Assembly (NCBI GenBank): GCA_017541145.1
Contig: JAFXZT010000066.1
Span: 1-55,681, forward strand
From: Bacteroidales bacterium
GTDB lineage: Bacteria > Bacteroidota > Bacteroidia > Bacteroidales > UBA3824
DNA: 55,681 nt
Direction of reading: 5' to 3'
The notes below the pieces were generated by a model, which did not search any database, was not told the DNA's origin, and saw only the letters and a list, made by a program, of their open reading frames with translations. Positions within the stretch are counted from its first letter, which is position 1. Each line of letters begins with the position of its first letter. A program made the translations under genes and the position numbers. Shown piece after piece: positions 1 to 55,681 of this stretch.

Positions 1-1147
1 TTCTACTAATTGTAGATTCGAAATAAATTTGACCGCAGCTAGAATAATAGGTCTAAGGCGAGATTTTAATTTCTACTAATTGTAGATATTTTTAAAAATT
101 TTTTAATTGTTAATATGTCTAAGGCGAGATTTTAATTTCTACTAATTGTAGATTCTCGTTGACCTTTTCCACTGTTTGGGTGTGTCTAAGGCGAGATTTT
201 AATTTCTACTAATTGTAGATATAAAAAAGTAAAATCAATGCAACCTAATACGTCTAAGGCGAGATTTTAATTTCTACTAATTGTAGATTCAATGACGATA
301 TCATTCGCCATCTTAAACGTCTAAGGCGAGATTTTAATTTCTACTAATTGTAGATTTTTATTTTCTATCATAATTAATTTTTTTTGTCTAAGGCGAGATT
401 TTAATTTCTACTAATTGTAGATTTAAACTATCACATTTATTAATGCTAGAGTCTAAGGCGAGATTTTAATTTCTACTAATTGTAGATCATATTCAAGACA
501 TTTCTTTAAATCTTGGAAGTCTAAGGCGAGATTTTAATTTCTACTAATTGTAGATAATTTACTGATTTTGATTACGTACATAATAAGTCTAAGGCGAGAT
601 TTTAATTTCTACTAATTGTAGATTCAAATGCTTCAATTGATTTCTTAATCTGTCTAAGGCGAGATTTTAATTTCTACTAATTGTAGATTCTAAAAGATTT
701 TTCCAAAAACAAATAGAAGGTCTAAGGCGTGATTTTAATTTCTACTATTGTAGATACGAATTAGAATTTGCATTTGTTTCATGCGTCTAAGGCGAGATTT
801 TAATTTCTACTATTGTAGATGAGGAACAAAAAAGACAGAAGGTTTTATCGTCTAAGGCGAGATTTTAATTTCTACTATTGTAGATTTCAGTAAAATAAAT
901 TTGCCCTTTGCCGGTTACTGTCTAAGGCGAGATTTTAATTTCTACTATTGTAGATCGGATTAATATCTGTATATGGCATTTTTAGTCTAAGGCGAGATTT
1001 TAATTTCTACTATTGTAGATATTGGAAAGGGATATCTGTATTAAAATTAAGTCTAAGGCGAGATTTTAATTTCTACTATTGTAGATTATTTTGTTTTTTA
1101 AGTTCGTAATAACGTCTAAGGCGAGATTTTAATTTCTACTATTGGAT
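1..1147 (+). CRISPR. Type V-A (Cas12a) CRISPR array, leader-distal part
   Basis: Eighteen repeats and 17 complete spacers of 27-34 nt are visible. The first repeat (1-17) is cut by the window edge. Ten 37-nt repeats start at 51, 117, 184, 252, 319, 386, 451, 519, 587 and 652. Six 36-nt repeats start at 720, 785, 850, 920, 985 and 1051, and a damaged one lies at 1114-1147. Each begins GTCTAAGGCGAGATTTTAAT and ends with the Cas12a-type hairpin TCTAC-loop-GTAGA-T. The loop is TAATT in the 37-nt form and TATT in the 36-nt form. The repeat at 720 has T instead of A at 730. The hairpin lies 3' in the + reading, so crRNAs are read on + and the leader and cas genes should be left of base 1. The degenerate right-hand repeat agrees with a leader-distal end. 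No cas gene lies in the window. Confidence 0.97.
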
Positions 1148-1177
1148 ACGAATCTTAAATTTAACCACCGCATCACA

Positions 1178-1252
1178 AGCCGCAAGCATAGCGACTCTAC
1201 GCAGTTTAATTTCGTAACGCAATATGTATGTAGAGCCGAAATGCTTACGGCT
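1178..1252. repeat. Imperfect 24-bp inverted repeat
   Basis: The left arm (1178-1201) and right arm (1229-1252) are inverted complements at 19 of 24 positions, around a 27-nt loop. The conserved core pairs an AGCCG/CGGCT outer part, an AAGCAT/ATGCTT middle and a CTCTAC/GTAGAG inner part. It starts 30 nt after the last CRISPR repeat. There is no clear T-run after it, so a simple intrinsic terminator is not supported. It could be a dispersed palindromic element or the scar of a lost element. Confidence 0.6.
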
Positions 1253-1322
1253 CAAACAAATAATTTTTTTTGCCAGAATAGTTTATTTGTCAAAAGTTAC
1301 CCCCGAGATGTGCAAAAATTAT

Positions 1323-1330
1323 TATATTTG
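1323..1330 (+). promoter_or_regulatory. -7 box before a decayed ORF
   Basis: TATATTTG followed by C matches the Bacteroidota TAnnTTTG -7 element. It lies 23 nt before ATG 1354, whose frame stops after 24 codons, so it probably served a gene that is now broken. Confidence 0.4.
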
Positions 1331-1778
1331 CACCACAAAAAAATACGAAAATTATGATTGAACGCGACATTATAAACGAATTAAATATCAGGAAATCAGA
1401 TGAATTTAAGAAACAGTTTGACAAGTAAAATATTTACTTCAAACACAAACATAAAAACGGCAAAAAATGCTTTAGAAATATTGTATATTCAACTGTCTTT
1501 TATAGAAAGTTTTTTTTAACAAAACAAACACAAATTAAACAACATCATTACCGCGAATTTATGTTGGCAAAAATTTTACATACAAAAAAATATTCTCAAC
1601 AATTAAAAAAATCATGACTGGTTTAGAAACAAAGAAAATACAAAAATTCTTTTTTAGAAAAGTATATAATGAGAAAGATAAATGGACTAATAAAAAACGG
1701 TTACAGATTATAAATAAAATCAACTAACCGTCATCGTTGTTTCATATTAAACTTTTACAGAACGTATTACTTTTTTTG

Positions 1779-1851
1779 AGCGGGAGACGAGACTCGAACT
1801 CGCGACCCCAACCTTGGCAAGGTTGTGCTCTACCAACTGAGCTACTCCCGC
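1779..1851 (-). tRNA. tRNA-Gly(GCC), copy 1
   Basis: The reverse strand folds as a 73-nt cloverleaf. It has acceptor GCGGGAG/CTCCCGC, D-arm GCTC-AGTTGGTA-GAGC, anticodon stem-loop CAACC-TTGCCAA-GGTTG (anticodon GCC), T-loop TTCGAGT and discriminator T. CCA is not encoded. It is the last gene of a minus-strand Gly-Leu-Gly cluster and is identical to the copies at 2005 and 15458. No separate promoter is visible, so it is probably processed from a common transcript. Confidence 0.97.
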
Positions 1852-1887
1852 AAAAATAAATGTGTGTTACAGTTAATTTCTTAATTG

Positions 1888-1973
1888 TACCCGGGACCGG
1901 CATCGAACCGGTACTGCCATTTCTGGCAACAGGATTTTAAGTCCTGCGCGTCTACCAATTCCGCCACCTGGGC
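1888..1973 (-). tRNA. tRNA-Leu(UAA)
   Basis: This is an 86-nt tRNA with a long variable arm (TGCCAGAAATGGCA) and anticodon stem-loop CAGGA-CTTAAAA-TCCTG, anticodon UAA. The T-arm is ACCGG-TTCGATG-CCGGT. The acceptor strands are GCCCAGG and CCCGGGT, giving a G1-U72 wobble and an A5-C68 mismatch. Two transitions would restore full pairing. It lies between two tRNA-Gly genes on the same strand and probably shares their promoter near 2140. Confidence 0.95.
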
Positions 1974-2004
1974 TATCCAAAGATCAAATAATCTTAAATT
2001 TTTG

Positions 2005-2077
2005 AGCGGGAGACGAGACTCGAACTCGCGACCCCAACCTTGGCAAGGTTGTGCTCTACCAACTGAGCTACTCCCGC
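2005..2077 (-). tRNA. tRNA-Gly(GCC), copy 2
   Basis: Identical in sequence to the copies at 1779-1851 and 15458-15530, with anticodon GCC. It is the first gene of the minus-strand cluster. A strong -7 box lies upstream at 2136-2143, and the flanking sequence resembles that of the third copy. This suggests duplication of gene plus promoter. Confidence 0.97.
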
Positions 2078-2135
2078 ATTCTTTAATTATTTTTTTAGAG
2101 CCTCAAACCAGTAGGTTATTTCCTGATTTGCGATG

Positions 2136-2190
2136 CAAAGGTAAGACGGATTTTCGTTCTGTGCAAATTTTTCGGGAGTTTTTTTTATGT
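2136..2190 (-). promoter_or_regulatory. Stable-RNA promoter of tRNA Gly-Leu-Gly cluster
   Basis: On the minus strand TACCTTTG (2136-2143) is the -7 box. TTTG (2164-2167) sits 20 nt upstream as the -33 box. An A-rich element containing ACTCCCG lies just above it (2168-2190). Box types and the 20-nt spacer match the promoters of tRNA-Gly copy 3 and the SRP RNA. Confidence 0.8.
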
Positions 2191-2482
2191 TTTTTTCAAT
2201 ATTTTTTTTTACAGCCTGATTATTAGCGGAGTTATGAACGAAAAAAATTGAGTATTTTTCAGCCTTTTTTCACTGCTTTTTTACAGGAAACAAAAAGATG
2301 TCAACTCCCCCAAATAAATTTCTGATGAAATAATGATTTTCTGACCATACAAGAAATACGTAAATATACAACTAAAAATCAAATATTATACATTTTTAGT
2401 CATAATTAACGATAAATAAACATCAAAATTTAAAAAATATACGAAATTTGCGCCGAATTAGAAAACAAACACAAGAATAACT
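2191..2482. other. Intergenic region, no gene seen
   Basis: AT-rich spacer between the divergent tRNA cluster and the S41 peptidase gene. Apart from the tRNA promoter on its left edge and an ATTTGC-containing element about 30 nt before ATG 2483, I see no ORF, repeat or stable RNA in it. Confidence 0.5.
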
Positions 2483-3913
2483 ATGAAAAAAGTAAACTTA
2501 AAAAAAATGCTTTCAGCTTTAATGCTGACCTTTTTTGTTTGCACACTTTTTAGTTGCAACAAAGAAGAAGAAAAGAGAAACGAAGACGTCATTGATAGTA
2601 ACACAGAAAAAGAAAAAACTGTTACTGATGAAAAAGACTACACAATTCACCAATTTGTTCACGAAGCTTTTGGTGTTTATTATTATTGGAACACAAATGT
2701 ACCGGAAAAATTGGATTATTCAAAGTATAAAGAACCAATTGATGTTTTGGAAAGTTTCAAAGAAGAAACCGACCGTTTCTCTACAGTAATAAATAGTTAT
2801 TCTGAATGGATGAGCGAGATGTCCGGAAATTATACAACTGACGGTTTGATTTACGATTTATCATACGCAAATTCAACGAGATTCACAGTTGTAGCTATAG
2901 TAAATTTTGTTTACGAAAATTCACCGGCAGCGCTTGCAGGCATGGAACGTGGCGATATTATTACACAAGTAAACGGCAAAACTCTTACAGTAAACAATTA
3001 CTCAGAACTTTTGGCTGAAAACACTTGCAGCTACACTTATTATAAATATGCTGACTACAAAAATCAGTCTAACCCAATTACTTCTGAAGACATCACCAAA
3101 CAAGAATTGCAGTTGAACCCTGTATTGATGACAAAAGTATTTGATAAAGGTATTAATAAAATCGGATACATGGTTTACGAAAGTTTCACAAGCGATACTG
3201 ATTGCTTGATAGAAGCTGTAACAAAATTGCAAGCAAACAATGTTACCGATTTGGTATTGGATTTGAGATTCAACGGCGGCGGTTATGTTACTACACTTGA
3301 TACATTGGCATCTATGCTTGTACCGGACGGACATGTTGGCGATGTTTTCATTCAAGAAGATTACAACGAACTTCTCAATTATGAATTAGCTAAGGAAGCA
3401 AAAGATGAAAATTGGAACAAAGAATTGTTTGTAGATATCACACCAAAACTCAATCTTAATACACTTTATGTATTGGTTTCAGGTAATTCGGCAAGTGCAA
3501 GCGAAGAACTAATTTCAGGTTTGTCTCCTTACATGGATGTTATTTTGATTGGCGAAAAAACCTACGGCAAATTCACTTCTAACGTATTGCTAAACGATAC
3601 ATACGACAAAGGACAAGATGCAGACGGAATTCCATACTCAGAATGGGCTGCATACGTATCAATAGCAACATGTAAAAACTCTCTCGGTGAGATGAATTTT
3701 GCAAAAGGTTTTAAAGTAGATCACGCGGTACAAGACGTAATTGATTCAAAACTCGGCGACGAAGACGAACCGCTTCTCAGCAAAGCATTAGAATTAATTA
3801 CCGGTCAATCAATTGCCAAAAAAGCAGAAAACTATGAAAATCCATTTGGCGAACATATCGGAATCGGCGGCAAACCGGAAGTATTGAAGGCAGCAATGAT
3901 CAAAACATTGTAA
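2483..3913 (+). CDS. S41-family (C-terminal processing) peptidase lipoprotein
   Basis: This 476-residue protein is predicted to be exported. A type II signal peptide ends at the lipobox LFSC, so it is probably anchored to a membrane outside the cytoplasm. A short PDZ domain (about 150-185, GMERGDIITQVNGKTL) precedes the S41 catalytic domain. The domain carries the LDLRFNGGG strand, the serine motif GNSASASE (nucleophile Ser338) and TYGK (Lys363). The 25-residue Ser-Lys spacing matches the Tsp/CtpA dyad. Members cleave protein C-termini or misfolded envelope proteins; the substrate here is unknown. It appears to be a single-gene unit with a terminator at 4049-4098. Confidence 0.92.
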   Translation: MKKVNLKKMLSALMLTFFVCTLFSCNKEEEKRNEDVIDSNTEKEKTVTDEKDYTIHQFVHEAFGVYYYWNTNVPEKLDYSKYKEPIDVLESFKEETDRFSTVINSYSEWMSEMSGNYTTDGLIYDLSYANSTRFTVVAIVNFVYENSPAALAGMERGDIITQVNGKTLTVNNYSELLAENTCSYTYYKYADYKNQSNPITSEDITKQELQLNPVLMTKVFDKGINKIGYMVYESFTSDTDCLIEAVTKLQANNVTDLVLDLRFNGGGYVTTLDTLASMLVPDGHVGDVFIQEDYNELLNYELAKEAKDENWNKELFVDITPKLNLNTLYVLVSGNSASASEELISGLSPYMDVILIGEKTYGKFTSNVLLNDTYDKGQDADGIPYSEWAAYVSIATCKNSLGEMNFAKGFKVDHAVQDVIDSKLGDEDEPLLSKALELITGQSIAKKAENYENPFGEHIGIGGKPEVLKAAMIKTL

Positions 3914-4048
3914 TTAGTTAAAAAAAATTAAAAAATAACTAAAAATTTGGAGGTTATGAAAAACGTAAATATTTTTGCACAGAAACAATAAATCAGAAAT
4001 AAGACTTTCGTTTTTTCATATTTTTTTTATTTTTAGTTATTACTTTTG

Positions 4049-4098
4049 TCCCATTAATAGAACCATACAAACGGAATATATTAATGGGATATTTTTTT
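4049..4098 (+). terminator. Intrinsic terminator after S41 peptidase gene
   Basis: An 11-bp stem (TCCCATTAATA with TATTAATGGGA), a 19-nt loop and a T-run at 4091-4097. It separates the peptidase gene from galM. Confidence 0.8.
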
Positions 4099-4192
4099 GT
4101 CCGTACCTCATCAACGTTTTAAAAACTTAATATTGCAGAATTGAAAAATTTGTAGTACCTTAGCACCATATAATCACGATAAAAAAACAGAA

Positions 4193-5248
4193 ATGATAAA
4201 AACAGAAATTTATGACGAACAAAAAGGCGTAAAGATTTATACCTTAGGCAACAACAAAGGTATGACAGCCTCATTTATAGAACGAGGCGCTACAATTACG
4301 TCAATCAATGTACCGGACAAAAACGGCAAAATAGAAAACGTGGTACTCAGTTTGAAGAATTATGACGAATGGGTAAAAAATCAGTCATATATAAATGTAG
4401 TGCCGGGACGTTTTGCCAACAGAATCGGAGGTGCTAAATTTACTTTGGACGGCAAAGAATACAAATTGAACCCTAACGACGGTCCTAACTCGTTGCACGG
4501 CGGTCCTGAAGGTTTTCACAGCAAAAACTGGACTGTAAAAGAATTGAAAGACAGCGACGAACCTGAAATCACTTTTGAATATTTCAGCAAAGACGGTGAA
4601 GAAAATTTTCCGGGAAACCTCACTGCATCAATTACTTACAAGGTTACAAAAGATAACGAACTTTCGATGCATTATCAAGCCGTTACCGACAAGGCAACTC
4701 CTGTAAACCTCACACAGCATGCATATTTCAACCTCAGCGGCGATTTCAAAAATACAAGTATTGCCGACTATGCTATAATGATAAATGCAAACGCAATAAC
4801 AGAAGTACACGACGATTGTATTCCTACAGGCGTATTAATGCCGGTGGAAGGCACAGATTTTGATTTTAGAAAATTCCGCAGACTCAAAACAATCAAAGAT
4901 TTCTATTACGACCACAATTTTGTATTGAACAGCAAAAACGGCGATATAATTTTGGCAGCCGAAGTAGAAGATCCGGAAAGCGGACGAATTTTGAAAGTTT
5001 TCACCAACTATCCCGGAATGCAGTTTTACACAGGCAATTGGCTTGATTCTACATTGGAATCAAAATACGGTAAAAAAATCTCAAGACAAAGCGCATGTTG
5101 TTTTGAAACACAATTTTTCCCGGATTCTCCAAACAAGAGCCAGTTTCCGAAAGCAATTTTGAGTCCAGGCAAAAGTTACAATCAAAAAACAATCTTTAAG
5201 TTTGAGGTAGAAACCGAAAGCGACAAAGATTTTTTTCCTGAAGTATAA
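4193..5248 (+). CDS. galM: Aldose 1-epimerase (galactose mutarotase)
   Basis: Interconverts alpha and beta anomers of galactose or related aldoses. The 351-residue protein has the family's three signature sites: GPNSLHGG with His102, LTQHAYFNLSG with catalytic His176, and CFETQFFPDSPN with catalytic base Glu305. Length is normal. No signal peptide is seen, so it should be cytoplasmic. A weak -7-like element lies about 30 nt before the ATG. The sensor kinase starts 24 nt downstream and is probably cotranscribed. A signal-peptide beta-galactosidase lies at 27954, so the organism has both galactoside cleavage and mutarotation, although the genes are not adjacent. Confidence 0.95.
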   Translation: MIKTEIYDEQKGVKIYTLGNNKGMTASFIERGATITSINVPDKNGKIENVVLSLKNYDEWVKNQSYINVVPGRFANRIGGAKFTLDGKEYKLNPNDGPNSLHGGPEGFHSKNWTVKELKDSDEPEITFEYFSKDGEENFPGNLTASITYKVTKDNELSMHYQAVTDKATPVNLTQHAYFNLSGDFKNTSIADYAIMINANAITEVHDDCIPTGVLMPVEGTDFDFRKFRRLKTIKDFYYDHNFVLNSKNGDIILAAEVEDPESGRILKVFTNYPGMQFYTGNWLDSTLESKYGKKISRQSACCFETQFFPDSPNKSQFPKAILSPGKSYNQKTIFKFEVETESDKDFFPEV

Positions 5249-5272
5249 ACCCAAAAACATTTGCAACAACCT

Positions 5273-7435
5273 ATGTCACCAACAATAAAATTCCTGATAG
5301 AAAACTCAATAATGCTACTGATTTTCTGCGTAGTATTTGATTTCTGTTGGGCAAAATACCGAGAATACAAAACAATTAAATACCAAATATTAACCGGTCT
5401 TTTAATCGGTGCTCTTTCGGTATGTCTGATGATGTGGGATACAAATGCATTCAAACTAATAAAAATAGATTGCAGAACCGTGTTGTTGTGTTTGTCCGGA
5501 TTGTTTTTCGGATTGATACCAACCGCAATTGCATTAGTAATTACATTAATTACAAGATGGATAGCAATAGAATCCACATTCACAATACTGGTTCTGGAAT
5601 CTTTTTATACATTTTTCGCCGCCTTTCTTGGTGTAATATTCAATTGGACAGTTCCTCAATGGTTCAAAAAAAATTGGCACAAAACATTACTTTACCTTTC
5701 GTATATCACTCACGGTGTGATGTTTGTAGCAATCATACTATTTTCAGATGACAAACTTACCGAAGTAAAAACCGACTCATGGTGGATATGTTTTCTTTGG
5801 TTGCCAGCCATTACAATAATCCTCGGACGGATGATGATAGAAGAAATCAAAAATTGGAACACCAAAGAATCTCTGAAACTCAGCGACGAACGATTCAACA
5901 AAGTTTCAATTTGTTCTGATGACATCTTTTGGGAGATAAATACCAGAGCCAAAATTACTTACGTATCGAAAACCGTAACCGAAATTATAGGCTACTCACC
6001 TGAAGAAATTATCGGTCATACACCGCAGGAAATTATTGAAGATCAGGATTCTATCAACTCGTTGGTACAATACGCACGCAACGCAGATATTATCAACACG
6101 CCGTTTTCCAGAGTATTGATTTTTACGCACAAAAACGGCAGCAAAGTAATTTGTCAGGCCCGCGGACTAAAACGAATTGACGCTTTGGGAAATGTAGAAG
6201 CGTATATGGGTGTAATTCATGATATTACACAAATTCGTTTGCAACAGGAACAAATGATTGCAAGTCAGAGAGTAATCATAGAACAAAATCACAAATACCT
6301 GAAACTCAATCAAGAACTAGAACAAACCAACAAAAAAATTATTGATATCAACCTAAAACTTACCGAAGCAAACCAAAAAGCCGAAAAAGCCGACCGAGCA
6401 AAGTTGGAATTTATATCGCATATCAGTCACGAAATAAAAAATCCGCTGATACAAATCAACAATTGTATCGACGCCACAATAAATTCGTCGATAAGCACCG
6501 ACGAAAAAAAGAAATTGTTGCTACAAGCCAAAGAAAACAGCCATTATATCATAATGTTAGCCAATGATATAATGGATTCCGACCGAATACAAGCCGGAGC
6601 TGTAAAACTGAAATTGGAAATTGTAAACCTCGAAGATCTTTTTACAGAAATTTACGATTATTATTATTCGCAAAATCTCTATATCTACAAAAAACCGATT
6701 ATTCTGTCAAAAAATATTGAATTAGGAAACGGTGAACAAATTGTAAAAATAGACCTTTTGCGCCTGAAACAAATAATCAACAACTTAATAAACAACGCAT
6801 TCAAATTTACATACACAGGCAAAATAGAATTTGCATGCAAACGTTACAACGAAGACATGTTGCTGTTTTCGGTAAGCGACACAGGCGTCGGCATTCCTGA
6901 AGACAGTTACGACAATATATTTTCACCGTACAACCACAGAGAACAGCCTTTTATGAAACAGACATTGTTGGAAAATACGGGACTCGGACTTTATATCTGT
7001 CGCGAACTGATTTTAAGAATGGGCGGCAACATCTGGTTCAACTCCAAAATAGGAAAAGGTACAACATTTTATTTCTCGTTACCGTTCATTCATGTCACCG
7101 ACGTAACAATCAAAAATACAATCAATTACGATTGGCACGACAAGGTTGCACTTATCATCGGCGAAGACAAATACAACATGATACTTGCATCGGAAATTAT
7201 CTCCAAAACAAAAATCAAAACCAAATCGATGTACGTACACGATGTTGTGGAAAACGGATTGGCGACTACAGAATATTTTGAATGGTTTGACCTTATCATT
7301 ATAGACAAAGAACTGTCAAACTTAAAAAAAATTCAGAGATTTCTGCAAAATTATCCGCAGACACCGGTTTTGATTTTAGATCCAACTATCGACCTGACAG
7401 AGATTTACACTCTAATGAAAGAAAAATTAGGATAG
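5273..7435 (+). CDS. Membrane sensor histidine kinase: LytS-type 5TM, PAS, kinase, degenerate receiver
   Basis: I take ATG 5273 rather than an upstream in-frame TTG (5261), giving 720 residues. About five or six membrane segments (1-170) resemble the 5TM-LYT receptor domain. A PAS domain follows (about 195-320), then a coiled coil. The HisKA box FISHISHEIKNP carries phosphoacceptor His386. The HATPase domain has N-box IINNLINNAFKF, G1 DTGVGIP and G2 GLGLYICREL. The last 100 residues resemble a receiver: they keep an acidic pair (GED) and an Asp at 678 (LIIIDKE) but lack the usual conserved Lys. No response regulator gene is adjacent. It sits 24 nt after galM. The signal sensed is unknown. Confidence 0.88.
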   Translation: MSPTIKFLIENSIMLLIFCVVFDFCWAKYREYKTIKYQILTGLLIGALSVCLMMWDTNAFKLIKIDCRTVLLCLSGLFFGLIPTAIALVITLITRWIAIESTFTILVLESFYTFFAAFLGVIFNWTVPQWFKKNWHKTLLYLSYITHGVMFVAIILFSDDKLTEVKTDSWWICFLWLPAITIILGRMMIEEIKNWNTKESLKLSDERFNKVSICSDDIFWEINTRAKITYVSKTVTEIIGYSPEEIIGHTPQEIIEDQDSINSLVQYARNADIINTPFSRVLIFTHKNGSKVICQARGLKRIDALGNVEAYMGVIHDITQIRLQQEQMIASQRVIIEQNHKYLKLNQELEQTNKKIIDINLKLTEANQKAEKADRAKLEFISHISHEIKNPLIQINNCIDATINSSISTDEKKKLLLQAKENSHYIIMLANDIMDSDRIQAGAVKLKLEIVNLEDLFTEIYDYYYSQNLYIYKKPIILSKNIELGNGEQIVKIDLLRLKQIINNLINNAFKFTYTGKIEFACKRYNEDMLLFSVSDTGVGIPEDSYDNIFSPYNHREQPFMKQTLLENTGLGLYICRELILRMGGNIWFNSKIGKGTTFYFSLPFIHVTDVTIKNTINYDWHDKVALIIGEDKYNMILASEIISKTKIKTKSMYVHDVVENGLATTEYFEWFDLIIIDKELSNLKKIQRFLQNYPQTPVLILDPTIDLTEIYTLMKEKLG

Positions 7436-7505
7436 TTAATAGTTGATTTTTTTGTAAGATTGTTAAATAATTATTAATTTAGCACGATTTTAATATTTCA
7501 ATCTA

Positions 7506-9092
7506 ATGGAGAAAACACTATTATTAGGCGACGAGGCGATAGCACTTGGAGCAATTAATGCGGGACTCTCAGGAGTATACGCATATCCGGGCACGCCGTC
7601 AACCGAAATCACAGAATTTATTCAAAACAATCCTGTAGCAAAAGAAAGGAATATACATTCACGTTGGTGTACAAACGAAAAAACCGCAATGGAAGCCGCA
7701 CTTGGCATGTCATACGCCGGAAAACGTGCATTGGTTTGTATGAAACATGTTGGCATGAATGTTTGCGCCGACGCATTTGTAAACTCCGCTGTTACAGGAA
7801 TTAACGGCGGTTTGGTAGTTTTGGCTGCCGACGACCCTTCGATGCACTCAAGTCAAAACGAACAAGATTCAAGATTTTACGGTAAATTTGCCCTCATTCC
7901 GATTTTTGAACCTTCCAACCAACAAGAAGCATACGATGTAATGAAAATTGCATTTGAACTCAGCGAAAACCTTGGAGAACCTGTTTTATTGAGAGTTGTA
8001 ACAAGACTCGCACATTCAAGAGCCGCAGTTCAGACCGATGCAACAAGAGAAATGAATAGTTTTAATCCTTCTGAATCAAGAGGTTGGGTATTATTGCCTG
8101 GAATTGCAAAAAAACAATATGCAAATCTTTTGGAAAAACAAACCCAAATGGAAGAAGCCGCAAGAAATTCGGTTTTCAACAAAATGGAAGGCAGCGGCAA
8201 CAATCTCGGCATTGTAGCCTGCGGTATCGGTTACAACTATGTAAAAGAAGCTGTAGCAAATTACAATATTCAAGAAACAAAAATATTAAAAATATCACAA
8301 TATCCTTTACCTGAAAATCAAGTACTTGAACTTGCCAAAACATGTAAAGAAATTCTCGTTGTAGAAGACGGTCAACCCGTTGTGGAGCTTGATGTAAAAC
8401 GCATAGTCGGCGACAAAGCCCAAGTTACAGGACGTCTTACGGGAAAACTTCCGCGTCAAGGCGAACTCAATCCGGACAATGTAGCCAAAGCTCTCGGCGC
8501 AGAAGTAAAAGTCTATTTTGAAAATGCAAAAAATCTCGCCGGTCGTCCTCCTCAACTTTGTCAAGGTTGCGGACACAGAGATGTATATGCGGCATTGAAA
8601 GAAGTAGCTGCCGAATACAAAAATTCAAGAATATTTGGTGATATCGGATGCTACACATTAGGAGCTTTACCACCGTTTCAGGCATTGGCAAGTTGCGTAG
8701 ACATGGGCGCATCAATCACGATGGCAAAAGGTGCAGCCGATGCAGGATTGTTTCCGTCGATAGCTGTAATCGGAGATTCTACTTTTACACATTCCGGCAT
8801 GACAGGCTTACTTGACGCAATAAACGATCACAGCAATATTACAGTAATAATTTCCGACAACCTTACAACAGCAATGACAGGCGGTCAGGATTCGGCAGGT
8901 ACCAACAAGTTTGAAGCTATTTGCCTTGGTCTTGGCGTAGAACCTGAACATGTAAAAGTTGTAGTACCGATGCCCAAAAACATCGAATCAATAAAACAAA
9001 CCATAAAAGAAGAAATAGAATACAACGGCGTATCAGTAATAATTCCCCGCCGCGAATGTATGCAGACAATCAAGAGACACAAAAAGAAATAG
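7506..9092 (+). CDS. iorA: Indolepyruvate:ferredoxin oxidoreductase alpha subunit
   Basis: With IorB it oxidatively decarboxylates aryl-pyruvates to aryl-acetyl-CoA with ferredoxin, or runs in reverse. The 528-residue protein starts with the pyrimidine-binding part (GDEAIALGAINAG, AYPGTPSTE). The C-terminal TPP-binding domain holds QLCQGCGHRD, GDIGCYTLG, GDSTFTHSG and SDNLTTAMTGGQD. It ends at RRECMQTIKRHKKK without the CxxCxxCxxxCP ferredoxin clusters that extend the archaeal enzyme to about 650 residues. I believe a short form is usual in Bacteroidota. iorB starts 8 nt downstream, which indicates an operon. Confidence 0.93.
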   Translation: MEKTLLLGDEAIALGAINAGLSGVYAYPGTPSTEITEFIQNNPVAKERNIHSRWCTNEKTAMEAALGMSYAGKRALVCMKHVGMNVCADAFVNSAVTGINGGLVVLAADDPSMHSSQNEQDSRFYGKFALIPIFEPSNQQEAYDVMKIAFELSENLGEPVLLRVVTRLAHSRAAVQTDATREMNSFNPSESRGWVLLPGIAKKQYANLLEKQTQMEEAARNSVFNKMEGSGNNLGIVACGIGYNYVKEAVANYNIQETKILKISQYPLPENQVLELAKTCKEILVVEDGQPVVELDVKRIVGDKAQVTGRLTGKLPRQGELNPDNVAKALGAEVKVYFENAKNLAGRPPQLCQGCGHRDVYAALKEVAAEYKNSRIFGDIGCYTLGALPPFQALASCVDMGASITMAKGAADAGLFPSIAVIGDSTFTHSGMTGLLDAINDHSNITVIISDNLTTAMTGGQDSAGTNKFEAICLGLGVEPEHVKVVVPMPKNIESIKQTIKEEIEYNGVSVIIPRRECMQTIKRHKKK

Positions 9093-9100
9093 TAAAAATT

Positions 9101-9679
9101 ATGAAAAAAGATTTGATTTTATGCGGAGTTGGCGGACAAGGAATTCTGTCAATCGCTACAATTATAGGCGAAGCTGCCACCAAAGCCGGACTTTATTTGA
9201 AACAAGCGGAAGTTCATGGCATGAGTCAGAGGGGCGGCGACGTACAAAGCAACCTCAGATTATCAACTTCTGAGATTTATTCCGACTTGATTCCTAAAGG
9301 CAAATGCGATGTAATTATCTCGATGGAACCGATGGAATCTCTCAGATATTTGCCGTATCTCAACAAAGACGGTTGGATTGTTACAAGCAACAAACCGGTT
9401 GTCAACATCCCGAATTATCCCGACGAAACTGCACTTAACCAAGAATTGGAATCGCTGCCGCACGTGGCAAAACTTGATATCGATACAATCGCAAAAGAAG
9501 TTGGTATGCCCAAAACTGCAAACATGGTATTGCTTGGACTTGCAGCTCCTTACATCGAAATTCTCAGCATAGAACAACTTCGCGAGGCTATCAAAACAGT
9601 TTTTGCACGCAAAGGAGAAGATATTGTAAATATCAATCTCAAAGCATTTGATGCCGGCGTGGCAAACGAGCAGAAGTAA
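9101..9679 (+). CDS. iorB: Indolepyruvate:ferredoxin oxidoreductase beta subunit
   Basis: This is the gamma-domain subunit of the 2-oxoacid:ferredoxin oxidoreductase family and partner of IorA. It has 192 residues from ATG 9101; an upstream in-frame start would overlap iorA and add residues unlike the family. The N-terminal CGVGGQGILSIATIIGEAA and then EVHGMSQRGGDVQSNLR are diagnostic. It has no iron-sulfur motifs and should be cytoplasmic. It starts 8 nt after iorA and is followed 91 nt later by the phenylacetate-CoA ligase, which uses the matching aryl-acetate substrate. Confidence 0.93.
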   Translation: MKKDLILCGVGGQGILSIATIIGEAATKAGLYLKQAEVHGMSQRGGDVQSNLRLSTSEIYSDLIPKGKCDVIISMEPMESLRYLPYLNKDGWIVTSNKPVVNIPNYPDETALNQELESLPHVAKLDIDTIAKEVGMPKTANMVLLGLAAPYIEILSIEQLREAIKTVFARKGEDIVNINLKAFDAGVANEQK

Positions 9680-9770
9680 CAATCCGGATGTCAACAACAA
9701 TTTTTTAAAAAAAATTTATTTAACTAAAACCTTTATTTTAACGCTACTAATTATTTTTTTTAACTAAACA

Positions 9771-11087
9771 ATGGACACAAAATCAGAATATCTCCATCCC
9801 GAAATGGAGACACTAAGCATAGAAGACATCCGAAAGCTACAACTCGAAAGATTGAAAGCTACCATAAATCATTGCATGAATTCCGAATTTTACAAAAAAC
9901 GTTTTGCTGAAAACGGTCTAAAACCCGAAGATATCAAAACTCTCGACGACTTGAAAAAGATTCCGTTTACTACAAAACAGGATTTGCGTGACAATTATCC
10001 GTTCGGACTTCGCTCAATAGAACTAAAAGATTGCGTAAGACTCCACTCATCAAGCGGTACAACCGGCAATCCGACTGTAATTTTACATTCACAAAAGGAT
10101 TTGGACGAATGGGCAAACGCAGTAGCCCGCTGTCTTTGGATGGTGGGACTAAGACCTGATGATGTATTCCAAAATTCATCGGGTTACGGCATGTTTACCG
10201 GCGGTTTGGGATTTCAATACGGTGCAGAACGTCTTGGTATGCTGACAGTTCCGGCAGCAGCAGGCAACACACTGCGTCAAATAAAATTCATAAAAGATTT
10301 TGGCACAACAGCCATTCACGCTGTACCATCATACGTTACAAGAATAAAAGAAGTGATGGATCAACAAGGAATAGACCCGAAAAAAGATACCAAACTGAAA
10401 ATTTTGGCAATCGGTGCCGAACCTCACTCCGAAGCTCAACGCAAAAGAATCGAAGAGATGTTAGGCGTAAAAGCTTACAACTCGTTTGGTATGAGCGAAA
10501 TGTGCGGTCCGGGCGTGGCTTTTGAATGTAAAGAACAAAACGGTCTGCACTTTTGGGAAGACTATTATATCGTAGAAATTGTAAACCCCGAAACATTGGA
10601 ACCCGTACCCGAAGGCGAAATCGGCGAACTGGTACTCACCACAATCAACCGCGAAGCAATGCCGCTTTTGAGATACCGAACCCGCGACCTCACGAGAATA
10701 CTCGGTCACGATTGTCCGTGCGGACGTCATCATGTAAGGCTTGACAGAATGAAAGGCCGCTCCGACGATATGATGGTTCTAAGAGGTGTTAACATCTTCC
10801 CTATTCAGATTGAGACAATCCTTATGCAATTCAAAGAGCTGTCTACCAATTATTTAATCACGCTTACAACCGACGGCGACAACGATAATATGACTGTAGA
10901 AGTAGAACTTGAAGATCTTTTTACAGACGATTATACTCAGCTCGAAAAACTTACAAAGGATATCACAAGAGCGTTGAAAGATGAAATTTTGCTGACACCT
11001 CACGTAAAACTTATTGCAAAAGGTACGCTCCCTGTTTCGGAAGGCAAAGCAGTAAGAGTTGTTGACAAACGCAAAGTTTATGAATAG
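9771..11087 (+). CDS. paaK: Phenylacetate--CoA ligase
   Basis: An AMP-forming ligase that activates phenylacetate or related aryl-acetates with CoA. The 438 residues match the family length. The ATP-binding P-loop HSSSGTTGNPT lies at 92-102. Other conserved parts are NSFGMSEMCGPG, YRTRDLTRI and the C-terminal GRSDDMMVLRGVNIFP. Together with IorAB it can link aryl-acetates to aryl-pyruvates: reductive carboxylation for aromatic amino-acid synthesis, or the reverse during amino-acid fermentation with ATP gain. The ACT protein follows 19 nt later. The exact aryl group (phenyl, indole or hydroxyphenyl) cannot be read from sequence. Confidence 0.93.
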   Translation: MDTKSEYLHPEMETLSIEDIRKLQLERLKATINHCMNSEFYKKRFAENGLKPEDIKTLDDLKKIPFTTKQDLRDNYPFGLRSIELKDCVRLHSSSGTTGNPTVILHSQKDLDEWANAVARCLWMVGLRPDDVFQNSSGYGMFTGGLGFQYGAERLGMLTVPAAAGNTLRQIKFIKDFGTTAIHAVPSYVTRIKEVMDQQGIDPKKDTKLKILAIGAEPHSEAQRKRIEEMLGVKAYNSFGMSEMCGPGVAFECKEQNGLHFWEDYYIVEIVNPETLEPVPEGEIGELVLTTINREAMPLLRYRTRDLTRILGHDCPCGRHHVRLDRMKGRSDDMMVLRGVNIFPIQIETILMQFKELSTNYLITLTTDGDNDNMTVEVELEDLFTDDYTQLEKLTKDITRALKDEILLTPHVKLIAKGTLPVSEGKAVRVVDKRKVYE

Positions 11088-11106
11088 TTATAAAAAAAAT
11101 ATAATT

Positions 11107-11529
11107 ATGACAATAAAACAATTATCAATATTCATAGAAAACAAATCCGGAACACTCATCAAAGTTTTGGATTTGTTAAGCAAGGAATCCATACAGATTA
11201 TTGCGTCCACAATAGCCGACACCACAGAATTTGGAATCTACAGAGTAATTTGCAACGAACCGACGAAGGCTTACAACATCTTGAAAGACAACAATATCAA
11301 TGTTCAATTAACAGATGTTTTAGGAATCAGAATCAAAGACAAACCTGGCATGGCAGCACAAGCAATCGACCTGATTTCAAAAGCCGGAATCGACATCTCT
11401 TACATGTACACATTCCTCTTAAACGGTGAAGGCATACTTATAATGCGTACCAATCCGTGCGACAAAACTAAAGAAATTATCAAACAAAATAATATCGGTT
11501 TTATTACCGAAAACGATTTACAAAAATAA
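11107..11529 (+). CDS. Tandem ACT-domain protein
   Basis: A small protein (140 residues from ATG 11107; an earlier in-frame start would overlap paaK) made of two ACT modules, about 1-65 and 68-138. Each opens with the typical strand and ligand loop, FIENKSGTLIKVLDLL and RIKDKPGMAAQAIDLI. ACT pairs bind amino acids and usually act as allosteric or sensory subunits. Its place at the end of the ior-paaK run suggests sensing of an aromatic amino acid. No catalytic domain is present. A terminator follows directly. Confidence 0.88.
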   Translation: MTIKQLSIFIENKSGTLIKVLDLLSKESIQIIASTIADTTEFGIYRVICNEPTKAYNILKDNNINVQLTDVLGIRIKDKPGMAAQAIDLISKAGIDISYMYTFLLNGEGILIMRTNPCDKTKEIIKQNNIGFITENDLQK

Positions 11530-11555
11530 TAACTATTTCCAATTTTTAAGACGAG

Positions 11556-11594
11556 GCGAATCCGTTACAATATTTTTTTAGGATTCGCTTTTTT
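11556..11594 (+). terminator. Intrinsic terminator after ior-paaK-ACT run
   Basis: An 8-bp GC-containing stem (GCGAATCC / GGATTCGC) with a 17-nt loop and a T6 run. It ends the aromatic operon, so the aminotransferase that follows probably needs read-through or its own promoter. Confidence 0.85.
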
Positions 11595-11622
11595 ATTGAT
11601 AAAAAAAATTACAACACAAAAA

Positions 11623-12924
11623 ATGGACAAACAACTTGTAACAAATACAATTCACGAAGCCGGACTTGACGATTTTTCACAAGTCACAATCAGAGATATC
11701 GCCAAATTATCCAAACAATTGGAAAATCTCAGCGGCGAAAAATTCATTCATCTTGAAATGGGAGTTCCGGGTTTGAAACCTTCAGAAATAGGAACCGAAG
11801 CCGAAATCGAAGCCCTAAAAAACAATTGCGCTCAAACATATCCTCCCAACGACGGGATTCCGGCAATCAAACAAGCAGCATCAAGATTTGTAAAAGCATT
11901 TATTGATTTGGATATCGACCCACTATGCTGTATGCCCACAACCGGCTCAATGCAAGGCACTTTCGCAGTTTTCACAACTTTGAAAATCGCAAGACCGGAA
12001 AAAGATACTGTACTTTTCATTCATCCCGGATTTCCGGTTCAAACAACACAATGCGAAGTTATCGGTCTAAAAACTTTGGGTATTGACATCTATAATTATC
12101 GCGGAGAAAAACTGATTCAGAAATTAGAAGAAACTCTCAAAAACGGAAAAATCAACAGCATCGTTTACTCCAATCCTAACAATCCGTCGTGGGTTTGTTT
12201 TACTGACGAGGAACTGAAAGGCATCGGCGAACTCGCTACAAAATACGATGTTATCATCTTGGAAGATTTGGCATATTTTGCGATGGACTTCCGTCAGGAT
12301 TTGTCACACCCGTTTCAAGCACCGTTCCAAGTTTCAGTAGGAAAATACACAGAAAATTATATCATCAGCATTTCCGGCTCAAAAGCATTTTCGTATGCAG
12401 GACAGCGAATTGGCGTTACATGTATTTCCAACAAGCTGTATCACACCAAGTTGAAGACAATAGAAGAAAGATTTCAAGTTTCAGAATTTGGAGCATTCAT
12501 GGCAAACAGAATACTGTACACATTATCAAGCGGTGTAACACATTCTACACAATATGCAATGGCAGCTATGATGAATGCAGCAAGCGACGGCAAATACAAT
12601 TTTCTAAAAGACGTAAAAGTTTACGGAGAAAGAGCCAAATTTATGAAAGAAATTTTGTTGAAAAACAATTTTTATCTTGTTTACGACAACGATTTGGGCA
12701 AGCCTTTGGCAGACGGATTTTACTTTACAACTCAATATCCGGGCATGACAGCGGTAGAACTTACCAAAGAATTGATGTTTTACGGAGTTTCAGTTTTTCC
12801 GCTCAACACAATGGGTTCGCTTCAACAAGGCGTAAGAATATGCACTTCGTTTTTCCACGACAATTTGCGTGACGCCTTTGCCGAACGAATCAGCAATTTT
12901 GCAAAAGACCACCCGATAAAATAG
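11623..12924 (+). CDS. Class I/II pyridoxal-phosphate aminotransferase
   Basis: ATG 11623 gives 433 residues; an in-frame TTG at 11596 falls against the terminator and is less likely. Fold type I features are YPPNDGIPAIKQAASRF, YSNPNNPSW (substrate and cofactor contacts), an LEDLAYFAMDF segment with the cofactor Asp, and SGSKAFSYAGQRIG with Schiff-base Lys254. The substrate is not determined by sequence. Next to IorAB and the phenylacetate ligase, an aromatic aminotransferase supplying or using aryl-pyruvates is the best inference. A long hairpin terminator follows. Confidence 0.88.
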   Translation: MDKQLVTNTIHEAGLDDFSQVTIRDIAKLSKQLENLSGEKFIHLEMGVPGLKPSEIGTEAEIEALKNNCAQTYPPNDGIPAIKQAASRFVKAFIDLDIDPLCCMPTTGSMQGTFAVFTTLKIARPEKDTVLFIHPGFPVQTTQCEVIGLKTLGIDIYNYRGEKLIQKLEETLKNGKINSIVYSNPNNPSWVCFTDEELKGIGELATKYDVIILEDLAYFAMDFRQDLSHPFQAPFQVSVGKYTENYIISISGSKAFSYAGQRIGVTCISNKLYHTKLKTIEERFQVSEFGAFMANRILYTLSSGVTHSTQYAMAAMMNAASDGKYNFLKDVKVYGERAKFMKEILLKNNFYLVYDNDLGKPLADGFYFTTQYPGMTAVELTKELMFYGVSVFPLNTMGSLQQGVRICTSFFHDNLRDAFAERISNFAKDHPIK

Positions 12925-12933
12925 TAAGTATAT

Positions 12934-12985
12934 AATAAAATCACATCCGTTGATATAAAAAACAGATGTGATTTTATTTATAATC
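12934..12985 (+). terminator. Intrinsic terminator after aminotransferase gene
   Basis: A 14-bp perfect stem, AATAAAATCACATC with GATGTGATTTTATT, and a 17-nt loop. The T-rich end of the stem gives the release tract. Confidence 0.75.
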
Positions 12986-13124
12986 AACAATTTGAGCTAC
13001 ATGATTTTTCCATATTGCATGAAATATACAAAACATCAAAACTTAATACTATAAATCAAAGAAACTCAAGTAATTAACAAATTCTAATCAAAAAATTTAC
13101 TGCAATAATTGAATATCGTGATTG

Positions 13125-13319
13125 TTACCATATTCTTTTATGATACGGCACTTCTCTTAATTTAGAAAAATCACCGCTAAAAAGCGAGTTCAACAATTCC
13201 AAACAAGTTGTTTTACCAACGCCGTTCTTGCCAATGATAATAGTGATATTGTTCTTAAACTCAATACGATGATTGAATCTGTTAAACAATCCTTCAATGC
13301 TAAAACTTTTAATATTCAT
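13125..13319 (-). pseudogene. N-terminal remnant of an AAA/OLD-type ATPase
   Basis: Only 64 residues are open. They start MNIKSFSIEGLFNRF and hold a Walker A motif IIGKNGVGKTT, as at the N-terminus of SMC/RecF-like AAA ATPases of defence or accessory islands. The frame then stops after YHKRIW. The next 120 bases on the minus strand show no Walker B, signature motif or continuing frame. Intact relatives are several hundred residues long, so this is a truncated relic. It sits in an AT-rich gap between the aminotransferase and a secreted protein gene. Confidence 0.7.
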
Positions 13320-13502
13320 AATATCGCGATAATGTTATGCAACATTTATACTAAATATTAGTATCAACAAAACTTTTTAGAGAAAAAACACATTCAATTT
13401 TATAGACCGATTTATTACTTCTTAATTTCATAAAAATTGTTAAGTAAAACTCAATAAACGTTATAATAAACAGCCTAATTGCAATTTCTATAAAATAATT
13501 AC

Positions 13503-13510
13503 TACTTTTG
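13503..13510 (+). promoter_or_regulatory. -7 box of secreted protein gene 13543
   Basis: TACTTTTG followed by C is a good TAnnTTTG element, 32 nt before the ATG at 13543. Confidence 0.6.
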
Positions 13511-13542
13511 CACCGTTAATAAACAAAAAACAAAAACGCGAA

Positions 13543-14097
13543 ATGAAAAAAATATTTTTACTGTTAACTATTTTAACTATCAGTATCAGTGCAATTTGTC
13601 AAACAGAACAAACACACATGCAATTTCAAGGTTTTGATATCGACGGCAGCCTTGTTGACTACATGCACAAACTCGACAGCAAGGGTTTCAAAAACGTAGG
13701 AATCGAAAAAGGCGTTGGAATCCTAAACGCAAATCTCGAAGGCTACAGAAATTGCATCGTCAACGCAGTAAGCGGCAACAGCAACACAAATGTTTACCTC
13801 GTATCTGTTTGCTACACCTACGCAAGCTCACCAGCCGACTTGGAACCAGGTTATCAAAATATCAAGAAAAAACTCATTGAAAATTACGGCGAAGTTGCTG
13901 AAGAAAATACAGGAACTTTTCAAGAATTTGTCTATCCGGGTTACGAAAAAGCTTGGCACGATACCACAGTGCCGTCCGACTGCAAATTTATAACTCCAAA
14001 CGGAATTATCAAACTTGCAATCATCAAAAGAAATATGTGCACTTTATCAATAGTTTATATCGACAAAGTCAACCAGAAAAAAGCAATGAACAATTAA
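13543..14097 (+). CDS. Secreted protein of unknown function
   Basis: A 184-residue protein with a clear signal peptide (MKKIFLLLTILTISISAICQ, cleavage near residue 20). No lipobox Cys follows the cleavage site, so it should be free in the periplasm or outside. The mature part has an alpha/beta look with several Tyr- and Val-rich strands and four Cys. I do not recognise a named family, though similar short proteins that begin with a FDIDGSL-like segment occur in Bacteroidota. It has its own -7 box and terminator, so it is probably monocistronic. Confidence 0.75.
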   Translation: MKKIFLLLTILTISISAICQTEQTHMQFQGFDIDGSLVDYMHKLDSKGFKNVGIEKGVGILNANLEGYRNCIVNAVSGNSNTNVYLVSVCYTYASSPADLEPGYQNIKKKLIENYGEVAEENTGTFQEFVYPGYEKAWHDTTVPSDCKFITPNGIIKLAIIKRNMCTLSIVYIDKVNQKKAMNN

Positions 14098-14122
14098 TTT
14101 CAATAAAAACAATAAATCAAAA

Positions 14123-14162
14123 ACTGTCCAAAGAAATTTATATTTTTTGGACAGTTTTTTTA
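14123..14162 (+). terminator. Intrinsic terminator
   Basis: A hairpin ACTGTCCAAA / TTTGGACAGT with a T-run, just before the zinc-ribbon ORF. The zinc-ribbon start (14178) is 16 nt after it. Confidence 0.8.
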
Positions 14163-14177
14163 TACAATAACAACACT

Positions 14178-14351
14178 ATGATAGAATTCACAGAAAAATA
14201 CAGATGTCAAAATTGTAATCATAATTTTACAGTTACAACTTTTGAAAACTTCCGCCCAGAAATGTTGAGATGTCCCAAATGCGGAAGTTATAAAATACAA
14301 AATATCAACGATTTAAGTTTATTAAAAAAACTTTTTAACAAAAAAAAATAA
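14178..14351 (+). CDS. Small zinc-ribbon protein
   Basis: A 57-residue protein from ATG 14178 with two CxxC knuckles, YRCQNCNHNF and LRCPKCGSYK, 17 residues apart, as in rubredoxin-like and FmdB-like zinc ribbons. The tail is basic (LLKKLFNKKK). Such proteins bind one zinc and may contact nucleic acid or protein; the partner is unknown. The start only 16 nt after a terminator T-run leaves little room for a promoter, so its expression is unclear. Confidence 0.65.
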   Translation: MIEFTEKYRCQNCNHNFTVTTFENFRPEMLRCPKCGSYKIQNINDLSLLKKLFNKKK

Positions 14352-14551
14352 CGTCAAAATCTTCAATAATCACCTCCAAAATCAACAATATTTTATCGAG
14401 AACAAGATTAGAAAATCAATTAAAAAAAAAGTAAAAATACACTTCAAAAAAAAGGAACTTGCACTACGAAAAAATCTGATTTTCTAATATTAATATCGAA
14501 ATTTGCAATATTGAAATATTGATGTGGAATTGAAAAAAAAAAGGAGGGAAT
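14352..14551. other. A-rich spacer
   Basis: Two hundred bases without an ORF or repeat. An ATTTGC element near 14500 may be the -7 region of the next gene. Just before ATG 14552 lies AAGGAGGGAAT, a strong Shine-Dalgarno-like sequence that the neighbouring genes lack. Confidence 0.5.
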
Positions 14552-15196
14552 ATGATTAAAAAGTTTTTGTTTTTGGTTTTGACATTATTTTTAAACACTG
14601 CACTCTTTGCAATAAAAAACGACTTGATTTTCATATTGGACGACAGTGCGGCTATGAAACAAGGTCATATTGCAATACTTGTCGGCAACGAAAAAACAGG
14701 TTGGGAATATGTTTCAATTAACGGAACCGGCTTAATACCAACACCTTGGGGTGTTAACACCAATCCTGACATCGGAACTGTAATCACGGATATATTCGGG
14801 CATAAAATTCACGGTCTAAAACGTGCAATACGTCGTGCTTGCGAAATCAATCCGAAAGAAAAACACCGTTACCACAAATACAAACGTGTAAAAACCAACG
14901 AAAAAGAAGATTCAATTGCATTAAACGCAGCGAGAAACACCGCATCAGCATTTTTGTACGGAATTATGGGACCGGGACAATCATGTATTGATGTAGCGCA
15001 AAACGCATTTTCATCGTTGGTAAAATTCAGAAAGTTAGACAAAAAAGGATCTGTTCCGGGTCAAAGCGATTGGATACCGAAAAAATGGTTTCATAAAATT
15101 GACAAACGCATAAAATTCGCAAACAGAAGATCGAAAAACGGTAATCAAATAATTGCAGACGCAAATAACAACGGAGAAATTTCTACAGATAATTAA
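14552..15196 (+). CDS. Secreted permuted papain-like (NlpC/P60-type) protein
   Basis: This 214-residue protein has a signal peptide ending near residue 20 (LNTALFA). The order His first, Cys later fits circularly permuted NlpC/P60 or papain-like folds: LDDSAAMKQGHIAILVG with His39, GWEYVSINGTG, and GPGQSCIDVAQNAF with Cys145. The same arrangement occurs as the C-terminal domain of RHS-like polymorphic proteins, where it may cleave peptidoglycan or amide bonds. Here it stands alone with a signal peptide. The tail is very basic. A strong AAGGAGGG ribosome site is unusual for this genome. A terminator follows. The function is inferred from motif order only. Confidence 0.6.
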   Translation: MIKKFLFLVLTLFLNTALFAIKNDLIFILDDSAAMKQGHIAILVGNEKTGWEYVSINGTGLIPTPWGVNTNPDIGTVITDIFGHKIHGLKRAIRRACEINPKEKHRYHKYKRVKTNEKEDSIALNAARNTASAFLYGIMGPGQSCIDVAQNAFSSLVKFRKLDKKGSVPGQSDWIPKKWFHKIDKRIKFANRRSKNGNQIIADANNNGEISTDN

Positions 15197-15282
15197 AGTT
15201 GCAGAGAGATTATTTATTTTAGTTGATAAACAACGAATACAATTAAATAAGAGATAGTTATATAAAAATTCGTTGCAAAATT

Positions 15283-15311
15283 AACCGTGGGTTTTAGCTC
15301 ACGGTTTTTTT
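15283..15311 (+). terminator. Intrinsic terminator after 14552 gene
   Basis: Stem CCGTG / CACGG extended by flanking A-T pairs, followed by T7. Confidence 0.75.
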
Positions 15312-15364
15312 ATGCTGATTTCTAAAAAAAAGATGTCAAAATAAAAAAAATGGATATGATATAA

Positions 15365-15398
15365 AACAAAAAAACGGTTTCAAAAATTGAACCGTTTT
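15365..15398 (-). terminator. Intrinsic terminator of tRNA-Gly copy 3
   Basis: On the minus strand AAAACGGTTC and GAAACCGTTTT pair around a short loop and run into a T-tract. It lies about 60 nt after the 3' end of the tRNA. Confidence 0.7.
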
Positions 15399-15457
15399 AA
15401 AAAACTTTAATTAACTAAAACCTAATAAATAAACATCAATAAGGAATAAAAATAAAG

Positions 15458-15530
15458 AGCGGGAGACGAGACTCGAACTCGCGACCCCAACCTTGGCAAG
15501 GTTGTGCTCTACCAACTGAGCTACTCCCGC
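15458..15530 (-). tRNA. tRNA-Gly(GCC), copy 3
   Basis: The same 73-nt sequence as the copies at 1779 and 2005, anticodon GCC, CCA not encoded. Its upstream flank (15600-15630) is nearly identical to that of copy 2, including the -33 region and A-tract. It therefore looks like a dispersed duplicate with its own promoter and terminator. Confidence 0.97.
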
Positions 15531-15571
15531 ATTAAGTTTTGGAAGGGTGATTTCCTTTCCTTTTTGCGATG

Positions 15572-15630
15572 CAAAGTTAGATACTATTTCCGATTCCACC
15601 AAATTTTTCGAGAGTTTTTTTTATGTTTTT
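15572..15630 (-). promoter_or_regulatory. Promoter of tRNA-Gly copy 3
   Basis: On the minus strand, -7 TAACTTTG (15572-15579), a 20-nt spacer and -33 TTTG (15600-15603). Above it lies an A-tract with ACTCTCG, almost the same as before the tRNA cluster at 2136. Confidence 0.8.
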
Positions 15631-15663
15631 CACGAAAAATTATTCATTATTCTGATTTATAAT

Positions 15664-16668
15664 TTATTGCAAAGGTATAATTTCAAAGTTTTTTGTTTTC
15701 ATTGTCTTGAATGTACCGTCAGAAGACGAATAAATGAAATATCCTTCGGTTTCCGGCAACGAATCTATCAACTTAAAACCATTTTCCAATCCCATAACCA
15801 TCACCGCCGTTGCCAAACCGTCGCCGACTAATGCGGTTGGAGTAACGATTGAAACAGCAAGCAACGAATCGCTCTGAGGATAACCTGTTTTCGGATTGAG
15901 TTCATGCGAATATTTTACGCCGTCTTTCTCAAAAAAGTTTCTGTAATTTCCTGACGAACAAAGCGATTTGCCTGAAAGCGGAACTACAGCCTGAATTTCA
16001 CGATTGGCTTCTGTAGAACCGTCAAGAGGTGCATCGATTCCTACTCGCCACGGCTCGCCCTTTGGATTAACACCTTCTGAACGGGTTTCGCCGCCGATTT
16101 CTACGAGGTAATTTTTGTAACCTTTTGACTTTAGATAATCGCAAACCAAATCCACGCTGTAACCTTGTGCATTTGCATTGAAATTCAATGTTGCGCGATT
16201 GTCTGCACGAACCAATTTGTTGTTAACGATTTTGAACTTATCCATGCCGACAAATTGCAAAATAGAATCAAGTTCCTCTTGAGAAGGTTTGCGCAACGAT
16301 TCGTGTTTTGCAAATCCCCACGCATTTACTAACGGACGGCATGACGGGTCAAAAATTCCGCCGGTAAGATTCCAAAGCTCCACCGAACTGTTGAAAACTA
16401 CAACAAAATTGCTGTCAAGTTCCACGTCTACGCCATTATTTACTTTGGTAATCAACGATTTGTGATTATATGTTGACATCGAAAAATCAAAATCGTTAAG
16501 AATAGAATTGAATGTATCTGTCAGATCCTCATTATGTTGACTTTGATAAGTAATATGCCATGTAGTTCCTTGTGCAAAACCATTTGTTAAAAGATAATCA
16601 GTTTTATTTGAATTACAACATGTTAACAAAAACGCTGTTGCTGATAAAATGCAGAAAATTTTTCTCAT
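15664..16668 (-). CDS. apbE: FAD:protein FMN transferase (ApbE), lipoprotein
   Basis: Attaches FMN to Thr or Ser of exported flavoproteins such as Nqr and Rnf subunits. I use the ATG at 16668 (334 residues), because it begins the signal peptide MRKIFCILSATAFLLTC with lipobox Cys. Conserved parts are AQGTTWHITYQ, FSMSTYNHKSLI, FDPSCRPLVNAWG, NANAQGYSVDL, the IGGETRSEG segment and DGLATAVMVMG (metal site). No Nqr or Rnf genes are nearby. A -7 box lies at 16704-16711. Confidence 0.95.
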   Translation of the reverse strand: MRKIFCILSATAFLLTCCNSNKTDYLLTNGFAQGTTWHITYQSQHNEDLTDTFNSILNDFDFSMSTYNHKSLITKVNNGVDVELDSNFVVVFNSSVELWNLTGGIFDPSCRPLVNAWGFAKHESLRKPSQEELDSILQFVGMDKFKIVNNKLVRADNRATLNFNANAQGYSVDLVCDYLKSKGYKNYLVEIGGETRSEGVNPKGEPWRVGIDAPLDGSTEANREIQAVVPLSGKSLCSSGNYRNFFEKDGVKYSHELNPKTGYPQSDSLLAVSIVTPTALVGDGLATAVMVMGLENGFKLIDSLPETEGYFIYSSSDGTFKTMKTKNFEIIPLQ

Positions 16669-16703
16669 GATGTAGTGAATTAATTTTTTTTCGTTTCCGG
16701 TCA

Positions 16704-16711
16704 CAAAGATA
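16704..16711 (-). promoter_or_regulatory. -7 box of apbE
   Basis: TATCTTTG on the minus strand, about 35 nt before the apbE start. Confidence 0.6.
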
Positions 16712-16780
16712 ATGATAAAATGACGAACAACTATTAATTAATCATTGAGTTTTGCAGCAAATTTTCATAATCGTTAAGAC

Positions 16781-16827
16781 AAAAAAAATACTGTCCGCAG
16801 AAACAATAAATTTCTACGGACAGTATT
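16781..16827 (-). terminator. Intrinsic terminator after cheW-like gene
   Basis: Long minus-strand stem ATACTGTCCGTAGAAA / TTTCTGCGGACAGTAT with one mismatch, followed by T8. It lies 68 nt after the CheW stop codon. Confidence 0.85.
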
Positions 16828-16894
16828 GATATTTAAGAAGTTAACAATTTCAGAACTAACCACACTCCTACCCCGCTAAAAATAATTAACGGAA

Positions 16895-17401
16895 TTAATC
16901 AAATGACGGCGGCACCCAAAAATCTTCGGGCATTACATTATCCAAACGCTGAAAATCCTTTTGAGTAAAGAAATTATCCGGAATCAAAACGTAAATAAAA
17001 CCGTCGTCCGAATTTACCACACCTTTTATATAAGGAGCATTTTTAGAATTGTTGTCCACCTCGTCAATAACTTTAATATTGTTGTTAGCGAACTCAGTAA
17101 CAGCCAAAACCTTGTCAACCAAAGCCCCGAAACGTTTAGTACCGCTGTCGGTAGGGATTTCGAAAATAACCACATATTTGTTAGGCTGATCTTCGGACTC
17201 CACCTTAGGAATAGACAAACGTTTAACAGTATCGATAATAGGAAGAACTTCGTCGCGAAATTTTTTGATACCGACAACAAAAGCAGGTGCACCCGGCAAC
17301 GGACTAAGATTGTCGGATTCAGAAACTTCCAATACATAGTTGACAGAAACGGCACAGCTACGTCCGCCAACTCTGAATATCATATAGGATTCTTGGGTCA
17401 T
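16895..17401 (-). CDS. CheW-domain protein
   Basis: A 168-residue single CheW domain starting MTQESYMIFRVGGRSCAVSV. Typical elements are VLEVSESDNLSPLPGAP, IKKFRDEVLPIIDTVKRL and FGALVDKVLAVTEF, with YIKGVVNSDDGFIYVL near the end. CheW couples chemoreceptors to CheA in cytoplasmic arrays. No cheA, cheY, cheR or cheB is in the window. The closest chemosensory-like gene is the coiled-coil protein at 19460-21262, on the other strand about 2 kb away. Most Bacteroidales lack motility, so a role outside flagellar chemotaxis is likely. The last 20 residues extend beyond the domain. Confidence 0.9.
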   Translation of the reverse strand: MTQESYMIFRVGGRSCAVSVNYVLEVSESDNLSPLPGAPAFVVGIKKFRDEVLPIIDTVKRLSIPKVESEDQPNKYVVIFEIPTDSGTKRFGALVDKVLAVTEFANNNIKVIDEVDNNSKNAPYIKGVVNSDDGFIYVLIPDNFFTQKDFQRLDNVMPEDFWVPPSFD

Positions 17402-17632
17402 ATTTGTAAATTTTTGGCTAAAGTTAATGAATAATTTTAGAAACTACCAAATTAAACAAGGAAAATTACAGAAAATTTTGTGCCGAAAACAAGATTTTTC
17501 ATAGTGATTTTTGTAAAATTTGTGGGGAAAAGAAAGATTTTTTTTTCTTAAAAACGCAGATTTTAACAATTGAATAGTAAAAAACGAAGAGATTTGTACA
17601 GTTTATTAAACTTTTTCATGTATATACAAAAG

Positions 17633-17732
17633 ACAAGGGAGCTACTTAAAACGCACCGCTACAACCACTTACCCTTGCTGATTTCACTCCCTGGGGGATT
17701 CGTAGGAGCTGGTCGAATAAGACTCCCTTGAC
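17633..17732 (-). ncRNA. ffs: Bacterial small SRP RNA (4.5S)
   Basis: A minus-strand RNA of about 100 nt that forms one long hairpin. The ends pair as CAAGGGAG / CTCCCTTG. Internal segments CTACGAATCCCC and AAGGGTAAGTGG can continue the rod. The tip CCCAGG-GAGTGAAATC-AGCAAGGG matches helix 8, where Ffh binds, with the conserved AGCA side of the internal loop. The 3' half (GGTAAG...GGTGCGTTTTAAGTAGCTCCC) fits Bacteroidota 4.5S RNAs as I know them. The promoter at 17737 starts transcription at its left end. Exact ends are estimated. Confidence 0.82.
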
Positions 17733-17736
17733 GATG

Positions 17737-17790
17737 CAAAGGTAGAAAGTTTTTTTAATATGCAAAAATTTTTGAGTGTTTTTTTATAAC
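17737..17790 (-). promoter_or_regulatory. Promoter of SRP RNA
   Basis: Minus-strand -7 TACCTTTG (17737-17744) is followed directly by CATCG, as at the tRNA-Gly promoters. Twenty nt further up lies TTTT (17765-17768), then AAAAATTT and an ACACTC element in the same register as in the two tRNA promoters. Confidence 0.75.
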
Positions 17791-17915
17791 TATTTTCAAA
17801 AATATTTTCAAGCAAATGAAATACAATAATTTGCAAACGAAATATTTTTTTAGAAATTTTAATTTGTAAATGGAAATACTTTTATTATTTTTGTAAAACA
17901 TTTAAAAGAGATAAA

Positions 17916-18449
17916 ATGTTGAATCCAAAAACTAATTTATTTTTAAATCAAGCCATGGTTTGGGGCGGTATCAGCGGCACGATTATTTCGATTTATATGC
18001 TGATACACAACGCTTCAGGCAATGTTAACGAAGGTTTGCAAACAACAGGATTTATACAATATATAATACTATCGTTCGGCATTTATTTCTGTCAAAGGAA
18101 TTATTGCAGAAGGGTAGAATCTCAGGAAGATGCAAAATTAGGAAAACTTTTTTTGCTCGGAATTGTCTGTGGATTAGCCGCTTCGATAATCATAGCGTTA
18201 TATATTTCGTATTTTATAAAAGTAAATCCGGAAGTGGTAAACCAAGCTATGAAACAATCTCAAGAAATCTTGAAAGAAATGAAAATGTACCAGCCAGAGG
18301 AACTGGAAAGAGCAAGCGAAATTTCTAAAAAAATTTTCAGTCCGGCTTTAATTATCGGCAACACAATTGCTTATATTGTAATTTCAGCGTTTTTCTCGGC
18401 TTTCAGTACACTTTTATGCTATTTAAACAGAATTAAAAAAGCAAAATAA
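17916..18449 (+). CDS. DUF4199 membrane protein
   Basis: A 177-residue integral membrane protein with four predicted helices (about 13-30, 45-62, 77-100 and 147-170) and a charged stretch between helices 3 and 4 (KQSQEILKEMKMYQPEELER). Sequence and length fit DUF4199, a Bacteroidota family of unknown function. The family often lies just before a dolichol-phosphate-mannose-synthase-like GT2 gene, as here (1-nt gap). The arrangement suggests a joint role in lipid-linked sugar handling, but this is unproven. A TATTTTTG element lies about 25 nt before the start. Confidence 0.85.
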   Translation: MLNPKTNLFLNQAMVWGGISGTIISIYMLIHNASGNVNEGLQTTGFIQYIILSFGIYFCQRNYCRRVESQEDAKLGKLFLLGIVCGLAASIIIALYISYFIKVNPEVVNQAMKQSQEILKEMKMYQPEELERASEISKKIFSPALIIGNTIAYIVISAFFSAFSTLLCYLNRIKKAK

Positions 18450-18450
18450 A

Positions 18451-19392
18451 ATGGATATATCGGTAATTGTTCCGGTTTACAACGAGGACGAATCTATTCC
18501 CGAATTGAAAGATTGGATTACTAAAGTAATGGAAGCCAATCACTTCAGTTACGAAATTATAATGGTGGACGATGGCAGCACCGACAATTCTTGGGAAAAA
18601 ATCGAGGAAATGAATGCCAAAGACGAACATGTTAAAGGTATAAAATTCAGAAGAAATTACGGAAAATCTGCCGCATTGAACACCGGTTTCAAGCAAGCTC
18701 AAGGCGATGTGGTAATTACAATGGATGCGGATATGCAGGATAGTCCTGACGAAATTCCGGCTCTTTACAAAATGATTGTAGAAGACAAATACGATGTGGT
18801 ATCAGGCTGGAAGAAAAAGCGTTACGATCCAATTTCAAAAACCGTTCCGTCAAAACTTTTTAATGCTACGGCAAGATTTTTTTCGGGCATAAAACTTCAT
18901 GACTTCAACTGCGGACTCAAGGCGTACAGGAATACTGTAGTAAAGTCGATAGAAGTTTACGGCGAAATGCACCGTTACATCCCTGTTTTGGCAAAACAAG
19001 CGGGCTTTAGAAAAATTACAGAAAAAGTTGTAGAACATCGGGCAAGAAAATATGGCGTTACAAAATTCGGTATAGAACGATTTATTAACGGTTTTCTTGA
19101 TTTGTTAACCGTAAATATCGTTTTGAAATTTGGTAAAAGTCCAATGCATTTCTTCGGATTGGTCGGCACACTAAGTTTCTTTATCGGTTTTGCAATTTTG
19201 GCTTATTTGAGCTTTGCTAAATTTGCGTGGAATCAATACGCGATGACCGACAGACCGCTCTTTTACTTCGGACTGCTAACAATTATCTTTGGAGCACAAT
19301 TATTTCTCACAGGTTTTGTGGCAGAGCTTGTAGCAAGGTCGTCGTCGGATCGCAACACTTATATAATTGAAAAAAATATCGGAACAGATTAG
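18451..19392 (+). CDS. GT2 glycosyltransferase, polyprenyl-phosphate sugar transferase type
   Basis: A 313-residue protein with a GT-A domain at the N-terminus: ISVIVPVYNEDESIPEL, IIMVDDGSTDNS, the DXD-like DADMQD, and SGWKKKRYDP. Two C-terminal membrane helices (about 229-252 and 268-292) follow. This layout is that of DPM1/GtrB-like enzymes, which move a sugar from a nucleotide donor to undecaprenyl phosphate at the inner membrane. It starts 1 nt after the DUF4199 stop, so the two are translationally coupled. Sugar identity is unknown. Confidence 0.9.
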   Translation: MDISVIVPVYNEDESIPELKDWITKVMEANHFSYEIIMVDDGSTDNSWEKIEEMNAKDEHVKGIKFRRNYGKSAALNTGFKQAQGDVVITMDADMQDSPDEIPALYKMIVEDKYDVVSGWKKKRYDPISKTVPSKLFNATARFFSGIKLHDFNCGLKAYRNTVVKSIEVYGEMHRYIPVLAKQAGFRKITEKVVEHRARKYGVTKFGIERFINGFLDLLTVNIVLKFGKSPMHFFGLVGTLSFFIGFAILAYLSFAKFAWNQYAMTDRPLFYFGLLTIIFGAQLFLTGFVAELVARSSSDRNTYIIEKNIGTD

Positions 19393-19459
19393 AATGGTAT
19401 TTTTTTTGTAATAATTTTTGCACAGTAATATATTGTTAGACAATCTAAAAATCTATTAT

Positions 19460-21262
19460 ATGGAATCGCTGAACGATGAAAAATCACAAAAGTCAATAAA
19501 GGAAATCATTTTGGTATTTTCTGATATTGACGTAAAAATCACTGCTTTGAACGAATGTTCGGCAGAAGATTTCTTGGCATTAAACACAAATCTGAAAAAA
19601 TTTTACAAGGATGCGAAAGTAATTTCGGATCAAACCGAACAGATTTACGACATCATTGCCGGAAACGAGCACGAAAAATTTTTTGAAGAATTGTTGGGAT
19701 TGCAAGAATCGCTCAACAATCGTATCAACAAACTCAAAAACAAAATTCTCAAGAGCATCAGAGGTTTGGAAAAGATGTTAACATCGTTGAATTTGGTTTT
19801 TGTTCCACTCAAAAACTTCAACCTTAACATCCTTACTCTCAACTTTTTGCTTGTAAATTTAAAACTCAATGTTGCATATTCTGACAACAAGGATATCAAA
19901 CATATTACTGAAAGTATCGATCAGATTACCAACGAAATCAACAAGCTGAAAATGATTCTGCCCAAGATTTCGGAATCTTTGCTCATGGTAAAAAATGTTA
20001 CAAGACTTTCTTCGGGCAAACTTATTGAAATTCGCAAGAAGAATATTCTTGATATTGACCGAGTTACAGGTCAGATTAACGATTCCATCATCATTTTGAA
20101 GGATAAGCAAACTATTGCTGCCCGCAAAATGCCGGAACTTACAAAACGTACCAAGAGCTACTTTGAAAGTGTCAACAAAATTATTACTAATCTTCAGTAC
20201 CACGATATTATCCGTCAAAAGATGGAACATGTGCAGGCAACTCACAAAAATATCATCAAAGAGTTGTCGGCAATGGACATGACAACCAACGAAGACGGCT
20301 CAATTGATATGTCGGAAACTGCAAAACAGTTCCTTCAAATCAGAGATATCGCAGGTGTACAAGTTGCGCAACTTATCAACACCAACAAAGAATATCAAAA
20401 AGCTTTCGCTGTGATAATGAGGAAGTTCTGGGATATCAGCGAAGATATGGGCGTAATTGCACAGCTTTGCAACGAATTTGTTGGCAGCAACGATCTTACC
20501 GACAGTTATTACAAAGATGTTCAAGACCGATTGAAAGGTACAACCACTGTTTTGAAACGTTTGATTGATGCAAATGAGGATTTCGGTACTGAAATTGATA
20601 CTATCAGCGACACAATCGACGAAAAGAATGATAGAATTGATGAAATAAAAACTGTACACGCAAATATCGAAGCTCAAATCACAGAAATCATTAATTCAAT
20701 TACTTCCGAAGATAATGATGCCGGATTGAAACGTATCACCAACGAAGTAAAACAGATTATCACCACTATTTCAGAAAACTTGGACGACGTAATTTTGTTT
20801 TTCCAACAAGCTCAGAATATCAGCAAGAAACTTCAGGAAATCAATCATGAAGATTCAGGCGACCAAATTTCTGAAAACCTCAAAGAATTGTCAAACAAAA
20901 TTACTCAGTTGCTCGCATCTATCGAGGATCACAACGAAAAGATTGAAGTGATTTTAACTAACAATTCAAAACTTAGTTTGAACCTCAGCAGCGAAATCAA
21001 ATCGTCGGTAGAACAAGTAAAATACTACGATTTCTTTGAAAAAATCATGCTCGAAATTGTTACTCAGCTTAACAATATTTACTCTAAACTTGATAACAAT
21101 ACTTTGAACATGATTAAACACAACAAGGCAGAAAACCTCAAGAGTTTGGAAGAAAGATACACAATGGAAAGTGAACGTATTATTCACAATCAAGTGATTA
21201 ACGACAGCTCTGACTACACTGCCGGAAGTATGGACGATGACAACGACGTAGAATTCTTTTAG
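19460..21262 (+). CDS. Large soluble coiled-coil protein with MCP- and CheZ-like motifs
   Basis: I start at ATG 19460 (600 residues); an in-frame TTG at 19418 overlaps a likely -7 element. There is no signal peptide or membrane segment. Nearly the whole chain is heptad-rich helix with hydrophobic positions, as in cytosolic chemoreceptor rods. Residues about 120-140 (LNILTLNFLLVNLKLNVAYS) resemble a degenerate receptor tip. LQYHDIIRQKMEHVQ (about 245-259) holds DxxxQ, the catalytic spacing of CheZ phosphatases. A related YYDFFEKIMLEIV lies at about 521-533. The end is acidic (DDDNDVEFF). The CheW gene is 2 kb away. Function is inferred and the family is not named. Confidence 0.6.
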   Translation: MESLNDEKSQKSIKEIILVFSDIDVKITALNECSAEDFLALNTNLKKFYKDAKVISDQTEQIYDIIAGNEHEKFFEELLGLQESLNNRINKLKNKILKSIRGLEKMLTSLNLVFVPLKNFNLNILTLNFLLVNLKLNVAYSDNKDIKHITESIDQITNEINKLKMILPKISESLLMVKNVTRLSSGKLIEIRKKNILDIDRVTGQINDSIIILKDKQTIAARKMPELTKRTKSYFESVNKIITNLQYHDIIRQKMEHVQATHKNIIKELSAMDMTTNEDGSIDMSETAKQFLQIRDIAGVQVAQLINTNKEYQKAFAVIMRKFWDISEDMGVIAQLCNEFVGSNDLTDSYYKDVQDRLKGTTTVLKRLIDANEDFGTEIDTISDTIDEKNDRIDEIKTVHANIEAQITEIINSITSEDNDAGLKRITNEVKQIITTISENLDDVILFFQQAQNISKKLQEINHEDSGDQISENLKELSNKITQLLASIEDHNEKIEVILTNNSKLSLNLSSEIKSSVEQVKYYDFFEKIMLEIVTQLNNIYSKLDNNTLNMIKHNKAENLKSLEERYTMESERIIHNQVINDSSDYTAGSMDDDNDVEFF

Positions 21263-21286
21263 TCGTGTTAAGAGAAAAAATAATTA

Positions 21287-21325
21287 TAAAAAAGGCTGCA
21301 AAAAATATTTTTGCAGCCTTTTTTA
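21287..21325. terminator. Bidirectional terminator between convergent genes
   Basis: AAAGGCTGCAAAAA and TTTTTGCAGCCTTT form a 14-bp stem with a 3-nt loop, flanked by A-run and T-run. It can serve both the + gene ending at 21262 and the minus gene ending at 21351. Confidence 0.9.
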
Positions 21326-21350
21326 TATTTGCTTATATTGTTGACATCTC

Positions 21351-21947
21351 TTAGAATTGTATACTTACACGAACAATCGGATTACTGTAAACATTGTAAT
21401 TCAACTCGTTGGTATTATTAATATTCCAAAGCAGCATAAAATTTACATTTACACGATCGGAAATTACACGTCTGTAACCTGCACCAACCAAAATCGGCAT
21501 ATCCCACATCCTTTGAGCATCCGAACCGTTCCAATTATAATAATTTTCAAAGTTAAGATACTGAGCCTCAGCATGAATTACCAGAAAATCAAGCGGGAAA
21601 GCTTCTGCATAAATACCTCCACCGTAAATGCTGCGACTAATATCTGACATCATGGCATATTTATATTTGTAATACTCGTAAGTAAAAATAAGTCCGGCAT
21701 TAAAATAATTATTGAATCGATAACCAATTATCGGATTTATTTCCACGTAACTCACTGAATTGTCGCCAAATCCCAATCCGAAACCAACGTTACCGCCAAA
21801 TGTAAAATGATCCAAAAACCATTGCGTACGCGATGAGCGATGATTATTATTTTGATTGTTGTTTTCAAAATCTTCGTACTGAGCCGAAACCGTTCCAAAT
21901 GAAAATATCAAGAAAACAAAGGTATAAATAAACTTATTAAATTTCAT
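21351..21947 (-). CDS. Small outer-membrane beta-barrel protein
   Basis: A 198-residue protein with a signal peptide ending VSAQ near residue 23 and an Asn-rich linker (NNNQNNNHRSS). Alternating aromatic and small residues suggest eight or so strands (GGNVGFGLGFG, YVEINPIIGYRF, AGLIFTYEYYKY). It ends in VRVSIQF, with the terminal Phe recognised by the BAM machinery. It resembles the OmpX/opacity-like barrel group. Substrate or partner is unknown. A -7 box (21973-21980) precedes it, divergent from gldF. Confidence 0.85.
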   Translation of the reverse strand: MKFNKFIYTFVFLIFSFGTVSAQYEDFENNNQNNNHRSSRTQWFLDHFTFGGNVGFGLGFGDNSVSYVEINPIIGYRFNNYFNAGLIFTYEYYKYKYAMMSDISRSIYGGGIYAEAFPLDFLVIHAEAQYLNFENYYNWNGSDAQRMWDMPILVGAGYRRVISDRVNVNFMLLWNINNTNELNYNVYSNPIVRVSIQF

Positions 21948-21972
21948 AGCTTTATATATTTAAGAATTTACG

Positions 21973-21980
21973 CAAAGTTA
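21973..21980 (-). promoter_or_regulatory. -7 box of barrel gene
   Basis: TAACTTTG on the minus strand, 26 nt before the start codon. Confidence 0.6.
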
Positions 21981-22022
21981 TATATTTTATTGAAAAATTT
22001 AATAAACTGCACATAATTTTTG

Positions 22023-22030
22023 TATCTTTG
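22023..22030 (+). promoter_or_regulatory. -7 box of gldF operon
   Basis: TATCTTTG followed by C, 32 nt before ATG 22063. This is the only good promoter seen for the run ending at 25459 or later. Confidence 0.65.
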
Positions 22031-22062
22031 CAGAGTTATTACAGAAAAAACGTTACGAAAAA

Positions 22063-22818
22063 ATGTTATCATTATTGAAAAAAGAATTATCATCGTTTTT
22101 CAGTTCACTTACAGGTTACATCGTAATTTTTGTATTCTTACTGATTAACGGATTGATACTGTGGGTTTTCAGAGAAAATTTAAATATCATAGACAGCGGA
22201 TTCGCTTATCTTGACCCACTGTTTGAAATTTCGCCATGGGTATTTCTGTTTCTTGTACCGGCAATCACAATGAGGATGATTTCCGAAGAAAAAAAGCAAG
22301 GAACAATCGACGTATTGTACACTCAACCTTTAACAGATTTTCAAATTGTATTGGCAAAATATTTAGCAGGATTAATATTAATCTTGATTTCTATACTTCC
22401 AACCTTGATTTATGTATACAGCGTAAGCAATTTATCAATCACCGGCGGAACTACAGAAACCGGCGCAGAACTCGCAGGTTTGGATTTTGGTGAAACGGTT
22501 GGAGCTTATACCGGACTATTTTTCTTAGCCGCAGTTTACTGTGCTATAGGACTTTGGGCTTCGTCGTTGACTGAAAATCAAATTGTAGCATTTCTTTTGG
22601 CAGTCGGCTTATGCTTTTTTATGTACTTGGGATTTGACGCACTTAGCGGATTTCTTGGAAAGTATGGTTTAATAATTTCAAATGCAGGAATCGACGCTCA
22701 TTACAGATCTATTTCAAGAGGTGTAATTGATACAAGAGATATCATATATTTCTTGTCAGCAATAACATTATTCCTGATTTTGGCAAAATATAAATTGCAA
22801 TCCCGTAACTGGAAATAA
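22063..22818 (+). CDS. gldF: ABC-2 type permease, GldF-like
   Basis: A 251-residue inner-membrane protein with six predicted helices. Characteristic parts are MLSLLKKELSSFFSSLTGYI at the start, PAITMRMISEEKKQGTID (the ABC-2 coupling helix) and GLWASSLTENQIVAF. GldF was found as a gliding-motility ABC permease but occurs in many non-gliding Bacteroidota. gldG follows after 5 nt. The usual ATPase partner (GldA) is not in the window. The transported substrate is unknown. Confidence 0.9.
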   Translation: MLSLLKKELSSFFSSLTGYIVIFVFLLINGLILWVFRENLNIIDSGFAYLDPLFEISPWVFLFLVPAITMRMISEEKKQGTIDVLYTQPLTDFQIVLAKYLAGLILILISILPTLIYVYSVSNLSITGGTTETGAELAGLDFGETVGAYTGLFFLAAVYCAIGLWASSLTENQIVAFLLAVGLCFFMYLGFDALSGFLGKYGLIISNAGIDAHYRSISRGVIDTRDIIYFLSAITLFLILAKYKLQSRNWK

Positions 22819-22823
22819 AAATT

Positions 22824-24581
22824 ATGAACAACAAAACTCAGATAAAAAAGAAAAGTTTGCAACTGCTGATTATTTCGATAATTGCAATTGTAGTAATAAA
22901 TATAATTTCAAGTAAAGTGTTCATTCGCTGGGACTTAACCAACGACAAACATTTTTCGCTTACAAGTTTTACCAAAAATTATTTACAAGAACTGAAAGGT
23001 TCTGTAATGGTGAGAGTATATCTTGACGGCGATGAATTGCCGGTTTCGTTTCGTAGAATGAAAGACGAAATTAAAAACAAACTTGAAGAATTCAAAATTT
23101 ACGGTGGTGACAAAATTGATTATATTTTTATAAATCCGACCGAAAGCAACAACAAAGATGTAAGATACGGAATTTATAAACAGTTGGCTGACTTGAATTT
23201 AAAACCGGTTGAGATTGACAATCAAACACAAGAACAGTCAACCAAAACAATGATATTTCCCTGTGCTGTAGTTACTTACACATTGGAAGGCAAAACCGGA
23301 AACGACAATCACGATACAACATTGTTTAGAGAAATCGGTTTGAACCTTCTGAAAGCAGATCCCAAATTGGCAGCCGGAGACGAACAAAATATTTTCAATT
23401 CGGTGGAAACACTTGAATACGAGATAATTAACGCGATTTACAGATTATCACAAATCGAAAAACCACAAATCGCATTCGTGGAAGGTCACGGCGAAGCAGA
23501 CGAACTCAGTTTGGTTGATATTTGTACGGAATTATCTGACTATTACGATGTTAGACGAGGTCCAATTAATGGTAAAGTAGGAGTTTTGGACAATTTTAAA
23601 GCAATTGTGATTGCAAAACCGACCAAAACATTCAGCGAGGAAGACAAATTTGTAATTGACCAATATATCATGAACGGCGGCAACGTCCTTTGGCTCGTGG
23701 ACGCTACAACGGCATCGATGGACAGTTTACAAAACAGCAGCATAGAAGCAGTTTTGCCGCTGGATTTGAATATCAATGACATGCTTTTTACTTACGGTGT
23801 AAGGCTTAACGGCAACATCATCAGAGACTTACAATGCGGACCAATCGGATTGGCAGTAAACGGTCCAAACAATCAACCGCAAATCAAATTGTTTCCGTGG
23901 GAGTATTACCCTGTAGTTTTGAGCCGCAGAAAAAATCCGATTACAAAGCATCTTAATTATTTAATTTGTCATTTTTGCGGTACAATAGATACAGTTGGAA
24001 CTAACAAACCGATTGACAAAACAATCTTGCTTCAATCCGGAAAGTATAGCAAAGTTAACAATGCGCCATGTACAATTTCGTTTGAAACAATAGGTCAACG
24101 TCAAGATCCGAACGATTATCATCAACCGGATCAAACAATAGCTGTACTTTTGGAAGGAAATTTTGAATCGGTTTACCAAGAACGAAGAGGAAAAACAATC
24201 AACGGAACTTACTATGAGACAAAGAGTTCTGTGAAGCCTTCTAAACAAATTGTAGTCTCAGACGGAGATGTAATTATCAATGATATTTCAACAAAAGGCG
24301 AACCGTTTCCTCTTGGTTTCGACAGAAATTCGCAAAACACATTCAAAGGCAACAAAGAATTTATAATCAATGCCATAAATTATCTTACGGGAAACGAAGA
24401 TTTGTTAACAATTCGACTTAAAGAAATGAAAGTCAGGATTTTAGACAAACAAAGAGCACAACAGGAACGCGGATTTTGGTCGTTCTTAAACGTTGTAGTT
24501 CCATTGTTGATAATCTCAATTTTGGGAGGTATTGTTTTTATAATTCGTAAGAAAAAATATTCTGCACCAAAACAAAAATGA
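22824..24581 (+). CDS. gldG: GldG-like ABC transporter auxiliary protein
   Basis: A 585-residue protein with an N-terminal membrane helix (about 13-33), a large periplasmic part and a C-terminal helix (about 555-577). The first periplasmic part shows WDLTNDKHFSLTSFT and VMVRVYLDG. The later ABC-type-uncharacterised domain starts at IAFVEGHGEADELSL and includes GGNVLWLVDATTA. These match GldG, the partner of GldF. It overlaps the next gene by 4 nt (ATGA), which indicates tight coupling. Confidence 0.9.
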   Translation: MNNKTQIKKKSLQLLIISIIAIVVINIISSKVFIRWDLTNDKHFSLTSFTKNYLQELKGSVMVRVYLDGDELPVSFRRMKDEIKNKLEEFKIYGGDKIDYIFINPTESNNKDVRYGIYKQLADLNLKPVEIDNQTQEQSTKTMIFPCAVVTYTLEGKTGNDNHDTTLFREIGLNLLKADPKLAAGDEQNIFNSVETLEYEIINAIYRLSQIEKPQIAFVEGHGEADELSLVDICTELSDYYDVRRGPINGKVGVLDNFKAIVIAKPTKTFSEEDKFVIDQYIMNGGNVLWLVDATTASMDSLQNSSIEAVLPLDLNINDMLFTYGVRLNGNIIRDLQCGPIGLAVNGPNNQPQIKLFPWEYYPVVLSRRKNPITKHLNYLICHFCGTIDTVGTNKPIDKTILLQSGKYSKVNNAPCTISFETIGQRQDPNDYHQPDQTIAVLLEGNFESVYQERRGKTINGTYYETKSSVKPSKQIVVSDGDVIINDISTKGEPFPLGFDRNSQNTFKGNKEFIINAINYLTGNEDLLTIRLKEMKVRILDKQRAQQERGFWSFLNVVVPLLIISILGGIVFIIRKKKYSAPKQK

Positions 24582-25459
24582 AAAAAATTTATCTTTTAAT
24601 TTTTTCGTTGACATCAATATTTGCATCTTGCACTGACGACACAGATTTTTCAACGCAAGAAGCTGATTGTGAAGTAATTGAAATTCAAAATAACAATAAA
24701 ATAGTCACACTTGAAAAAGACACAGCTTGGTATTTGAGCGAAAACGGCGAAAAACAATTTTATTGTGACAAATTCAAGATTTATGCGTTCTTCAATGTGT
24801 TGAGAGACATCACTTTACAAGGATTAAGCAAAGCCGACAAAAATTCGGACTTCAAATATATAATAACTGTAAAAACCAAAAGCGGAAGAACAACCAAAAC
24901 CATTAAATTTGAGCCGATTAGCAACACACCTCAGATGATTGCAAGTTGCAACGGCGGCAAATGCTATGTAGTTGCAATTCCGGGGTTAAAAGAAAGTCCA
25001 ACAGCAAGTATGTCAGCAGAAAAAGACTATTGGAAAAATCTTTCACTTTTGGAAATTTTACCGGAAAATATTTCTGCATTGAAAATTATAAATTATATAG
25101 ATTCTACAGAAAGTTTCGCCATTCATACGCAAGGTAACAATTTTGAAGTAAAAAATTGTAAAAACGAGATAATTGAAATTGAACAAACAAATATTCGTCA
25201 ATATTTAGGCTCAATTTCAGGAACTTACAGAGCCAAAGAATATTTACAAAAATTGGATTTGCCGGAAAAATCAAAAATTTACGATTTTGAAATCACGTCA
25301 AAATTGGGAATCACAACAAAAATAAGTTTCTACAAAAAACTTGATTCAAACGGAAAACCGGATTTCAATTTGATGTATTTCTCTGACGAAAAAGCGTTTG
25401 GAACTGCAAAATATTTTGATTTTGAAAAAATTCTTATTGACTTGAAAAGACTGAAATAA
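24578..25459 (+). CDS. Lipoprotein coupled to gldG, possibly DUF4340-like
   Basis: A 293-residue lipoprotein with the signal MKKIYLLIFSLTSIFASC, so Cys18 is the lipidation site. The start codon overlaps the gldG stop. The mature chain has the TAWYLSENGEKQFYCDKFKIYAFFNVL segment typical of proteins that follow GldG-like genes (DUF4340), which are thought to be accessory domains of the same transporter. I assign that family by position and general pattern, not by a diagnostic motif. Confidence 0.6.
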   Translation: MKKIYLLIFSLTSIFASCTDDTDFSTQEADCEVIEIQNNNKIVTLEKDTAWYLSENGEKQFYCDKFKIYAFFNVLRDITLQGLSKADKNSDFKYIITVKTKSGRTTKTIKFEPISNTPQMIASCNGGKCYVVAIPGLKESPTASMSAEKDYWKNLSLLEILPENISALKIINYIDSTESFAIHTQGNNFEVKNCKNEIIEIEQTNIRQYLGSISGTYRAKEYLQKLDLPEKSKIYDFEITSKLGITTKISFYKKLDSNGKPDFNLMYFSDEKAFGTAKYFDFEKILIDLKRLK

Positions 25460-25496
25460 TTTTGTATTTTGGCAACATAATTTCAAAATAGGAAAA

Positions 25497-26098
25497 ATGA
25501 AGTCAACAATAAATTTACGATATTTTTTTTGATTCTACTGGTAACTACAAGATGTCAAAATCCAAACAAACAATCAGTACAATATTCTGACATCATAGCT
25601 GTAACACAAAGAGTATCAAAACTTTATACTGCGGAAGTAATAGTAAGCAAAGAAGTTTTCATGTCGTCGGAATTAGTTGCGAAAATAATTGGTAATCAAT
25701 ACAACATCGGAGAAAAATCAATACTTTTGCCTTACAAAATAAAAGTAAAAGCATATATTGATTTTAATAAAGTTGGAAAAGATAATTTTCAAGTATACAC
25801 AAATCAAATAGAAGTTAACCTTCCGAGCCCGGAAATTGAAATTACAAGTATAGAATTGGATTTCGACAACATCAAACGAAATGTATCTTGGTACAGAAAA
25901 GACTTTTCGTCCAAAGAGATCGACAGCCTCTCAAAATATGCGTTGAAAGGTTTGCAATGGTCTGATAATGAAACATTTTCGTTGATGCAAGAAGCTGAAA
26001 TTAATGCAAAAAGAACAATCACAAAAATTCTGACCGACAAAGGTTGGAACGAAGATAATATTGAAATTATTTTTGACAAAAATTACATACTAAACTAA
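25497..26098 (+). CDS. DUF4230-type lipoprotein with a 1-nt frameshift in its signal peptide
   Basis: From ATG 25497 the frame reads MKSTINLRYFF and stops at TGA in a T8 run (25523-25530). One extra T would continue as LILLVTTRCQNPNKQ, a perfect lipoprotein signal with lipobox TTRC, and join the long frame to 26098. Without the shift only a weak TTG start (25529) remains. The body fits DUF4230: IGEKSILLPYKIKVKAYIDF, a beta-rich middle and a helical tail (AEINAKRTITKIL). The next gene, 2 nt later, is a second DUF4230 protein. Phase variation, a recent mutation or a sequencing error could each explain the break. Confidence 0.75.
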
Positions 26099-26100
26099 CT

Positions 26101-26718
26101 ATGGAAAACTCAGAACAGCAAAACACAGTTCCAGCCCCACAATTCAGACCGCCCGGATGCGGAGTTTTACTGCTTTTAATTGTGGTAGTTTTGTTAACAA
26201 TCTCGTATTTTAAATGCGAAGCGCCGGTAAAAATTGAAAATCAAGAAATTGTAGATGTAAGTCCAACCGTGATTAAACAGTTACAAATTCGTAAAGAATG
26301 GTGTTTCAGAGAAATTGCAATGGAGGAAACTTCTGAAATTAAAGGAATTACGGGAAGCCTTCTGAAAAGATATTACGGTGTGATGCGTCTTGGTGTAAAA
26401 TTGGATTCGATAAACGAAAATTACGTACAATTCTATAAAAACGAACAAGTTTTAACGATTCAACTTCCTAAAATTGAGGTACTTGACGATAATTTTATCG
26501 ATGAAACAAAAACCGAAACTTTAGTTGAAAATGCTTGGACAAAATTTAATAACGAGGAATTGAAACGATGTTTCAACCAAGCAAAACGTAAAATGATTGA
26601 AAATAATTTTACAACAAAAAATATAGAACTTGCTGAAGATCAAGGTAAAACAGAAATTAAAAGACTTGTAAAATCATCAGGATATTCAGGAAAAATTGAA
26701 GTAGAATTTATAAAATAG
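26101..26718 (+). CDS. DUF4230 membrane-anchored protein
   Basis: A 205-residue protein with a short Pro-rich N-terminus, one membrane helix (about 20-38, GVLLLLIVVVLLTISYF), then the DUF4230 domain: TSEIKGITGSLLKRYYGVMRLGVKL, QVLTIQLPKIEVLDD and helical C-terminus LKRCFNQAKRKMIENNF. The body should face the periplasm. It lies 2 nt after the other DUF4230 gene, so the two are probably made together. Function is unknown. Confidence 0.8.
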   Translation: MENSEQQNTVPAPQFRPPGCGVLLLLIVVVLLTISYFKCEAPVKIENQEIVDVSPTVIKQLQIRKEWCFREIAMEETSEIKGITGSLLKRYYGVMRLGVKLDSINENYVQFYKNEQVLTIQLPKIEVLDDNFIDETKTETLVENAWTKFNNEELKRCFNQAKRKMIENNFTTKNIELAEDQGKTEIKRLVKSSGYSGKIEVEFIK

Positions 26719-26732
26719 AAAAGTTGCATTGT

Positions 26733-26740
26733 TATCTTTG
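26733..26740 (+). promoter_or_regulatory. -7 box of MFS gene
   Basis: TATCTTTG, 17 nt before ATG 26758, with a TTG further upstream. Confidence 0.55.
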
Positions 26741-26757
26741 TCACAAAAAATAAAGTC

Positions 26758-31070
<4,313 letters not shown>

Positions 31071-31083
31071 TTTTTTTTTGACT

Positions 31084-31114
31084 GAGCCGTGAATTATCAC
31101 GGCTCATTTTTTTT
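31084..31114 (+). terminator. Terminator after lacZ, overlapping the stop of the opposing gene
   Basis: A perfect 9-bp stem GAGCCGTGA / TCACGGCTC with a 4-nt loop and T8. Its right part covers the stop codon (31104-31106) of the convergent minus-strand gene. Confidence 0.9.
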
Positions 31115-31640
31115 CAATAACTTCAAAATAATCAGGATATTTTTCTGAAAGTTTTATAATTACCGTATCACCGTCTTCGTATTGGTCGTAAACTCTTTTT
31201 TGGAGAATTTCTCTTTCTAAAAAAACATTTTTTCCGGTTTCATCGGTGAATTTCACATTGAAAAAATAGTGTATACGATGTTTTCCAAATTCTGTTTTTT
31301 GGTTAAAATACTTGTAAAGAATTGCAGTTTGTAAATGTGATTCATTATCAAACTTTTCTGCAAATTTGTCACTACCAAGAAAACAAGAAACGTAAAAAAT
31401 TATAACTAAGAAAATACCAATAACCCATTTATTAAATTTTCTATTAGCTGAAAAAAATTCCGGACAAAAAACTGCAAAATAAACAGCACAAACAAATAAA
31501 TTTGACATACATGCTATTCCGAAATTCCGACCCGTCCAATCACCGTTTGCCGACATCAAAAAGTAATTAATTACAGCCAACACAAAGCCCAATAAAAGAG
31601 GATAAATCCAATATTTTAAAAATGATTTTTTCTTATCCAT
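31104..31640 (-). CDS. Small membrane protein of unknown function
   Basis: A 178-residue protein with three predicted helices (about 12-30, 44-60 and 72-88), followed by a soluble beta-rich region that looks like a small barrel (KHRIHYFFNVKFTDETGKN, YEDGDTVIIKLSEKYPDYFEV). That tail could be an OB-like or NfeD-like module, but I cannot name a family. The gene lies downstream of moxR in the same direction as the moxR operon, beyond a terminator, so it is probably separate. Confidence 0.65.
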   Translation of the reverse strand: MDKKKSFLKYWIYPLLLGFVLAVINYFLMSANGDWTGRNFGIACMSNLFVCAVYFAVFCPEFFSANRKFNKWVIGIFLVIIFYVSCFLGSDKFAEKFDNESHLQTAILYKYFNQKTEFGKHRIHYFFNVKFTDETGKNVFLEREILQKRVYDQYEDGDTVIIKLSEKYPDYFEVIEKK

Positions 31641-31673
31641 ACAATTTAAAAGTGTTTAATTGTAAAAAATGTT

Positions 31674-31714
31674 AAAAAATTAAAGGCACTGCAATTTCAA
31701 TTACAATGCCTTTA
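31674..31714 (-). terminator. Terminator after moxR
   Basis: Minus-strand stem AAAGGCATTGTAATT / AATTGCAGTGCCTTT with two mismatches, then a T-rich tract. It ends the foldase-moxR operon. Confidence 0.75.
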
Positions 31715-31739
31715 GTTTTATAAATACAAAATACTTATT

Positions 31740-32705
31740 TTAAAGCATTTTTGAAATAAGCATATCTTCAGTAAGACCTTCGGCCTCAGCTTGATAATTT
31801 CTGACAATACGATGACGCAAAACCGGCAACGCAACAGCTTTAACATCCTCAATATCAGGAGAATACTTACCGTGAAGAAGTGCATAAGTTTTAGCACCGA
31901 TTACAAGATATTGTGACGCACGAGGACCGGCACCCCAGTTGAGATATTTGTTTGCCAACGGATCGGCATTTGCTGTATTCGGACGTGTTTTTGCAACAAG
32001 AGTAACAGCATATTTTACAACATTGTCAGCAACAGGAGCACGTTTGATAAGCTCACGAAAATAGATAATTTCTTCAGCAGAAATTACTTTTTGAGTTTCA
32101 ACAACAATATCTTTTGTAGTATTCTTAACAATTGTAATCTCGTCTTCCAACTGCGGATAATCAAGAATTACATTAAACATAAAACGGTCTAACTGAGCTT
32201 CCGGCAAAGGATACGTACCTTCCTGTTCTACAGGGTTTTGAGTAGCCAAAACAAAAAACGGTTCATCCAATTTGTAATTATTACCGGAAACCGTAACAGT
32301 GTGCTCCTGCATCGCCTCAAGCAAAGCGGATTGAGTCTTCGGAGGAGTACGGTTGATTTCGTCGGCAAGAATGATATTCGCGAAAACCGGACCTTTTACA
32401 AACTTGAATTGCTTGTTTTCGTCCAAAATCTCAGAACCGGTGATATCGCTCGGCATAAGGTCAGGAGTAAACTGAATACGCTTGTATTTGAGGTCAAGTG
32501 CCTTAGCTATTGTATTGACAAGCAATGTTTTAGCCAGTCCCGGAACACCAACCAAAAGGCAATGTCCGCCGGCAAACATCACGGTAAGAACTTGTTCGAT
32601 AATTTCTTTTTGACCGAAAACTACTTTACCGATTTCGCTAATCATTTTATCGTGCTTGATTTTCAAATCGTCAGCAGCTTCTACGTCGTTATTGTATTGT
32701 TTCAT
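31740..32705 (-). CDS. moxR: MoxR-family AAA+ ATPase
   Basis: A 321-residue AAA+ ATPase with chaperone-like roles. Walker A is GVPGLAKT (53-60), Walker B is LADEIN with Asp115 and Glu116, sensor 1 is ATQNP, followed by PLPEAQLDRFMFNV and the lid region with GAGPRASQYLV. MoxR proteins usually act with DUF58 and VWA partners; none is in the window. The gene starts 7 nt after the stop of the SurA-like gene, as the last member of a minus-strand operon of periplasmic foldases. Confidence 0.93.
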   Translation of the reverse strand: MKQYNNDVEAADDLKIKHDKMISEIGKVVFGQKEIIEQVLTVMFAGGHCLLVGVPGLAKTLLVNTIAKALDLKYKRIQFTPDLMPSDITGSEILDENKQFKFVKGPVFANIILADEINRTPPKTQSALLEAMQEHTVTVSGNNYKLDEPFFVLATQNPVEQEGTYPLPEAQLDRFMFNVILDYPQLEDEITIVKNTTKDIVVETQKVISAEEIIYFRELIKRAPVADNVVKYAVTLVAKTRPNTANADPLANKYLNWGAGPRASQYLVIGAKTYALLHGKYSPDIEDVKAVALPVLRHRIVRNYQAEAEGLTEDMLISKML

Positions 32706-32712
32706 AGTATGA

Positions 32713-34119
32713 TTATTTTTTTATTTCAGTGTGCAACCAACCATCGTATTCAAAAGGACAAGTTTTGTATGATTTGTCAATTTTGATATAAGTTGATTTA
32801 GATTTTTCTGCAATCCATTTGTCGTATGCTTTTTTATATTTTTCGTTCAAAGCCATATCCTGAATGTCCTGATAATCAGTTTCAATTGTAGCCTGATGCG
32901 GCAAAACTTTGGATTTTACATAAAGGATTTTGTAAACAGTATTTCCCTTATCATCATAAGTTTCAAAAGGTTTTGAAAACTGACCGGCTTCAAGATTTTT
33001 GATTGCGTAATAATTTACCGGATATATCTCATCCACAGTAAATTTTGCATTGCCGGAATACGGATTTACAACCAAACCGCCATTTTTAGAAGTTTTGGAA
33101 TCTTCGGAAAACAATTTGGCAGCATCATCAAAAGTATACTTTTTGTCAACAAGACCGTTGTAAATTGTATCAATCTTTTGTTTCGCTTTTGTTTTGGCTT
33201 CAAAAGTGAATTTCGGTTTCATCAAAATATGTCGAACATTGATGCGTTCTCCCTTTCTATCAATAAGTTGAATGATATGATAACCGAAATCAGACTTAAC
33301 AACATCGGAAATTGAATCTTTTTTCAGCGCAAAAGCCGCAGTTGCAAATTCCGGAACAAGTTCACTACGCGACATCATTCCAAGCTCGCCGCCTTTGGGT
33401 GAAGAACCCGGATCTTCAGAATACAAAATCGCTTTTGTCTCGAAAAGTGCGCCTTCGTTTAGTACTTCGTTTTTAATTTTCAACAAACGTTGTTTTACTT
33501 CGTCAATATCTTTTTTTGAAATTTCAGGATAAATTACAATTTGCTGCATCTCAAGAGTCAAGTCAATAAGCGGCAAAGAATCTTTTGGTAACTTTTTGTA
33601 AAAATTGTTAACCTCAGAAGGCGAAACTTTTATATCGCTTGTAATTTGATTGCGTTCACGTTGAGAAAGTAATTGATCTTCAGTAACATCACGCAAATCT
33701 TCCTTGATTTCAGCCAAAGGCTTATTGAAATATTCTTCCACCTTTTCAAGTCCGCCCAACTGGTCGATAAAACCTTGCAAACGGTTTTGAATTTCGGCAT
33801 CCACTTCCTTTTCAGAAACCTCCAAAGAGTCGATTTGTGCCTGAGTGACAAGGAGTTTCTGATAAAGCATATCTTCGTAAATCTTACATTTTCCGGCAGA
33901 TTGATTTCTGACTTTTGCCTGAAGATACTGAGCTTCGATTGCAGATTCAAGAATAATTTTATTGCCAACTATACCAACCACTTTGTCAACCACAACGGTA
34001 TCAGTTTTTGGAGCGGCATATATGTTTTCACGGTTTACAATTTCCTGACCAACAGCGTATTGACCAGCAAATATCAACGGAAATAATAATCCAATTGAAG
34101 CCTTTTTAGATCTATTCAT
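32713..34119 (-). CDS. SurA-like periplasmic peptidyl-prolyl isomerase
   Basis: From ATG 34119 the protein has 468 residues and a signal peptide (LLFPLIFAGQYAVGQ); another ATG at 34128 adds three residues. A SurA-type N-terminal chaperone domain (VDKVVGIVGNKIILES through the helix bundle) is followed by two parvulin domains. The first has YSEDPGSSPKGGELGMMSRS and FGYHIIQLIDRKG; the second has INVRHILMKP and SEDSKTSKNGGLV. It assists folding of outer-membrane proteins. The start overlaps the stop of the preceding foldase gene by 8 nt. Confidence 0.9.
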   Translation of the reverse strand: MNRSKKASIGLLFPLIFAGQYAVGQEIVNRENIYAAPKTDTVVVDKVVGIVGNKIILESAIEAQYLQAKVRNQSAGKCKIYEDMLYQKLLVTQAQIDSLEVSEKEVDAEIQNRLQGFIDQLGGLEKVEEYFNKPLAEIKEDLRDVTEDQLLSQRERNQITSDIKVSPSEVNNFYKKLPKDSLPLIDLTLEMQQIVIYPEISKKDIDEVKQRLLKIKNEVLNEGALFETKAILYSEDPGSSPKGGELGMMSRSELVPEFATAAFALKKDSISDVVKSDFGYHIIQLIDRKGERINVRHILMKPKFTFEAKTKAKQKIDTIYNGLVDKKYTFDDAAKLFSEDSKTSKNGGLVVNPYSGNAKFTVDEIYPVNYYAIKNLEAGQFSKPFETYDDKGNTVYKILYVKSKVLPHQATIETDYQDIQDMALNEKYKKAYDKWIAEKSKSTYIKIDKSYKTCPFEYDGWLHTEIKK

Positions 34120-35002
34120 TTTTGTCATCTTGTTGTTTTGAACTGAAATATTCAAGATTGCCGCTGTTAACAGCATTGTCGTAAATATTTTGTTCCAATT
34201 CTGTTATTAATTTAGTAGTACGTTTGTTAGTTAAAGTTCTGGAAATAGTATATTTTGCCATCTCAAAAGGCATAACACCGCCCGTCGGAATAGAATTTCT
34301 AATTTTCAGCAAGTAAACAAACTCTGAATCAGAAAGTTTAATTACGCCGTGAGATTTTACCATATCATTTTTTTCGCTGATTTGTTCCGGCAAATTACGA
34401 GCTGCCTCAGCCAAAGTTATCCAACGGGATTCAAAATTATCAAATCTTGTAGCTTTCAACTTACAAAATTCCAACAATTCCAAAGAGTCAGACTCGTTAT
34501 GAAAATCAAGAAGTTTACGAATTGTTCTCACATAATCGTCATTATTTAGCGAAACCTGTACAAAAATTGCTTGAACAATTGTATTATTCAATTTGAAATC
34601 GTCAGGGTGAGAATTATAATATTCCAACGCTTGCTCTTCGGTAACAACTGTATCGAGATTTTGAGCGATAAATTCGTCTTTATACTTGTAAGTCAACAAG
34701 TTGTTACGATATTCTTCCAATCTTTTTTCAACATCTTTTTGTTCCGGACTAAGATAAAGTTCAGCTTTTTTAATCATAAGTTGCTGACGAGCCCAAACAT
34801 TGATGTAACTGCTTACGATTTTTGCACTGTCAGCTTTGGAAGCTCCTTTTGGAACCAAATCACCCAAATCTTCGTAATAAAGATAACTATCGTAAACCCG
34901 CACCAAAGGTGTTTTGTTATTTAAATTGTCAGTGGCTGAGCATGACATCAACAAAGATGATGCTGCAACCGCACTAAAAAATATGTGTTTTAAAGTTTTC
35001 AT
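34112..35002 (-). CDS. Foldase-like lipoprotein with SurA-type N-terminal domain
   Basis: A 296-residue lipoprotein with the signal MKTLKHIFFSAVAASSLLMSC. The helical body (YINVWARQQLMIKKAELYL, KRLEEYRNNLLTYKY, VVTEEQALEYYNSHPDDFK) matches the chaperone part of PpiC/SurA proteins, but I see no clear parvulin active-site region with the GGDLGW-type motif, so isomerase activity is doubtful. It lies between two parvulin genes in one operon, with 5-nt and 8-nt-overlap junctions. Confidence 0.78.
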   Translation of the reverse strand: MKTLKHIFFSAVAASSLLMSCSATDNLNNKTPLVRVYDSYLYYEDLGDLVPKGASKADSAKIVSSYINVWARQQLMIKKAELYLSPEQKDVEKRLEEYRNNLLTYKYKDEFIAQNLDTVVTEEQALEYYNSHPDDFKLNNTIVQAIFVQVSLNNDDYVRTIRKLLDFHNESDSLELLEFCKLKATRFDNFESRWITLAEAARNLPEQISEKNDMVKSHGVIKLSDSEFVYLLKIRNSIPTGGVMPFEMAKYTISRTLTNKRTTKLITELEQNIYDNAVNSGNLEYFSSKQQDDKNE

Positions 35003-35007
35003 TCTGA

Positions 35008-36933
35008 TTAAAATAAATTTTTGATAATAGTTTCAGCTTCAGGTAAAATAACTAAATTATACTTTGTTCTAAGTTTTGATTTATAATTTTGTTTCATTAT
35101 CTTCAAATATAACGGCGCAACCAATGGGAAAATATCTTCCTTTGAAAATTCTTCGGGATATTTTACAACATCAACAATAGCGTAAATATTCTTGTCAGGA
35201 AAATCAATTACACGATTGTTTGAAATTTTGTACTCTCCTGAATCAAAGCCTTTTATAATTTTATCTGCTAAATCATAATCACCAATATAAAAAGTATCGG
35301 CTTTCATGGTTTTCAAAATTTGCGTATCAAAATTATAGTTTTTGTCCTCCAGCAAAGCGCTGACAAATTTAGTAGCTTTTTTGCGATTCTTGTCTGTTAA
35401 ATAATCATAAAAACGGATGTACAACACGTGATTGCTTTTCAAAGTCATCGATGATTCTTTGTAGAAATTATAAACTTTGTTGACATCGGATGCATTCTTC
35501 TGAAACTTCTGAAATTTTTCGTTCAAATTATACAATTCTACTTGCTTGAAATGCTCCATTTGTGATTTGTAAACTTTGTCATTATTGAGTGACGAAGCTA
35601 TAATTTCTGTTAACAACGAAGAAACTAAATCATTGTATTTTTCTGAAAGATAGTTCTTTATAGAGTTGTACGGAACAGGAGTCTGTGTATTGTAAACATA
35701 GTTAACAAAATCAGACAATGTGTATTCTTTGCCTGCCAATGAGAAAAGTTTTGAAGTATAATGACCGAGATATCCGGGCTGCCATTCTGCACGGTAAATA
35801 GCTGAATCCGGAAACAATTTGTAAAGCGGGCGCAGGTCCGAAAATTTTTGATATCCGGACGCCTCTTTTACTGAATCCATAAAATTGTTGAAACAATATT
35901 TGAAACGGTCAGTTCCGTAAAATTTGTTTTTAACATCTTGTTTGTAATTGTCGTCAAAAACCTGTAATTCAGTATTTTCTACTTTCAGGATACAGAAAAA
36001 ATAATTGGTTTCGATTACGATGGAATGTTTGTAAGTGCCTTCGCAAGTTGACAATTTTGTAGAAAATGTTTTATAAGCATCTTTCAACGGCATTGTTTGA
36101 CTAACAAACGGATACTCAGAATATTTCTGTTGTAGTGCAGAAAAATTAGCACCGTTGTTCAACTGTTTGAAAATATCGTTGAAAAGATTGCGGATAGAAT
36201 CGTTGTACTGCCAAAATCTGTTTTTAGATTTCAGAATTGCACTTACTGTAACATCCGAAACTGCCTGACGACGACCCTCCACTTTTATAATATAGTAAAA
36301 GTCACCACTACGAATTGGCATCGAAATTTCTGACGATGAATAATTGTTAATGATGTAATTTTCAGCTTCGTAGCCTACACCAAAATCGATAGGAGCCACC
36401 CAGCCGAAATGTCCGCCGTTGAAATTTGCTGAAGGTTCGTCAGAGATTTGACGGGCAGCTCTTGCAAAAGCCTGACCGTTGAGAATACGAGATCTCGCCG
36501 CAGAAATTTTTTTGTAAGCAGGAAGAGTGTCTGCTTTGGAATTATCAGAAATATTTACACGAATATAACTAAGTTTGTACTGATACTTAGATCTTTCCAA
36601 AGCTTCCTGATAAAATTTTACAGCTTCTTTTGATTTAACAACGTGATCAATAATAAGATAATTGTTGTAATAATTCAAAGCATTTTTGTAAGCACTAACA
36701 GAATCCAGATGTCTGTTTTGAGCATCGTAAGCTTCTAATCTAAAATCAATAAAATCATTAAACAAGTCCCAAATGCCGGCAGTATCGGCGTTTGTCATAA
36801 CATTTTGACATCCGGCTTTGAATTCGTCAGCGTATACTTTTTTACCATCAATAGTAAAAACCGCCTGCGCCTGTTGTGCGCGGGAATTCAAGCACATAGC
36901 CAAAAATACAAATAGGAAAATCAGTTTGTACAT
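35008..36933 (-). CDS. Parvulin-type periplasmic peptidyl-prolyl isomerase
   Basis: A 641-residue exported protein with a signal peptide ending SRAQ near residue 20. An N-terminal chaperone-like segment leads to one clear parvulin domain (about 118-215) with YKLSYIRVNIS, ISDEPSANFNGGHFGWV and SGDFYYIIKVEGR. A second, weaker copy may lie at 270-345. The remaining 300 residues are largely helical and unlike SurA. First gene of the operon that ends with moxR, divergent from recQ with 93 nt between the start codons. Confidence 0.85.
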   Translation of the reverse strand: MYKLIFLFVFLAMCLNSRAQQAQAVFTIDGKKVYADEFKAGCQNVMTNADTAGIWDLFNDFIDFRLEAYDAQNRHLDSVSAYKNALNYYNNYLIIDHVVKSKEAVKFYQEALERSKYQYKLSYIRVNISDNSKADTLPAYKKISAARSRILNGQAFARAARQISDEPSANFNGGHFGWVAPIDFGVGYEAENYIINNYSSSEISMPIRSGDFYYIIKVEGRRQAVSDVTVSAILKSKNRFWQYNDSIRNLFNDIFKQLNNGANFSALQQKYSEYPFVSQTMPLKDAYKTFSTKLSTCEGTYKHSIVIETNYFFCILKVENTELQVFDDNYKQDVKNKFYGTDRFKYCFNNFMDSVKEASGYQKFSDLRPLYKLFPDSAIYRAEWQPGYLGHYTSKLFSLAGKEYTLSDFVNYVYNTQTPVPYNSIKNYLSEKYNDLVSSLLTEIIASSLNNDKVYKSQMEHFKQVELYNLNEKFQKFQKNASDVNKVYNFYKESSMTLKSNHVLYIRFYDYLTDKNRKKATKFVSALLEDKNYNFDTQILKTMKADTFYIGDYDLADKIIKGFDSGEYKISNNRVIDFPDKNIYAIVDVVKYPEEFSKEDIFPLVAPLYLKIMKQNYKSKLRTKYNLVILPEAETIIKNLF

Positions 36934-36970
36934 CTCAAAAAATTTTTCGGCAAAATTATTAAAAAAATAT

Positions 36971-37018
36971 TATCTTTGCAAAAGTTAAAATCAGACTACC
37001 AAATTTTAGTTACCTTTG
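36971..37018 (+). promoter_or_regulatory. Two -7 boxes before recQ
   Basis: TATCTTTG at 36971-36978 has a normal distance to ATG 37027. TACCTTTG at 37011-37018 is only 8 nt before the ATG and would give an almost leaderless mRNA. The second lacks an obvious -33 partner. Confidence 0.45.
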
Positions 37019-37026
37019 TACTCAAA

Positions 37027-38946
37027 ATGAGTATCTACAGCGACATATTAAAAAAGTATTGGGGATATGACTCGTTTCGTCCGCTACAAGAAGATATAAT
37101 CCGCTCAGTAGCAGACGATAACAAGGATACCTTAGGGCTTTTACCAACAGGTGGCGGCAAGAGTATAATCTTTCAAGTACCGGCACTTGCCAAGGATGGT
37201 GTGTGCATTGTAATAACGCCGCTGATAGCTCTCATGAAAGACCAAGTAGAAAATCTGAAACGCAGAAATATCAGAGCTTCAGCCGTTTACTCCGGAATGA
37301 CAGTACAAGAAATTCAAAACGCATTTGACTCGTGCATTTTTGGTGAAACAAAATTTTTGTACATGTCGCCCGAACGCTTAGGAACCGATCTTTTCATGGA
37401 AAAACTTAAGCAAATAAAAGTAAGCATTTTGGCAATCGACGAGGCTCACTGCATTTCGCAATGGGGTTATGATTTTAGACCTTCATACTTGAAAATCGCA
37501 GAGATACGGGATTTTTTGCCGGGCGTACCGGTGCTTGCCCTTACGGCTACAGCAACTCCCGAAGTGGCTGACGATATTCAAGAAAAATTAAAATTCAAGG
37601 AGAAAAATTTATTCAAAAAAAGTTTTGCGAGGAAAAATCTTATCTACATCGTAAGAAATGTAAAAGACAAAGAAAGTTACATGCTAAGGATTCTCAACTC
37701 GCAACCCGGCACAGGAATAGTTTATGTAAGAAACCGAAAACGTACACGCGAAACCGCTGAATTTCTGCAAAAAAACAATATTTCAGCTGAATATTTTCAT
37801 GCCGGTCTTACTCAAGCTTTTAAAGATTTTAGACAAGAACAATGGAAAAATGGTAAAACCCGTGTAATTTGTTCTACAAATGCGTTTGGAATGGGAATCG
37901 ACAAGCCGGACGTAAGAGTTGTGATACATCTTGACTTGCCGGATTCAATAGAAGCTTATTTTCAGGAAGCAGGACGCGCCGGAAGAGATGAGCAAAAGGC
38001 TTACGCTGTATTACTTTACAACGAAACCGATATCTCGAACCTCAGACGAAAACTTACGACTTCGTTCCCTGAAAAAAACTATATCAAGCAGGTTTACAAA
38101 GCGTTAGGAAACTATTTTCAGATTCCGATTGGCACGGCTGAAGGCAAGATGTTCGGTTTTAAACTTTATAATTTTGCTCAGCAATATAGTTTCAATCAAC
38201 TTCAAGTAATGAATGCTCTGAAGATTTTACAGCGTAACGGATATATCGAAACTACTGATGAAGTATTTTCAAAAGCAAAAGTGATGTTTGTAATTGACAG
38301 AGATGATTTGTACAAGTTTCAAGTAGCAAATGCAAAATTTGATTACTTTATAAAATTGTTGTTGAGAGGTTACGAAGGAATTTTTGGTAATTATGTGGAA
38401 ATCGACGAGGAAGCCATTGCGAGAAAAGAGAAATGTAATGTTGATTTGATTTACGCATATCTCAACAAATTATCACAAATGAATATAATTTCGTATATTC
38501 CACAGCGTAATACACCGTATTTGATTTACACATTGCCACGTGTAGACGAAAAAAATATAATTATAAAACCGGAAACATACGAATTGTTGAAAGAAAAATA
38601 CGAAACCAGAATAAATGCAATGATAAAATATTGTCTTAACGGAGAAATTTGCCGTTCAAGACAACTGATTTCATATTTTGGCGAAGACGATTCAGAAGAC
38701 TGTCAGGAATGTGATGTTTGTCATGCAAAGAAAGCAAATACAATTGATTCTGTGGATTTTGACTCGATTTTTGATGCAATTTATCAAACGATAAAAGCCG
38801 AACCGTGTGACAACGATACATTACATGTAAAAATGTCAAAATATAACACAATACATATTGACAAAGTTTTGCAACAGATGTCAAATGACGGTATCATAGC
38901 AGTAAATGATGAAATGAAATACTATTTGTCGGATACTGAAGAATAA
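37027..38946 (+). CDS. recQ: ATP-dependent DNA helicase RecQ, short form
   Basis: A 3'-5' DNA helicase for recombination and fork repair. ATG 37027 gives 639 residues; an upstream in-frame TTG overlaps the promoter. Motif I is LLPTGGGKS (Lys45), motif II DEAH at 138-141, motif III LALTATATP, and the C-terminal helicase lobe has STNAFGMGIDKPDVR and QEAGRAGRDEQ. The RecQ zinc site is present: Cys542, 559, 562 and 565. A winged-helix-like part follows and the protein ends without an obvious HRDC domain. A second, shorter RecQ class is common in Bacteroidota. Confidence 0.94.
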   Translation: MSIYSDILKKYWGYDSFRPLQEDIIRSVADDNKDTLGLLPTGGGKSIIFQVPALAKDGVCIVITPLIALMKDQVENLKRRNIRASAVYSGMTVQEIQNAFDSCIFGETKFLYMSPERLGTDLFMEKLKQIKVSILAIDEAHCISQWGYDFRPSYLKIAEIRDFLPGVPVLALTATATPEVADDIQEKLKFKEKNLFKKSFARKNLIYIVRNVKDKESYMLRILNSQPGTGIVYVRNRKRTRETAEFLQKNNISAEYFHAGLTQAFKDFRQEQWKNGKTRVICSTNAFGMGIDKPDVRVVIHLDLPDSIEAYFQEAGRAGRDEQKAYAVLLYNETDISNLRRKLTTSFPEKNYIKQVYKALGNYFQIPIGTAEGKMFGFKLYNFAQQYSFNQLQVMNALKILQRNGYIETTDEVFSKAKVMFVIDRDDLYKFQVANAKFDYFIKLLLRGYEGIFGNYVEIDEEAIARKEKCNVDLIYAYLNKLSQMNIISYIPQRNTPYLIYTLPRVDEKNIIIKPETYELLKEKYETRINAMIKYCLNGEICRSRQLISYFGEDDSEDCQECDVCHAKKANTIDSVDFDSIFDAIYQTIKAEPCDNDTLHVKMSKYNTIHIDKVLQQMSNDGIIAVNDEMKYYLSDTEE

Positions 38947-38994
38947 AAACACAATCAAAATAAAAAGAAAACAAAAATAATTAACATAAAAAAT

Positions 38995-40134
38995 ATGACA
39001 AAAAAAAACATCGTAATTACAGGAGGAGCCGGTTTCATTGGAAGCCACGTAGTAAGATTGTTTGTTAACAAATATTCTGATTATAAGATAATTAATCTCG
39101 ATAAGTTGACATACGCCGGTAATCTCGCAAATCTAAAAGATATCGAAAACAAACCTAATTACAAGTTTGTTAAAATGGACATCTGCGATTTCGACAATTT
39201 TTACAAACTTATGCAAGATGAAAAAATTGACGGCATTATCCATTTGGCAGCCGAATCTCATGTTGACCGCTCAATAAAAGATCCGTTTACTTTTGCAAAA
39301 ACAAATGTAATGGGCACGTTGTCACTTTTGCAAGCAGCAAAATTGTATTGGGAATCACTTCCGGAAAAATATGAAGGCAAGAGATTTTACCATATCTCTA
39401 CCGATGAAGTTTACGGAGCATTGCAAATGACTAATCCTGAAGGTGTTGAACCTCCATTCACAACTACTGCGTCATCAAAAGAACATCACTTGGCGTATGG
39501 TACGGAATTCTTTTTGGAAACTACAAAGTACAATCCGCATTCACCATACAGCGCGTCAAAAGCAAGTAGCGACCATTTTGTGAGGGCTTTTCATGATACT
39601 TACGGATTGCCGACAATTGTTACAAACTGTTCAAACAATTACGGTCCATACCAATTTCCTGAAAAACTTATTCCGTTGTTTATCAACAATATACGTCACA
39701 AGAAACCACTTCCGGTTTACGGCAAAGGCGAGAATGTAAGAGACTGGCTTTTTGTGGAAGACCATGCAAGAGCAATCGATTTGATTTTCCATAAAGGCAA
39801 TGTTGCTGACACTTATAATATTGGCGGTTTCAACGAATGGAAAAATATTGATATTATAAAAGTGGTAATCAAAACTGTTGACCGTTTGCTCGGACGTGCT
39901 GAAGGTGAGGATCTTAACTTGATAACTTATGTAAAAGACAGAGCCGGTCATGACATGCGATACGCAATCGATTCGTCAAAACTTCAGAAGGAACTCGGTT
40001 GGGAACCGTCGCTTCAGTTTGAAGAAGGTATCGAAAAAACTGTAAAATGGTACCTCAACAATCAAGAATGGATGGACAACATCACAAGCGGTGAATACGA
40101 AAAGTATTACGAATCGATGTATGCTAACCGATAA
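38995..40134 (+). CDS. rfbB: dTDP-glucose 4,6-dehydratase
   Basis: Makes dTDP-4-keto-6-deoxy-glucose from dTDP-glucose, with bound NAD. The 379-residue chain has ITGGAGFIGSH (NAD loop), HLAAESHVDRS, ISTDEVYG, and the catalytic YSASK with Tyr185 and Lys189. A 15-25 residue insert after EVYG (LQMTNPEGVEPPFTTTASS) is common in Bacteroidota members. rfbD follows 29 nt later; rfbA and rfbC are not in the window. Its product can feed both rhamnose and the amino-sugar aminotransferase at 41502. Confidence 0.95.
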   Translation: MTKKNIVITGGAGFIGSHVVRLFVNKYSDYKIINLDKLTYAGNLANLKDIENKPNYKFVKMDICDFDNFYKLMQDEKIDGIIHLAAESHVDRSIKDPFTFAKTNVMGTLSLLQAAKLYWESLPEKYEGKRFYHISTDEVYGALQMTNPEGVEPPFTTTASSKEHHLAYGTEFFLETTKYNPHSPYSASKASSDHFVRAFHDTYGLPTIVTNCSNNYGPYQFPEKLIPLFINNIRHKKPLPVYGKGENVRDWLFVEDHARAIDLIFHKGNVADTYNIGGFNEWKNIDIIKVVIKTVDRLLGRAEGEDLNLITYVKDRAGHDMRYAIDSSKLQKELGWEPSLQFEEGIEKTVKWYLNNQEWMDNITSGEYEKYYESMYANR

Positions 40135-40163
40135 AATAATATTGTTAACAAAAAAAATATAAA

Positions 40164-41069
40164 ATGAATATCCTTGTAACAGGAGCTAACGGTCAGTTAG
40201 GCAACGAGATGCGAATTGTCAGCAAAAAATCAGCTGACAATTTCATATTCTCAGATATCAATCAGCCGGAAGGTTTTGAAACTGAAATTTTGGATATTAC
40301 AAATCTCGAATCAATAAGAGAAATTGTAAAAACAAGAAAAATAAACTGTATAGTAAACTGTGCAGCTTGGACCAACGTTGACGGAGCAGAAACTCAAGAG
40401 CCTCTGGTAGAAAAACTAAATGCTGATGCACCTGAAAATCTGGCAATTGCAATGAAAGAGGTTGACGGTTTGTTGATTCAGATAAGTACCGATTACGTAT
40501 TTGGCAAAGAACCGTACAATACACCTTGTCGCGAAGACCAAAAAGGCACACCTACAGGAGTTTACGGTTTGACGAAACTACACGGCGAACAAAAAATTCA
40601 TGCGACCGGTTGTAAAAATGTAATCATAAGAACGGCATGGCTTTATTCTGAGTTTGGCAAGAATTTTTGTAAAACCATGGTAAATCTCACAGCAACCAAA
40701 CCGCAATTAAAAGTTGTATTTGACCAAGCAGGCACGCCGACATACGCACTTGATCTTGCAAATGCGATTTTAAAAGTGTTGGAAGATTACAATAAAAACA
40801 CAGCAAATTTCAGTAAAACAGGAATTTATCATTTCAGCGACGAAGGCGTATGTTCATGGTATGATTTTACAAAAATGATACAAGAATACACCGGGCAAAC
40901 AAGTTGTGATGTGCAACCATGTCACAGCAACGAATTTCCGTCGCCGGTAACAAGACCTTCATATTCAGTATTTGACAAGACAAAAATAAAAGAGACATTC
41001 GGTATAAAAATTCCGTATTGGACTGATAGTTTGAAAGTTTGTTTGAAGAATATGGGAAAAATGAAATAA
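40164..41069 (+). CDS. rfbD: dTDP-4-dehydrorhamnose reductase
   Basis: Last step of dTDP-L-rhamnose synthesis. A 301-residue SDR protein with NILVTGANGQLGNEM, CAAWTNVDGAE, LIQISTDYVFG, the YGLTKLHGE active-site Tyr/Lys pair and RTAWLYSEFGKNF. Length is normal. It is the second gene of the rfbB-rfbD unit and is followed at once by an intrinsic terminator, which separates it from the glycan locus. Confidence 0.94.
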   Translation: MNILVTGANGQLGNEMRIVSKKSADNFIFSDINQPEGFETEILDITNLESIREIVKTRKINCIVNCAAWTNVDGAETQEPLVEKLNADAPENLAIAMKEVDGLLIQISTDYVFGKEPYNTPCREDQKGTPTGVYGLTKLHGEQKIHATGCKNVIIRTAWLYSEFGKNFCKTMVNLTATKPQLKVVFDQAGTPTYALDLANAILKVLEDYNKNTANFSKTGIYHFSDEGVCSWYDFTKMIQEYTGQTSCDVQPCHSNEFPSPVTRPSYSVFDKTKIKETFGIKIPYWTDSLKVCLKNMGKMK

Positions 41070-41073
41070 AATA

Positions 41074-41112
41074 AAACGCCTGAAAGAATAATTCTTTTAG
41101 GCGTTTTTTATA
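41074..41112 (+). terminator. Terminator after rfbD
   Basis: Stem AACGCCTGAAAGAA / TTCTTTTAGGCGTT with one mismatch, 3-nt loop and T6. Confidence 0.9.
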
Positions 41113-41501
41113 AAAATAAATAAAAATGCGATAAATATTTAATTGATAATAAACGAATTAAAAAAAACATAAAAAAAATTATTGATTTTTATAGCATAAA
41201 TTCAAAAAATAAACGTTATCTTTGTGATGAATTTTGAAATTAAGAGAATCTGTGGAATTCAGAGTTCTATACGGACGATCCTAATCTATAAATTCCTTTC
41301 GTACAAATAGTTAGTAAAATCTCTGTTGAAGGCTATAATTCAGCAGGGGGAAAGAAGATAGTATAAATATGAAAAATTAGGATTGAGAAAAGGATAGAAT
41401 TTAGAAAAAAAGAGTAAAAATACTACATTTAGTATATATTATAAAATTCATTTACGAAATGAGAAGTAAATGAATAAACATATATAGAAAAAGGAAATAA
41501 A
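41113..41501 (+). promoter_or_regulatory. Promoter and long leader of the polysaccharide operon
   Basis: There is no gene in this 389-bp gap. A clear -7 box TATCTTTG lies at 41217-41224, leaving a leader of about 270 nt before ATG 41502. The leader has a small hairpin (GAATCTG with CAGAGTTC near 41248-41272), a GCAGGGGG purine stretch near 41345 and an A-rich end. Long leaders are where UpxY/NusG-type antiterminators act in Bacteroides capsule loci; no upxY gene is in the window. Confidence 0.55.
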
Positions 41502-42611
41502 ATGGAAAACAATATAATCACCGTTACATCTCCATTACTCCCCGACCTTGGCGAGTTTGAAAAATATCTCGAAGACATTTGGGACAGGAAGTGGATTACC
41601 AACAACGGCTATTACCACAAACAACTTGAAAGTGCACTTGCAGAATACCTCAAAGTGCCATACATCAGTTTGTTTACCAACGGAACATTGCCATTGATTA
41701 CAGCACTGCAGGCGTTGAGGATTACCGGCGAAGTGATAACAACTCCTTATAGTTTTGTGGCAACTACACATGCACTTTGGTGGAACGGAATCAAGCCTGT
41801 TTTCGTTGACATCGACCCCGCAACCGGCAATATAGACCCTGAAAAAATAGAAGCAGCCATCACGCCAAAAACCACTGCAATAATGCCCGTCCACGTTTAT
41901 GGCAAACCTTGTAAAACCAAAGAGATTCAGGAGATTGCTGATAAATATGGTCTAAAAATTATTTATGATGCAGCTCACGCTTTTGGTGTAGAAGTTGACG
42001 GCAAAAGCATTCTGAACGAAGGCGATATGTCAACTCTCAGTTTCCATGCCACGAAGGTTTTCAACACGATAGAAGGCGGTGCGATGGTGATGCACGACGA
42101 AAAAACGAAAAAGCGCATCGACTACCTCAAAAACTTCGGCTTTGCCGGAGAAACGGAAGTCATCGCCCCGGGCATCAATTCAAAGATGGACGAAATGCGT
42201 TCTGCATACGGTCTTGTAAATCTCAAACAAGTTGACAAGGCAATAGAGTCGCGCCGACAGGTCGCAATAAAATATCGCGCCGCACTGCACAATGTGGAGG
42301 GCATAACATTCTTTGATGATATGCCGGGCGTAAGGCACAACTACTCATATTTTCCGATTTTCGTCGATGCCGAAAAATACGGCATGACCCGCGACGAACT
42401 TTATGCAAAAATGAAGTCGCAGAATGTTTTGGGTCGCCGATACTTCTATCCGCTCATCAGCGAGTTCACCACATACCGTGGATTGGAATCCGCTAATAGA
42501 GAAAATCTTCCAAACGCTCACAAGATGGCGGATTCGGTGATTTGCCTGCCGATGTATGCAGGGCTGACGGATGAAGATGTAGAGAGGGGGATAAAAACAA
42601 TTATAAAATAA
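41502..42611 (+). CDS. DegT/DnrJ/EryC1/StrS sugar aminotransferase
   Basis: A PLP enzyme that aminates a nucleotide-linked keto-sugar. The 369-residue protein has FTNGTLPLITALQAL, TTPYSFVATTHALWW, DAAHAFGVEVDG and SFHATKVFNTIEGG with Schiff-base Lys185, then GINSKMDEMRSAYG. The best fit is the group that makes dTDP-4-amino-4,6-dideoxy-sugars, whose substrate RfbB (38995) would supply; the exact sugar and stereochemistry are not readable. First gene of the operon. Its local G+C (52% in 42121-42180) is far above that of later genes. Confidence 0.9.
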   Translation: MENNIITVTSPLLPDLGEFEKYLEDIWDRKWITNNGYYHKQLESALAEYLKVPYISLFTNGTLPLITALQALRITGEVITTPYSFVATTHALWWNGIKPVFVDIDPATGNIDPEKIEAAITPKTTAIMPVHVYGKPCKTKEIQEIADKYGLKIIYDAAHAFGVEVDGKSILNEGDMSTLSFHATKVFNTIEGGAMVMHDEKTKKRIDYLKNFGFAGETEVIAPGINSKMDEMRSAYGLVNLKQVDKAIESRRQVAIKYRAALHNVEGITFFDDMPGVRHNYSYFPIFVDAEKYGMTRDELYAKMKSQNVLGRRYFYPLISEFTTYRGLESANRENLPNAHKMADSVICLPMYAGLTDEDVERGIKTIIK

Positions 42612-42621
42612 GAATCTGAAG

Positions 42622-43779
42622 ATGATTGAACCGTCAATTATTTCTCAAAGCGTAAAGCCATCGTTGACAAGGAAATTGTTCAATATGGCAAAGCAATACA
42701 ACGACGTTATTGATTTTACATTAGGCGACCCTGACGTCCCAACACCCAAAGCAGTTCAAAATGCAGGTTGTGCCGCTATTATGGCTGGTAAAACAAGATA
42801 CTCGCAAAATGCAGGGCTACTGCCGTTGAGACAAACTATCAGCAATTATTATTCTGATAAAGAAGGATTGTTTTACAACGCTGACAACGAAATTATTGTT
42901 ACCGTAGGTGCAATGGAGGGTCTTTATCTTGCATTGCTGTCGTTGATTAATCCCGGCGACGAGGTAATTATTCCTGCGCCGTATTATGTCAATTACGCTC
43001 AAATGGTTTATATGTGTCATGGCAAACCTATTATCATTGACAATCCTGACGCCGATGAGTTGAGTTTTAATATTGAGGACATCGAAAAAGCTGTTACAGA
43101 TAAAACTAAACTAATAATTATCAACACCCCGTCAAATCCAACAGGTAAAATTATCTCTTGGAACAAAATAACAGCAATCGCAGAAATTGCTAAAAAAAAT
43201 GATTTGTTGGTCATAGCAGACGAAGTTTATAAGTGCTTGATTTACGACAACCAACAATTTAGAAGCATTGTTACAATTGACGGAATGAGGGAGCGCTCAA
43301 TACTTGTCAACAGTCTATCCAAAGAGTTTTGTATGACAGGTTGGCGCATTGGTTATGTTCTTGCACCCAAAATCGTTGTAGAAACAATGACCAAACTACA
43401 AGAAAACGTCTGTGCTTGTGCTCCACTGCCATCGCAATATGCTGCAATTGAGGCGTTGAGCGGCAAGGATTATTCGTCGCAAATGAAAGAAATTTTCAGA
43501 AGCAGACGAGATGTATTGGTAAATGGAATCAATGGTATTAAAGGCTTGTCGTGTAACGTTCCCGAAGCTACATTTTACCTTATGGTAAATATTTCGCAAA
43601 CAGGTATGAAGTCTGAGGAGTTTGCCGTGGAGTTACTAAAAAATGCTCACGTTGCACTCGTTCCGGGCATTACATACGGTAATAGTTGCGACAAGTATGT
43701 TAGAATTGCCTTTACACTTGACGAAAAAAAAATCGTGGAGGGCATAAGCAGAATCAAAAAATTTGTAGAAAGTTTATGA
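42622..43779 (+). CDS. Class I aminotransferase (AspC-like)
   Basis: A 385-residue fold-type-I PLP enzyme with DFTLGDPDVPTPKAV, TVGAMEGLYLALLSLINPGD, PAPYYVNY, NTPSNPTGKI, ADEVYKCLIYD and NSLSKEFCMTGWRIGY (Lys234). It resembles aspartate/aromatic aminotransferases rather than sugar aminotransferases. It lies 10 nt after the DegT gene and overlaps the ATP-grasp gene by 4 nt. It may make the amino-acid or keto-acid partner that the ligase then joins to an amino-sugar. Confidence 0.88.
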   Translation: MIEPSIISQSVKPSLTRKLFNMAKQYNDVIDFTLGDPDVPTPKAVQNAGCAAIMAGKTRYSQNAGLLPLRQTISNYYSDKEGLFYNADNEIIVTVGAMEGLYLALLSLINPGDEVIIPAPYYVNYAQMVYMCHGKPIIIDNPDADELSFNIEDIEKAVTDKTKLIIINTPSNPTGKIISWNKITAIAEIAKKNDLLVIADEVYKCLIYDNQQFRSIVTIDGMRERSILVNSLSKEFCMTGWRIGYVLAPKIVVETMTKLQENVCACAPLPSQYAAIEALSGKDYSSQMKEIFRSRRDVLVNGINGIKGLSCNVPEATFYLMVNISQTGMKSEEFAVELLKNAHVALVPGITYGNSCDKYVRIAFTLDEKKIVEGISRIKKFVESL

Positions 43780-44975
43780 AACGACTTTTGATGCTTGGCG
43801 GCTCGCTATATCAAACTTACGCAATCATGGCAGCCGTTGAAATGGGATATTATGTCATTACTTGCGATTATTTGCCCGACAATCCCGGACATAAATTTGC
43901 ACACGAATATTACAATGTGAGCACCACCGACAAAAATGCTGTATTAGAACTTGCCAAGCAGCTCAAAGTAGACGGCATTGTGGCATACGCCTCTGATCCT
44001 GCGGCACCGACTGCGGCCTTCGTCGCTGAAAAGTTAGGTCTGCCAACAAGTCCGTACAAGTCTGTTGAAATATTGTCCAAAAAGCATTTGTTCAGAAAGT
44101 ATCTCGCAGAACACGGATTCAATGTGCCAAAGGCAAAATCATACACTACATTTGAAGATGCCGAAAAAGACATCGACAAATTCCATCTGCCTGTAATGGT
44201 GAAACCCGTGGATTCATCCGGCAGTAAAGGTATCAACAAACTTACAGACAAATCTCAGTTAAAGGCTTTTGTTGAAGATGCATTGTCTTATTCTCGTGAT
44301 AAAATTTTCTTGATAGAGGAATTTATTGTCAAAAACGGACCACAGATTTCAGGCGATGCTTTTTCGGTAGATGGCAAGTTGGTTTTCCATTGTCTTGGCA
44401 ACGAGTTTTACAGCAGCAAGACAGACAAGGATTTTGCTCCCCTTGGAGAGTGTTGGCCGTCAATAATGCCCCAAAAAGTCATTGATGATTTGACGGCAGA
44501 TTTGCAGCGACTCATCACTTCGCTTGATATGAAATCTACTGCATATAATGTGGAGGCGATATACGGCACAGACGATAAGATTTATATTCTTGAACTTGGC
44601 GCAAGAAGTGGCGGAAGCCTTATACCGCAGGTTACCAAGTATGCGACAGGTGTAGATATGGTGCCGTATGTGATAAAGGCAGCCGCAGGAGACGATTGTT
44701 CAGATCTGAAAATGCAACCCGTAAAAGGGTTTTGGTCTAACTATATGGTTCATGCCAATGCAACAGGTCAATACGACGGTATTGAGTTTGACGAAACATT
44801 CAAGACGAAGAATTATGTGGATTACGTTACCGACACAAAACCAGGCGACAATGTCCACAAATATCGCGATGCACAGGATTGTGTCGGAGAGTTGATTCTC
44901 AAATACGACAGCAATGAAGAAATGTTCCAAGTAATTGAGAGTATGGACAAGTATGTAAAAGTGAGAGTGAAATAG
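43776..44975 (+). CDS. ATP-grasp ligase
   Basis: A 399-residue ATP-grasp protein with a pre-ATP-grasp Rossmann part (MKRLLMLGGSLYQTYAIMAA, GIVAYASDPAAPTAAFVAEKL). The grasp domain follows with VMVKPVDSSGSKGINKL (ATP lysine), FLIEEFIV and NVEAIYGTDDKIYILELGARSGG (metal-binding Glu and the Arg/Gly loop). Such enzymes form amide or peptide bonds through acyl phosphates. Between an aminotransferase and a GNAT gene in a glycan locus, it could acylate an amino-sugar with an amino acid. The start overlaps the preceding stop (ATGA). Confidence 0.87.
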   Translation: MKRLLMLGGSLYQTYAIMAAVEMGYYVITCDYLPDNPGHKFAHEYYNVSTTDKNAVLELAKQLKVDGIVAYASDPAAPTAAFVAEKLGLPTSPYKSVEILSKKHLFRKYLAEHGFNVPKAKSYTTFEDAEKDIDKFHLPVMVKPVDSSGSKGINKLTDKSQLKAFVEDALSYSRDKIFLIEEFIVKNGPQISGDAFSVDGKLVFHCLGNEFYSSKTDKDFAPLGECWPSIMPQKVIDDLTADLQRLITSLDMKSTAYNVEAIYGTDDKIYILELGARSGGSLIPQVTKYATGVDMVPYVIKAAAGDDCSDLKMQPVKGFWSNYMVHANATGQYDGIEFDETFKTKNYVDYVTDTKPGDNVHKYRDAQDCVGELILKYDSNEEMFQVIESMDKYVKVRVK

Positions 44976-44979
44976 GAAA

Positions 44980-45444
44980 ATGATTGAATACAACAACAAT
45001 TCTATCGAAATAAGAAAAGTAACGACACCAAAAGAAATAGAGTATCTGTTGAAAAATTTTGATAAAGAGTTTACTAATAATTTAACTAAGCGAATCCCGA
45101 ATCTAAAAGAATACGCAGTTAAATTGAGCAATAATTCTATCAACTTAGTGGCTATACACAATTCAGAAAAACTTGGATTTATATGTTTTTATTGTAATGA
45201 CACAAAATTCCGAAAAGCGTATATATCACAATTATGTGTTTCAGAACTACATAGACGAAAAGGAATTGGCAATTATTTAATAAATGAGGCTATTAAATAT
45301 TGTAACAATGAAGGCATGAATACATTGGATTTAGAAGTAGCAAAGTCCAACAATTCAGCTATCAATCTGTATAAACACAATGGTTTTATTGAGACAAAAG
45401 ATAATCCGCAATTCAATAGTTTCTTAATGAGAAAAAAGATATGA
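44980..45444 (+). CDS. GNAT-family N-acetyltransferase
   Basis: A 154-residue GNAT enzyme. The acetyl-CoA loop is RRKGIGNYLINEAI and the C-terminal part is LEVAKSNNSAINLYKHNGF, as in RimI-like proteins. It starts 4 nt after the ATP-grasp gene. In this setting the substrate could be an amino-sugar or its aminoacyl group. Codon use is clearly more AT-rich than in the three upstream genes, which suggests a composition junction near 44976. Confidence 0.85.
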   Translation: MIEYNNNSIEIRKVTTPKEIEYLLKNFDKEFTNNLTKRIPNLKEYAVKLSNNSINLVAIHNSEKLGFICFYCNDTKFRKAYISQLCVSELHRRKGIGNYLINEAIKYCNNEGMNTLDLEVAKSNNSAINLYKHNGFIETKDNPQFNSFLMRKKI

Positions 45445-45529
45445 TGGATGTAATTTTTTCACAAAAAACATTTAGAACTAAAATTTAAAAAAATCGAACA
45501 TGTTAAATTAATTTTTAATATTATATAAT

Positions 45530-46648
45530 ATGTTTATAACATTGGTTTTTTTTTTTGCAGTTACGAACGTTGGGGATAAAATATTGACAGATTGTACTCG
45601 ATCGTTTATCGAACAATTAGGACATCAATGTCAAATATTAGATATTCAAGGAAGATGCATCATAAATGAAAGTGAAAATGAAAATGATAGATTAGCTAAA
45701 ATAGAATTGTCCAAGGAAAGAAACTCAAATAAAAAACTCTTGGAGGATTACTACACAAATACATTAAAGCATAGTAATGCTGTAATTTTTGCAGGTGGTG
45801 CTATTTTAGACGTTATTTCTAAAGATATTGCAGAAAAAGTGTGGCAAATAACTAATATCGCTAATCAAATGAAAATACCTGTTGCATTTAATGCAGCCGG
45901 ATTCTTTGGAAATAAATTTGATACGCCAAACGGTGATTTTATAAAAAAAGCATTACATTTACCAAATGTAATATGGATTTCGATAAGAGAACGAACTGAT
46001 GATATAAAACGACTTTTAAATAATGACAAACAATTCTATAATTGCTGTGATACAGCAGTGTGGGCTAGTGAAATATATAGCGTTAAAAGAAATGCATCGT
46101 CTAAAATTATAGGAATTAATATAATTAACAATAAGGCATATAAATACAATTCAACATATAATATTCTAAATTTAGAAGAATTATATTGGGAAATTTATTG
46201 CAAAATAGAATCCGCAGGATATTCTTGTAATTTCTTTACAAATGGTGTAAATCGAGATTATGAATATGCACAGTCCATTTTAGATAAGTATGGTATAAAT
46301 CAGAATAAACTTATCAATCTAAAAGAATCAAAAGAAGGGAAGTCATTTGTAAAAATGATATCTCAATTTGCACTAATAATAAGCTCTAGGCTTCATACGT
46401 CTATCTGTGCTTATTCTTTAAGAATCCCTTCATTATGTATTCCATGGGACGATAAAATGGTTTCATTTTATAAGAGTATAAAAAGGGAAAAATGGTTATT
46501 GAATACCCAAAACGTAAACGAGTTAGAAGAATTAATTAAAGGAGCAATAAATGAAAATTTAGATGATAATGAATACGATTCTTATAGAAAAAGTGTAAAA
46601 AATAATATCAAAAATTTGTGTAATAAATTAAAAACAGGAATATTATAA
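45530..46648 (+). CDS. Polysaccharide pyruvyl transferase family protein
   Basis: A 372-residue protein of the PS_pyruv_trans family, which places pyruvate ketals on sugars and so adds negative charge. Signs are VTNVGDKILTD near the start, FAGGAILDVIS, FNAAGFFG, WISIRERTD, and the late histidine region ALIISSRLHTSICAYSLRIPSLCIPWDDK. A T11 run (45546-45556) lies in codons 6-9 and encodes VFFF. A counted 60-bp part (46141-46200) has only 17% G+C. Likely imported by recombination. Confidence 0.85.
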   Translation: MFITLVFFFAVTNVGDKILTDCTRSFIEQLGHQCQILDIQGRCIINESENENDRLAKIELSKERNSNKKLLEDYYTNTLKHSNAVIFAGGAILDVISKDIAEKVWQITNIANQMKIPVAFNAAGFFGNKFDTPNGDFIKKALHLPNVIWISIRERTDDIKRLLNNDKQFYNCCDTAVWASEIYSVKRNASSKIIGINIINNKAYKYNSTYNILNLEELYWEIYCKIESAGYSCNFFTNGVNRDYEYAQSILDKYGINQNKLINLKESKEGKSFVKMISQFALIISSRLHTSICAYSLRIPSLCIPWDDKMVSFYKSIKREKWLLNTQNVNELEELIKGAINENLDDNEYDSYRKSVKNNIKNLCNKLKTGIL

Positions 46649-47053
46649 AAGGATAAGTATAATTGAATCAGCCAAATCCGTGGATTTTTTACAAAATAAA
46701 ATTCCACGAGGTTGGTAGCAGCAACTCCATTGTGTCAAAGATGTGATGCAATTTATAAAAAAGTTAATTGGGAGATATGATATCTATAGTTTAATTAATA
46801 ATTCAATTAAAAAATGTACGAAGAACTTGTAAACTATTGGCTAATGGAAAAGAAAAATGGGACTTGTACAAAGATGACGTGAGAATCGTTGTAAGACAAA
46901 TGAAAAATTTCTTCCTCGATAAATTGGGTAAAGAACCGAGTATGCAAAAGATTCTTTTATGGGAAACAATAAGATTCTAAAAACAGGAAACATTGATTAT
47001 TGCGTGTATCTGCAAATGGAATAGAAGAAGTAATAGCTCAATAATAACAATAT
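46649..47053. other. Gap with decayed coding remnants
   Basis: No intact gene. One frame from about 46792 to 46980 is open for some 60 codons and includes GKEKWDLYKDDVRIVVRQ and FFLDKLGKEPSMQKILLWE, which looks like real protein. It has no start and ends in TAA. Other frames hold shorter pieces. I do not recognise the family. This is probably the remains of a gene lost when neighbouring glycan genes were exchanged. Confidence 0.45.
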
Positions 47054-48523
47054 ATGTCATCATCATTAAAATCCAAAACCGTTTCTGGTGTCGGTTGGTC
47101 GGCTGCTGATTCATTTTTGGGACAAGGTGTAAGTTTCATCGTCGGATTGGTTTTGGCAAGGCTTTTGAGTCCATCAGAATACGGACTTATTGGCATCATC
47201 ACAATCTTTACCACAATTCTTTCGGGTTTTGTTGACTGTGGATTTTCCAACTCATTGATAAGGAAAAAGGACACTTCCAACGACGATTACAACACAATGT
47301 TTATCGTCAATATGGCGATGAGTATGGCGATGTACGCCATACTTTTTGGCTGCGCACCGTGTATAGCGGATTTTTTTGAGCGAGAAGAACTAACATCGCT
47401 TACAAGGGTTACTGGCTTAATCCTAATAATTCAGGCACTTTCAATTGTCCAAAATACAATACTAACTAAAAGGATAGATTTCAAGACCAAGACAAAAGCA
47501 TCGTTCATTGCCGCAGTTTCGAGCGGTGTCATTGGCATCACGATGGCTTACTGCGGTTTCGGCGTATGGTCATTGGTGGCGCAAATGATTGCAAACCAAG
47601 TGTTAAGCACCTTGTGTCTGTGGATTTTCAACAAATGGCTGCCTTTCTTTACGTTCAATAAAGAAAGTTTCGGATATATGTGGGGCTTCGGTTGGAAACT
47701 CATGCTTTCTGGACTTTTGGACAGGACGTGGGCACAACTTTATCAAACAGTTGTTGGAAAATGTTACACTCCTGAAACACTTGGTCAATATACAAGAGCG
47801 AAACAATATGCACAGATTTTTTCTCAAAACTTCACCTCAATAATTTCAAGGGTGACATACCCTGCATTAGCTGAAATTCAAGACGACAAAGAACGACTAC
47901 GGGAAGGTTACCGCAAGATAATTAAACTTTCGATGTTTGTAACTGCTGTATGTATGTTCTCATTGGGAGCAATTTCAGAACCGTTGATTTATTGTTTAAT
48001 AGGTGAAAAATGGCACCAGGCAGCAACATTTTTGCCGCTAATCTGTATCTCTATGTCAACATATCCTCTTCACGCAATCAATTTGAACTTGCTTAAAGTA
48101 CAAGGTCGTAGCGACCTATTTTTAGTGCTTGAAATCATAAAGAAAGTCATAGCAATCGGACCTATTTGTCTAGGAATTTTTGTTGATATTTATTGGATGC
48201 TGGCTGGTAGCATTATTAGTAGTGTTATTTGCTTTTTCCTAAATTCACATTGGTCAGGAAAAATGATAGGCTATTCGTCGTGGATGCAACTCAAAGACAT
48301 TGCGCCATCGTATTCAATAGCAGGCGTTATAGCGTTGTCGGTGTATTTCTTAAAATTTCTGCCGGTAACATATTGGATTATTCTTCCGTTACAAATTGCA
48401 GTTGGTGTCGGAGTGTTCTTCTTGATTTGCAATGCTCTTAAAATGCAGGAATATCAAGAAATAAAAGGAATAGCCACAACATATTTGAATAAAATAAAAA
48501 AGAAAAAATGTCTAATGAAATAA
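47054..48523 (+). CDS. wzx: Polysaccharide flippase (Wzx, MOP/PST type)
   Basis: A 489-residue inner-membrane protein with 12-14 predicted helices. It begins SSLKSKTVSGVGWSAADSF and has GLVLARLLSPSEYGLIGI, RVTYPALAEIQDDKERLR, and CLIGEKWHQAATFLPLICIS, features of WzxC-like flippases that move lipid-linked repeat units across the inner membrane. The next gene overlaps its end by 16 nt. Confidence 0.92.
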   Translation: MSSSLKSKTVSGVGWSAADSFLGQGVSFIVGLVLARLLSPSEYGLIGIITIFTTILSGFVDCGFSNSLIRKKDTSNDDYNTMFIVNMAMSMAMYAILFGCAPCIADFFEREELTSLTRVTGLILIIQALSIVQNTILTKRIDFKTKTKASFIAAVSSGVIGITMAYCGFGVWSLVAQMIANQVLSTLCLWIFNKWLPFFTFNKESFGYMWGFGWKLMLSGLLDRTWAQLYQTVVGKCYTPETLGQYTRAKQYAQIFSQNFTSIISRVTYPALAEIQDDKERLREGYRKIIKLSMFVTAVCMFSLGAISEPLIYCLIGEKWHQAATFLPLICISMSTYPLHAINLNLLKVQGRSDLFLVLEIIKKVIAIGPICLGIFVDIYWMLAGSIISSVICFFLNSHWSGKMIGYSSWMQLKDIAPSYSIAGVIALSVYFLKFLPVTYWIILPLQIAVGVGVFFLICNALKMQEYQEIKGIATTYLNKIKKKKCLMK

Positions 48524-49662
48524 ATATAAAAGAGGAAGTTAAGGAAGGTTCTGTGTATAAAGCATTAGGAAAGAAAAAAAGAGATTCAAATCTTGAACTT
48601 TTCAGAATTTTGACAATGTTGCTAATTGTAGCGCATCATTATGTTGTAAATTCAGGTTTGACCGCTCCCGACGGACCGATATTTGCAAATCAGCTTTCAA
48701 CGGATTCAATTTTCCTATTGTTGACGGGCGCATGGGGCAAAATCGGAATTAATTGTTTTGTTTTGATAACGGGTTATTTTATGTGCAAATCAGAAATAAC
48801 TTCAACAAAGTTTCTGAAATTAGTTTTAGAAATAATGTTTTACAAAATAGTTATCGGGTTGATTTTTATCTTATCTGATTATCAACCATTTGAGTGGAAA
48901 AGTTTTCTAAAATTATTTGTCCCTTTTATGTCGGTAAAACAAAACTTCGGCGGCTGTTTTATATTGTTTTTTCTTTTTATTCCTTTTTTGAATGTTTTAA
49001 TACGAAACCTTGACGAAAAGAAGCACATTTATTTGTTGATATTGTGTTCGTTAACATACATTTTGTTTGGTACGATTCATAGAGTTGACATGAATTATGT
49101 TTCGTGGTTTATGGTTTTATACGTTATATCATCGTACCTCAGACTATACCCGAAAAAAATGATGACAAATCAATCGTTTTGTGGACTAATGTTTTTATTG
49201 ACGATGTTTTTATCAGCATTAAGTGTTTTGGTTTGTGCTTGGTTGGGTGTTAAAATTGGGAAAAACGCACCATTCTTTTTTGTAACGGATTCTAATGCGT
49301 TTTTGGCGGTTTTGACGGGAGTATTTGCTTTCTTATTTTTCAAGAATATGAAACTCCCTTACAACAAGTTTATAAATGCCGTTGCATCTACAACATTCGG
49401 TGTTTTGCTAATTCACGCCAATAGTGACACGATGCGTCAATGGCTTTGGAAAGACACATTAGATAATGTTGGGCATTACGGTATGCCATTGTATGTAATC
49501 TGTTGTGTATTAGGAGTTTTTGCAGTTTGCTCTGTGATAGATTTTCTAAGAATAAAACTTATTGAAACACCGTTGTTCTACTTTTGGAACAAGAAATACG
49601 ACTGCATTGCAGGTCATTTCAAGAGAAAAGAAGAAAAGATTTTTAAGAAAATAAAATCATAA
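48508..49662 (+). CDS. Acyltransferase family 3 membrane protein
   Basis: A 384-residue integral membrane O-acyltransferase with about ten helices. Near the N-terminus LELFRILTMLLIVAHHYVV carries the conserved Arg and His of the family; WGKIGINCFVLITGYFM and VLLIHANSDTMRQ are also typical. It would move an acetyl or related acyl group onto the repeat unit at the inner membrane. It overlaps wzx by 16 nt and its stop overlaps the next ATG (TAATG), so the three genes are translationally linked. Confidence 0.88.
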   Translation: MSNEINIKEEVKEGSVYKALGKKKRDSNLELFRILTMLLIVAHHYVVNSGLTAPDGPIFANQLSTDSIFLLLTGAWGKIGINCFVLITGYFMCKSEITSTKFLKLVLEIMFYKIVIGLIFILSDYQPFEWKSFLKLFVPFMSVKQNFGGCFILFFLFIPFLNVLIRNLDEKKHIYLLILCSLTYILFGTIHRVDMNYVSWFMVLYVISSYLRLYPKKMMTNQSFCGLMFLLTMFLSALSVLVCAWLGVKIGKNAPFFFVTDSNAFLAVLTGVFAFLFFKNMKLPYNKFINAVASTTFGVLLIHANSDTMRQWLWKDTLDNVGHYGMPLYVICCVLGVFAVCSVIDFLRIKLIETPLFYFWNKKYDCIAGHFKRKEEKIFKKIKS

Positions 49663-50675
49663 TGGATTCCAACTATACTTATATGGTCTGCACTAAATGT
49701 ATGACCTTCAATCATCACGCATATATCGAAGATGCGATGAACGGATTTGTAATGCAGAAAACCGATTTCCCGTTTGTTTGCGTAATCGTTGATGATGCAA
49801 GTACCGATGGCGAACCAGAAGTTATAAAAAAATATTTTCAGACCAATTTTGATTTGACAGAAAATACTGAAACTGATGATTATGTGATGACTTTTGGTCA
49901 ACATAAAACTAACAAAAATTGTTACTTTGCTGTTTTGTATTTAAAGTACAATCATTATTCTATCAAGAAAGATAAAACTCCGTATTATTCCAAATGGCAA
50001 GACAACAGCAAATATATTGCGCTTTGCGAGGGTGATGATTATTGGATTGCAGCGGAGAAGTTACAGAGGCAAGCAGATTTTTTAGAAAAGAATGAGGATT
50101 ATGTTTTATGTCATACAGATTTTGAAGCAACTAAAAAAAGACATTTTCACTATAAAGAAATATATAAAGATGGGAATTATTTTCCATCAATGTTAAAAAA
50201 AAATTTTAGTATAGGAACTTTAACTGTAATGATTAGAACAGATTCCTATAAAAAAATCCCCAAATATTTTATAGGAAAAGGCTGGCCAATGACTGATAAA
50301 CCATTATGGTATGAGCTAGCATATATAGGCAAATTTACATACATACCATTAATCACGGCAATGTATCGTATATTACAAGAATCTGCATCACATTCAAAAA
50401 ATATTAAAAAACTAATTTATTTTAAAAATGCAGGATTAGAAATAAAAAGATTCTATGCTAAAAAATATGGAATCATGTTAAAAAATGATGGTTATACCCC
50501 TAATTACTACACAAATTTACTAAAATACGCATATGATCTAAAAGAATTTGATATAGCAAAAAAAATTTATCGAGAAGCAAGAAAAAAAAATTTATTATCT
50601 ATAAAAGGATATATATACTATTGGGGAACTAAAAACAAATATTTAAGAAAAATAATTTCCAAAATATTAAATTAG
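49662..50675 (+). CDS. GT2 glycosyltransferase, probably recombinant
   Basis: A 337-residue cytoplasmic GT-A enzyme. The N-terminal half has TKCMTFNHHAYIEDAMNGF, VIVDDASTDGEPEV and ALCEGDDYWIAAEKLQRQ, typical of Bacteroidales capsule transferases. The C-terminal half decides acceptor use and shows KGWPMTDKPLWYELA. G+C counts fall from 38-40% (49681-49800, 50041-50100) to 23-25% (50101-50160, 50221-50280), so the two halves probably have different origins. A 482-bp gap follows. Confidence 0.88.
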   Translation: MDSNYTYMVCTKCMTFNHHAYIEDAMNGFVMQKTDFPFVCVIVDDASTDGEPEVIKKYFQTNFDLTENTETDDYVMTFGQHKTNKNCYFAVLYLKYNHYSIKKDKTPYYSKWQDNSKYIALCEGDDYWIAAEKLQRQADFLEKNEDYVLCHTDFEATKKRHFHYKEIYKDGNYFPSMLKKNFSIGTLTVMIRTDSYKKIPKYFIGKGWPMTDKPLWYELAYIGKFTYIPLITAMYRILQESASHSKNIKKLIYFKNAGLEIKRFYAKKYGIMLKNDGYTPNYYTNLLKYAYDLKEFDIAKKIYREARKKNLLSIKGYIYYWGTKNKYLRKIISKILN

Positions 50676-51157
50676 AAAAAAAAGAAAAAATAGATACAAA
50701 ATATAATTATCCATATTCTTGTAAAAAAAATTAAATATATTTCGTAATTCACCCTAATACCCCAAAATTAACTTTAAAATTGAAAGAATTTATCAAGCAT
50801 TTTTCAAAAAAATAATCTTAAAAATAAGAATTTTTGAGAGAAACAAGAAATTTATGTACAATAACGAAAAAAAAGAACACAAAGAAATAAAGCATGCAAA
50901 AGTTAAATATACATACATTGTCATCAAACAACAGAGACCTCAAGAACCGTAATACACAGAAATAATTAGCCTTACGAGTAATTCATCTGAAAAATGAAGA
51001 ACTAATTGTTTCGCGAAAAGATTTGCAAAATACAAAGCCAAAATTGTCAAAATCAGAACAAAAAAAGAGAGAAAAAAATTAGTAATGTTTGCCTTTCTCT
51101 CAAAAATGTTTTCATTAGAAAAACAATACAAAAGGCAATAAAAATAAAATAATAATA
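50676..51157. other. A-rich gap without a supported gene
   Basis: A very AT-rich stretch. From ATG 50894 a + frame runs 23 codons to TAA, and beyond that stop stays open for another 60 or so codons (ALRVIHLKNEELIVSRKDL), ending near 51141. This could be a broken small gene. A minus-strand ORF (50940-51182) with two hydrophobic segments also exists but overlaps the next gene. Neither is convincing. Confidence 0.4.
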
Positions 51158-52411
51158 ATGTTACAAAATATAATACTTCCAATTAATTGGAAAAATCCAA
51201 TAACATACTATTTTATATTACTTTTTGCATATATAATTAATGGTATGATTGGCATGGAACCGGGAAAATCAGGCACATCAGAAGGTGGTGGTATAATAAA
51301 TACAATAATTTCTGGTTCAATTATTGCATTTTGTACATTAACAATAATCTTTCATAATAAAAATAAAATCAATAAAAAGAATAGTATATACAATGCAATT
51401 TTGTTATTATATATTTACATTATCGTTAGAATGATTATAATGTACATAACAAATTTAAGCATTGAAGCTATAGCAATGCGTAATACATTTACGATATTGT
51501 TTTGGATGACTAGTTTTTTATTTTGCTTACAAAAGTTTAGGAAAGAAGAAAAAGAAACAATATCAAAACTATCAAAAATCCTAATTATTATAACCGTTAT
51601 TTTCTATCTTTATTCTGCTATAAAACAAAAAGCATACTTACAACAATCAGATATAATCGGCGCAAATAATGTAATAGGATCCGCATATATGTTAGTACCT
51701 ATCATTTGGCTGATATTAAAAGGAAAAATAAAAATATATGGATATTTATTATGTTTAGTGATTTGTGCATTATCACAAAAAAGACAATGCTTGTTAGGAT
51801 TCATCATTGTAAGTATATTCATTATGAAAGACTTTATAAAATTGTATTTTAAAAGTTTTAAAATTATAGCAATAATTTTCCTTGGTATAGGATTTATTTT
51901 TAGTCAGAACATCATTAATAAAGTATTTGGAGGTCTAATAGAACGACAGCAACATCTAAGCGAAAAAGATGAACTAGCAGATAGTGGGAGATCACTTCTA
52001 TGGATTGCTGCTATTGACGAATATACAAACGCATCATTTACTAATATAATATTTGGAGGTGGTCCAGGTACAAGCGCATATTATATTAACCAAACATTTT
52101 GGTATGTTTATCCTCATAATGGTTTTATAGAAGTCATGTGCGATTACGGTATAATTGGGTTATATTTATACATTTCTATATTTCTTAAATTATTAAAAAA
52201 AGCGTTTGAATATCCACGAGATTCTATAATAAGGAAATTACTTTTAGGTATAACATGTACATGGATAATGTCCAATATCGTATCCCATGCAGGAAGAATA
52301 TGGGTAATCTATTTAGCAATAGCAGTTGGATATATAGAATGTATTAATAACAAAAATTTTAAATTTAAAAAAAATAAATATGACAATAGGTTATACAACA
52401 GGAGTGTTTGA
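51158..52411 (+). CDS. wzy: O-antigen polymerase/ligase family protein (Wzy-like)
   Basis: A 417-residue membrane protein with about 10-12 helices. The large periplasmic loop region contains FGGGPGTSAYYINQ and YPHNGFIEVMCDYGIIG, the PHN-centred signature shared by Wzy polymerases and WaaL ligases. In a locus with a Wzx flippase, polymerase of the repeat unit is the natural role, although ligase cannot be excluded. The end overlaps the tagD-like gene by 32 nt. Very AT-rich. Confidence 0.85.
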   Translation: MLQNIILPINWKNPITYYFILLFAYIINGMIGMEPGKSGTSEGGGIINTIISGSIIAFCTLTIIFHNKNKINKKNSIYNAILLLYIYIIVRMIIMYITNLSIEAIAMRNTFTILFWMTSFLFCLQKFRKEEKETISKLSKILIIITVIFYLYSAIKQKAYLQQSDIIGANNVIGSAYMLVPIIWLILKGKIKIYGYLLCLVICALSQKRQCLLGFIIVSIFIMKDFIKLYFKSFKIIAIIFLGIGFIFSQNIINKVFGGLIERQQHLSEKDELADSGRSLLWIAAIDEYTNASFTNIIFGGGPGTSAYYINQTFWYVYPHNGFIEVMCDYGIIGLYLYISIFLKLLKKAFEYPRDSIIRKLLLGITCTWIMSNIVSHAGRIWVIYLAIAVGYIECINNKNFKFKKNKYDNRLYNRSV

Positions 52412-52790
52412 TATGTTCCATATCGGACATCTAAATATATTACAAAGAGCCAAATCGCTTTGTGACTACTTGATAGTAGGTGTCTCTACAGACGAACTTG
52501 TCCTTCATGAAAAGAACAAAACTCCAATTATTACTTTTGCTGATAGATGCGCAATCGTAGAAGCAATCAAATTTGTAAATAAAGTAGTACCTCAACAAGA
52601 TAAAAATAAACTTGCAGCTTGGGAACGTTACCACTTTAATAAGATGTTTGTTGGTTCCGATTGGAAAGGTTCTGCAGCGTGGCAAATATACGAAAAACAA
52701 TTCGCCCCAATAGGAGTAGAAATTATATACTTGAATCATACAGAAGGAATATCATCAACAATTCTTAGAGAAAAGTTAAAAAAAATATAA
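52380..52790 (+). CDS. tagD: Glycerol-3-phosphate cytidylyltransferase-like protein
   Basis: A 136-residue nucleotidyltransferase with the HxGH motif HIGH (14-17) in TGVFDMFHIGHLNILQ, VGVSTDELV, KMFVGSDWKG and the ISSTILREK end. Length and motifs match TagD, which makes CDP-glycerol; related enzymes make CDP-ethanolamine or similar donors. The LicD gene begins 2 nt downstream and would use a CDP-activated group. It overlaps the wzy end by 32 nt, and its G+C is higher than that of both neighbours. Confidence 0.88.
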   Translation: MTIGYTTGVFDMFHIGHLNILQRAKSLCDYLIVGVSTDELVLHEKNKTPIITFADRCAIVEAIKFVNKVVPQQDKNKLAAWERYHFNKMFVGSDWKGSAAWQIYEKQFAPIGVEIIYLNHTEGISSTILREKLKKI

Positions 52791-52792
52791 TT

Positions 52793-53590
52793 ATGGAACG
52801 GTTAACACAAAAACAAAAACAGAAAATATTGTTGGATATAGCAATAGAAGTTCAAAATATTTCAAAAAAACATGGGTTTCCGTTTTTTATGCTTGGAGGA
52901 ACAATGTTAGGTGCTATCCGACATAAAGGATTTATTCCGTGGGACGATGATATGGATTTTGGAGTTATGTATGAAAACTATTTTCAACTAATCAATATAT
53001 TAAAAAAGGAACTTCCTAAAAGATATAATTGTTTATACTATGAAGATAATAGCCCTGTTCGAACATTCTTCTTTAAAGTAGAAGACTCATATACTATATT
53101 AGATGATCCATGTATTAATCTTCCACTAAATAAAAAAATAGGATTATCTATTGACGTTTTTCCAATAGTTAGTTGTGACGAAAAAAACGCAATAAAATTA
53201 GCAAAAATAATAAAAAAAATATTAAATAAAGAAAGACTACGAACAATTCCATTAAACGCTTCTATAATAAAAAAAATAACCAAAAAAATAATCAATATAT
53301 TTAATTTCGGAAACAATCTAAAAGAAAAAAGAAAAATCAAAAAAATTTTAGATAATATACAAAAAGGAAATATGTGTTGTAATATTGTTAGTCCACAATT
53401 TAGCAATATAATATGGGAAAAAGAAATTTTTTATAACTTAGATAAATATGATTTCGAAGGAATAAAATTTTTAGGTCCAAAAGATTACAATAAATATTTA
53501 TCAACTTGTTATAAAAATTATATGCAATTACCTCCAGAGGAAAAAAGAAAAATACATGGCAATGATGTATTTTTTAAATCCAAAATATAA
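52793..53590 (+). CDS. licD: LicD-family phosphotransferase
   Basis: A 265-residue protein with the LicD core: FFMLGGTMLGAIRHKGFIPW followed by DDDMDFGV, the metal and nucleotide site of this nucleotidyltransferase-fold family. LicD enzymes move phosphocholine or related phospho-groups from CDP donors to glycans. Next to a TagD-like gene the transferred group is more likely phosphoglycerol than phosphocholine, because no licA/licC-type genes are seen. Strongly AT-rich (22% G+C in 53161-53220). Confidence 0.88.
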   Translation: MERLTQKQKQKILLDIAIEVQNISKKHGFPFFMLGGTMLGAIRHKGFIPWDDDMDFGVMYENYFQLINILKKELPKRYNCLYYEDNSPVRTFFFKVEDSYTILDDPCINLPLNKKIGLSIDVFPIVSCDEKNAIKLAKIIKKILNKERLRTIPLNASIIKKITKKIINIFNFGNNLKEKRKIKKILDNIQKGNMCCNIVSPQFSNIIWEKEIFYNLDKYDFEGIKFLGPKDYNKYLSTCYKNYMQLPPEEKRKIHGNDVFFKSKI

Positions 53591-53648
53591 ACAAAGGTAA
53601 TAAAATATAAACACAAACAAATATACAATAGCAAATTAATATAACAAA

Positions 53649-54230
53649 ATGAAAATATTGGCAAAATATAAAACAACATATAAATTAACAAACATTGCTA
53701 AATCTATACAATATCTTTGGGACAAGCTTTGGTCTCCAATTTATAAACGAGCCATGAAATATTGCGGCAAAGGTGTTTATTTACGACCGATGACAAGCGA
53801 TATAAAAGGATTAGAAAATTTAAGCATTGGCGAAGGGTCTTCGATTCCGAAGGGTAGTACAATATATTGTACAAAGGCGACACTTACAATAGGAAAAAAA
53901 GTAATCTTTGGTCCCAACCCCACAATCATCACGGGAGATCATCGTATTAATATCATTGGGAAATATATGATTGACGTATCGGACGAGGAAAAATTGCCGG
54001 AGAATGATTTGCCAGTGGTAATAGAAGATGATGTTTGGGTTGGTGCTAACGTTACAATCTTGAAAGGTGTTACCATAGGTCGAGGAAGCGTGATAGCAGC
54101 AGGAGCTGTAGTGACCAAAAGTTGTAAACCATATAGCATTATCGGTGGCGTTCCTGCAAAACTAATTAAAATGCGTTTTACACCAGAGCAAATAATTGAA
54201 CACGAAAAACAATTGAAAAATAATAACTAA
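53649..54230 (+). CDS. Hexapeptide-repeat (LbH) O-acetyltransferase
   Basis: A 193-residue left-handed beta-helix acyltransferase of the maltose/galactoside acetyltransferase group. Hexapeptide turns run from about 55 to 165 (LENLSIGEGSSIPKGSTIYC, VIEDDVWVGANVTILKGVTI, SVIAAGAVVTKS), ending with the usual YSIIGGVPAKLIKMRF. His98 in ITGDHRINI may be catalytic. It acetylates a sugar in the cytoplasm. Its stop overlaps the GT4 start (TAATGA). G+C returns to about 38%. Confidence 0.9.
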   Translation: MKILAKYKTTYKLTNIAKSIQYLWDKLWSPIYKRAMKYCGKGVYLRPMTSDIKGLENLSIGEGSSIPKGSTIYCTKATLTIGKKVIFGPNPTIITGDHRINIIGKYMIDVSDEEKLPENDLPVVIEDDVWVGANVTILKGVTIGRGSVIAAGAVVTKSCKPYSIIGGVPAKLIKMRFTPEQIIEHEKQLKNNN

Positions 54231-55258
54231 TGACAAAAGTTTTAGTCGTAGCTACTTCACGAAAAACAAGAGGCGGTATCACAGCTGTTCTAAAATTGTA
54301 TGAACAAAGCCCAATGTGGCAACAATATCATTGCCATTGGATTGGTACGCACCGAGATGGAGGAATTGTACGTAAATTATGGTATTTAACGACTGCCTTT
54401 ATACAATATTGCACGCTATTACCCTTTTTCAATATTGTTCATATTCACTTCAGTTTAAGAACATCAGCCAAAAGAAAGTATCCATTCTTCAAATTGGCGA
54501 AAATATTCAAAAAAAAAACAATAATACACCTTCATTGCGGTTCTCAAATAGATGAAATATGGAATGACACGTATCAAAAAATGTTTGAACAATGCGATTG
54601 CGGAATACTATTGTCAGAGAGTTTGAAGCATAAAATAGAAAAGCGTATTGGAAAGTCTGACAAGTTGACGGTTATTTATAACCCATGCTCAATTATAAAA
54701 GAAACGAACAAACAAAACAAAATAAACTACATTTTATTTTCGGGAACTCTTTACGAAGGCAAAGGTTATAAAGACTTTATTTGTGCATTCGCTAAAATTG
54801 CCTCAAATCATTCAGGATGGAATATTGTCCTTGCAGGAAATGGAGAAGAAGAACAAGCAAGAAAATTGTCAAAAGATTTAGGTATAGAATCGCAAGTAAA
54901 ATTGTTAGGTTGGGTAAATGGAGAGCAAAAGCATCAAGCATTCTCAGAAGCAACAGCATTTTGCTTGCCAAGTTATGCTGAAGGATTCCCAATGGCAGTA
55001 TTGGATGCGTGGGCCTACGGTTTGCCTGTAATAACCACACCCGTAGGCGGTATACCTGATGTAGCAATTGACGGAAAAAATATGCTATTATTCGAGCCCG
55101 GTGATGTTGATAGTTTAGCTAAAAAGTTAGAAACGATTATTACAGATAATAATCTAAGAATAAAATTGTCCGAAGAATCAAAGAAATTAGCAGAAGGGAT
55201 GTTTAGTTTGGAGGCTGTTACCCAACAGGTTAGAGGAGTTTATGACTCACTAATGTAA
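54230..55258 (+). CDS. GT4 family glycosyltransferase
   Basis: A 342-residue GT-B enzyme. The N-terminal acceptor domain begins TKVLVVATSRKTRGGITAVL with the Gly-rich loop, and HIHFSLRTSAKRK follows. The donor domain has LFSGTLYEGKGYKDFI, VKLLGWVNGEQ and SYAEGFPMAVLDAWAYGLPV. The family EX7E motif here reads E..D (EGFPMAVLD), a conservative change. It adds a hexose-type sugar to the lipid-linked unit. The start overlaps the preceding stop codon by one base. Confidence 0.92.
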   Translation: MTKVLVVATSRKTRGGITAVLKLYEQSPMWQQYHCHWIGTHRDGGIVRKLWYLTTAFIQYCTLLPFFNIVHIHFSLRTSAKRKYPFFKLAKIFKKKTIIHLHCGSQIDEIWNDTYQKMFEQCDCGILLSESLKHKIEKRIGKSDKLTVIYNPCSIIKETNKQNKINYILFSGTLYEGKGYKDFICAFAKIASNHSGWNIVLAGNGEEEQARKLSKDLGIESQVKLLGWVNGEQKHQAFSEATAFCLPSYAEGFPMAVLDAWAYGLPVITTPVGGIPDVAIDGKNMLLFEPGDVDSLAKKLETIITDNNLRIKLSEESKKLAEGMFSLEAVTQQVRGVYDSLM

Positions 55259-55269
55259 TATTTGCTATC

Positions 55270-55538
55270 ATGAATAATCAAATAAACATCGTAAAAGCGT
55301 ATTTAGATGGTATGTTATTAGCTAAGTTTGGAATAGCAGCTTTTCGTGATAATGTTGCTGAATGGCAAATAGAAGAGGCAAAAATTATACGTTGAACCTA
55401 AAGAAGGCTGAGATTGATCATTCTTTACTCCCATATGAGGAAAAAGAAAAAACGAAACGTAAATGGGAAACTTGGATAGAAACAATAACTCAAGGATATA
55501 AAGACGAATTGCGCACGCAAGGAAGACTAAAACGATAG
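55270..55538 (+). pseudogene. Frameshifted RyR-domain-like gene
   Basis: ATG 55270 opens 41 codons (MNNQINIVKAYLDGMLLAKF to AKIIR) and stops. In the +2 phase an overlapping frame continues KNYTLNLKKAEIDHSLLPYE and EKEKTKRKWETWIETI to TAG at 55536. Joined, NVAEWQIEEA...SLLPYEEKEK...W resembles the RyR (ryanodine receptor) domain pattern, in which a HPCLVPYEELPEEEK-like segment is typical. One base change in length would restore a protein of about 88 residues. Position inside the glycan operon is odd. Family assignment is tentative. Confidence 0.45.
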
Positions 55539-55540
55539 TA

Positions 55541-55681
55541 ATGAATACATACTTCAATATAAACTACGAATTCGATAAACAAGAAGTACATCGAGCAATT
55601 GAGGCTACACAAAAAGGTTATATCTGTGTGGCAGATGGCGTGGTGATGAATATCGCAAATAGAGATCCTGAATATTTGAAA
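55541..55681 (+). CDS. WecG/TagA/CpsF glycosyltransferase, cut by window end
   Basis: The first 47 codons of a gene that runs out of the window. It opens with MNTYFNINYEFDKQEVHRAI, followed by GYICVADGVVMNIANRDPEY, the start of Bacteroidales GT26 (WecG/TagA/CpsF) proteins, where the sequence aligns with the nucleotide-sugar binding strand. These add N-acetyl-mannosaminuronic-acid-like or similar sugars to the lipid-linked primer, and in Bacteroidales loci often stand just before the initiating sugar-phosphate transferase. Confidence 0.75.
   Translation, partial: MNTYFNINYEFDKQEVHRAIEATQKGYICVADGVVMNIANRDPEYLK

Follow-up and report, generated by a model that had tools for sequence, protein, structure and literature searches.

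According to the available portions of the papers cited here, the closest described systems have the following features. New CRISPR repeats are copies of the leader-proximal repeat, a point that is also established knowledge (PMC4466440). Among type V-A arrays, the terminal repeat was mutated in 11 of 14, and one array, that of Lachnospiraceae ND2006, contained two consensus repeats (Liao 2019, PMC6610086). The crRNA handles of natural Cas12a systems were described with 4-nt loops and, in one case, a 5-nt loop (Teng 2019, PMC6362571). Integration in vitro by Cas1-Cas2 of F. novicida was reported to depend on three bases of the leader and on TCTA at the ends of the repeat. Full-site integration fell drastically when 1 to 3 nt were inserted into or deleted from the middle of the repeat, from which the authors inferred a ruler plus end recognition (PMC13034035). 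In Cas13 systems, which have a guide-repeat order, a hairpin between leader and repeat blocks the crRNA of the first repeat (Migur 2026, PMC13187072).

Repeat forms along the array

The array is split between two contigs of one genome (G000), namely C90, which holds the left flank, and C152, which is the window, that is, the whole stretch of 55,681 nucleotides that was analysed. By recount, the complete array comprised 32 repeats and 31 spacers (Table 1). The first-pass annotation had described 37-nt repeats with a TAATT loop left of position 689 and 36-nt repeats with a TATT loop from position 720, and a reparse of the window confirmed both forms. The clean switch that it had reported between them held over all 32 repeats on both contigs. 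From the leader to the distal end, there were 2 repeats with a TAATT loop and a GTAGTT end, 23 with TAATT and GTAGAT, and 7 of the TATT type, the last of which was incomplete, a truncation that the first-pass annotation did not mention; hence the 25 leader-side repeats had a 5-nt loop and the 7 distal repeats were of the 4-nt type. The difference consisted of one extra A (CTATTG versus CTAATTG), and the chance of a perfect 25/7 sort in a random order was 1 in 3,365,856. The 17-nt 5' half of the repeat was identical in 31 of the 32 repeats, on either side of the switch, and was unlike its counterpart in the three further arrays detected in the genus.

Table 1. Features of the array and of the associated loci (positions refer to the window unless a locus or contig is named)
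Feature	Position	Strand	Remark
3' part of a 37-nt TAATT repeat, cut by the contig end	1..17	+	complete copy at C90:47572; 38-nt contig-end identity
Spacer, 33 nt, across the contig break	18..50	+	
Ten 37-nt TAATT repeats (51-87 to 652-688) with spacers	51..719	+	read as the newer layer
36-nt TATT repeat at the switch	720..755	+	read as the newest TATT repeat; private A-to-T at 730
Five 36-nt TATT repeats (starts 785, 850, 920, 985 and 1051) with spacers	785..1086	+	read as the oldest intact layer
Terminal TATT-type repeat	1114..1144	+	ends after CTATTG; stable hairpin lost (-0.4 kcal/mol)
Effector, 1246 aa	L031:9421-13161		C90, upstream of the array
AAA_13 ATPase	L031:13168-14976		
Scar, Cas4 N-terminus joined to Cas2 C-terminus	L031:15033-15360		
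Abi_2 gene (PADLOC AbiD)	L031:15533-16435		between the Cas2 scar and the leader
Leader complement of the first repeat, 15 bp	L031:16617-16663		C90
Leader complement of its own first repeat, 11 bp	L037:365-418	minus	C65

The repeats were 36 to 37 nt long with a 3' end of AATTTCTAC-loop-GTAGAT, as in arrays of the Cas12a lineage (type V-A type); the exceptions were the two newest repeats, which end in GTAGTT, and the truncated last repeat. Predicted folding energies of the handle were -4.8, -4.7 and -2.7 kcal/mol for the TATT, TAATT and GTAGTT versions, respectively. The spacers measured 27 to 34 nt, with 30 nt the commonest length and 28 nt present in 6 of 31, and all 31 were distinct.

A search of the genome for the repeat (≤3 mismatches) gave 32 matches, all of them on C90 and C152. 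The last 38 nt of C90 were identical to the first 38 nt of the window, and 21 nt of this overlap belonged to a spacer with a single occurrence in each stretch; the array is divided over two of the 192 contigs of the assembly, and the join rests on these 38 nt. An assembly error in a repeat-rich region could be suspected, given the fragmented assembly and a break inside the array, but we consider it extremely improbable as the source of the two forms: 25 repeats, spread over both contigs and each next to a different spacer, carried the insertion.

A target for the spacers was not found in the phage records, the viral_contigs scans or the own loci searched. In a distant blastn comparison of the window array with 50,697 phage records, 104 records were matched at E values of up to 1. 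Among the matches listed, E values were 0.1 to 0.3 and the pieces were short and often A+T rich; two records had identities of at least 99%, again over short pieces, and the one of these listed covered 23 nt of the spacer at 86-108 (E of 0.3). The array stretch of C90 matched one phage record (E of 0.02). All of these phage matches were taken as chance. An exact scan of viral_contigs with the repeat and with 24- to 25-nt cores of 3 of the 31 spacers gave 0 matches, and no spacer matched the window or four other loci of the same genome with up to 4 substitutions.

Also in the window are three genes for tRNA-Gly(GCC), all with the same Rfam score (1778-1851, 2004-2077 and 15457-15530), two of which flank a tRNA-Leu(TAA) gene just downstream of the array.

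Origin of the additional base

The leader had been expected on the left, and it was located there, upstream of the first repeat on C90, where the sequence aligned with the leader of a locus on contig C65 of the same genome and had a 30-nt block in common with it. The BLAST piece relating the two leaders was 69% identical over 541 columns, a stretch that extends into the repeats. Among the 18 genomes of the genus, the identical 30-nt block was detected only on C90 and C65 (≤3 mismatches), and both leaders end in CCT before GTCTAAGG. Examination of the left flank, which the first-pass annotation had proposed as a check, added 15 further repeats out to the leader on C90, all of which had TAATT, and no alternation of forms was observed.

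The loops were then compared with those of 150 repeats from 13 other Cas12a-family arrays: the C65 array, two arrays from the genus (G012 and G016), eight from other genomes of the order and two from a Bacteroidales metagenome-assembled genome (MAG), L061. The repeats were selected by the motif [AT]AATT[TC]CTA, by which badly decayed repeats may be missed, and they comprised 143 with TATT, 1 with TATC, none with TAATT and 6 without an intact hairpin. Because 143 of the 144 intact hairpins elsewhere had TATT and none had TAATT, the 4-nt loop is, on this comparison, ancestral and the TAATT insertion derived.

Ordered repeat layers were considered as a special feature of this array and rejected as such, as 3 of the 13 comparison arrays had ordered versions with substitutions, in blocks in G175 and L061b and stepwise in G151. 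The layered pattern itself is therefore of a known kind, and the propagated length change is the unusual part; the present array was alone in this respect among the 14 compared. A single private internal repeat of 35 nt occurred in each of C65, G158, G224 and L061b. The order of versions was mixed in 2 of the 13 arrays, G224 (L095) and G012 (C40, L059), an indication that arrays of this type undergo some rearrangement.

As new repeats copy the leader-proximal one, the observed order could be explained by layers that start with a mutation in this repeat. The Cas1-Cas2 integrase would duplicate the mutated leader-proximal repeat with each new spacer, and one inserted A followed by at least 24 duplications would give the order seen. 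One such event in the leader-proximal repeat, passed on in this way, is the best account of these sequences. The first-pass annotation had put forward such an insertion, inherited by every later acquisition, and the leader on the left, the absence of alternation in the left flank and the greater apparent age of TATT all favored it. This history is read from one genome; no second strain with the array was found in the genus, where the exact repeat was present in 1 of 18 genomes, this one, and related repeats with 1 or 2 mismatches were present in two others of the 18 searched.

Two arrays might instead have been fused or recombined within a repeat, so that the TAATT part is original to this array and the TATT part was acquired from a different one. 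A clean switch is the expected trace of recombination within a repeat, and the T in place of A at position 730, which was indeed restricted to the repeat at 720 as had been claimed, is a private substitution situated exactly at the switch; the mixed orders of G224 and G012 are likewise a sign of rearrangement. We nevertheless regard fusion as quite unlikely, since the two parts have in common a 17-nt 5' half that differs from that of the other arrays found in the genus. Moreover, the switch was without a leader remnant or a degenerate repeat, and no spacer was duplicated. If a single insertion was copied, the substitution at 730 would be a private mutation that arose after its repeat had lost the leader-proximal place.

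Effector and adaptation genes

The array had been described as that of a Cas12a system, a label that did not survive examination of the adjacent effector. Broad PADLOC 'Cas12a' models match this protein, and the alignment indicated that it keeps the RuvC and zinc-ribbon motifs. A phmmer search of the PDB (E up to 1), however, matched two Cas12a3 sequences with E values of 4.8e-89 (21we_A) and 7.8e-82 and, at E values of 0.1 to 0.85, six small zinc-binding proteins, and no chain named Cas12a or Cas12a2 was among the matches. In a tree of 14 rows, one of them a fragment, the effector grouped with the true Cas12a3 of L061 (100/100), apart from Cas12a2 and eight Cas12a rows, with a long-branch warning. 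The 'Cas12a' label was therefore rejected on the basis of the PDB matches and the tree, and the effector was placed on the Cas12a3 side of the family, as judged against Cas12a, Cas12a2 and Cas12a3 sequences.

The L061 protein scored 1268 bits to Ba1Cas12a3, and the effector was about 31% identical to the L061 protein. In Cas12a3, a tRNA-loading domain is described (Ba1Cas12a3 residues 855-960; available part of PMC12851939). This region was not alignable in the effector and no such domain was recognisable by sequence; between the flanking motifs, there were 104 aa in the effector, 158 in the L061 Cas12a3 and 99 to 102 in two Cas12a2 proteins. The effector thus appears to be related to Cas12a3, yet it is not called Cas12a3 because the tRNA-loading insertion was not recognisable. 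Homologues of the effector were found in 2 of 393 genomes across the order by a protein search with at most 2 candidates scored per genome, and in 2 of 18 across the family, both counts including this genome; a genome_contigs scan gave 1 relative. In L061 (4155-13242, Cd354_bin43), cas4-cas1-cas2 is preceded by Cas12a and the true Cas12a3 in tandem, and two type V arrays lie close by.

The array presumably feeds the adjacent effector. The effector probably acts by RNA-triggered RNA cleavage and probably makes similar handles from the two loop forms. The first-pass annotation had pointed out that crRNAs with both loop sizes would have to be served by one protein. Two loop sizes as a necessary problem for one effector were rejected, since natural Cas12a handles vary between 4 and 5 nt in the described cases (PMC6362571, in part) and both forms of the present repeat have nearly the same predicted folding energy.

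The genes on C90 followed the order effector, AAA_13 ATPase, Cas4-Cas2 scar, Abi_2 gene, leader and array. Beside the array, cas4-cas1-cas2 was represented by the deletion scar alone, in which the Cas2 part is without the first residues of Cas2 and which was 79 to 82% identical in nucleotides to the C65 genes; the intact set was on C65. No Rfam family reached the threshold anywhere in L031. ATPase genes lie directly behind or beside the effectors on C90 (AAA_13), on C65 (L037:6887-9103, an AAA_13-like match below the Pfam cut-off) and in G012 (L058:5119-6795, AAA_15/OLD-TOPRIM type).

At the C65 locus, cas4-cas1-cas2 is intact and is accompanied by an effector, a separate ATPase and an array of 36-nt TATT repeats; the leader is similar to that of C90 and the repeat start is the same. 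The effector of this locus matched one PDB sequence, 8d49_A (E of 2e-198), which is listed as an OrfB_Zn_ribbon protein and which we take to be SuCas12a2; homologues of the C65 effector were found in 2 of 395 genomes across the phylum, this one included. Three Cas1 genes were found in the genome, one at the type V locus on C65, one at a Cas9 locus (C81, L039) and one at a third CRISPR locus, whose repeat is unrelated (C164, L038). The tetranucleotide correlation of C65 with the window was 0.968. Contamination is a possible source of C65, because the L061 MAG matches the composition of the window equally well.

Overall, for this array, which has lost its own adaptation genes, we consider it probable that the layers are mutations of the leader-proximal repeat that were passed on and that the array serves the Cas12a3-side effector.

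Leader pairing and repeat length in integration

The C90 leader contains 15 nt that pair with bases 1 to 15 of the repeat (14 Watson-Crick pairs and 1 G-U pair). The C65 leader has an 11-nt complement of the repeat of its own array, which differs from that of C90, as well as another, imperfect copy closer to the repeat. The pairing scores of C90 and C65 were each reached by 0 of 300 shuffles and were thus beyond chance, whereas 11 to 295 of 300 shuffles reached the score in a further ten arrays of the Cas12a family, two of which belong to the mixed Cas12a/Cas12a3 locus of L061; G012 C40 and G016 C162, whose leaders are missing from the contigs, were excluded. Folding z-scores were -6.2 for C90 and -3.8 for C65, and it is the closer copy that pairs in the minimum-energy fold of C65. 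Read by eye, the repeats of C90 and C65 are distinct at positions 9 and 11, and the leader has changed accordingly. The leader-repeat helix may act in DNA rather than in RNA.

Given the impairment seen with F. novicida in vitro, 24 copies of a repeat with one additional base are unexpected (PMC13034035, available part). With a 36-nt ruler counted from the leader, base 37 would fall to the spacer. Base 37 was a T in 25 of the 25 long repeats while only 16 of the 31 spacers begin with T, and for this reason we infer that the spacer-side cut followed the 3' end of the repeat in this lineage. Alternatively, the ruler may be anchored 3' of the loop.

The two leader-proximal repeats have T for A at position 36. 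This change costs the crRNA hairpin its basal U-A pair (-2.7 versus -4.7 kcal/mol) and spoils the TAGA (complement of TCTA) at the repeat end, so that the terminal palindrome is broken. It is either an inherited mutation that was copied once or the result of two early cuts, in which case the integrase copied 35 nt and the TT is the start of the spacers. Early cutting would give both spacers the commonest length of 30 nt instead of 28 nt; it requires that mis-cutting occurred on two separate occasions and that each of the two spacers starts with TT, after 23 long repeats had been copied at full length, and spacers of 28 nt are common in this array anyway. We therefore judge early cutting to be unlikely.

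Any present-day growth of the array would need Cas1-Cas2 from the Cas12a2 locus on C65. A further reading, which is tentative and which we rather doubt, is that the array lost its own cas4-cas1-cas2 and still grows in trans. The Cas1-Cas2 of the Cas12a2 locus, with its similar leader and 36-nt repeats, would copy the 37-nt repeats faithfully by reading the 3' end and not a fixed length, and the shared leader-repeat hairpin would control use of the first repeat. If this were true, a single adaptation module would record spacers for two type V effectors that target RNA and whose crRNAs have loops of two sizes.

Work on how repeat length is determined by type V Cas1-Cas2 is still in progress. This array resembles an experiment done by nature, in that a repeat lengthened by one base seems to have been duplicated 24 times or more without loss of its 3' end, and it offers an exact test substrate. 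It also links, at one locus, loop tolerance, a decaying newest repeat and the loss of adaptation genes in the recently described Cas12a2/a3/a4 branch.

The comparison with known systems is limited to the available portions of the cited papers. Like the type V-A arrays of PMC6610086, the present array has a broken last repeat, here without a stable hairpin, and more than one internal repeat version; it differs from them in that its versions vary in length and in crRNA loop size, are in strict order and belong to a non-Cas12a effector. The effector resembles the RNA-triggered RNases Cas12a3 and Cas12a4 (Dmytrenko 2026, PMC12851939) in that Cas12a3 was its sole Cas match of solved structure and its partner in the tree, whereas cas1-cas2-cas4, which most published Cas12a3 orthologues have, is deleted here. 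As with the leader hairpins of Cas13 systems (PMC13187072), the leader holds a near-perfect complement of the first repeat. Unlike Cas13 crRNAs, those of the V-A type have a repeat-guide order, so that a role of the Cas13 type is not needed here, and it is the 5' half of the repeat, not the processed handle, that takes part in the helix.
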